The position numbers and the translations under genes were made by a program. Shown one piece after another: positions 1-64,000 of a DNA stretch of 64,000 nt; the stretch's first letter is position 1, and every line of letters begins with the position of its first letter. The notes beneath the pieces are model-generated. The model ran no database searches. It was not told the DNA's origin and saw only the letters and a list, made by a program, of their open reading frames with translations. This DNA is from Paralichthys olivaceus (Eukaryota; Chordata; Actinopteri; Pleuronectiformes; Paralichthyidae), in NCBI RefSeq assembly GCF_024713975.1, contig NC_091108.1:5757001-5821000 (forward strand), given 5' to 3'.

Positions 1-1560
1 GAAGTTTCACACATCAGAGTTCAGCTCAGAATACAGACGAGCATAACGGAGACAGTCAACTAGCTTTTAATTTTAAACTAGTTTATTTTTCAAACAGAAT
101 GGTACTCAGCAGAGCACAGTCGACCACTGAGGCCCAACAGTCCCCTTAAATTCATTTAGGCTGCATCAAACTGCTCGCAGATCTCTTCATCAAGATCTTT
201 GCATCATTTGTTGGAAAATTGACAAATGTCCAAAAAACGTCAGAGCTGGTAATGTGGGAAAAAACTGTCTCAATCAAATCTACTCCAACTCTATTCTCAG
301 TTGACCCGTACTCCACCCCTCCTCTAAGGTTCAATTAACAGCTATGGAAACCTAACCTCCTTGGTGAGCCTCACATAGCAACTCAATAACTTAGCAATAT
401 ACTGACCTAAGTTTCAAACACAATAATGAAGGAAGTAGAGAAACATCCTCATATCACTGATGTTGACATATCTGACACCGATCTTTTATATATTTGCATT
501 AATATGCTTTGAGGATTTATTGACTTATTATTTGTGGTTTCCTGTCAGCTCCTAGAAAAAAAATGGCTCTACCACATGTTATTTTAGTTCATTCTTTTAT
601 TTGGAATCACTTAGTGTCACTTATATAGTGTTAACACTCTACGCAGTCATCATCAGCTATGTACCTTTTTACAGAGGGATCCATTCAGCTTAGTTTTAAA
701 GAAAAGACATGTAACATATGGTGTTTCTTTCACGTAGGTTTGGAAAAACTTAAATGATACTAATAGTTAATAATAGTAATGATAATAATGATTTATGGCC
801 TAATACAACGTGTGGGGAGGGGCTTCCACATACATTTAGAAGTAAATGTGAAACAATAAAGAAATGAAGACTGTGAGTTCATCGTTATCATGCTGTTTGT
901 TATCAAATGAAGCTGAGGGGATTTCACAAACAGCAGGTTTGTGAAATTTGAGACAGATCTGTCTCACGCATGCCTTCAGATGAGATATTTATGGAGAAAT
1001 TAAAAAAGTTTCATTCCATTCTTCAACATTAAATATCTGACATCACATGTTATGGGAGTATCAGTCATTGTTTATCATTTTGGTTGTAAACAAACAACAA
1101 CAACAACACAGGAAGTGCCTTTGATGAGACTTGATTGATAAATATTAGTCTTTATAAGTAATTTGTACTCAGTGAGTACTATGAGCACTATTATGTGAGG
1201 CGGAATATGTCTGTCAGAGTGAGATGTTCAAACCTTGTGAGATGTTAACAAGCCAGATTCCAATTACAGGAACCTATGGCAATATGGGAGTTAATGTCAT
1301 GGTAAAAAAATGGCCTGTTTCCTCTTCCTGATCTAAATGTATAATCATCAAATGTTTGTAATTTGATAGAAATGTTTTCACATAAATTTACTTAAATCAT
1401 AAATATGTCCAGCTCTGCTTTTTTGAATCCACAATTTGACATAAAGGTACATGTTAAGATTCAAATGTTTGTATTCAGCAACAAAGTTTTCATGTGTCTT
1501 CCTTGAGCTCTTGTGGAATAAAAAAAAAACGAAAAAAATGAGCTCAGGTGCAAAGTCGAG
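1..1560. other. Intergenic DNA, no gene seen
   Basis: AT-rich sequence with short homopolymer runs and no ORF that resembles a known protein. An AATAAA near 856 could be the end of a transcript from outside the window, but nothing upstream supports that. No recognised repeat. Confidence 0.5.
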
Positions 1561-1589
1561 GTTATTTATGGTAATATGATATCCGGCTG

Positions 1590-1670
1590 AGTGCTACATA
1601 AGAGCGCCTCGTTTGCACAAGTTGATAGATGCAAGACGAGAGAGGTAAAGACGACACCTGGAGCAATAGA
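1590..1670 (+). promoter_or_regulatory. Putative promoter and 5'UTR exon of the chemokine
   Basis: A weak TATA-like CTACATAAG lies near 1593-1601. It is followed by a short purine-rich stretch ending at a good splice donor near 1670 (AGAG before GTGAGTAAA). The coding exon at 2190 has its own acceptor upstream, so a non-coding leader exon is likely. The start of transcription is inferred. Confidence 0.35.
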
Positions 1671-2189
1671 GGTGAGTAAATGTGAAACTATGACTAAAAT
1701 TAAAATCTGTTAATCAGGCAACAATATTTTTCTTATTAAGCACGGAATATGTCTGTAAACCTTTGTAAAAGATGTTTATTTTCTTAATTTAACTTAATTT
1801 ATTTCTTCTTTATGTTTTTTACTTAGCGATAACAGCTCACATTAATGCACTTTATCAGGATCTAAATATGCTACATTTCAAGAATTGTATTTTATTTATT
1901 TTTCAACTGAATGATTAAAATCTATAACCGAATGACAATAATCTAAATACGGGATACATTTAGAGTCAATAGACATAAAATGCAAACGTGTTAATGATTT
2001 ATTCAGTAAAATCCTGGCTGAAGGAGGCTGAGGTATATTCAGAGGTGAAAGGAGAGTGGGAGTACACAGATTGAAGTTAACACAAAGAAGCAGTTCAAGG
2101 TTCATGGTTTCAGGTGTGGCCGGAGTCATAAAGTAAACAAATTCTCTGACATTTCTTTTCATCTCAGAGCTGCAACTACCGACTGCACC

Positions 2190-3417
2190 ATGCGGTTCAT
2201 CTTGACGATCTTCTTGCTGAGCCTGTCCTGTGTGTGTCTCACGCTGGCACAAGGTAAGGGACTGTGGACGGACACTAGTGTCACATTTACAGGACGCAAT
2301 AGAGAGCTGTGAACAAACAGCCAAATAAAATAAAGGGCCAGGGAGGCTATGTTTATATTGCTGATTGTGCAAACAGCCTTTTGATCAATCGACTCATGTA
2401 CTTTATCTATGTTGAATAATACATACTATACTGTTGGTACGGGTCACTGGATTGTACCTGACTTTACTGTCCCTCAGGGTCCTATGACGACTGCTGTCTG
2501 AAGTATGTGAAAAATAAGCAGCTATACATTCAGAAACATGCAGTGAAGTACAGACGGCAGGAGCCAGACGGAGGCTGCAACATCTCTGCTGCGATGTAAG
2601 TACACATGCATACACAACAACACATCCACTTCAAAAAAGTGTGCAGCTCACACAACCTTAGGACATACAAGAGGTATATTAGTTTTCCAGAGGTTGTCCA
2701 TTATCAGCTCCATGATCTCCTGACACTTGAATTAATTTGACTTTTATGTGTGTTTGCACATGTGTGTTTCTGTATAGAATGTTTGGGTGGATAAATGTTC
2801 AAGTATGTGTGTGTATGTGAGTATACTGTATATGAGTATGTATGTGGATATTTTGCATCTTTGATTCCAACACTGATTCCTATTAATCACATTAGTGTGT
2901 TGTCTGCTTCAAGTTCAATAGATTTTACAGCCTTTCTTTATTCTTCATGTTTCTTATTTACTTGTTGTTTCTGTTTCAATGATTCTGTAGCTTCATCATG
3001 AGGAGGGGGCGTATGTTTTGCACCGACGGCAGTGAGCAATGGGTCAAGAAGCTGATGAATGAGATTGACAAAAGGGGCAAAGAAAGGAGAAAGGTGAGTT
3101 TACCATAGTTGTTGCACTTCATTACTCTCCATGAGGATCTCTTTATCATTAGATTAGATATACTTTATTCATCCCACAACGGGGAAATTTACATCAGTGT
3201 GAATCTTTGTATTGAGATTTGTTTTTAAATTAGGAATAAAGCTAGTAATACTTTGAAATACTTTGACTGCATTGACAGATGTATTCTCTTATTCTGAGAC
3301 TTCAACCGAGAATTAACCTTTAAATAAAAGACAAGGATTTGTGTAGATTGACATGTGATAGTTAATAAAAAAACTATTTCTTCACAGCACCATCGACAGA
3401 GGGCGAACAGAGGCTGA
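2190..3417 (+). CDS. ccl28-like: CC chemokine, CCL27/CCL28-like
   Basis: Secreted chemotactic ligand for a G-protein-coupled chemokine receptor. Coding exons 2190-2253, 2478-2595, 2991-3093 and 3388-3417 join in frame to 104 aa. A non-coding first exon probably ends near 1670 (AG before GTGAGT). Residues 1-21 are a hydrophobic signal peptide ending L-T-L-A-Q. The mature protein has the adjacent D-D-C-C pair, then a Cys in D-G-G-C and one in R-M-F-C, the four-cysteine CC pattern. W-V-K-K begins the C-terminal helix, followed by a very basic tail (K-E-R-R-K-H-H-R-Q-R). D-G-x-C, the R-R-x-R stretch and the basic tail look most like CCL28, and nim1k next door matches human 5p12 where CCL28 lies. 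Human CCL28 has two further cysteines and a longer tail; here there are only four. CCL25 or another fish CC subfamily is possible. The family is sure, the paralogue is not. Confidence 0.85.
3155..3205 (-). repeat. Short dispersed retroposon tail, antisense, in chemokine intron
   Basis: The stretch with ACTTTATTCATCCC and ACGGGGAAATTT is the reverse complement of the common teleost tail 'aatttcccc...gatgaataaagt'. The same family is seen on the plus strand near 6745-6800. Only the terminal fragment remains. Confidence 0.5.
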
Positions 3418-3838
3418 GGGCGTCAGCCTGCTGCCCCCGTTTGTCCCACCGCCCTCTGGCAAATCTTAACATTGAGCAACGGTGGTGGCATCTGACTGGA
3501 AGGCGGCCAAATCCTGTAACATTGTACCTTTGGTTTCACTATCTAGAGAGACGAGGGTCAAAAGCTTGTGTGGCAATCATGGCAGCACTGTGTTCTCTGG
3601 GGTTTAACAGTGGATGTGACTGAGCGGTCGCCACATGTACATTCAACAGCTGCTTCAGTGAAAGTGTTTTCTTGCCTTTTAAAACATCAGATTTTCAATA
3701 AGCTGCTTAATGACACAAATGGTGATGGAGAGTAATTAATATTAATTATTCGAATATTTCTTGTGTGATGTAGCCATGCTTCTATCAAATATGTGTGCAA
3801 ACAGTAATTGTTAAATTACTTTCTGCAGTGTGTGTCAT

Positions 3839-3844
3839 AATAAA
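3839..3844 (+). terminator. Poly(A) signal of the chemokine gene
   Basis: Canonical AATAAA about 420 bases after the stop codon. A second AATAAA follows near 3911 and could be an alternative end. Confidence 0.5.
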
Positions 3845-4174
3845 GGAGAAGCCGAGTCATTAATTTCTATATTTTCATATATTTTGTATTTCATCTTGCA
3901 GTGTGTGTTCAAATAAAAGCATTACTACAGTAAACATGCTCAAAGTTGTTTATTTACACATTAATATATTAATGTTCTTTGTGTTATTTGAATTCAGACA
4001 CATTTTTACACTTTATTGTCTTACAAGAATGGGCATCATGGGAAATATTTCTGTTTTACAGCACAAGCTCGTGAGTTTGGAGAAAATTAAAAGTTTGAAT
4101 TGTAGGTTTCCTATTATCCTAATGTGTAAGAGGCTTTTAGGAATAAGTTGTTTTAACACAGGGCACAGCAGCAA

Positions 4175-4567
4175 GAAAAACCACATTTATTTATATAGCA
4201 CCTTACAACAACCAAGGGTTGACCAAAGTGCTTCACAATTGCAAATCAAACATACACAAACAGCAAACACAAGACAAGAACAACAGTTTCAGTTGAAGGC
4301 TAGATCAAACAAGTATGTTTTTAGCTTGGTTTTGAACAGAGGCAGGTCAGTGGTGGTGCGTAGCTCAGAGGGCAGTGCATTCCAAAGTTTGGGACCTGCC
4401 ACTGCAAATGATCGGTCACCCCACTGTTTGCTCCTGGATCGGGGGACCTCTAGCAGGTGCTGACCAGCAGAGCGGAGAGCTCTGCCGGGTTGGTGGAGCT
4501 TCAGGGTTTCACTTATGTAGGTGCTTAACCTACTTAACTTAAGAACTGTGTCTTTATGGGGCTTCAA
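4175..4567 (-). mobile_element. LINE 3' end, L2-like, truncated
   Basis: The minus strand codes for the last part of a LINE ORF2, read 4567 to 4289. It has the segment R-S-F-A-V-A-G-P-K-L-W-N-A-L-P followed by F-K-T-K-L-K-T-Y-L-F, the hallmark C-terminus of L2/CR1-type reverse transcriptase proteins in fish. Downstream on the same strand is the typical 3' tail (AAGCACTTTGG...GTGCTATATAAATAAA), so orientation is certain. No endonuclease or RT core is present: a 5'-truncated copy. The reading frame over these 92 codons is open, so the insertion may be fairly young. Confidence 0.8.
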
Positions 4568-4569
4568 CC

Positions 4570-6640
4570 ATCAAACATTTCCAAACACTTTATGGGGAAA
4601 GAACAGGTCGTCCACGAACCAGAACATCAGTGGTTCGATGACTTGCACCTTTGTTCCGCGTACTGTTTTGTGATGGAGGAATTGCTGCACATAGATCCAC
4701 TGTATGAAAATGTATGTGTGAATAGCACTTGGAGTCATCTTCAGGACTGGAAAAGCACAAATACAAACCATTTACCAGCTTCATGAAGCTGCTTTAACTC
4801 TCATATATCACCTGATAACATCAAAATGAATGACTGTCATTGTTAAACATGAATATTCTGAGAGTGTTGTCCTAATGCAACACATACAAATAACAGATAT
4901 GTAAATACACTTCAAGAAACCCACTGCCTTTCTGCTGATCACTGAAATACAACACAAATCTATCATTTATAATAAAGGAAGTGTTAAAATCACACATTCA
5001 CCACTTTTCCCAGTGGATCGCTTTTTCACATAAAAGTATAATATTTCTTGGCAGAGTGTCACACGTTTGTCGCTCCTATTTTTGATTTTTATCTTCTCAA
5101 AATTCTGTGATCCATGCAATTCTATGTTTCATGCTCTGACATTGTGGTTTGCATATTTATTTAAAATGTATTTAGTTTTCCTCTTGACGGGTGAATATTT
5201 CTAATTGTTGTTATTTGTGTGTGTGTGTGTGTGTCTTTTCAGCCATTTGGACATTACTGTTGTTTTGCTTTGCGTGGGATCTGCAGCTCATTAACTCAGT
5301 AAAATCCCACAAAATTATTTTTTAATGTTTCAGTACAGAGAAGAAAATCTGCAGAGAGAAAGCACGTAGCACAAGTTTGAACTTCTGGTGTGTTGATTCA
5401 CAACCGACATGAGGGTTACTCTCTTTTCCTAGAACTGCAGTGACATGCAGCTGATACAATCTCTCTGTATCTGCGTACACTGATGACTTCCACACATTGG
5501 TGCCATGCAGAGGCTTCAACTTGCAAATTGTAGTCATAAAATCCTGCACATTAGTGTGTTCATTTTTGTTTATCAGACAGGTATTAACACATCCTCTCTC
5601 CCAAGGCCCGCAGATACAAGGTGAAAATGAGCCATTGTTGTTTTTAAGTTGTGCAATCATGAAAATCCTTCATGCACAAAGTATTTGCTTTGTGCTGCCA
5701 GGGCAAAGGTGATAGATAATAATTACACAGACATTAATGGTATATACTTCTTATATATCAAACAGTTTGTCTAATAGACTGGTTCTAATAGAATCTGGTT
5801 GCAGCTTGGGAAGGATTTTGGAGCTGAGGCCCAGTTTCTTCTTGTGTATGTCAAAACAACACTGACAAGTGTGCTACGCTTGTATGCATGGTGGGAAAGA
5901 ATGATATGGCTGGTTGGAATCATGAGAGATCTAGAAAATCTTTCATTAACGGGAAAATAACGTGGAAACAAAGTAAGAGACTGGAAAACAGTATATGGGT
6001 AAATCAGTTTAGGCTGGAACAAATGTGATAAATTATATTGAATGGGATGTTTGAACATGTATCAATCAGAAGAAGAGAAAATGAGACTATAACATGTCAC
6101 AGCAGGCTTTAAAAAAAGAAATAAAACCGATAAAGGTCACTATTGTTACATCTCTTTCATCTTAATAACGTAAAAAAAGCTTTGAAATTATTTTCAACAT
6201 AAATCCAAAGAGTGACTTGTCATGTTGACTCCTCTGAGTCTAGAGAGGGCAATAAAAAAGAGAAAGCAGCCATAAAACACAGCACACCACCAAGTGAAGG
6301 TACATTATATTTATTATCATTTCTCTATCCTCATGTCTTAGCTGCTATTTTCTATAGTAGCTCTTATGTATATGAGCACTATGAATCTTGCAGTTTAGTA
6401 ACAGTTGCAGACATCTTTTACTACACGTACTTCAAAGACATCTCCTGACAATAAAATGAATATAAAACATACATATAATATAAAATATTAATAATGCATA
6501 TATACATACGTTTTTACATTTAATCAAATAAGAATAATCGTATGCTACAATATAATAACATACATATTAAAATCACAATTAAATACAAATACCTTATTCT
6601 TTTTTAATGTAAACATTCAACCCAGTTTCCTCTGTTTTAA
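4570..6640. other. Intergenic DNA between chemokine/LINE and nim1k
   Basis: AT-rich, with a (TG)n run at about 5216-5234. Several ORFs of 60-110 codons occur on both strands but none has recognisable motifs or splice context. No gene seen. Confidence 0.5.
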
Positions 6641-6644
6641 CTTT

Positions 6645-6800
6645 GCCTCAACTTAGCTCTTTCTGAACAACTCAGCCACCATCCTACTGGTATGTGCTTT
6701 CTATGTAAACTAACTTATTGCACATGTCTGTACTGCTGGAACACAAGAATTTCCCCTCGGGATGAATAAAGTATGTCTATCTATCTGTCTATCTGTCTAA
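6645..6800 (+). repeat. Retroposon tail ending in TCTA repeats
   Basis: Contains 'aagaatttcccctcggga' then 'tgaataaagtatg', followed by (TCTA/TCTG)n. This is the common teleost element whose 3' end runs into a tetranucleotide tail. The 5' boundary is uncertain. Confidence 0.55.
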
Positions 6801-6878
6801 CTCCACAACCTAATTTAAATAGAAGGTAAGTGAGAAAATTCTTCTTTGCTTTAAAATTAAATTGAATCAGCTTAATTA

Positions 6879-6884
6879 TTTATT
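6879..6884 (-). terminator. Candidate poly(A) signal of nim1k
   Basis: TTTATT on the plus strand (AATAAA on minus), about 185 bases after the nim1k stop codon. The surroundings are AT-rich, so chance is possible. Confidence 0.35.
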
Positions 6885-7066
6885 AAATTATTTAACAGAA
6901 AACATCTTGCCCTTTAGTAATCTATAGTTGGATATCATTTGAGGCACTGGTAGATGTAAGTTTAACCTTTGGACAAAATCAGCTTTGCCTCCTGGCTCCA
7001 TCTCCACACACAAACTGTAACATCCAGCTGTCTGGAAGAAGACAAAGAAGCACATGTTCCAAAATG

Positions 7067-8823
7067 CTACATGACGACACAGACAACAGAGTGGCGTTTA
7101 TTCAAAACTCCGTCTGAGCCCACTCTCCATCGGAGTCTGTTCTGAGATTCCTTCATGCACGACTGGTTGTATCCCACAGCCTCCACATGTCTCCTCTTTT
7201 GAATGCGATGCAGTAGAATCCGGTAGGTCCCGCTGACGGGGCTCCTCAGGTCCACGCTGTTGTTGAGGAGATGATTCCTGGTGATGCCGAGATCCTCCAG
7301 CGCTGCTTTCACATTTAGTTCATCGTGGCTGAGGATGCGGGTGGGCTCAGCCAGATGTGAGGGTGTAGAGCTGTAGGAGGGATAAGCCTGGGGGTACTCA
7401 ACACCTCTCATCCAATCACTGGACATGATCTGTGCCATAGTGAGACGATCTACAGGCACCGGCCTCAAGAGGCCCTTGATGACCTCCTGGCAGGATTCAG
7501 GTACGTAAGAGGGGATGGTGTAAGAACCCTGCAGGATACAACATTTCAGTCTTCCTGTGTTTGTAGCTTTGAATGGCATGGTGGCGGTCATCATGAAGTA
7601 AAGCAAGATACCCAGCGCCCACATGTCCACACATTGACCGATATAACCTTTGCCCTTGAAGAGCTCGGGGGCAGCGTAGGGAGGAGAGCCACAGAACGTG
7701 TGAAGGACGTCGCTGGGGCAGCAGAGCGCGCTGAAACCAAAGTCACCCACTTTAATGCAGTAAGTGTTGGTGTAGAAAACGTTCTCTGCCTTCAGGTCCC
7801 GGTGCACAATATTACTATCGTGCTGGAAAAAGAGGAAACAGAGAAATTGTTAGATTCAGTTTTCTTGCAGGGGAATTGAAAAGTTGATTTCCTGCACGGC
7901 TCATTAAGAAGAAATGAAAAGTCACATGTGAACCTTATTTACTGGGACTCTTTATTCATTCTAATGTCATAAACTATTATCTTGTTAATAACGGCCCCTC
8001 TGTCTTTCATTTTCATTTTTCACTCAAACATACTGATATCACTGTTCACCAACAATCTGCTGTTGACTGACCATATGCTTGACAGCAGACAGGACCTGTG
8101 AAAACACCAGCTTGCTCTCCAGATCAGGCAGGCGCCCCCTGGTGCAGATACGTGAGAACAGCTCTCCTCCGCTGGCGTACTCCATCACCAGGTAGAGCCT
8201 CCTGAAGGTCTCCACCACCTCGTACAGACGCACTATGTTGGGGTGGGCCAGCTTCTCCATGCAGGAGATTTCAGAAGCAAAGAGCGTCTGTGAACGCTTG
8301 TCCAGACGAACCTTATCCAGGATTTTAACTGCAACTCGCTCTGTGAAGTGACGACAGACGGTAAGACGACAAGGAATAAACATGAGTGCAGCCTTTTCAG
8401 ACCAACTGATCATCACTTTGACAGATTTGTTGTAATGACAACAAAATAACAACACATAACTAAAATATGAAATATAATACATACTGAATACTTATAATAA
8501 TAAATAAACATTTGACATTATCATATGTTTATATATATACACACATATTCATACAGTGCATCTATGTGCAGCGCTTTTTCTGTCTTTGATCACTGAAGCT
8601 GTAAAAGTAGGAGTAAAGAAACATTCAGTATCTCACCTTTAGTCAGGTCATGTATTCCCAGCCTGACCTCGGAAAAGTTGCCACAGCCGATCTGCCCTCT
8701 GAGGTCGTAAAGCCCCACCCGCCGTCCAAACGTCAGATCATTCATCACCCTCTCTGAATGGGTCAGATCGTAGAAGGCCTTCCCAAAAGCTGTGTGCTGC
8801 GTGGACTCCTGCTCCTCTGCCAT
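7067..8823 (-). CDS. nim1k: Serine/threonine kinase NIM1 (AMPK-related)
   Basis: AMPK-family protein kinase switched on by LKB1 through its activation loop. Exons (minus) 8637-8823, 8072-8340 and 7067-7822 join in phase to 403 aa. Kinase motifs appear in order: glycine loop [19 protein letters not shown] with the ATP lysine, [24 protein letters not shown] (the Thr is the LKB1 site position). The C-terminal N-D-x-x-V-K-x-x-L-E-x-L-G-I-T segment and R-I-L-L-H-R-I-Q match the NIM1 tail, not other AMPK relatives. I chose ATG 8823. The frame stays open upstream without another ATG, and an acceptor-like CCACCTCAG near 8914 leaves room for a further 5' exon; human NIM1K is about 30 residues longer. 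Identity is sure, the N-terminus is not. Confidence 0.92.
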
Positions 8824-8939
8824 GTTCTCCTTTGCCTCCAGCCTTTTTTCCCCCTTTGTGGGCAACAGGCCGATGATCTCCTTCTGAGGTGGAGACGTCT
8901 TCAAGTGAGTCCCTGAGGTGGAGAAGATGGGATGCAACA

Positions 8940-10740
8940 GAAACGATTTTAAACTATCTATTTACATCATTATATTTGATGGAATAAAAGTGTACACAGA
9001 AATCACAAGATCCTACGATATACAAATTCTGTACTCACATGTTTTGCCTTTTAGGTTCTTCCTGCTCCTCTCTGTGTTGATGGTGTTATTTCTGTTCTGC
9101 AAATACATGATTCCTGCAGGTGTCAGAGAGCAGCGTGCTCACCGAGGGTTTGAAGATGAAACCGAGAAAACAAATACTAAAAGGAAAAAACAATGTTTGA
9201 GTTCAAAACCATCTGCATGCTTCAGAAAACTTGCTCCAATAAAGTTGCTCTGGTCCAGAAGCTGTTCTGATCCGTTTTGTCTCTGTGCTGCACCATTGTC
9301 TCCTGACATATAATCCAAACCAACCGGCCTGTAATCCCACAGTGTTGGACTCCACCCACGCAGACAGACAACAGACAGGCTTTGCAGAGGCTTCTTTAAC
9401 CCCTAGACTCAAACATGGAGACTGATACAGGTGCAGGAACGAGACACTGATGGGATTATATCTACTGCTTATATGACCATCATTATAGTTAGGGGTCAGT
9501 GGACTGAGGGAAGGTCATTAACACAGTCTGCATACTTCAAATGCTTGAGGTTGAACAAAGACAGAGGTCGGTTGTTTTTACATTAATGTTAAGTCAAAGT
9601 ATTGATGAATGATGCACTGATAACTTATAGCAATTCAATTTTTTGGGTCATTTTTCACCAAAGCAAAACTTTTAAAAAAAAGCAAGTTTACCTTCATGAA
9701 CTCAACCAGAAGCTTAAAGAAAAGAACGCAGGTCTGAAATCATGCCCCTTTGACATTTGACCTTTTGGAAGACACAGTGACACACTGACCCAGACACTGA
9801 GAATGACACCAGACAAAGACACAGTCCAGGTACTGATGAACTTCCCTCACGCCTGTCAACCTCTGTCTGCAGACTGGACACAGGGAATGTGATGCAGTCC
9901 TCGTGCATAAGCTGCATGTTCATGCTGCAGATGAGTCATTGTAATCCAATCACAACCACAGTGACTATCTGAGCACATGCACCGCTGAATGAAAGTCCTC
10001 CGATACGAGGATAATAAGGAGGAAAGAGAGGCTGCGTTCATACAGCCGTGTTTGAGAAGGAAGGAACTGAAATGTGTAATATCAAAGCAGACTCAACTGG
10101 AAACAGAAAATCAATGTGCAGGTCAATATCTGTGATAAAGACGACTAACGAATGAGGGAGAGATTAAAAATGCATTTAAGGTGTCAAAACATTTACACCA
10201 GGCCTGTTTCAATGTTAATGTCCTTTATGTTTACATGAAAACTCAATTCAATGAGAATGCATGAGAGAAATTCAAAGATTTAGGTTTTATATCTACTTTA
10301 AAATCTTTAAACAGATGCTGGTTAATGCATCTAAAATCATCTCTGAGAAAAGTGAATTCCTATAGTCCTAAAAAAGTGGGGAGGAGGATCACAACATTGA
10401 CAGTTTATTCTTGACCTTGAACAAAGCAGTTAACAGAAGTCGTGGTCCATTAGTAGCTGCTCTGGTGCTTTCTGTCTAGTAACAAATGGGAAATCGATTG
10501 ATGGCATATGTTCAATTATTTATTTATTTTTGACTATTGTTTCCTTGTTCACATGTGAACTTATAATGTCAGCTTGTGCTCCGAGAGGAGGAAATTTGTA
10601 AGAATCTTTAATGCCATTAAACTTTATCTGCTGAGGGAGATCATGTGACACACACAAGCTCCAGAACAGCCACAAATGGACTTGGTGGTTGAGGTTGTAT
10701 TTACTTTTTTCTTGTGTTGTCAACAGCACTGCATTTCATT
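8940..10740. other. Intergenic DNA upstream of nim1k
   Basis: Holds the presumed nim1k promoter side (nim1k reads leftwards). No gene found. ORFs at 8918-9313 and 9714-10041 lack motifs and splice context. Confidence 0.45.
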
Positions 10741-10751
10741 TCATGTGAGTT

Positions 10752-10840
10752 ACTTTATTTATCTCTTATTTAACCAGGAAGGTCCCGATGAGATATAATG
10801 TCTCATCTGCCCATCCTGGTCGAGGTGGGCGGCAATGAAG
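10752..10840 (+). repeat. Short dispersed teleost repeat
   Basis: The phrase TTATTTAACCAGGAAGGTCC, then 'gatga-gat' and 'tcctggtcgaggtgggc', matches a common fish element ('taaccaggaaggtcccattgagat'). Fragmentary; class not determined. Confidence 0.4.
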
Positions 10841-11751
10841 TAAAGGAAAAAACTGTGAACACACATTCATTGGTGTTCATCAAATGAATAATCATAAAAA
10901 ATGTGAAAAACTAAATTTGCAAAGTTCAAATTTAGTCTCAAACTTGATAACCTGTGACCCCTGATGACCTCTGAATTAAAACTGCATACGGACGTAAAGA
11001 GTCAGTTTCATTTGTATTATCACTTGTGACCCTTTAAGGCCCAAAACCTAGAATTTGAAAACTACTTAAGATCAACTTTCTTGAGTTTTTATTCTATTGA
11101 CAACATATCATGGGATCTACATAATTAAATCAAGTATGTGTGAATGTGGGTTTTACCAGGACTATGATGGAGTTTCACTAAGATTTGTTGAAGCCGAATT
11201 AAAAGGAATCAACAATTGAAACCGCCGCGTCACCTTAATCAAGGTGTCTGAGTGCCGACGGCTCTCTGAACGATGATCCGTTGATCCCGCAGAAAATGAG
11301 GGGATCACATCAACACTTCAAAGAAAGACTAACACCTTATTAAGGCATGAGTGGAGAGTCAGTAAAAGGCCGACATTATAAACGTCTTAACTGTGATTAA
11401 AGCAGAAAGTGGTTTCAAATGAAAAAGAAACAAAAAAGTATTTACATTTCCTTATTTAGATTTAACTTGAAGTAGTTAAATTAGTTGAATGTCTGTTTTA
11501 GATATCAGAACCTTGCAGTGGCCTACATGTTTGGAAGCTGTTTTAACACAGATGATCTTATTTTCTGTCTCTGTGTTTCCACTCTCTCCACCGAGAAGCT
11601 GCAGAGGGTTGAAGGGCAGCTCTGAGAGGTCTGGCCATTTGGTGTCATGTTGAATAAACACAAAGGTGCTGGAGCTTTCTGAAGAGGAGGCATCAGGGGC
11701 CCCCACGCTGATCCTGTTTATGTGTTTTGGCCGGGTTTTGTTTTAAGTCGG

Positions 11752-11925
11752 AGGTGCTAAACACCTTCCCCCTGAGATAAAAGATGATTAATGCCTTTGA
11801 ATGAGCGACGCTTTAATGGCTCGGGGCTACTTAGGCACTTCATTAGACTGAGCTCAGGCCCGGTTGACACACTCTGGGGTCCCGTCGCAGCAGAAACAAG
11901 AGGAGCTGTGCAGACTCCCTTTGAA
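11752..11925 (+). promoter_or_regulatory. Candidate pinhead enhancer: T-box palindrome and two TCF/LEF sites
   Basis: AGGTG-CTAAA-CACCT at 11752-11766 is an inverted pair of T-box half-sites. CTTTGAA occurs at 11795-11801 and 11919-11925, matching the TCF/LEF consensus. GATTAATG near 11785-11792 is a homeodomain-type core. All lie 200-380 bases before the pinhead ATG. Wnt and mesodermal T-box inputs would suit a gastrula marginal-zone gene. Motif matches only; function is inferred. Confidence 0.35.
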
Positions 11926-12056
11926 GTGGCCCCTGCTTGTAAGAACACACGGCCCTTCTGCATGGAAATTTGATTAGCTCTCACTTCTCTTTTTGACTCC
12001 ACACCACTCTGAGACCTGGTTTTTTGGGTGACATTTGGGGCTGACGCTCGATCCCG

Positions 12057-12064
12057 CATAAATA
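12057..12064 (+). promoter_or_regulatory. TATA-like box of pinhead
   Basis: CATAAATA about 75 bases before the ATG, in an otherwise GC-balanced region. The spacing suits a 5'UTR of roughly 45 bases. Confidence 0.45.
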
Positions 12065-12132
12065 TCAGAGGCACCACTGAGCCGAGGGACACTCAGGATC
12101 TGGCAGCCGAGGAGCAGATTGGGACTAAAGCC

Positions 12133-15100
12133 ATGGACGTACCCTGGTCGTTGTTTCTCCTCCTGTGCGGCCTCCACATGACCTGTAAGTACTGTTTGCT
12201 TTGCTCTACTCTGCTGCTGCTGCTGTGACTTTATCCAGGCATCTACTCACTCACTGGATTAACACCATGTCTGCTCAAATGTACTTGCTAATCCCTTGTT
12301 ATGTGATTAAACATGGGGAGAGGATGTGGTGCTGGAGTATATGAGTGTTAGGTTCACATGTGACTACTGCAACAGTGAGGTCAAATTACTACAACTGCAT
12401 ACTTTATATCACAAAACACTTCAGTATTATTTCTTAACTCTTATTTTCATTATGGATACATGAATAAAACACTTATTTTCAACATAACCGTGCCAGGATC
12501 TCTTATTCATTTTTCCTACTGAGTAATTGTAACACATATTCAAACAATCAATGTTTTCCATTCACAAATAACCCTGAAGAAAACAAATCCTGCACAGTTG
12601 CCTTTTGTTTAATTTTATTTTAATATCGATTGCATGCTCACGACTTTACTTCCTCAAACCTAACTGATAACATGTTACGTCAACGATGGTGCTGATGTGT
12701 GTTTACGGTGTGTTTTCCAGTGACTGGGGTGTTTGGCAAACACATCGACCACACAAACCTGTTCACACAGAGAATGTGCTGCAAGAGACAAAGCCACTTT
12801 GTGTACCTAGGACAAGGTAACTCTCCACAATCCTTCAGCGAATACTGATTCATCTTTATGCTTTCTTTGGTGCTTTTTATAGAAATCCAAAAATTACTTC
12901 TCGTATTTCATTTTTGGATCGTTCAATAGCAAATCACACATGTCTATGCATCTATCTATGCATCTATCTATGCATCTATCTATCTATCTGTCTATCTATC
13001 TATCTAACTCTCTGATCATTATTCTCTCTCTCGTCAGACATCTCTGGGAGTCCTGTCAGTGTGGACGTGGGGATGTGCAGGTCTCACTGTGGAGGAACCT
13101 CATCCAGAGCCTCCTCACATGAGTCCGGGCAGCAGGATTATTCTAAATATTCCTCCATGCTGGAATTCCTCAGGAGCAAAAAAGTAAGTGGCGTTTCCCA
13201 TCCTCGCCACCAGGGGGCGTCACTGTGACTTGTGTGGTTATCTGATAAGGAGGAGTTGACTTTAAGGGAGTCAATGTGAAAACATGAAAACTTTTCTATT
13301 CGGCTCATATTTGACTATAAACTACTAAAAAAATAAACTTAAGTAAAAGTAAAAAATATATAAACGCATGATCAATAAATGGATTTGGGGCATTTTGGTG
13401 TAAATATCACACATGGGAAGTTGAGCCATTAATACTCAGACATGTTGTGACATGTGTGACTCGAACAATTAAAACAACTTTCCAATCACCTCCCTAAAGC
13501 TGAGGACCCGAGGAGCCGGAGCTGCTGAGAGCCCAGAGCCGCAGAACCAGAGGCCTTCCTGCGGGGCCGACCAGCTGTGTGAGCCCACCGGGATGCGTGT
13601 GGAGCGGCTGCTGCTGCTGGAGGGGCCCCGCGAGGTGGAGGTGATCGAGGAGTGTCACTGCGAGATCAAGCTGAGTCAGTGCATCCGAGTCCCGGCGCTG
13701 AGGACGTACTTCTCCGAGACTCCGTACGAGACCGTCATCGACGTGGGAGGATGCTCCAGCTCCAAGGGCTCCCCAGGTGTGTGTGTGTGTGTGTGTGTGT
13801 GTGCAACAAACACAACAGTGAGTGATGTAACAAACAGCAGGTCATCACGTGCAAAATTATTCAGTTAGAAATCAGAATTTAAGTCACGTAAAGTTTTTTA
13901 CACATTCACTTGTTTTTTAAATTCCTGAGTCAAGTATTTTGATCATTGCACATCATAATATCTGGTTCAGATTGATTATGTTCGTGCTTTGAGTTAAGAT
14001 TTAAAAAGCATAGTGTACCTGAGGTTTAGTTCTATAAACTACAACTTAGGTCCAAAGTTCAAGCCATTAAACTTATGTGGTGGCTGATGTGGGATTTATT
14101 GCTGTTCACTATACTGATACAGTTCAAGCTCAAGGTCTTGAGGTCTAAGGATTTGGTTTCATTATAATCAAACAAAGATCACAATCTAATTGAAAATACA
14201 GAGTTTCACACCAGTGTTCAGATATCACTGATGTAAACTAACATTTAACTGCATCAGAAAAATACACGTAATGAAACTCCTGTCGAATACATTGAAAGGC
14301 CCATCGCAGAGCTGCCTAGGATTTATCTGTTTGTTTGGATTTGGATCTCAGATTATAACTGAGCTTTTCTTCCTCCATATAAATCTAATACTTCCTTTAA
14401 CAATCATTCACAGAGGGATTCTCCTGTGTCCCCACCAAGTTTGACTCAGCTCTGGTGGACACCCCCAACAAAGTGGATCTGATCCAGACTGTGGTGGCCT
14501 GTGAGCTGAAGGAAAGCTGCTACAGGGTCCCATACGTGGAGTATTACTATGAAATAGTCCATCATGCAGATGGGGTCAAAGAAGAGAGGCTAAAAGTAAG
14601 AACACAAACTTTTCTTTCTATTTTCATCCACAATTTACACCAGAGCTCATTTCTTCTTGGATTAGCTCGGCATACTTAACACCAGCAGAGCGTTTCATTT
14701 CTGATGCCGCTTTCACACTCTTTTGTCACCAAGCTGAGAGGAAACGGGGAAGGAGTTTGGTGCCAGACAGTAATGAAGTATCTTCATTCATCACACACGT
14801 GTGGGAGGCGGCACTTAATCAGGCTAATCTGCTGGCCAGTGGCTGGCACCGCACGTCCTGGTGTGAAGGACTTCAGGATGTGTCGCATGCTTATTCATGC
14901 GCAACCTGCAGCAATACACATTATAGACTGGCAGGTTTCATTTTGAATAGAGACAGAGGCATTTCTTCCAACTCACTAACTTCCAATGAACACGGAGAAG
15001 AGAAAATAGGTTTCAGAGGCTAAAACTCCTCCAACACTTGTGTCAAAACTAATTTATTGTGAAACAAGCACTTTTGACCTCAACAGGATCTAAAAAACAT

Positions 15101-15622
15101 TATAAATTGGATGTTTGTTCCGATCATATTGCAAATAATACAAGCTCTACATTCTGTGCAGTAAAACCTTTTCTGGGAAACAAGGATTTAGATCCAGTAC
15201 TTTATATCCCATTCAACAAACTCTTTAAGGAATTGACTACAAACATTCTGAAAGACACAGAAATCAGGCCTTATTTGTGATTTCAACATCAGACATTTTC
15301 TAAATGAAGGAGTTGATAGGGAGAATTTTAAACTGCCTTCCTCCTCTCCCTGCTGTTGGTCATCTGCTGTGTTCCAGCACCAGAGGTGCGAGCAGAGTGC
15401 AAACACAAATGGCCCCTGCAGGTGTCGAATCAAAGCAGTTAACATGATAAACAGCAGCTGGGCCCCGGCTCAACTGGGTCAATATTTGTGACCAGCTGTG
15501 AGCTCATTGCCCTCTCTCTGTGTTGCTAATTTTCCACAGGAAATAGATGTGGGCAGATGTTTGGGAGGCTGCACTACAGGAAACCGATGCCTTCTCAGGT
15601 AAGTATGAATGCAGCTGCTGCA

Positions 15623-15666
<44 letters not shown>

Positions 15667-15674
15667 CACACACA

Positions 15675-15712
<38 letters not shown>

Positions 15713-16217
15713 CTGCCACTCCCATAACAATTGCCTGTGAGCTCTGACACCTCCTGAGCTCTGCATGTTGGCCTTTCTGGTTGATTCCTACAATCCGATT
15801 TTTCTTTTAAACTTTCAGCATTAACGATTGTGGCAGACCTCTTACATCATCGCTGCCAGTTTATAATAAGCACAATAACAACAATTTGTGCGCGCGTGCT
15901 TGTTACATTCTAGGAATAACACCGGCTATTACAAACTGCAGTTTAATTGTTTATTTGAAATTTCTGAGCGAAAGAAACTATGTTATGGGAAACACAGCAC
16001 ATTCATAGGTTGTTTAATGCTGTGAGAGTGATTTTAATCTTTTTATTTTTCTATTTTCTTCCTCAGAAGTCCGTCTGATCCTGGGAACTGCCACTTATGG
16101 GCTGAAGGACAGTCCAGCTCCTGCGTCCCTCAAAGCTATGAGAGCCACAGCTTCCTCAACCATCATGGAGTGTTACGCACAGTCCTCTCCATCACTTCCT
16201 GCCTTTGCCAAAACTGA
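12133..16217 (+). CDS. pnhd: Pinhead, secreted cysteine-rich developmental signal
   Basis: Secreted protein linked in chordates to dorsoventral patterning, encoded next to Admp. Exons 12133-12184, 12721-12816, 13038-13183, 13500-13776, 14414-14595, 15540-15598 and 16067-16217 join in phase to 320 aa. ATG 12133 has a good context (GCC before ATGG) and starts a signal peptide (W-S-L-F-L-L-L-C-G-L). About 20 cysteines follow. Two homologous modules are visible: C-H-C-E-I-K-L-S-Q-C-I-R-V-P (exon 4) and C-E-L-K-E-S-C-Y-R-V-P (exon 5). D-V-G-x-C occurs three times (exons 3, 4, 6). The end, T-S-C-L-C-Q-N, resembles the close of a cystine-knot domain. The exon 4 donor is the first GT of a (GT)n microsatellite. 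I identify it from the secreted cysteine-rich character plus its place 1.8 kb upstream of admp in the same orientation; I could not align it to a reference pinhead. Alternative: an unrelated CTCK-like secreted protein. Confidence 0.75.
12942..13012. repeat. TCTA/TGCA microsatellite in pinhead intron 2
   Basis: Repeats of TCTA with interspersed TGCA and TCTG, ending about 25 bases before the acceptor of pinhead exon 3. It supplies most of the pyrimidine-rich stretch before that acceptor. Confidence 0.85.
13777..13802. repeat. (GT)n microsatellite at the pinhead exon 4 donor
   Basis: About 13 GT units begin exactly at the splice donor after CCCCAG. Every unit after the first is a potential, weaker donor. 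Confidence 0.9.
15624..15710. repeat. (CA)n microsatellite in pinhead intron 6
   Basis: Long CA run interrupted once by TATATA, starting about 25 bases after the exon 6 donor. Likely length-polymorphic. Confidence 0.95.
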
Positions 16218-16376
16218 ACACTGCGCCTCCTAGTGGGAAAAACAAGTTCCAAGACCTGCAGGGGCCTCCCAAAGCTTGACTCACAGGGACTTAACCCTAT
16301 ACTGTGACATTCATTCTTTTTTACTCTAAAGTATTATTGTATTATATGTAATATATGTAAAAATGATAATTTTGTA

Positions 16377-16382
16377 AATAAA
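16377..16382 (+). terminator. Poly(A) signal of pinhead
   Basis: AATAAA 160 bases after the pinhead stop, followed by AT-rich DNA. It leaves about 1.5 kb to the admp TATA box. Confidence 0.6.
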
Positions 16383-16399
16383 TTTAATACCACAACAAC

Positions 16400-17900
16400 A
16401 TATAAATTGTCATTTTACCACAGTGGAAAACATTTTATCCAAACTGCAAATAAATCACATCACATGTTGGATATCACATTACCAAGCAAAATAAATAGTG
16501 AGATGGCCCACCTTTGATTTTATACACAAGATGACTATAAAACACATGTATTGCTTGTATAAGTGCAGTAAAAAAGTAAATTTACTGTGAAATGAAATAC
16601 TGGAAGCACCGAGTCCGAGACTTCTGAGACAAAAATCTATGAAATCTGAAATAAATTTGAATAAGAATTGGGATCAAATGGTCAGAATTAAGCTTTGAAG
16701 AGGAGCTTCAGATGAGCACATGAAAGATAAACCAACTTTTCAAACGTGTCTTTGGAAAAACCCACGTGCACGCAGTTAATGGCTCCTTATTCTGATATCA
16801 AAGTGTGAAACAACACTTTTCTGTGACTGCCACAGTCTGTTTCGTCTGAAGTCACGTTTTATGGCTTGTTTGTAAGGTGCCGCGTTGGAAAAGAAAACTT
16901 TGATCTCCTAAATGTTTATTACAGTGCGGGGGGGGACTTTTTTTCTCGGTCTCAATTTGTCTTTTGCTCGTGCGTAATTGTGCGTAAAGATCAAAGGGAC
17001 CAAATGGCACAGGGAGCCTTTTCTGAACCGAACTAGAAATAACTGGATAAAGAAAACAAGTCCAAAGAGTAGCTTTCAAAAATGTACTTTTTTTTAGAAT
17101 CAGTGTTAACATATTCAAACATCTAACATGGATTATATAGCATATATATTTCTGTATCTAAATTGGTGATGGATAAATGCTCTACTAAATCGATATCTCC
17201 ACTATCTCTGTAAATATTTGTGGGATTTTACACAGTGAGGTTTATTCAGAATGAACATGATCAAATTGCTGTAAATAATATAAAGAAATGTGTCTGTTAT
17301 TGGGAGAAAGGGAACATGGGTGAAGCGATTTTACGCACCACGCCAGTTTATGCCATGAAAGAGGCCTCTCCATGTGGATTTCTTTAAAAAAAAGAAAAAC
17401 CAACTAAAAAGTTGTGGTGATTATCCAGCTGTAACTGAATAAGCAGTTATGTAAATCTTACGACGTGTAGCCAGTGACACCAGCCTCTTTGTCGAAGTAA
17501 TTGGTTTCAACCTAAAACACTGTGCCCATTATTCTAAATTAATGGATTCATTTAGGCGCAGTTAACCTCCCATGGTGCGTGCACTTCCTCACGAGATCAG
17601 CTCTAAGTTTAGTCTCTTTCTATTATTTACAGTCTAAAGTTATATATGAGAGAAACATACATATTAGAGAACGACACACTCACTGGTCACTAAGTATGGA
17701 GCAGTGCCAAAGGCTGGATTTAGTTTATTTGAGCCTTTATTGCCAGACGTGGAGACAATGGGCTTGAATAAAATCTACGGTGGGGTTCACACCTTGTTAA
17801 CGCTGCAATTAGTCTCCCTTTACATTCGCTGATTGGTGATTTACATTTGCGACCAAATAGCATCTTTACTGCTGTTTACCGAGGCTCTGGGGGCACTGGA
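16400..17900. other. pinhead-admp intergenic spacer
   Basis: About 1.5 kb with no gene. It must hold the proximal control DNA of admp, and any cis interaction between the two neighbours would act here. Homeodomain-type cores (AATTAATGG near 17537, GCAATTAG near 17804) are present but are common by chance in AT-rich DNA. Confidence 0.5.
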
Positions 17901-17920
17901 GAGCGAACGGGGGCATTTGA

Positions 17921-17927
17921 TATAAAA
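17921..17927 (+). promoter_or_regulatory. TATA box of admp
   Basis: TATAAAA about 100 bases before the admp ATG. This predicts a transcription start near 17950 and a 5'UTR of about 75 bases. Confidence 0.65.
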
Positions 17928-17978
17928 AGTGGAGCCTCCAGGATCCCGCAGTCACTCCAACTCCAAGTTGCTGGCTGG

Positions 17979-18251
17979 ATGTTCCAGGACACCGGTGCGC
18001 CACCGACCGACTCACGCCTTAGAGATGCTCATGTTCGCGCTCAGCTTCGCCGCCCTGGTGTGCACGGTGGCTGCACGGCCTTCACTCAACTACCTGGAGA
18101 ATCACTTCACCGCCGAGAACGAGTCCGAGGAGGTTCGTTCAGCTGCCATCAAGAGGCTCCTGGAGGTTTTTGGGATGGAGGACCCTCCTGCTATCCATGG
18201 ACACAAGCAGGCACCTCAGTACATGCTCGACCTGTACAACACAGTGGCTGA
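17979..18251 (+). other. Upstream ORF overlapping the admp start
   Basis: An ATG at 17979, after the predicted transcription start, opens a 90-codon frame that runs past the admp ATG and ends at 18251. Its context (TGG before ATG, T after) is weak, while the admp ATG has a G at -3, so leaky scanning is plausible. The peptide has no recognisable motif. Confidence 0.4.
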
Positions 18252-19968
18252 TGTGGACGGTGTCACCAAGGACCCATATCTTCTGGAGGGGAATACTGTG
18301 CGCAGCTTCTTTGACAAACGTAAGATCCAACCTGCGTTTTCAACTGGCTGCTGCAGAAGATGAAGCATTGGAGGGTGTTTGGTTTCTAATCATATCATTT
18401 TCCTTGCAGTGCGAAGTGAACAGGTGGAGTTCAGGTTCAATTTGTCCACGGTTTCGAGGACTGAGAAGATTCTAACTGCAGAGCTGCATCTTTTCAAGCT
18501 GCGACCTCAGGCAACGCTCACATTCAACAGACACCACTTCTGCCAAGTATGAGACATGAAGAAATCCCTAAAGATAAAGTGCAAACAGTGGTGCTTCTCT
18601 CTCCTGGATGTGTCTAATGTTTGGCTCCCTTCATTCTGTTTCCTCCAGGTCAGTGTTTATCAGCTGCTTGACACCAGCAAAACCAACAACACACAGGGGA
18701 GGAAGCTGCTGTCTTCTCGGCTCGTCCCTGTCCACTCCACTGGTTGGGAGGTTTTCACCATCACACAAGCTGTAAGTAGCCTCTTCTATGGAAGTTCCTC
18801 TGCAAACACGGAGGAAAATGTTGCATTTCAACTGACCACCGTGATCTTCCTCCTGAAGGTTCGCTCCTGGACGGTGGATGAAGGCAGCAACCTGGGCCTC
18901 CATGTGGTGGTTCAGACCCTGGGAGGAAGCCAGATGGACATGAAACTGATCCGCTTCGCTTCAGGGCGCAACCACCACCAGAGCAAACAGCCCATGTTGG
19001 TTGTCTTCACTGATGACGGACGCAGGTCCACTACTCTTGAGAATGCAGGTGAGTTTCTTTGGTCAGATTACGTCTAGTGTTGGTAAAAAAAAAATATACA
19101 GCTCAGGCATTTTTGTGGGCTTACTGCTGATGAGCAGGGGTGTAGAGAGGAATTTTGAAGCCCAGATGGAGCTCTGGCCCCCACAGCCCTCATTCTTATC
19201 CAATCACATCGACTTGATTTATGGTAATTTCAACAACTCAGTTTTCTACAGAGTGACCTCACCTTCTCTTAAAGTTTAGACACAATGGAATGTATCTTAT
19301 TCCTAATATATATATATTTAAATATATTATTTTAGCTTTTAATTATTTAACCAAAAAGCCAGCGAGCATTTTGTAATTGTTGTGTAATTCATAACAAGTA
19401 AGCATTTTAATTATAAGTGCTATTGTGTTCAGATTAGTTTCGTTATGTTTCAATTTAAACTTACTCTTCATAACTCAACTTTGCACTTTACACAGAACCT
19501 TAGCATGATGTCTAATGTAAAGTTTTTCGTTCCTCCACAGATTCAAATGATACCCCAGTCACCCCCAGCCTGCCCCACGCCCCCATCGTGTCAGGCCCGC
19601 CCTCCCGCAGCGCTCGCTCCCTGGACTACAGCGAGGAGGAGGGCGTGACCACTTCCTGCCAACGCCAACCACTCTATGTGGACTTCGAGGAGATCGGCTG
19701 GTCGGGCTGGATCGTCTCTCCCAGGGGTTACAACGCGTACCACTGCAAAGGGTCTTGCCCGTTCCCCCTGGGTCAGAACATGAGGCCAACCAACCACGCC
19801 ACCGTTCAGTCCATCATCAACGCCCTGAAGCTGATGAAGGGCATCGAGCCGCCGTGCTGTGTGCCAGACAAGCTCTTCTCCATCAACCTGCTCTACTTCG
19901 ACGATGACGAGAACGTGGTGCTGAAACAGTACAACGACATGGTGGCGGGAAGCTGTGGCTGTCACTGA
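18025..19968 (+). CDS. admp: Anti-dorsalizing morphogenetic protein (BMP-family ligand)
   Basis: Secreted TGF-beta/BMP-type ligand made in the dorsal organizer, where it limits dorsal fate. Exons 18025-18319, 18410-18546, 18649-18771, 18859-19048 and 19541-19968 join in phase to 390 aa. Signal peptide M-L-M-F-A-L-S-F-A-A-L-V-C at the start; exons 1-4 and early exon 5 are the prodomain; R-S-A-R before S-L-D is the furin site. The mature domain has V-D-F-E-E-I-G-W-S-G-W-I, C-K-G-S-C-P-F-P-L, N-H-A-T-V-Q-S-I, P-P-C-C-V-P and ends C-G-C-H, giving the seven-cysteine knot with the CC pair. G-Y-N-A-Y-H-C-K-G-S-C fits Admp better than BMP2/4/16, and the pinhead neighbour supports it. Introns are short (80-110 bases) except the last, about 490. 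Mammals have lost this gene. Confidence 0.9.
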
Positions 19969-20214
19969 CATCGACCGGTCAACGGCGGCACATGTGTTCT
20001 TAGAAAACACAATGTAAGTCTAGTTTGGGGACATTGAGACATCCTGCCCTTTAAAACTCAACTGATCCCAATGTGTGCTGTGTCCCACATGTGACATTGT
20101 AATATATGTAAATATCCATAAATTATAATATATGGCAGTGATGGAAGCGACATCCTGTGAAAGATGTAAATGTGTATATTTTATGGTTTCTGGTGTGAAT
20201 GATTTTACAGTCAG

Positions 20215-20220
20215 AATAAA
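20215..20220 (+). terminator. Poly(A) signal of admp
   Basis: AATAAA about 250 bases after the admp stop. Cleavage would fall near 20235, at or within the 3' end of the opposing transporter gene. Confidence 0.6.
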
Positions 20221-20247
20221 TGGTGTAAAGAAAGAATAATGTGTGAA

Positions 20248-20253
20248 TTTATT
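20248..20253 (-). terminator. Candidate poly(A) signal of the SLC1A gene
   Basis: AATAAA on the minus strand, 455 bases after the transporter stop. Transcripts would end near 20230, tail to tail with admp. Confidence 0.45.
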
Positions 20254-20707
20254 TGTCTTGAAATCGTACAAACCAAGCGACACAATTAATTCCTGAACAC
20301 CATGGTCCACTCTCTGCAGTTTGTATGACCACAAGAAATATTTAAACAAGAGACACATTAGCAATTTTCCCCGAAAGTTAAAGTTTTAATAAAGTTTTAG
20401 ACACGTATGTGATTCACAAAAAAATGTCCATTTCAAACTAAATCATTTATAAATATAAAAGCATAAGTTATGCTTTTGGAAAGGATCATTTTTAAAGCCT
20501 GACGATGGAGATTTTAGAAATGTATCTGTGCAACATTCATGTATGAAAATGTTCCTGAATATTTTCAGCAGTATTTTTAAGAAGAATGCAGCTAAATAAG
20601 AAGTAGTATATGATAGCAGTTAATGTTGCTATCGTTGCCATATTTCCCTGAACATTATTTGTGCATGAATAACATCAAGTGAGTTTAAATGTTGGTCAGT
20701 CTTAAGG

Positions 20708-23700
20708 TTACTCTGCCTCTTCCTCTACCAACCATTCCTCTGCGGGACTCTGCAACTCATGTCGGGAGAGATGTTGCACGACTCCCACACCGAAACAGTC
20801 GCCCAGCACATTGGTGGTTGTCCTCAAACGATCCCTGTCCACAGTCACACGGGAAGTTTAGAAACTCATTAGTGTGACTTTATGACACACAGAAGATCAG
20901 GAAGACTTATGGGTTTCAGTAAATGTGTAAACCCGAGAAATACTATGTAACTATATCTATAATATACATGATACAACACTGGCAGTGTAATTTTCAGACT
21001 GTATTTTTGTTGTGAGGTTGTCATGACACACACTTACAGCATCCAGTCAACTGTGACGATGTATGAAATGCCTTCAAGGGGCAGGCCAACTGATGACAGC
21101 ACCATCGCCATGGTTACCATGCCGCCCTGTGGGATACCTGAGCCTCCGATAGCTGCCACTGTCGCAGTTATACTGAAATTACATAAAAGAGAACAAATGA
21201 TAATGATAGAAAACACATGTGAAAATAACAATAAATAACAACATGGAAGAAAAAGGAAACATGGTTGAGTTAAAAACACAAATATAGAATGAGTTCATAT
21301 GAATTATTGATTATTGATCAAATGCTCTGGTTCAATGATGAGTTAATAACAAAATAATGTTAATAGATAAATCAATACCTCAACATTTAATCCAGTATTA
21401 TTACCCTTTTCTACAGTACGTATAAATGGCTATTCAATAAAGATTTAGAAAAATTACATGATAATTTCTGTTATTTAAAATTAAAATTTGATCATACCTG
21501 ACGATGATGATTTGACCCAGATTAAGTTCCACGTTGTAAACCTGGGCTATGAATATGGCAGCAACAGCCTCATAGAGGGCTGTTCCATCCATGGTCAAGA
21601 CGGCTCCTATAGGCACCATGAAGCGAGTCACCCGTTTGTCCATTCTGAGATTATTCTCCAGACAGTGGATACTGATGGGTAGAGTCACAGAACTGTGGGG
21701 GGGTACAATAAAACATGAATCGTGATCCCATCATTATTCAAAATGCAGCAGCGTCTTATGTTTGTTTCAATCCATTTTTATAGCATCAAATAACTAATAA
21801 AAACCAACTGGACAAATACAACATTGGACAAATTATGACCTATAATTCAACCAGCCACCAGGGGGCAGTCAAGACGATTCGGCTTAAGGAGGGTCCTCCA
21901 TCTTTATCTTTATATCTTTCTCTGGTAATAGCATGTAGCTTGTAATGAGCTGTTAATCCTGGAAGTTCCTCTCACCTGGATGAAGTCCCAAAGGCGGTGG
22001 TGAGAGCCTCGAGGAGACCAGCCATGAACTTGAAGGGATTTTTGCGAGCGAAAATTAAATAGATGAGCGGCAGGGTGAACAAGCTGTGGATAACCAGGCC
22101 AGTGGTGACAGTGAGAGTATACATGCCAACCTGAAGTCCTATAACACCAGTGTCCTTCAGCTTCAAAATCTGTCCTGCAACCAAGAAGAAGATTCCTACC
22201 GGGGAATACCTGCGGGAGAACAGAGGTGAGATGCAGAAAATGTGATGTAGTGTCAAGAAATTACTGTAGAGGGCGACTGTCGAGCAGTTTGATACCATAT
22301 CCTCATATTTTACTCACCAGATGAACACACCAATCAGATGCATGATGGCTTTACTGAGGCAGTCAAAAAAGTCCTTCAGAGGTTTCGCCTCATCCTCCAT
22401 TTTGGCCAGGACGAGGCCAAAGGCGATGCAGAAGACCACTAAGCCCAAAATATTGACCCCATTTATGGTGCCTGCCATCGGTATTGTGTTATCTAAAGTA
22501 AAATCAAGTAACGTTACTACACATCCTGATAATAACCACTTAGAACAACAGGTTCAAATTACAAAAGTGAATGGTTTTGTGGAACTTACTTTTTGCCGTC
22601 ATGTTGACATCAATAGTTGCCTTTTCAGAATAAATTGTTTTATACTAAATAAAAGACAAGAAAATCCTCATTGGTGATGATTGTTTAAAAAAAAGCAAGA
22701 GAGAGAAAAAACACCAGCATCAGTGCACAGCTCACCTTGCTGAAACAAGCCTCCACCAGATTTGGAGGAAACATATCTCTGCAAACCAAAGAAAGAGTGA
22801 AAATAGTGAATCATAGAATAACAAGGACTGGATATTCGACAAAGCTGTTTGATGCACACCTGATCAGATCCAGAAAGGCATCCAGCGTCTGCATGGTGTC
22901 CGATGTACCACCAGCGGACACTGAGGTGGGCATGGGTGATTTCCCTGGCTGGATGAGAACCACTAGGATGATGCCAGTGAACACAGCCAGGAAGGTGGAC
23001 GTGGAGTAATAACAAAAAGCATAGAGCCCCATTTTCCCAGAGGACGTCTTGTCCACCGACGACATGCCTGAAACGCAGAGACGTGTATGTCATGTAAAAT
23101 AACTGTGTAACTTCAGGTAGAATTATTACAATGTGATAATTCTTGCGTTGTTTATTTCGGTTTGGTGTTGTTGGTTTCATTGCATTGAGAATACTTCTTA
23201 TATTTAGAGACAGAGAAATGCTGAACTTTTGGTTTAATGTTGGGCTCTAACCTGTGATCAGACTGGAGATGATGAGAGGAAGCACCATCATCTGCAGCAT
23301 TCTCAGCAGCAGGTCTCCAGGAAACATGAAGTAGTAAATTTGCAGGTCGGTCATGTTAGCGGCACGTAGAGCAAAACCCAGGACGACACCTTAAAGAGGT
23401 TAAAATAAACATTGTTCAACTTTACATGCACTGTCAGTGGTTAAGAAAGCTATAAAGCTATAAAGCTATAAAACGACCACTTCAGTAATACAGTGATTAT
23501 GAACAAGTGATGATATCTGTTCATTATCAGCCTGGTCTAGATTACATGAAAATACAGTTCACTCTGTCTATTGACTCGTAATATTATAGGTTGTTATTTG
23601 TGAACATTAGACAATTCCTCACAAAATGATTCATTTTAAAGCAAAGGAAAAAATACTGTGCCATGAGGACTGATCCTGAATAAACAATTTACCTGCATCT

Positions 23701-24140
23701 ACAAATTTGTTTAAAAGATTTTTCTCCACTTGTTGATTAAGAACTCTCTCGTTGACAGTCAGGAATATTCTAAGACAAAAATCACGCTAGAGGCCACTGA
23801 CATGTTCACATGAAGTAACATGATGTCTCAGATTATAAACCTTAAAATGAAAAAGGTTTAAAAAATTAATTTAGGAAAATATTAATTCAACACGGAAATT
23901 GAAAGAAAGTTAACAAAGAGAATTACGTTTTACTTCAAGTGGAAATATTTAACACACTGACTTACCCAGGACGATAGCAGCCACAGTGAGCAGAATAAAC
24001 GCATTTCTCCTGACAAAACCTTTAACGTTACATTTACAAAGACACAGCGAATTCAAACTCGAAGGCTCAGAGTTCTCCAGACATGTGTCACTGTCTTGGC
24101 CAACTAAAGTGTCGGTGCTCGGCTTACAGCAGAGAGGCAT
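20708..24140 (-). CDS. slc1a8/9-like: Excitatory amino-acid transporter, SLC1A family
   Basis: Sodium-coupled plasma-membrane importer of acidic amino acids. Exons (minus) 23966-24140, 23252-23389, 22860-23067, 22736-22778, 22590-22644, 22318-22492, 21976-22209, 21498-21692, 21038-21172 and 20708-20834 join in phase to 494 aa. Visible: R-R-N-A-F-I-L-L-T in TM1, [11 protein letters not shown] in TM2, [13 protein letters not shown], serine-rich hairpin 1 (G-T-S-S-S-S-V-T-L-P), hairpin 2 (G-S-G-I-P-Q-G-G) and TM8 [12 protein letters not shown]. The second Arg of D-R-L-R-T marks acidic substrates, so it is not an ASCT. The loop between TM3 and TM4 is short with two N-glycosylation sequons (N-M-T, N-N-T). 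Odd: the usual N-M-D-G-T of TM7 reads T-M-D-G-T. Which paralogue is uncertain; a fish-specific SLC1A8/SLC1A9 is my guess, with EAAT4/EAAT5 relatives possible. Confidence 0.88.
21845..21925 (+). repeat. Dispersed teleost repeat fragment in SLC1A intron
   Basis: The phrase CAGCCACCAGGGGGCAGTCA followed by 'aaga...ggct' and 'ctccatctttat' matches a frequent fish element ('ccagccaccagggggcgatcaaga...'). It carries a CTCF-like core. Confidence 0.45.
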
Positions 24141-24199
24141 CTTGCTCACAGACTGCGGATGAAAGGAGAAAGAGGAGTCTTCACAGGGCGTTACAAAAA

Positions 24200-24930
24200 A
24201 ACACAACAGTTATCCAGTGTGCTATAAATGTTTAAAAAGGACAGAAATCATTGATTCAAACCTTTGGAAGAGCTGGAAAGTTCCTGATATGTCCCTCTTG
24301 CCACTTGTTGAAGTCTCAGTTTAAAACCAGTATTGTAACTTATTCTAACTGAGTGTGTTGTGTTCCTCCTATGCCACAGGCTGTTGACACAGCAATCACT
24401 ATATGTAGCAGTGAATCTTAGATGTCAGAGAAAAAATTTACTATCTCAAGTTAACGGTGTGACTTTTTTTTCACTTGGAAGTGTGCCTGCAATAATGCGG
24501 CGATCATTTGGCAAAGCAACAGTTTTTCAGGACATGTCGGACATGATATAAAAGTAATTAAGGGAAAGGTAAACGCTCCAGGACAGAAGCAAACACACAA
24601 ACAGAATTAGAGAGAGAGACCAGGAACTGTCGTCATCATGTTCCAGCACTGACAGACTAGTTGTTAAAGTGAGAACTATAAGAATGATGATCATGGATGT
24701 AAAGATGTTTTCAATGATAGCAGCAACAGTTCACATACCAATGATAACAGTATTATTAATTGTTGTTGTCTGAATCCTGCAGCTCTGGGGTCAGAGATCC
24801 TTGCGAAATGGGAAAAACACAACGTTAGTGACATGTAGTAGAATAAATGGGGGATAGAGAGACAGAGAGAGAGGGATATGCTCAGGGCATGATGGGAACT
24901 CCCCCAGCAGTCTACACCTATAGCAGAATA
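24200..24930. other. Upstream DNA of the SLC1A gene
   Basis: About 700 bases between the transporter start and a LINE remnant. No gene seen. Short runs of AGAG around 24610 and 24860. Confidence 0.45.
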
Positions 24931-24934
24931 ACTA

Positions 24935-25645
24935 AGGGATGGTTCAGGTCTCACCTGATCGAGCACCAACCTTAAATGTAAAGGTGGTGTCTGCCTCCAG
25001 AACCCAGAGTGGGAGCTGGTTCCACAGGAGAGGAGCCTGGTAGCTGAAGGCTCTACCTCCTGTTCTACTCTTACAGATTCTAGGAACCACAAGAGAGCCT
25101 GGGTTTTGGGAGTGAAGTGATCTATTTGGACAATATGTTGTTATGAGCTCTTTATGAAGTGGCTTGATTGTTAAGATCATGGAGCAGGATGTTGAATTCT
25201 ATTGGGAAATTTTAAAGGGAGCTAAAGCTAAGACAGGACTAATATGATCTCTCCTCCACTCATGCTTTGTACACAGACATACATGGACATCCTACAAATA
25301 AAGAGTTACAGTAATCCTGTCTGGAGGGAACAAAGGCATGGAGGAGTTTCACAGCCTCTCTCTGAGACAGGATGTTTCTTATTTTAACAATATCGCGCAG
25401 GTGGAAGAAACATGACTCCAAGGTTCCTCACAGTGGAGCTGGGGACCAAACAACACCATCCAGAATGACTACCTGGTCAGACAGTGTTTCTTTGAGATGT
25501 TTAGGGCCAATTACAATGGCCTCAGTTTTGTTCCATTTTAAAAATAAAAGTTTATGGCTCATCCAGGCCTTAGTGTTATTGAAACATTCCAGAGGTTTAA
25601 CTTGTTTAACTATGTTGGGCATGAAAATATATTGATAAATATATA
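24935..25645 (-). mobile_element. LINE remnant, L2-like reverse transcriptase 3' half
   Basis: Two minus-strand coding stretches of one element. Read from 25640 to 25430, it shows the late RT region (K-A-W-M-S, then N-K-T-E-A-I-V-I-G-P). Read from 25180 to 24944, it shows the C-terminal end (R-I-C-K-S-R-T-G-G-R-A-F-S-Y-Q-A-P-L-L-W-N-Q-L-P). Both are typical of L2/CR1-clade fish LINEs. The part between is frame-broken, with internal loss, and neither the endonuclease nor the RT catalytic box is visible. It is older than the 4.2-4.6 kb copy, whose frame is intact. Boundaries are approximate. Confidence 0.7.
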
Positions 25646-25649
25646 ATCC

Positions 25650-26000
25650 AAGGATTAAGTTCTTTGCTGTGAAACGATTACTAAACCCTGTCTGTGAGGA
25701 GTGTAACTTGAGCGGTGACGGAGGCGTTGACCATAGAGTGGCACTAAAGGGGGTTGATACCACTTGGCATGATGCTGAACGACAGCCCGTGCTCATTGTG
25801 AAAGGGGCTGCTATTCACAATGGAGAAAACGACGAAATGCTGCCATTATAATGGGGACCAAAGGGCCCGGTGGCAGCCCGACACCTGATCTCCTCTTTGG
25901 CCCTGGCTTCCTTTTGTCCTGGTTTTTCATATCTGACAAATCCACACACCCGGAGGCAGATGATGCTGGAGCAGCAATGGACCTGAGGCTCGTCGCCTGT
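25650..26000. other. DNA upstream of cib3
   Basis: GC-richer stretch directly before the cib3 start, with no ORF of note. Probably holds the cib3 promoter and 5'UTR, though no TATA box is evident. Confidence 0.4.
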
Positions 26001-26010
26001 GCACTCAGAC

Positions 26011-29000
26011 ATGGGGAATAAACAGACCATCTTCACAGCACAGCAGCTCGATGCCTATCAGGTCTGTGTCAGTCGTCCTCACTCGCTCTGAATACGGCTC
26101 AGTGCAAACTGCTGGCACCTGTAAACAAGGTTAACCCGTTAATTAATGTGATGCATCCTTGAGGGCAACATTAAATTAGGTGAAAGCTTCTCTGATGGTG
26201 TTTGTTGACAGATGCATTAGAGTTAGTGATCATTTATCTCACATTTTGAATGATATAATATTTTTGCATATGAAGTCATTGGTGTAAAGTAACTAAGAAA
26301 AATTTACTCTACTTAGTTACATCACTGTCATAGTATGTATAAGTACAATTTGAGGTACATGTTATATTATACAACGGTTCAATTATTTTTCTTTCTTAAC
26401 TCTACATTTACATTTTCATATTTTAAACCAGGCAAAAATAAAGTAGTCATAATTAACTTTCTGATTTGCTTTATGTGTGCATTTCACATGTACATCTACC
26501 ATAGAGTAATTCTACTGTCTGATATCGGAAACCATCTGAATATTTCTTTCTCCGCTGCATCAGGCAGATAATGAAGCACAAACAAAGAAGAACTTCTACC
26601 TCATCTTCTTTGCACTTTCCTGTTTTTGCTTTTATTTGATTGTATTTGCAGGACTGTACTTACTTCACGAGAAAAGAAATCCTCAGGTGAGCACACAACA
26701 ACTCAGAGTGAACTCTTTTCACTCATATCAGAACAATGCTCAGTCATATTCACTGTAACACACCTGACACAGCTGAACTGTCGTCTGCACAGTACTGCAC
26801 TGTAACTCTAAACTACTGTATCAGCAGCCCTGTGCTACTGTGGGGCAGGTGACCACTGAGATCACATGGGATTTCAGATATTGCTATTGGAGAACTCTTT
26901 CGAAACTTTACCATAACAAAAGGTTTTAATGCCGTCAGTGCATTCTTCAACACGATCCTTTCTTAACCACTGACAGTGCATGTAAAATACACAACTGTAG
27001 GTATCTTGTAATTCAATATTGAAAGTACATTTCTTTAAACCTTTTCCAGACTCTTCTACCGCTATCGGGATTTGGCACCGCAGCTCGTTCCCCTTGACTA
27101 CACCAACCACCCAGATGTGAAGTTACCATATGAGCTGATTGGGAGCATGCCAGAGCTGAAGGTAGACCCACTGGTCCGCGCACACCCTGCAGACCCACGC
27201 TCCCCCTGTGCGCCCAATCCATAATTAATGGCCAACTAATCGACAGAATTCTATGAGAGGTTATGTTACCCGACTCCTTTAAACTTGAAGAAAACAGGTG
27301 GGTCCCCGAGGACACACTTTGTGGAAATGGGTCAATTATATGCTTCTTCACACGCTTACATAAAGGTCCACAGGTCTGTTAACACGCGGGTCGCTGACAC
27401 GCGCTGACAAAGGGAGGGGGCTGTGAACATCCTGCTCTCCCCCATAGACGTTCACTTTATCACAAATTGTGACAATTTTTTAAGTTTTCACTAGAAAAAC
27501 AAAAAACACACATATCATAAGAGATGAAAAACTAAATAAAACTTGTTTTGGTGACGTTTTTAACTTGGTGTTCCCTGCGTCCAGGACAACCCATTCCGTC
27601 AGAGGATCGCTGAGGTTTTCTCCGAGGACGGAGAGGGAAACATGACCCTGGAAGACTTCTTGGACATGTTTTCAGTCCTGAGTGAGATGGCTCCACGGGA
27701 CCTCAAGGCCTACTACGCTTTCAAGATATATGGTAAAATGGATTTAATCACATTAAGGATGTCCTCATTTGTATTGCATAGGTATGAACTAGCTTTACTT
27801 CACTTTTAACACCATATAGACTGTATATATAAAGATGGATGACACATCCTCCCACTCTCCTGAAACGAAGCCATTCTGTCATTTGGAGTCAAAGTTTACA
27901 CAGCAGCGATCGGGGGATGGAGCTGCGGTATTGAGGTCCTGCCAATATATGCTCGACCAATAAAAAAAAAGTCAGTCTCAGATGCCAATCGTGACTTCAT
28001 CCCATTTTTATATCAGAACAAATTAAAACCAAACTTAAACAGGAACTCTTGAACAAACTTCAGTGTGATGAGAACTACCTAAAACGACAGAAACCATCTT
28101 CCAGAAAATATGTTTGACGTTTACTTTGGTTATTTGTTATTCTGGTTACGTCGAGACGATGTGAACTTACATTTTACTTAACAAATTCAAACAGGAAGGT
28201 AATAAGTTCAAATTATGAATATATGTTACAAGTATTTAAAAAGTGTCCTGATAAAACTCAACAAAACCACACAAATCTTAACTTCTCCTTGGTGGGTTAA
28301 ACAATATGAAACATGTGAATCACGCATTTTAATATGACGCAACCATATGACAACAGAGGGCGCACGGTGAAGAGTTATCGAGCTGTAAGCATGACGGATG
28401 GTGCATGGGTTGTTATGAATGATTAACCAGCCCATTATAGAGGCAAAGCGCTTGTCAAAGCCCCCCCCCCCCCCTAATTAACAAACGATGACAGATGAAG
28501 AAGTTACATTCACATTGTCATGGTCATGGATCAAGGAAAGTTTGCATCCATTATTCAGACCCACGGAGGAGAGAAATCAAGGAAGGTGACACACTGCACA
28601 AGCACAGTTGCATCATGATGAAGATGCATGAGCTCAGAAGCCCAGATGCCAAATAAAACAATGGGAAAGTATAAAGCCTTAACTGTGGTTACATAAAAAA
28701 AATATTTTAATTATTTTTAGTTTGCCTTTGACAAAGAAAAGGAAATTAGATCAACAGTCTACAGAAATCAAGCACTGATTAATGAGTGATCCTTTCTCTA
28801 CATCTGCAAGACTTCAACAATGACGACTTTATCTGCAAGTCAGACCTGGAGAAGACTGTGAACAAACTCACCCGCAACGAGCTGACGGAGGACGAGGTGA
28901 GGATGGTGTGTGAGAAGGTGATCGACGAGGCTGACCTGGACAACGACGGACGTCTGTCGCTGGAGGACTTCCAGCACATGATTGTCCGAGCCCCAGACTT

Positions 29001-29176
29001 CCTCAGGTAATCCACCGTCGACCAGGCACCACTGGATATAATGGAGAGTAAACACTAACTTTACAGAGTGGAATGTGCATTAAGCTTTTAACTTTTTTAA
29101 TATGACGTGCCAAATTAAAAAATTTAATCTGAATTCTCTCATTTCTGTCTGCAGCACCTTCCACATAAGGATATAA
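26011..29176 (+). CDS. cib3: Calcium and integrin-binding protein 3
   Basis: EF-hand calcium sensor of the CIB family; CIB2 and CIB3 serve as auxiliary subunits of the hair-cell mechanotransduction (TMC) channel. Exons 26011-26061, 26652-26686, 27050-27161, 27585-27732, 28811-29006 and 29155-29176 join in phase to 187 aa, the length of human CIB3. M-G-N-K-Q-T starts with a myristoylation-type glycine. Exon 2 gives [12 protein letters not shown]. Then come [15 protein letters not shown], two functional EF-hand loops (D-F-N-N-D-D-F-I-C and [12 protein letters not shown]) and the end [17 protein letters not shown] and [10 protein letters not shown] separate CIB3 from CIB2. The rab8a neighbour also matches human 19p13.1. 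Intron 4 is about 1.1 kb and holds a dispersed repeat. Confidence 0.96.
27815..28135. repeat. Dispersed teleost repeat in cib3 intron 4
   Basis: Begins with 'atagactgtatatataaaga', continues with 'agtttacacagcagcgatcg' and 'gccaatatatgctcgaccaa', and ends near 'aaaatatgtttgacgtttac'. These phrases recur in a very frequent percomorph repeat. No coding capacity; probably a non-autonomous element. Boundaries are approximate. Confidence 0.6.
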
Positions 29177-29573
29177 GGAAATGAGTCAGTACATTTCTCA
29201 TTTTTAAGACTGACGGACGGTTAATGCCACAGAATGTCTCCTGATGCCTCCGACAGCAAAATCTACAATTACATCCTGTTTCTGCTTTGTTTGTGTATTT
29301 TGTACAAAAATGTTCACTAAAAAAACCCTCACAGACTTTCACATTTCGCATCCAGAGTAAGTACTATGACTCATCTGTTCTTTAATCTTGGCATCACTGT
29401 CCACATCTTTTATTAGTGAAGCTGCAAAAATAACACTGATCATGGTTTGACTGTAGGACTTAGGACTGTCATCAGGTTGAAGCATCAGCAAATCCATCAT
29501 TAATTATGATCAACAGTAGATTTTCCAGATACAACAGAGCATAACAGAAACATGTCAGAATATTCACCGGACC

Positions 29574-29653
29574 AATAAAGGCAGTTATTTGTGAAGAAAG
29601 CGGTCGAGCTTCGTGGTTTCAACTGACCGTGTCGATTCCTCTGGGTGAATAAA
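29574..29653 (+). terminator. Poly(A) signals of cib3
   Basis: Two AATAAA hexamers, at 29574-29579 and 29648-29653, 400-475 bases after the cib3 stop. The second lies within about 50 bases of the opposing rab8a poly(A) signal. Confidence 0.5.
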
Positions 29654-29669
29654 GAAACCATCACAAAGA

Positions 29670-32013
29670 AGCTGAGCTTTATAATCTTATTTTATTAAAT
29701 CAAAATTACACATATATCTACAAACAGTAGATATATTTTCATGTGTTTAGAAAGTACAGTACAATTTAAGTAGATCTCTTTTTCAATGTGATATTTACAA
29801 TGTTCTTTCACATTTCTCTTTTCTAAAATGTATTACTCTCCCTGTGTACTTCACAATGTATGGAATGAAAATACGGCTGTAAAAACAGATGAACGTTATA
29901 TGACGACTGGTGATCGGAGTATAAAGAAAGAGGATATGATTTAAAAAACAAAAATCTGAAAAAAGGGAGGTATAATGTCAGCTGAAAACGACACAGCTCG
30001 AGTGCCACGAAAGCTCCCTACATTTCTGTGGATGACTTAAAGCTACAGCATCACTCAAGTGAGAAAACAGCAATATGCCTACATTTCAACGTGCAGATTG
30101 TTCCTACTCAACCATCCACCCATGGTGAATTTCTCTCTCATCCATGTCGCATCGCAAGTTTCTACCAACAGAGCAAGTTTTTTTTTGGCTCAAACGAAAC
30201 ACCCACACATTCATCTTTACACGTCTACGACTACGTCTGAAAATCACTTTACACACATATGCACAGGTCCAAGACTCACGATGCATAGCTCACCTACAAC
30301 AGGACTGAGTAATGGCGGTTAAGACAAATGGTCACGAGGTCCCAAATTATTTGATATTAAAAAAGAAAAGTGCAGGCAAGCAAAGACAGACCCCTCCCCC
30401 CCCCAGACACAAACGTTAGCAGGAAACATGAGGAACAATGGAAAGATTATTAAATATGAGTTGAGGGAACACGTTTGCATCACACAGGTCTAGTTTACTG
30501 TGGCTCGTGGTGGTTATGGTTTAAATTTGAGTGTGGGTGGTGTGATGCATAATGTGCCTCTGGTGCCACCTAGCTGTTTAACTGAAGGGCCACAACAAGA
30601 CAAAAGCACATTAACAAGTACAATAACACTAATGGGACCACCTGTAAGTCATCGCTTTTAAACTGGCTTGGCAGGGCAGTAGCATAGAAAGAGAGGCTCA
30701 CAAATTCTCTTTTAAAAGTATATATAACTGGTAAAGTAGGATTTTCAGTGAACTTCTACCAGGAGAGTGGATCAAACCGCAAAGGAGATATAGTCAGTTA
30801 TAAGTAGGTGCATTAAAATTTGGGACTTATCCCGATTTTTGTTACCGAGACTCCTCAGATCGAAATCTTTTTTCTACTAGGTTATTGTATTGCTGTACTG
30901 CAAACTATCACTCGGCACAGACTACACACAACACACGAGTTACTGGTAAAGTGCAAGGAGAGCTGCTGGGAGCGCAAGATTGGGGGTGCGGGGGTTTACG
31001 GCGTGAAACCTCAAGTGATTTTATTTGCTGATCGAAATAACCAGAGACGTCATTTAGCTTGAGAGTGATTTAGAGCTGCGACAAAACCTTCACGTGACTC
31101 AAATTAAAGGCAACACTTTGATAATCTTTTTTTAAAGTGCAAATATTAGATATATTTCAAATAGCGAGACACATTTGCTGGTTCCACTTTCTCAAAATGT
31201 GACGATGTCCTGCTTTTCTTGTTTTTTGCGTTGGTTTTGACATTTTGTACCAATCAATTAATCAAGAAAATAAGTGGTGGATTAATCAAAGGTTACAGTT
31301 TAAGACATGATCTTGTAACACCAAAGTCAGTCAGGTGTGTTTTAAAATCAAGTGACAGTTTATAGTCGCATCAATTGACTGTCAAGGGCTGCATGCAATA
31401 GTAAGAGCAGAAGATATAAAGACTTTCAAACCAATTCCTCTGATCATTGACTGAAGAATATTCGATAGGATTCTTAACCGCTGAAAAGAATAGAAGCTTT
31501 GTGCAGCTCGGTTTCACCGGAGTTCAAGCCGATCAGACTCTGGATATATTTATCACACAAAATAGGAAAAACCACTGATAAAAATAGATGTCAATGTCAC
31601 ATTTGTATTTATAATCCCTAAACCTTGACAAAACTATACGATTTTTCTTTCTCGGTTGTGCTACCACCTGTATGAAATGTATAAGAGACTAATACAAGAA
31701 GTAAGAACGTGTCTTTTTTTGGGTGACGTGGAACATCTGGGCAACGCTCCAGGTCCAGTCCTCCACCAGTCGAGTGGTCTGACTCATGAAGACAACGGAT
31801 CTCCTTTTAAATGGAAGAGATGCACCACTGGAAGCTTTCAGAAGAGGAAGAGAGGAGAGGAAGTCTTCCACTCATTGGGAGTAGGATGGTTTGTGTGGAC
31901 TGGGAGGACAGGCCATGGTTGGGTAGAAGGAGGGAATGGGGAGGAAGTGCTAAAAGCAAGCACAGTCCATTTATGTCCAGCCAGCTGGCAGCCACTGTCG
32001 AAGGCCTCGGTCC
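29670..32013 (-). other. Presumed rab8a 3'UTR
   Basis: About 2.3 kb with no splice-consistent coding exon on either strand. It lies between the rab8a stop and the candidate AATAAA at 29696. Extent is inferred from the poly(A) signal only; ORFs near 30820 and 31656 on the plus strand are chance. Confidence 0.4.
29691..29696 (-). terminator. Poly(A) signal of rab8a
   Basis: AATAAA on the minus strand. The 2.3 kb between it and the rab8a stop codon contains no other gene and reads as one long 3'UTR. Confidence 0.45.
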
Positions 32014-33963
32014 TCAGAGTAGGCTACAGCGGAAGAAGCTGGTTTTTTTCTGAGGCTCTGAGATCTTAACTCCATGACTGCTCCCCTGCGGCGCATTTCC
32101 CTCCTGCAGCAAAATAACGGAGACGTCACCGCTCTGTCAACTACAGCTGCGCATTTCAGTGGCTGGTTTTTTGGAAACTTTATATTCGCCACTTTCTCAC
32201 ATTTTTTAAATACTACACCAAATGATCAAAAAGCTTATCTTACCAATTTTGTGTCCATTTTTGATTTGATGTCTCTGGCAAGTGTCAAAAATGCCTGAAA
32301 ACCAGAACAAGTATGGTCACATTTGTGGATCTATTCAACATGTTGTCACACAAAGCAGAATAAAACTTCTTACGTTTTCCACGTTGATGTTGGCCTTTGC
32401 ACTTGTCTCCATGAACTTGATTCCAAATTCTAATGCAAGCTGAAAGAAAACAGGAGGAAATTAAATCACAGTTGACAAATCTTTTTTAAAGTTATACCTA
32501 TAACTACAATCAAAAACAACCCTCAGCAATACTTAAACTTCTCACCTTCTCCCCTCTGTCTTTGGACACCTGCCGCTTGTCGTTGATGTCACATTTGTTG
32601 CCAAGGACCATCTTTTCGACATCAGACGACGCATGCTTGATTAAATAAATAAAAACAACACTTAACATGGTGCAAAATCACATATTTAGAAGAGGTGAGA
32701 GGTGGTACGCACATAAAGGAGGTTATATCTGGTCTAGTAAATACCTCCTCTATATTTCTTATCCAGTTCTTGATGTTTTCGAAAGACTTCTCGTTGGTGA
32801 TGTCATAGACGAGCATGATGCCCTGTAAAGAACAGTGAATCAAAAGAGTCAGGATGGAAAGAGCTCAAAAGCTGTGGCTTCATTTTAAAGAGTGGATTGA
32901 CGTTTGTCTGTCAGTCCATGAAGATACCCACCATTGCTCCTCTGTAGTAGGCAGTTGTGATTGTTCGGAAGCGCTCCTGACCAGCTGTGTCCCTGAAAAC
33001 CACCAGAACGGCAACGATAAATAAATATATACATTAAAGGTCAATGTCAGGCCTCTGGGCCATGAACCTGTGATTTACCAGCGAGGACAGAAACTACACA
33101 TACAGAGTGATATAATTGTGGAAATTAAACTAGTGACTTTGACTTTTGAGGCTGACAAGTCACATGTTCAGTCTTTTGAGGAACCTCAGCTTGAGAGAAG
33201 AACACTCACGCCACACAGGCATCTTCTCTCGTGTCTGAAACTCACCATATCTGCAACTTTATCTTCTTGCCGTCGAGCTCTATCGTCCTGATCTTGAAAT
33301 CGATGCCTGCAGGGATAAAGGAGGATCGTGCATGTCATTCATACCGTTAGCTCGTTAGCATCTGGCTCTGACACAACAAAATGACACTTCATGCTCAGGG
33401 AATGAGCGGAAGCAGGGGGCTCGGGGTTCCGACGCCGCAGTAATGTGTGTATAAAAGGATTTCGGTGCTTTATAATGTTTAAATCACACAGTTACAGCGG
33501 GATATAGAACAGGCTTTCCGGTGTGTGCCAGGATGTAAACGGGGCCTAATAGCTGACGTCAGTGCTAGCTGTTAGCTTAGGAGCACCCGGCATGAAATTA
33601 TAATAAAACACAAACATCCCTGCTTTTACATCGCGCTGACACGTAACACACAGAAACCACTATGAACACTGTTCACTAGTTCATCGTCATCTTAACATCT
33701 GATTGAACGAGAACAGCGGCCTCTTTTTCAACCGAATGACAAAGAGAAACTACTTCACGTCAGCATCCCAGCAAGCGCCCCAGCAAGTAGACGGAGCCCC
33801 CCTCAGTGTAAACAGACGGGGACACAGGCGCAGTCTCACCTATGGTTGAGATGAACGTGGAGTTGAAGGCGTCCTCTGAAAACCGGAACAAGACGCAGGT
33901 CTTCCCGACACCGGAGTCACCGATTAACAGTAATTTGAACAAATAATCGTACGTCTTCGCCAT
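32014..33963 (-). CDS. rab8a: Small GTPase Rab8A
   Basis: Rab GTPase that directs vesicles from the trans-Golgi and recycling endosomes to the plasma membrane and cilium. Exons (minus) 33840-33963, 33246-33306, 32932-32992, 32745-32822, 32546-32635, 32374-32439, 32244-32294 and 32014-32103 join in phase to 206 aa. Motifs in order: P-loop G-D-S-G-V-G-K-T; switch I S-T-I-G-I-D-F-K with the Rab8 [12 protein letters not shown]; switch [10 protein letters not shown]; guanine-binding N-K-C-D; E-T-S-A-K; and a C-terminal C-S-L-L prenylation signal. [10 protein letters not shown] is the Rab8 effector region. One residue shorter than human. A minisatellite lies just upstream of the start. Confidence 0.97.
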
Positions 33964-34044
33964 ACTTGATGTTAGTGCGGAAATCCCGCCCGGCGCGGCA
34001 GCGATGTGGCTGGAACGGAAAGGACGCCCCCTGCTGGCGCGGAA

Positions 34045-34312
34045 TTCACCTGCAAATGAAAACTACTGCAAACTACTACAATCTACTGCAAACTACTGCA
34101 AACTAGAGTAAACTGCTACAATCTACTAAAATCTACTGCAAATTACCGAAAACTACTGCAAACTACTGCAAACTAGAGTAAACTACTGCAAACTACTACA
34201 ATCTACTGCAAATTACTGAAAACTACTGCAAACTAGAGTAAACCACTGTTAACTAATGCAAACTACTGAAAACTAGAGTAAACTACTACAATCTACTGCA
34301 AATTACTAACTG
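34045..34312. repeat. Minisatellite upstream of rab8a
   Basis: About 270 bases of imperfect repeats of an 11-12 base unit, 'aaactactgca', with variants 'aatctactgca', 'aaactactaca' and 'aaactagagta'. Variant units recur in a higher-order pattern. It starts about 80 bases before the rab8a ATG on the minus strand, so it lies in the promoter or 5'UTR. Confidence 0.9.
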
Positions 34313-34319
34313 ACCACTA

Positions 34320-35070
34320 TCTACCAACTGTGGAGTGAAGTTATGAGTTAGTTTGGTCCAGTAGCCTTGACTTCTACTTCTAACTCGACTCCACCTCATA
34401 CAACATATTATACAGATACTGTGTCTTCTACACATGCAGTTAATGTTCCAAAGCTTTATAGTCTCAGCTGCTGCAGCAATTCTGTATATGTATATGTACT
34501 GCATAAGCTACTAGGCTAATAATAACACAAATAATATTACGTATATTAATCGTACATCACATGTATGCTATATTTTGTACTTTTAATTCTAAAATTGTTT
34601 TAGTTTTTTTTATAGAGAGTTTGTTAGTCTGGTTGTTATACAGATAAACTGTGTCTATGGTTTGGATGATTCATGTGTGGTGACTCTGTGTGAAGTACAA
34701 ACCTGTCGTAATTTACAATTTAGCTTATATATAGTTGACTTAAAGCCTTAACTGCTTACAGCTTCATGATATGCTATAGGCTTAATTTTTCAAATGTAAC
34801 TCTATCTATATTTAAATGGAAAATAAGCTAATCTGTTACTGGTGTGGAAGTTAAGGCCCTGTAGCTTGGTATATGAGGAACTCACTGTCTTAGCAGAGCA
34901 CTCACAGAATCACTGTGCATGTTAGTACATGTAAAATGACGAGTGAGTTGCCTCTCCCGTTTCAGTTCATGGCTGCGTGTTGAAACTGCCTGAGGGTCAA
35001 ACACACACACACACACAAAGACATACGTGGAACTGTGCACAACCACAAGAAAGAAAGAAAACATGTTAAA
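34320..35070. other. Intergenic DNA between rab8a promoter and tpm4 3' end
   Basis: AT-rich, with a short CA run near 35000. No gene seen. Confidence 0.5.
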
Positions 35071-35090
35071 CTAATTTCATCGTCATCAGC

Positions 35091-35096
35091 TTTATT
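35091..35096 (-). terminator. Poly(A) signal for tpm4 exon 9d transcripts
   Basis: Minus-strand AATAAA about 215 bases beyond the 9d stop codon. Confidence 0.5.
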
Positions 35097-35311
35097 TGTG
35101 CTCAGAGTTTGGTCAAACACAATTTTCCAGCACCAAGACTCAAATCAGATGGACCCAAAACCATTTAAAAAAAAGAGAAAAGAAACATAAATATATAAAA
35201 GGGGTACATGTGTTTTAACAATCAGAAATAAGAGGGAAATGAGAGGGAATGGATGGCATGTAGAAAACAGGCTTTTTTTTATTTTTATTGCTTGACGTCC
35301 TTGATGGCTTT

Positions 35312-44630
<9,319 letters not shown>

Positions 44631-44639
44631 GGCGACGGT

Positions 44640-47600
44640 TGGGTCTCCGGTGTCTTGTAGAAAAAAACTTTTATTTCTTTGGGTGAGAAGCCGTTGCAGA
44701 TGCTGAGAGGAAAAGCCCTCACTGGAGCCCTCACAAAGTTAACGGGGAGAGCGAGTGGCAGATGAAGAGAGGAGGGACGCAGAGAGGGGAGCTCAGAGCG
44801 AGGGAGCACAGGAGAGGAGAGGAGGATGCAAAGTGAGAGTGGCTATTGAGCTCTATGTGATTTAAACTTGACTGGAGATTTGGAGACGGCCCAGGTCCCC
44901 GGTGACAGCCTTCTCCCACCCTTTACCCCTTCTGCCACTCCCCGCCATGGTTACTCGACATCTATTTGTGCCCCCCCTCCCTAAAGTTCACCTCTCAGAA
45001 GCTCAGTGTGATGTTTTTGTTTTGGCAATGTGCAGCCTGTCTCCTTATTTGGCTCATGGCCTTTTTGTTTTGGACAGAACCGGAGAGGAAAAGCAGATAA
45101 GAAGCAGGAGAATGATCCAGAACTCAGACATCAAAAGGACATTGTTCACATTAGTAACATGAGTTACTCTAGATTATTATTTTTTCTTCCTCTGGGCTGC
45201 ATATCTATATGCCTGTGTTCTTACTCAGGAATGTCCAAATTGATGTTAATACCAGAGTTGGTTAGAAAGGACATAGTTTTCATTCTACCACGGAATGAAA
45301 AAGGGCTGTATGGAAAATTATCCAGCCAAAGAAAATTTGGAGGAAAGAGCTGTCTGCATGTGATCTACACCAGGCAGCCGGAGCGTTTCAGTCGAGCTAC
45401 ACAGACGTAAACTACAGGTCTGCTGCAATTAAGATCCTCTTAATTACTATTGGTTTGACAGACCTGTATTTAGATCTGTTCTGTAATTTGTTAGTCACAC
45501 AATATGAAAAACATTTACAACAAGAGTTTTATAAAAAAAATTTAGACTCTGAGGGATTCCAGGAATATATTTTATGTATATAAGATAGTTGTAAAGTAGG
45601 TAATTTATGGTACTGACTCTCATATTTACCTTTGATATTTAGTCTCTTTCAAGTTTATCATGTTTGCACGTGAAAGTTTGAATCAGAAACCAAATGGCAA
45701 AAGAAAACAAATGAGAAAGAAAAGGAAGTCTAAATCTGTAATTTACAATTAATACTGGTGAAAAGTGTTAGAATTGAAATAGAATGGGATTGTGTGAATG
45801 TGTGTGTGTGTTTGTCTGTGCATGCGTGTACCATAATGACATCAACACTGATGGACCTGTGTGCTTTCATTTAGCTCCACTCTGCCAGCTGCCCTGGCTA
45901 AAAATAAAGATTACAAGGAAAGTCAAAGAACGGTGAGGCGTCCAGCGGCCATTCAAGTGACATCTGAAGATAAACTCCGACAGATGCATCTCCGATTTTT
46001 CATGTTGCATGACGACTTGGTCGTTGTTATTTCTTTTGCAGACATTATCCTGGCTGGTTGGTGTCTTGTGTGGCACAGAGAATGATTCAGAATGTGTGAA
46101 TTTAAACCAAACCTGAAACTGAATCTGTTGCTGCAGGAGATTCGTCTTTGAGAAACTTGATGCTGCTGTTTCCATGAAAAACCACAAATTCTTCAAATTT
46201 TAAGGTTGTTATTTTTTTCAGGTTATCAGAAGGACCAAGACCTCCTTTGTAAGATAATAATATTTCAAAGCAGAAAAATCATTGGATTATGTGAAAAATG
46301 TACAGTCACATCCCTAAAAATGCTTTTCAGTCCACTATTATTCGACTGCAAGTCTTGTCTTAAATGACTCATTGACACTGGAGTCTTTTTTCAAACTGTA
46401 TGAAAGTGTTGGCAGTTTAATCGCTGTAAACACTCAGGGGTTAACAAACGCTTCTACATCATGATCTCCAATGATTAGAGCACTCACTGTGGGCCTTATT
46501 TGGTCTGTCAGGCTGCTCGCTGCACATGATATTACCTCGATATTATTGCGATAAAACAATGTAACAAATATTGATTTTGGATGCGTCTCATAAAAATGTC
46601 TTAATTGATGTCCTAACACTGTGTTGTGCAGTAAGTCAGAGTGGGTTGTGCAGTGAGCAGAGAGGATGGTTTGGAGCAGAGCCAGGAGAGAAGAACGAGG
46701 AGCGTAAGAGAGAGGAGGTGAGGGAGAGAAATCAGAACCCTCCCACAGGAAACCGAGCTAAACTCTTCTTCTCCTTGTATGGTAAAAACTCCCCGAAAAG
46801 CCACAGGATCGCCTTGGGAGTACAGTCAAAGTCCTGCTAAGTATAAATCACACAGCAATGGGAATAGTGTAATGGATTAGAGTGTATATGAATGAAGAAC
46901 ACAAACTGGGACACTTTTAGCAGCACTTGATGTCATGCGAGGGATATGTAAACACAGATATTACAGTAAAGGCTGTACAAGTCAATTTACAAACTGAAAA
47001 CGTTGCATTTAGTGCAGTGATCAACCAAAGGAAATATTTATATGAACATGTATGATTGCAAGAGTTTACTCTGGCAGTGTACGCACCAACACCTGTGTGT
47101 TCATGGTGAGTCAGTGTTGTGAGACAGGCCCAGTCATCAATGCAAACACGTCCGCCTTCTGTACAAACACGTCCATCAACTACACAACTACATCCAATGA
47201 ATCCCGAACACAAATGCTGACTATGGAAGGGGCAACCTGTTATATTTGGCTGTGTAACTCAGTCCAGTTGTATCTCAGACTCCTGACAATGTCTACGCTC
47301 CATCTTACCAGCCAAGGGATCAGAGATCTGTCACTTTGACGAGGCACAGTTGTCTCACACAAGCCCGGCGCTGAAAGGCTTTTCACGCCGAGAGAAGGGT
47401 GGCGTTCCTGAAGAGGAGCACAGGGACGGTCGTCGGCAGATCTAAGATTTCTCTCGCCATAAAGGAGCAAATCTTATGTTCCAACATCCATGCACTATTC
47501 CTGATTCAGCCATGTTAACATTCAATCATCCTTCTGCTTCACATCCTCATCACTGTGTCACAATACTCACCTGTTTGTGTTGCGGTACATGAGCATGCTA

Positions 47601-48130
47601 ATACTTACAGGCTTAATGCTAAGTCTGTACCAATTCAATAATTACTCTGGGAGCTTTGTGTAGCATAATACACTGACACATTAATAAGTAGTATATTTTT
47701 AGACTCGAGCAGCAGCAATTCTTCTTCTTAAGTTACAGGGGTCTTGTTGCCTCTGATGAGGTCATTATTTGTTGCTTGGCTGCCATTTAGGTTTTCGCAC
47801 ATCAGCATTTATAGTTAGTGAGATGATCAGCTGCCTTCTGTTTGGGTGAATAGAGTTTAGAGCATTTATGACGGTGAAATCTCAACTTAAATAGAGACTG
47901 ACACACTTATTTTCACTGTTGAACAATAATAAGAGAGATTCAGAACGAGTGGCTGATTGAAGGAGGATGTGAAGGCCTGTTGCTAGTGGACACCGTGGCT
48001 AAATGTATGCTGACACCACATCCACATACTGTAACATTGTTATGTGGTTTTTATCTATGGGGCTATTTTTAATGTTTTGAGTAAAGGTCATCACTTAGGT
48101 ATAGTTAGTTGTTTTATGGCTATAATACAA
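44640..48130. other. Intergenic DNA between divergent tpm4 and ap1m1
   Basis: Holds the tpm4 exon 1a promoter and 5'UTR near 44640-44830 (purine-rich GAGAGG stretches), then AT-rich DNA. No gene found. A GC-rich patch at 47340-47460 has a strong hairpin. Confidence 0.5.
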
Positions 48131-48139
48131 GTATAGGGT

Positions 48140-48440
48140 GGAACAGTGGGTAGCAAAATGTGGTGATTAGCACTGTTCTGGGGTTTTCCTGCATGTTCTC
48201 CCTGTATTTGTGTGTGTTTTCACCAGGTACTCAAGCTTCCTGCAGAATCCTGTTATGTTAATTGTAGACTCTAAATTGACTGTGTAAATGTGAGTGAATG
48301 GTTGTTTATCTTTGTACATTGGCTCTGCGATTCACTGGCAACCTGTCCCGGGAGTACCCAGCCTCTCAACCCAATGTCAGCTGGGATTGGCTCCAACTTC
48401 CCCCTTGAAGTGTAAGTGGCATTGATGCTGGATGGAATTT
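48140..48440 (+). repeat. Dispersed teleost SINE-like repeat, internally deleted
   Basis: Starts 'gtggaacagtgggtagca..gtgattagcactgttc', continues 'cctgcatgttctccctgta', 'ctctaaattgactgtg', and ends 'caatgtcagctgggattggc' and 'gctggatgga'. This order matches a very abundant fish repeat. The tRNA-like B-box segment (usually GGTTCGAT) near the start is missing here. Confidence 0.65.
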
Positions 48441-48444
48441 AACA

Positions 48445-49360
48445 TGATAACACATGTGTGCACAGAACCAGTTTCCCGTGGCAGAATTTGGCCGGCGTGC
48501 ACAGAACATTTAAAAAAAAAAAAAACGCTGCTGGGATGAACTGGAACACAGACCGCAAACCAGGCTGCATCACCATAGTCAATAGGTTTGGAATAAGAAG
48601 TAAATATGGGTGTGAGTTCAGTTGAGCTTTACTCCCAGGCTGTTTGAGACATGTGATCTGGTGAAAGATGTGAGGGTTGGTATGACACGCATCACAACAC
48701 CAAAAAGTCACAGGAAGAAAATATGATTTAGATAAAATAAATGAATTGCAATGATTTTAACTTACTTAAGAGTTTTAACTTGATAATTCACTGTTGTTTG
48801 TTGTATTAATCAGTAAATGCTTGTTCATCACATATTGTCATATTTAATTCTGAGCCGCCCTCTCTCTCACCGTGGCAGTATGGTGCTATCTTGTGGTGAT
48901 CATCAAGTTGCAGGAGCAGATCATATGCAGATCATTCACTTCTCCAGTAGAGGAGGCTACAGGAACAAAAGGCAACTCAGAAACCATGAGATCATTTCAA
49001 ATTTTCTGGAAATGATTCCTCTTGCCTGAACATTTTCATCAGATGTTTTCCACCTCCATCAAGACATTTCTGATAATAATGTGAAAATATCAACCATTTA
49101 TCATTACTTGCATTGGTGCTGTAATGTTGTGTGACCTTAAAATAGGTTTTAATTACTTCCTCTTGTTTGCTTTCATTTATTATTCTTTACTTGCAAAGCA
49201 CGTTATAATTGTGTTTTAAAATGTGCTGTGTGAAAAATAATAATAATAATAATAATAAGTATTGTTATTATCATTATTATTCTTAATAAGACATGTCATA
49301 ATTAAAATCAAAGAATAAACTGTCCATACTTTTTTTTCCTCTGCTCCTGCGCTGAGTCCT
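48445..49360. other. DNA upstream of ap1m1
   Basis: No gene seen. Contains an A run near 48511-48526 and an (AAT)n run at about 49236-49258. Confidence 0.5.
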
Positions 49361-49521
49361 CCTTCTCCTAGGGGGCGCTCTTTAGAGAGAGGCTGGGTCG
49401 CTGTGACAAAAAACGAGGAAGTCTCTCTTTCCTCCATCCTCCAGTATTATGAATTAAAATCTGTTTGTTTGAATTCATCCCGGAGGAATTTCGTCTTTAA
49501 ACGCGTGTGAATTAGTCCAAG

Positions 49522-52500
49522 ATGTCTGCGAGCGCCGTGTACGTCTTGGATTTAAAAGGAAAGGTAAGATAACGGGACCGGCTGCTGCGATGCTAATGCT
49601 AGCTGTTAGCCTAGCGAACACATTCCTCAGTGACAGATTATGATGTGGCTGATTCCGCAGCAGAGCAGCTAACGCGTTAGCACGGGTGGATTTGCCAAGT
49701 GTCAAGGTTTTAAGCTTCTGTCTTAACGTAATAAATGTGACCTAGAGGAAGGAGCCTCGTGACATAAGATGTCAAAGCTGGAGAAGACACCAGGCCGCTG
49801 GCTAACAGGCAGGTGGTGTCAGCTGTTAGCTAGCAGCAAAACTCCCTTTCAAATTCGTCCATTTTACGCGTTTTTTGCTTCTGTGCAACACTTGACCTAC
49901 ATTTTACTAAATACACGGAATGCATTTTCAGCTCTGATCGTCCTCTGGTCCATTCGGCTTTAAAGTTACTCATCAAGGTTGAATGGCAGATTGAAGCATC
50001 CAGTTTACCATTTATGGTATAGTGCACATATGTTTGATTAAATAGTGCACCTAAATTAATTTTATTAAATATTTCAAGCAAATCTGCAGATGGATTCACC
50101 TCTTGGATTTAGTGGGATTTAATACCCGACTTTTTCCATTTCCAGTTTATATCAGGGTGAAACTATTCTCATTAAGTGTGGTTAAAGATTAAAGAATAGA
50201 TTTATGAATGCGTGCACATATAAAAATGCAGTAGATTATTTGATTAACTTCACTCCTTACTGTTCAATCTGCTAATTTATCAATGACAATAATTATCAGG
50301 GGCATGTTACAGGAGTGATAATGATTTTTTCACACGCTCTCATCTTCCTGAAATATTTCTGGCTGCAAAGTTGTAAAATGGAGGCTCTGCTCTTTATTTA
50401 CTTAACTCAAGAGTTCAGGGTTTGGTTAAACGTGCTTTCTGGAACAGGCCCCTGGTTTTCAGCCCTTCCAAGCTTCAACAGTACTGTTTGTTCCTCTCAG
50501 GTCCTGGTGTGCCGAAATTACAGGGGAGATGTGGACATGTCAGAGATCGAGCACTTTATGACCCTTCTGATGGACAAAGAGGAGGAGGGGACGCTGTCTC
50601 CAATCCTGGCCCACGGGGGAGTCCGTTTCATGTGGATCAAACACAATAACCTCTACTGTATCCTTCCTCTTAACTGCATGGTATTTGTAGCCAGGTAACT
50701 TCTCGAAACCTGATTATTTGCTTTTTGTGACTGTTTTGACTTTAAACTCTTTTTCTTAACACACAACACATCAGTGGTTGCAACATCCAAGAAAAATGCT
50801 AGTGTTTCGCTGGTGTTCTCCTTCTTGTACAAAATTGTTCAGGTAGGATTGAACTCTTCACCTGCTTCGGTTAATACACACCTCAAACAAAGACATGTGT
50901 ATTCTATGGACAGTTTTGGAAAAACAGGTTTATGAATCAACATTTGTGTCCCTCAGGTTTTTTCAGAGTATTTCAAAGAATTGGAGGAGGAGAGCATTAG
51001 AGATAACTTTGTCATCATTTATGAGCTGATGGATGAGCTGATGGACTTTGGCTATCCTCAGACCACTGACAGCAAGATTCTGCAAGAGTAAGTATCCCCT
51101 GTGAGTCACAGTCTCACTGCCAGAAACTAAAAGTACAGTCATTAGAGATGCGACCAATTAATACTGTCCATTATTAACCTTTAGATTATATTTTGATTGT
51201 TAGTCTATAAAATGCCCAACAAACATTACAAAACAAAATTAAACCTTATTCTTTTGAAAATAAAAGGTAAAGAAAATAGTTTCAGCTGAGTAGCTTTAAT
51301 TCTTTTTTCCAAATAATGAATTCAGGGAGTTATAAAAGTAATTTTTGGATTTGAATTTCAGATGATTGTTGAGTAGCAGTTAAACTGTGTTTATAGGTTA
51401 CTTTGTGATACTGCTGTTATTTTCCCATATCTATCTAAAAGTCAAGGATTCTATTGTCCTCCAAAAGAACCACAAATAACCATTTAAACTTTCAGCCCTG
51501 TGATGCAGCAACCAAACTCTGGATTTCCCCCCAGTGTTCTTTGACTACAATATATACGATAGTCATGACAGTCTTTGTTCTTCTTTGATGCTTTCTGGGA
51601 ACTCCTCACCGCAGACAGTTGATTTCCTATTTTTCTCAGTTTTGCTTCAGTGTTTATGTTTTCGTCTCTCAGATACATTACCCAGGAGGGACACAAGCTA
51701 GACACTGGCGCCCCTCGACCCCCCGCCACAGTCACCAACGCTGTCTCCTGGAGGTCAGAGGGCATCAAGTACAGGAAGAATGAGGTTTTCCTGGACGTCA
51801 TTGAGTCAGTCAACCTCCTGGTAGGAACTGCTTGTTTTAGCACTGTGTTGCTTAAGGAATGCCAGTCACAGTGTTGATATACTTCCTCACTGTGTGTGTC
51901 ACAATATACTCAAGAGTGTTTAATAATCTGATCCTGTGTTCTGTGCTGCCATTTCTTTAAGTAGCTAAAGCATTTCTTTGATAAGTTCCTCCAGCCCTGT
52001 TTATCCTGGCATTAAAATCAGTTTCTGGTGATCTGATCACAAGTGGACTGCTCTTAGGTACTGGTGTGAATGAACCAATGGACAAGTATGACAATTAAAC
52101 TTCTCAGTGTTTCCAATACATCAATTTATTTGTGACCATTGTGATCAGATCACTTAAGATGCGTGCAGTTATGAACAGGTCCTCTAACACCAGCTGACGA
52201 TTTCAAATTTTCAGGTCAGTGCCAATGGTAATGTTCTTCGCAGTGAGATTGTTGGTTCCATTAAGATGCGTGTGTTCCTGTCCGGGATGCCTGAGTTGCG
52301 GCTCGGCCTCAACGACAAGGTTCTGTTTGAAAACACTGGACGTGAGTTCCCTCTCATCACGTACTATGGTCTGATTTTGTTAAAAGATGATTTGAGCTGC
52401 ATGATGGAATAAATGAGTTTTGATGATAATAAATAATTCTTTCAAAGTTTGCAAGAGTGACAGTGAGATCGATCTTCCTTACTTGGAGCTGAATATTCCA

Positions 52501-55500
52501 TTTCATGTGAAGCTGGTACATTCTTCTGGTATTTTTATCCTTCTGAAATGAACTTTATTTCGTTCATGTAGGAGGGAAGAGTAAATCAGTAGAGCTGGAA
52601 GATGTCAAGTTCCACCAGTGTGTGCGTCTGTCTCGCTTTGAGAACGACCGCACAATCTCCTTCATCCCTCCGGACGGAGAGTTTGAGCTCATGTCCTATC
52701 GCCTCAACACTCATGTGAGTACTGTGGATTAAAACCAGCTCACTCCCCTAATGGACGGCAGCAAAATACATAGTAAGATAGTTAGAGAGACTTGTAGATA
52801 AGTCATTAAAGCATTTTTGTCTTTGTCCTCAGACATTGCTGGCACAGGCCATTCTAACCAGAAAATCATAAAGTCGTATTTTAAAGAAGTGGTAGTTTAG
52901 TGGGAATAATTTGAATATTCAAAATCACTTAATCTATCATTGTTGCCATATCTACTCCTCTGGAGATACAGTGCACCTGTTCAATTGAACAGCAATATTT
53001 ACAACTATACATAAGGCATAGTCAGTCAACACAGTAGTAATATTGCCAGGAAAGAATGAAACATAACGAGACCTAGATTCATCATCAACCAGTCGACACG
53101 TAATTCAATTACCAAAAGCATCGTCATGATTAGAAATTACAATCATATCATGAGTTATATGACTATAATCAAGTACATTGTGTTATGAAGTCTTAAAATA
53201 AGATGGAATTCTCAATGAATGTTTCACAATAGTCTCCTGGTTAGCCTGTGGGACAGGAAGTAGAACAGTGGAGCAGAATTCATGTGAGAGATGAAATCGT
53301 TTTCATTTAATAAAATAGTCAGTGCTTCATTAATGATTAAACCTTCTAATGTCAGGGTTGGACTTCTCATATGCTGTAAATATATATTTTGGGCGATACC
53401 CCAAGAAACATGTTGCTTAATTACACAATGTGTCAAATGGCGCAATGTGTGCTTTTCCCTACATTTCCTCTCCAACACTGACCACAACAAAACACTGGTT
53501 CCTCATATCAACCACCATGATAGGACTATTTGTTGTTTTTGTTGATGGTTGTGGAAACAAAGCAAACTTGTCTCTTATTCTTCTACTTTTATCATTGGTT
53601 CTAGTTGTAGTAATACCGTCAATCCACTAGGTGGTGACTGTGTCATGTGCCTTTGTAGCTGCCATGTTTGTCAAACCTGTGAGAACCTGTTTAAAGTGAA
53701 TATGTAAATAATATTTGCATGTTATTGTGTCATAGGTGAAGCCATTGATATGGATTGAATCAGTTATTGAGAAACACTCCCACAGTCGGATCGAGTACAT
53801 GATCAAGGTTTGTTACTTTCTTTCGAAAGTCTTGTGACAAATGACTGGATTGTGATAAAGTTCAGACTTCTGGTATGTTCACATTCTTCTACAGTTATGG
53901 TGTGAGTACCTTGTTGTCACGCCTGACTAACCCTGATTGAATCACACTTATTGAAAGCAATCATCATGCACTGGTGTGATACCCTGTCGAGGTGGAACGT
54001 GGTGTTAAACTTGACCTGCTTGTTTCTTCTCTCAGGCGAAGAGTCAGTTCAAAAGGCGTTCCACAGCCAACAACGTGGAAATCCACATTCCTGTGCCAAC
54101 GGACGCTGACTCTCCCAAATTCAAGACCACAGTGGGCAGCGTGAAGTGGGTCCCGGAGAACAGTGAGATCGTCTGGTCGATCAAGTCCTTCCCTGTGAGC
54201 AGAGAGCATGACTCCTCAATACCTTGCACTTGGTTACAAATGATTATGTAATCTTTTGTTTGGTTTCTGTGATGAAGCATTTAACTTTCTTCACTTGAAC
54301 CAGAAATTCAACAGTTGTTCTTTACGTAGTGATGATAGAAACTTGATGTTGTTGTTACTGCCCCTCTCTGAAACCAAGTATATCGACGTGGAACCCTCCA
54401 GTGTTAAAGAGTTTGTGTTGTTACTTGTCACAGGGTGGAAAAGAGTATTTGATGCGCGCCCACTTTGGTCTGCCGAGTGTAGAGGCTGAAGACAAGGAGG
54501 GGAAGCCACCCATCAGTGTCAAGTTTGAGATTCCATACTTCACCACCTCAGGCATCCAGGTGAGTCCTGCACACATGCACTCACTAAACAGTATTAGAGT
54601 TATGTTATTCGATGAAACTCCTGAATGTTTTAACAGTCGGTCAAACTGTTTATCGTTCCTGTACGGTAAAACACCAGAGAGAAGATTAAAAACAAAGGCT
54701 ACTGTTTATTTTCACCTGCTATTTGCTTATCATCCAGTGCACAAACACACATACTCTATATCTCTCAAAGTTTCCTTGTCACTGCAGATTTAGAATTTAT
54801 GGCACGCCACTGTGTCTCACGTATGTCCTCTCTCTCACAGAAGGAATTCAAACAATTCATTTTTGTCTCTGTGTTGGCCAGAGGGGGCAGTAAGGCAGCG
54901 CTCTTAGACTGAAACTCGGTTTTTTTTGCTGCTCTTCAACTCGAACTTAGACTTTTGCCTCTGTGTTAATGACAGTGATAGAATATGTCATTCTAAGTTA
55001 CAGATAATTAGATTCATTGGGTTTTGATTGTGATTCCCATGAATCTGAGGGAGAAGATAATGTTTTTCCTTGGTGTTTGAATGAAAACTCTTGCTGACCA
55101 CAGACTTGCAAACATGTGCAGCACATACAGTATAATCACAGATGTCCTGTGATTATATGTGTAGCACTACAGTAACTCAAAATTAAGTTTTCCCATGCCT
55201 CGATGTGAGCACACAATGCCAACTTTACAAACTCCTATTTGAATATATCATATGCTTTCCCTAAAAGAGTGTTTTCCTCAGTTTTTATATAATTACACAA
55301 TACTTTCTAGCTTGACTCATCTGACACTTTGCCTCTAAAACAAGACTTTTTAAGTGACATATTTTCAAGTGAAGTTTGAACTAGAACTTGTAAAATACCA
55401 GGACATTCATTCAAAACAGTTTTTCCAGCAACATGGCACCAAATGTAACTGACACTGCCCTAAACAAGTAAGAACACATTTCTATAAATACATAGAATTC

Positions 55501-58500
55501 AAATCAAAGCAAGAATTGACAGAAAACTATTTTATATACTTCGTAACTAACTTCACCCATTTTACACATCTTTTTTCATGTCAGCTTTCACATCTGTTTA
55601 TGGTTAACCTCTTCACCAGCTATTCCCTCAAGAGTTTCAAAATTGTTATTGCAAATAGTCAGTTCCTATTATGTGGTGAACTAAGCACACAGGCAAGAAA
55701 ACATGCTAAACGAGTAGTATTGTTTAAGACCTTTTACAATAAAACTTACTTTCTGAATCCAAAGATGGGTAATTAAAAATATTATTCAAGTACTGGTTCA
55801 AAGTCCTGTTGGCAAAACTGCTCGTTAAAGCCATGTAAAGGAAGTGTGGGTATAAATCTGTCGAACAGCCTTGGTTACTGAGCACTAATCAATTCTTTCA
55901 ACTAGTATATGTATATCAAAACTCTCTTTGACATCCAACACTGTATTTTTCATAAAAGTTCTGATAGAGGCCTGAATCTTTTACTAACAAACTCTAATTT
56001 ACGTATTTACTTTGAAGCTGTTTTCTGCGTTAATCAAATTAAAAGAACCAAGAGGTCATATTTTCCAGCTTGTCTACATTTCCTGTGACAGTCAATAAAA
56101 AACATTATTAAGTTGCGTGGCCATTATGCAGCCCACTCGGATACAAGGGGCTCAAGCCCAGTTTAATTGAAATGTAACGTACTTGTAATTAAGTATGACT
56201 CGATAATAAATGTCTTTTTTTTTTAGGTAATTTGACAGCTGAAAGAAATAAACACGATTTTGTTCTTTCCTGGGAAATCGTAGGAAGTCGTAGGCCCTGT
56301 TCCGACCTGCTGTTAACATCTGCTCGGTTCATCTCATGCTTCTCCATTTGGACAACAAAGCAATTGAACTTGCAAAAAAATGTCTTTTGACATCTTAAGT
56401 CCATGAGGTGTCAGATGTCACATTTCTCACTAAGGGCACTGAGGAAAAAACTAATGATGTCCATAAATATAAAGGAGAAATGGATGGATAGAATGTTGAA
56501 GATACACATTATAAAGTAAGTCATGAGCCCTATGTTGTTCTTCATTGGCATCAAATTGTTTTGTGACCCATCTAAAGTCAAACTATATCAATATAATAAT
56601 AAATCACCTGTCAAGAACAAATTTTCTTTTGTTAACTTACCTGAAAAGGTCTGATTGTGACAGAGAAACCACATCACCTGAGTGTTAGAGACTCAGTCAG
56701 GGTCATTTTTCAGATTTTTAAGATATGACCTCTTACAATTTGTCTCAAACGTTTGAAGAGACCATGATTCTTTTTTCAGGCTTTCAAAAAAAGACTTCTC
56801 AGCAGTCACACGTTGCTGCATCACAAACACAGCCTATTAAGACCCATATTCCCACCGAACTCTTGTGTCAAGCCTTATTACAGAGTAAGTACAGGCCCGG
56901 TTTCAGACTCTTAATGCAGTCAATAACACCACTCTGTACGTGTGAGAAGAGGCCACCAAGTTTAATTAGATGCATGTAAATATCAAAGCATGAGAAAGTT
57001 CCTCTTAACTTCACCACTAAGTGCAGGGCTGCACACATGTGAAGTGTGTATGATGCACGTAACTGCACCTTGTAAATTTTACTAGAAATGGAGTAACCCG
57101 CCACTTTGGCCGAGTGGCAGTGAGAGCAGAGCTGTAGTTACATTTTCAAACCTCCTGTCTTTAGGTGATGTCGAGAGAAGCCAAACATGTTGGCAGATGC
57201 TTTCCGGGGACGTAGCTTCGACCAAAATCCTGATAAGTCCAGACCACACATGTAGTCTGTACTTACCAAACGAGATACAACAAACAGTCTCCTTTCCTCT
57301 TCTCATCTTACAAGCCATAATGATATTTTGCGGAGGATGGCTTTTGATGCCATTCTGCTGACTATGTACCGACGGTCAGGCCGACTGCATGTTTGGCTCC
57401 TGGGTTCAGCGAGAAGTGCTGCGCCTGCAGACTCGGTGATCCCGCGTCTATGTGTTTGTCGTCATGCGTCTGGCGGCCACGCCGCTGTCTCTCTCTGACC
57501 TCACTGTGTAGTGGAAGGTAATAACAAGGCGGCCAGTACCGAGGCCTTACCAAAGGCCTTGCCCACAAATTCCTGCCCTGTCTGTCCTGCTCTGAGCTGG
57601 GAACAGTCGTGATGGCAACATCACACAGGCGACATCTCCCAGAGAGGGGTCGTATCTGTCAGCATCAATGTTGGCCACATTCTCGTTCCTCCAAATAGTG
57701 AGAGCTCGTCACTTTTTCTGTTTTCTAAGAAACGTAAATGATCGTGCGAAAGTTAGTTCTGCAAACATGAATGTTTATGCGGTTATATGTGATGTATAAT
57801 TATTACCACCACAAGATGAAATGACAAGACAACATGTTGGTGAGGAGGATTTCTCAATGTTGTTGTGGTGGAATTGTAATAGAAATTATAAAAATGAGGT
57901 TATAGTTCATCATTTATAAATACTATGAATATAAAACCAACATGGACATTTTGTTAAAGTTCCATCTGATAGTTTTTTGTGCACCTGAGTGGGGAAAACA
58001 GGGTGCAATCATGTAGAGTGATGTTCAGGAGGCCAGGGTATTTTTAGCATCTCTTCTCGAAATTCAGCTCTGTGGTAACAGCTCTGCTGAAATGTCAGTT
58101 AATGGCTTGTGAAAGTTGTGTCTTGATTCTGCTGATGTGCATTCTTTTTCCTCCAAGCCATGAACAGAACAGTGATAACTAAACTCTGTGTGTACCTTGA
58201 AAGCTGTTCTGTAGCTGCTTCCTTCTTCACACTGTTACTCATACTACTGCTTCCTCATAAACACCACCACTCTTACTATCAGCTTGCCACAGGTTTAAAG
58301 GGGAATTCAGCATGAAAAAAATCAGCCTTTGAAAACTGAAGTGCTTGACACCTGTGGATTTGAAGTTAGTAGCTTGGTACGCTATAAAAAAATAAATAAA
58401 TCAAAGACCTAGAGTCAAAGCAAAAACAGTATTGAACCACCAATCACATCAATAAATGACTAATTTAGCTGTTACCAGAAACTATTTCAGTCTCAGTCTC

Positions 58501-59222
58501 CTCAGTGATGAGTCCCCTGCAGCCCTGCACAGAATAAATCATTTAAAATGAGGATGAAGATGTGACAAAATATCAACCAGTGACTTGTGACAAGTTGCTT
58601 TTTGCATTAGAAATAAACGTTTACGTCATTGCCTGCCTTGGAGAGTCCGGTGTTAGATGTTATATTTTTAATTCATTCCATCAAACTACTCTCGTTCTAT
58701 CAGTCATCTTCAAACCATTTTTGTTTTTCAGGTGCGTTACCTGAAGATCATTGAGAAGAGTGGATATCAGGCCTTGCCCTGGGTGCGCTACATCACCCAA
58801 AATGGAGGTAGGATAAGAGTTCACTGATACTGAGTGCCCATATGTGCACGTATTAGGCAACAGTTGGGCAATGCAGTGCAATGTGGTGGGAACTAACTTT
58901 GTACTGATGCAGTTCTAGGAAAAGAGGATACACTATAGAACACGAAGCAATGTGGCAATGTCTTGCAGAATGTGAGAAAGTGAACTTTTTGTTTTTTGTC
59001 GATCTTCACCCAGATATTACCAAGGTTGCACATGTTGGTCTTTTTTCTAATGTTGCCACTAATTGCCACACACCCTCATCTCATTTCCTTTGTGTTCCAT
59101 TCATTCTGGGTGGAAGGCATCAGCCGCCTCCACTCGATTTCTCTCTGATTCCCATCTTTTCTTTGTCCATTTGATTAAGTCTCTCTATTTCCTCCTCAGA
59201 TTACCAGCTCCGGACCCAGTAG
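49522..59222 (+). CDS. ap1m1: AP-1 complex subunit mu-1
   Basis: Medium subunit of the AP-1 clathrin adaptor; it binds tyrosine-type (YxxPhi) sorting signals at the trans-Golgi and endosomes. Exons 49522-49563, 50501-50657, 50775-50842, 50957-51087, 51673-51820, 52215-52341, 52572-52714, 53736-53807, 54036-54194, 54434-54559, 58732-58807 and 59200-59222 join in phase to 423 aa, the length of human AP1M1. The N-terminal longin-like part begins [14 protein letters not shown]; the C-terminal mu-homology domain spans [10 protein letters not shown] to the end, D-Y-Q-L-R-T-Q. Almost every residue matches mammalian AP1M1 ([22 protein letters not shown]). AP1M2 is the only alternative and fits less well. 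Intron 10 is 4.2 kb, much longer than the rest. Confidence 0.97.
54560..58731. other. Long ap1m1 intron 10
   Basis: 4.2 kb of mostly AT-rich DNA with a GC-richer patch at 57360-57600. No nested gene, recognised repeat or RNA gene seen on either strand. Confidence 0.5.
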
Positions 59223-59805
59223 GCAGCGCTGCAGCCGGCAGGTGGAAATCAAGAGGGGTGGAGTCGAGCCGCTAATGTGCGCTCAACGGCAGGACTGTCA
59301 GTGTCTGCTTTTGTTTCGTTTTTATTATTTGTTCAAGTTATATTCATTTCTGATCAATGCAAATATTAGATGGAGCCTTTGAGTAGGTTAAAAAAAAAAA
59401 AAAGTAATTATATTTTACTACTGTGTGGCTCCTAATGTGAGCGAGGCCAAGGAGAGCAGGAGTAATGTTTACATCCAACTGATTCGGTGCAGAGTTGTAC
59501 ACGATCTATCACAGTGGGTCAAACGGCTTGAAAGCAGATGTTACGATTTGTGGTTTAAAGTTACAGTATCACCTCCTCACAGGTCAATAACACTCATCAG
59601 TCAGTCTGATATTTTTTACGTGAAGCCTCTTCGTTCTGCCACATTTCCTCTTTGTTGATTATCTGTATATATTTGTTACATATGAATGAAGTTGAATTCA
59701 GTGTTATTAGTTTGATAACTGTAAATTTAAAGAGTAAAATTCCTTCATTTTGTATTATCATTGAAACACGTCAGAGCAATGCCTTCCTGCTCGGCTGTTG
59801 TGCTT

Positions 59806-60148
59806 TTTATTCATCATCAGTTTGACTCCCTTTACATTCAGCTTTGCAAAAACAAAACAAAACATGAGATGCTGTGAGTTAAAATTACACGGTAAAGAAA
59901 ACCAGTAAAAAAAAAACAAACATACGCTCTTTTCCAGCCCAGCACCTGTTTCCCTTTCCCCCGTCTGCAACCACACTATTTTAAATCATTAAATGTCTAT
60001 TTAGAGAAAACTGTTCCGTGGTCTCCCTGCGTCATTTCTAATATGATGTCACTGCAGCCATCAAGGTGAGCTGTTGTAGTGTCATCGGCAGGTTCCCGTC
60101 TGACAGACCGGGGTGGGGGGGGGGATGCTGAATGGAGTGGAAAGTTCT
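59806..60148 (-). other. Possible last exon of an unknown minus-strand gene
   Basis: Minus-strand AATAAA at 59811-59806. A stop near 59997 closes a 50-codon frame, which opens at a good acceptor near 60148 (CTGTGTGTCTCTGCAG before AACTTT). The peptide (N-F-P-L-H-S-A...V-F-S-K) is not recognised, and no upstream exon could be linked. May be chance. Confidence 0.2.
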
Positions 60149-60159
60149 GCAGAGACACA

Positions 60160-62900
60160 CAGAGGAGGAGGAGGAGGGGGCTGGTTTCCTGTATCAGCCT
60201 CATGGTTGTAGCTAACCCTGGACGTTTCTTTCCATCCCATCCTGGAGGTATTCTCAAACAGTGCAACTCTTAATACCCGGAGCCCGTGATATCATCGGCA
60301 ACTGAAAGCCAGCACTCTGTAAATATGCAGGAGAGCTGGGAAGGATGTGACTCAAGCTGTGGTCAGCGGTCACAGACACGTTCGAGAGAAACGTCGGATG
60401 GACTAACACAGTCTGGTTATTGTTCTTGCCAAGCCAGGCTGCAGCGGTCCAGCATGAGGTCATACCTAAAGTTTGTCTCTGAATGGTGATACTCTTAATT
60501 CGTGTGAGTCACATCGAAGCAGGTGCTACAGGTTGCGACTCCATTTCACAATGACCTGAAATGCCAGATTTGTGCGTGTTAACTCGTCTCATGTTGCATC
60601 AGATCCATCTTGGAAGCACCTGCTTTTCTTTGAATATCTACACAACAGGTGTGACTTGTCCTCACCACGCAAGACGTTTCTCACAAGCGGGAATCCATTT
60701 TGTCGGCCTCCAAGATGTTCGCTTGTGGCCGAACCACAGGGGAACCACACGCAGCTGTGGGTGCATCTAAGGTTTGACAACAGAGAGAGGCTGCTAATAA
60801 AGATGGCACCTTTTAAAATATGTTAGGAAGATAATTTCTCTTTGAAAAGAGGCTTCTCTTGATGGAAATAAGTTTTCCGCTCTACTCCCTGCTGACTTTG
60901 GCAGCTTTGGTCGACAGTGATAGACGGATGGTTCATCCAGGCACCTGCCAACTATTTTTTTTCCCAGCTGCCCTTTTCCATACAGTTTCCAATGAAGCTC
61001 AAAGAAACCATCTGTTGTGTCAGGTGTGCTGCGTCTGGGAACATCGTACGATTCATCATTTTCCATGTCAACATGTGTGCTATGCCATGTTCTCCTCATG
61101 ATCAAGTATAAGAAATATGAAATCAGTAAAACAATCTATATTTGGTGTTCAGTTTTCTATGTGAACACACGTCCTATCCAGCGGTGATCTGAATGATCGG
61201 TATGAGACTACTAATAACACCTACTCAGACCAGATTACATTTATCTTATCTTCATCTGCCTCTGGAACCGTCTGGGTTTGCCAAAGCTGGTGCATGTTTG
61301 ACTGTTCAAAACTATTATGACCTCTATCTCACATAAAGATTTAAGCATCTCTAAAGCCAAGTCTTAAATTCCCACAGCACACGTACACACACAAACACAC
61401 ACACATGCACAGACACACACATCGGCCAATTTAAGTTGCAGTGGGGCACAAACAATAATGTAGAATATGAGGTTTGTATATTCATGTATTGAGTGAAAAA
61501 AACAAAACAAGCCATAGCCACAAGTGTGAAGCTATTCTCGGTCAACAGCTGTTGCACTATGTTGCTCCTAAAATGCTTTGCACAGATAGAATCAGGAGCA
61601 TTAAAAGAATATATAATTTTATAAAAGCCCAGTACAAACTAAAACACACCTTAGGTACTGTAACCACAGTCGTAAAGGTTTAAACAATGGTCCCATTCTT
61701 ATCTTGATGTACTTTTCTAAAAATTAATACTTTGTGGCATTTCAAATGACAGGCATGAATTTACAGCTCTGGATAATGGTATAAAATGTGATTATGATTA
61801 TACAACAACTTGAGTGAAATGAATGCAACCCAGTGATTTATGTTTGAACCGCAGGGTTACATAACTTTGATCTGGTTTTGAACAAAATTAATGAACCTTC
61901 TTGTGCCAACAGCGTAACCACACTAATAGGTGAGTAGAAAAGAAAATTCACCTCTCCCCTCAGGTGATTATTTTGTTGCCATGCCGACCATGCATTGTTG
62001 TCACAGATTTGATAGCAGATACAGTGCAGAAGTTATTGGCAATGGAAAATAACTATGGTTACTTGACAGCAATCATGCAGCAACAGGTAGAGGTGTGACA
62101 GTGTGGCAGCGTCGACTTCAAACCCAGGTGTGCCGTGAGGAACCCTGTGTTTATAGATACGGAACCCTGGTGCCTAGCAACAAAGGGAAATCCTCGCGTG
62201 TCATATTGGGACTATGATCACTGCGTGACGTCAAGGCAGGTCGTTCCCCTCTCAGGCATGCATGGTGCCCCTGTAATCATCTGTGTGAAGTCTGTCACCC
62301 TCAGTTGTGAAATACAAATAGTGCCATGAGTCACTTTGAGATGGTAATTGGAGAAAAGGTATTTCACTGTAGGTGAAGCCGCTGAATGAGACGGACGTCC
62401 TCCCACAGAAAGGACTGAAATAGTTGTTACGCTGGTTTTGAAAACACCAGGAGCTCAGTGTGTGGTCCTGGATTTACAGCAGGGTATTCCTCAAGTTTCC
62501 ATCCTCCTGTGTAGACTTTAGAACAATATTGGTTTAAAGAGCATATAGCTGAGTGTTCAGCCTGCTGGCCTTGAGACGCTTGGGTAATCTCTCAGTCTCC
62601 AGCCCACACATCGCTGACAGATAGTGTGCTAAGACGGCCAAGTGTCACACGTGACAGTGGGCCATGCTGCCACGTCAGAAGCCTTACGTTAGGTCAGTTA
62701 CTTGCACTGTCACTTGGTCAAAGTGCAAAACAGGGTAAACATTTGGCAAAGTTGCTATATTTACTTCCCCGTAAAATATGTCATGCAACAAGTGTTTTGT
62801 TCTGTCATTGCCTTGGAAACTTACTCATCAGCACTGGAGTCCAAAGTCTGAAAGATCAGCAAGTTCAGTGGAGGATGTGCAACCGTTCATAATTCACAGA
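60160..62900. other. Intergenic DNA right of ap1m1
   Basis: No gene found. A (CA)n run lies at about 61381-61420. Confidence 0.45.
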
Positions 62901-62914
62901 CCACGTTATTATGG

Positions 62915-63030
62915 ACTGCCGGAGCAGTGGATCCCAACCTGTGGGTACGACCCCCCAACAGAGTGGGTGGTCCCAAGATAGCATCCTAGAAAGGGAGGCC
63001 CTCAGATATTTCAGGGGGTTACCAGATGAT
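62915..63030 (+). repeat. Fragment of a dispersed hAT-like repeat
   Basis: 'cagtggatcccaacctgtgg' then 'gtacgacccccc...gtgggtggtcccaagata' resembles the widespread 'cagtggttcccaacctggggtc' termini of non-autonomous hAT elements. Only one end is recognised. Confidence 0.4.
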
Positions 63031-63789
63031 TAAAGGGAAGAGGGAAAAAAACCTGTTACATAGAATAGTTTATTTTTTCCTCTTCTCATATTTTGTTGTT
63101 TTTTTAAAGTGCTGGTTACTTTTCCCTCCTCTGGCCTCTAAGCCAGAGAGTCACACAAGTGGTTCAGTGAGGCTGTAGTTCTGCAGTGCTCCAAGCTAAA
63201 GGCCTAAATATCATCATGCTAACAATGATAATGATTTGCTGATGTTTAGCAGGTTTAATGTTTATTCTACATTCACTTGATATCGTTCAGACCTTAATTA
63301 CAAGCAGCCCAGAGGTACTGACAGAGACAAAGAACAACTGGAACTGTCAGCAATCCACTTACACTAAACTAAAATCCAATATTAACACAAACACAATCAG
63401 CCCAGATTGATGATAATATACATTTCTAGTTTGTATATGGCCTCGCTTGATGTGTACTTCCCAGGCCCCATCCCTCCACCATGTTTGGTGAACGTCGGTT
63501 CACTGGATTTTGTGTAATCCTGCATGGAAATAAACCAACAACTAGATATTGGTGAAAAAGTAACATAAAGTCTGACCTTTTGCTGACATGGCATGAATGC
63601 AGCGTTACTGTATCATTACCATGTTAAGTGTTGGCAAGCTAACATTTGCTAATCAGAACGAAAATATGCTATCAAGTCAAATTGGAAATTACTATTTGAA
63701 CTTTCTGCTCACATTAGGTGAAAACCAGTTGATTACTCATCCTCTGAAGAACATGAATGACTGCACAACATTTCAAAATAGCTTTTCTA

Positions 63790-63900
63790 TCAGTGAAGGA
63801 GTGAGACTCAGGAGGAAGAGTGTGTGGTCCATAAATTGGAAGGTTGGTGGTTCGATCTCCAACTCCTCCAGTCCACAGAAGTGATGCACTGAACCCTAAC
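63790..63900 (+). repeat. tRNA-like SINE fragment
   Basis: 'tggtccataaattggaaggt', then 'tggtggttcgatctccaact' with a B-box-like GGTTCGATC, then 'ctccagtccaca' and 'cactgaaccctaac'. This is a common teleost repeat related to a tRNA. Confidence 0.5.
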
Positions 63901-64000
63901 TTTGCCAGACAATAGCTGTACTATCAGAGATAGAAGAGCCACGTATAGATGCGTTTTATGAATGTACAACTGTAACAAGTCGTGCTTTGAGTCATCAATA

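Follow-up and report, generated by a model that had tools for sequence, protein, structure and literature searches.

Two genes lying in tandem in a fish genome, one apparently encoding Pinhead and the other its neighbor Admp, raise the question of whether they are indeed pnhd and admp and, if they are, whether the DNA between them carries control elements that the two share or contest. Both genes contribute to patterning of the embryonic dorsoventral axis. The question arises from Ciona, in which, as Imai et al. are said to have reported in 2012, transcription of pinhead represses Admp in cis; the Pinhead-Admp tandem pair reportedly occurs in many animals. We addressed it in a 64,000-nucleotide stretch of Paralichthys olivaceus DNA, referred to below as the window. 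The two genes and the spacer between them are as follows:

12133..16217, + strand: pinhead (pnhd), named by gene order; 320 amino acids, signal-like N terminus, 21 cysteines
12133-12184, 12721-12816, 13038-13183, 13500-13776, 14414-14595, 15540-15598, and 16067-16217: pnhd coding exons
16218..18024: spacer, 1,807 bp from the pnhd stop codon to the admp ATG
18025..19968, + strand: admp, a BMP-type ligand of 390 amino acids, defined by gene model, domains, and gene order
18025-18319, 18410-18546, 18649-18771, 18859-19048, and 19541-19968: admp coding exons

When spliced and translated, the pnhd model runs from an ATG at 12133 to a TGA ending at 16217 through seven exons, and all six introns are GT-AG. 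Pinhead is a secreted, cysteine-rich protein encoded by several exons, and the features expected of it are found here in the multi-exon structure, the richness in cysteines, and the signal-like start, the most hydrophobic stretch of the protein in a hydropathy scan beginning at residue 6. Comparison of the whole 320–amino acid protein with Pfam and the Protein Data Bank (PDB) returned neither a family nor a relative. The C-terminal module taken alone (module 3, below) matched PAN_3 at E = 0.059, below Pfam's cut-off. Because the whole protein is without a match in either database, the Pinhead name rests on its position, its cysteine richness, and its signal-like start. The introns of the gene hold microsatellites, (AC)43 at 15624-15709 and an ATCT-type array at 12943-13006, and a (GT)13.5 array at 13777-13803 starts at the donor site of exon 4.

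The downstream gene has five exons, the final base of its stop codon being 19968. Its product matches the PF00688 propeptide at 5.3e-35 and the C-terminal TGF-β knot domain PF00019 at 1.9e-34. An Admp is expected to have a basic cleavage site and a seven-cysteine mature domain; in the translation, RSAR stands ahead of the mature domain, which has seven cysteines between SCQRQ and CGCH. Among the PDB matches listed, the mature domain is nearest to BMP3 (7.4e-39) and BMP2 (2.8e-38), and for the full-length ligand the closest match is BMP2 (1.9e-37). These matches (the best 60 of 68 and of 65) are BMPs, GDFs, inhibins, and TGF-βs, none of them named Admp, so that, judged by alignment, solved structures indicate the family of the ligand and not Admp as such. 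A search of viral and prokaryotic contigs with the pattern of the mature domain matched 1 and 28 stretches, respectively, of which none encodes a relative.

Since family matches do not fix the names, Pinhead was named from gene order and Admp from its domains together with gene order. The genes of the window follow one another as chemokine exon, kinase, pnhd, admp, SLC1A-type transporter, CIB-like gene, RAB8-like gene, tropomyosin, and AP-complex subunit. Apart from the pair itself, they are:

2462..2596, + strand: chemokine exon, ccl25b by position (PF00048, 2e-06)
7070..8961, − strand: protein kinase gene, divergent from pnhd (PF00069 at 7070-7849 and 8042-8491)
21975-23089, − strand: SLC1A-type transporter gene, between admp and the CIB-like gene (PF00375)
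EF-hand gene, CIB-like (PF13499, 1e-11)
Ras-family gene, RAB8-like (PF00071)
tropomyosin gene (PF00261, 3.6e-12; another piece below the cut-off)
AP-complex medium subunit gene (PF00928)

The finer names SLC1A, CIB, RAB8, and AP1M are ones we assume from the look of the sequences, and the kinase is presumably NIM1K-like, to judge by resemblance. The kinase extent includes a piece, 8593-8961, that has no Pfam match and was counted in on its codon score only; the presumed CIB exon at 27564-27806 has a Pfam match at chance level only, and the piece at 50276-50695 has none; these three are among eight pieces compared with Pfam in one scan. Among the codon-scored frames there is also an open frame at 4292-4570 on the − strand, RSKQWGDRSFAVAGPKLWNALPSELR, which resembles a fragment of a LINE-type retroelement. 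A few lipase motifs were searched for in the window, a thin test, and none was found.

This neighborhood was compared with a published euteleost block, using the order in which the genes are listed in the text of PMC12111056. In the part of that text available to us, pnhd and admp are listed together in a block with ccl25b and nim1k-like; in teleosts that retain lpl1b, tpm4, rab8a, and cib3 lie on one side of it and ap1m1 lies on the other. The window has ccl25b, nim1k-like, pnhd, admp, cib3, rab8a, tpm4, and ap1m1 in common with this block. The window also has the SLC1A-type transporter between admp and the CIB-like gene, which that part of the text does not mention; this does not establish a difference from the block. 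Tilapia and medaka are described there as having no lpl1b at this place, and the window is likewise without lipase motifs, as far as the thin test goes; in Otocephala, zebrafish included, the gene set is described as absent from the lpl1 regions. The 320–amino acid gene sits where the available text lists pnhd, between admp and nim1k-like. Agreement over eight neighbors argues strongly for identifying the two genes as the pnhd and admp of a euteleost. Since the block lists both genes, their adjacency is not a matter of chance, and a euteleost such as this fish would be expected to have kept them side by side, according to the part of PMC12111056 that we cite. Neither the pair nor its location appears out of the ordinary, and the pairing was already known.

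These results bear out what a sequence-only reading had said of the genes: a seven-exon secreted cysteine-rich gene starting at 12133, an Admp ligand downstream of it ending at 19968, a gap of about 1.8 kb with both genes on the same strand, and the names pinhead and Admp. The same position in the block bears on another account of the upstream gene, according to which the 320–amino acid protein would be some other secreted cystine-knot protein lying beside admp by chance. That the whole protein matches nothing in Pfam or PDB leaves room for such an account, as does the subthreshold PAN_3 match as the sole hit of module 3 in Pfam. Against it stand the pnhd slot between admp and nim1k-like, as listed in the available text of PMC12111056, the signal-like start, and the many cysteines, and we regard it as extremely improbable.

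Within the protein, modules 2 and 3 (residues 149-223 and 217-320, as cut) match each other as repeats. Their alignment score is 59 against a shuffle mean of ~27, and it was reached by none of 1000 full shuffles and by 1 of 1000 shuffles in which cysteines were kept fixed. They have CE-K-S-C-RVP, GGC, and SCVP features in common, and the alignment shows them to be clear repeats of one cysteine module. The upstream module 1 has the DVG-C motif too; its likeness to the others is weak. Its real score was reached by 50 of 1000 full and 57 of 1000 cysteine-fixed shuffles in comparison with module 2, and by 392 and 442 of 1000, respectively, in comparison with module 3. Module 1 is a weak candidate for a third copy. 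Exon duplication was also considered as the origin of the modules: the introns are similarly placed around the DVG-C motif, yet their phases differ, and for this reason we do not claim such an origin.

A profile built from the three modules, whose alignment does not align the DVG-C motif of module 2, matched only GDF15 (E = 0.008 and 0.014), with nothing else up to E = 10. With module 3 alone, six matches were listed, none of them a TGF-β chain. The GDF15 match prompted a comparison of Pinhead with the TGF-β knot. In pairwise alignments with Admp, the real scores were reached by 102, 987, and 776 of 2000 cysteine-fixed shuffles for modules 1, 2, and 3 and by 435 of 2000 for the whole protein. 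Against a profile of Admp, BMP3, and BMP2, the table of which lacks GDF15, the corresponding counts were 303, 89, and 133 of 1000 for the modules and 305 of 1000 for the whole protein. Kinship with the knot is thus not supported against cysteine-fixed shuffles by either approach, and we describe Pinhead, as far as alignments go, as built from a repeated cysteine module whose kinship is uncertain. That it is a chain of cystine-knot modules derived from an ancient duplicate of the neighboring TGF-β ligand, still linked to its parent gene, seems to us very unlikely; if it were true, the regulator of Admp would be a captured and multiplied copy of the ligand's own knot, with SCVP in two modules where ligands have CCVP.

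The sequence-only reading had also stated that nothing lies between the two genes and had given a second, 1.5-kb figure for the spacer. The features of the spacer that bear on this and on the control of the pair are:

16377, 16449, 16490, 16650, and 17767: AATAAA motifs
17921: TATA motif
16511, 16692, and 16990 (span 16511..16997): strict TCF/LEF-like SCTTTGAW matches, a weak lead

Among the 60 open frames ranked best by a codon score trained on pnhd and admp, no independent frame was found in the spacer; the one that reaches well into it, at 17772-18248, reflects admp exon 1 read out of frame. Rfam at gathering score gave no match anywhere in the window. The 1.8-kb figure fits the distance from stop codon to ATG, and the 1.5-kb figure fits the 1,544 bp that separate the first AATAAA motif (16377) from the TATA motif (17921).

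Binding-site motifs were counted with 18 overlapping patterns in five named stretches, and the counts were compared with the mean density in the window. Strict TCF/LEF-like sites number 3 in the spacer versus 0.51 expected, and 2.7% of overlapping windows of 1,807 bp contain at least as many; a looser TCF/LEF-like pattern gave 5 matches versus 2.0 expected (5.9% of windows). Each is one of the 18 patterns and uncorrected. The window contains 18 strict sites in all, of which one falls in the fifth intron of pnhd and another two lie within 1 kb upstream of that gene. Single matches in the spacer were found to a T-box consensus (17787; 0.08 expected), a FoxH1-type pattern (17373; 0.34), and an Otx-type pattern (17130; 0.65), along with two Pou-type matches versus 0.71 expected; the full Smad palindrome gave no match there. 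The best of these results, the 2.7% for TCF/LEF, would no longer stand out once simply corrected for the 18 patterns; because so many were tried, we treat the spacer matches as leads and not as results. Counts of motifs in one sequence neither support nor refute shared or contested control DNA for pnhd and admp.

In Xenopus tropicalis, according to the passage of PMC10136858 available to us, pnhd and admp are among the endodermal genes that have super-enhancers nearby to which Otx1, Vegt, and Foxh1 bind. The T-box, FoxH1, and Otx matches in the spacer belong to the same factor classes. That passage bears on shared control of the two genes without showing it; together with the TCF/LEF-like sites near both genes, it would fit some shared control too.

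The arrangement of the locus, with pnhd upstream, on the same strand, and a short distance from admp, is what would be expected if cis repression of the Ciona type had been kept, such that an admp enhancer, located in the spacer or within pnhd itself, is put out of action when pnhd is transcribed and the two genes are mutually exclusive on the same chromosome. Several observations argue against this. No enhancer is evident in the sequence. Four AATAAA motifs lie ~160 to 440 bp past the pnhd stop codon, and because they follow it so soon, the pnhd transcript may end early in the spacer; their positions suggest an end before most of it. In zebrafish, moreover, repression is reported to run through BMP/Smad (PMC8753366, as far as the text available goes). 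We therefore consider retained cis repression unlikely, but if it does operate here, the pnhd introns merit as much attention as the spacer. No title on cis control of pnhd-admp in a fish appears among the literature matches listed, a set to which subscription papers mostly do not belong and which leaves absence unproven.

The best explanation, which we hold to be probable, is that the locus holds an ordinary pnhd-admp pair within the block where euteleosts normally have it, with BMP/Smad feedback acting in trans and a spacer that serves chiefly as promoter-proximal control of admp. According to the passages available from two reviews (PMC8753366 and PMC8034876), zebrafish Pinhead and Admp both promote Chordin degradation, repress each other's expression, and are both repressed by BMP signaling, directly by BMP/Smad in the account of PMC8753366. 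By analogy with the zebrafish literature, both proteins would act on the BMP gradient of the gastrula, and the presence of either would lead to repression of the other, largely via BMP/Smad feedback in trans. The spacer would chiefly hold admp's own promoter-proximal control. The close linkage would be inherited, and a cis effect may or may not be added to it.

The window thus offers, intact and in compact form, the euteleost version of a pair that is studied to learn how linked genes with opposite expression are regulated, and the locus could be used for tests of cis versus trans repression in a fish. What it has in common with the Ciona locus is the tandem pair; the cis effect is reported for Ciona, whereas in this fish it is hypothetical. 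With zebrafish, where Yan et al. reportedly described the mutual-repression pair of Pinhead and Admp in 2019, it has in common the same gene pair by name, known here from sequence alone.
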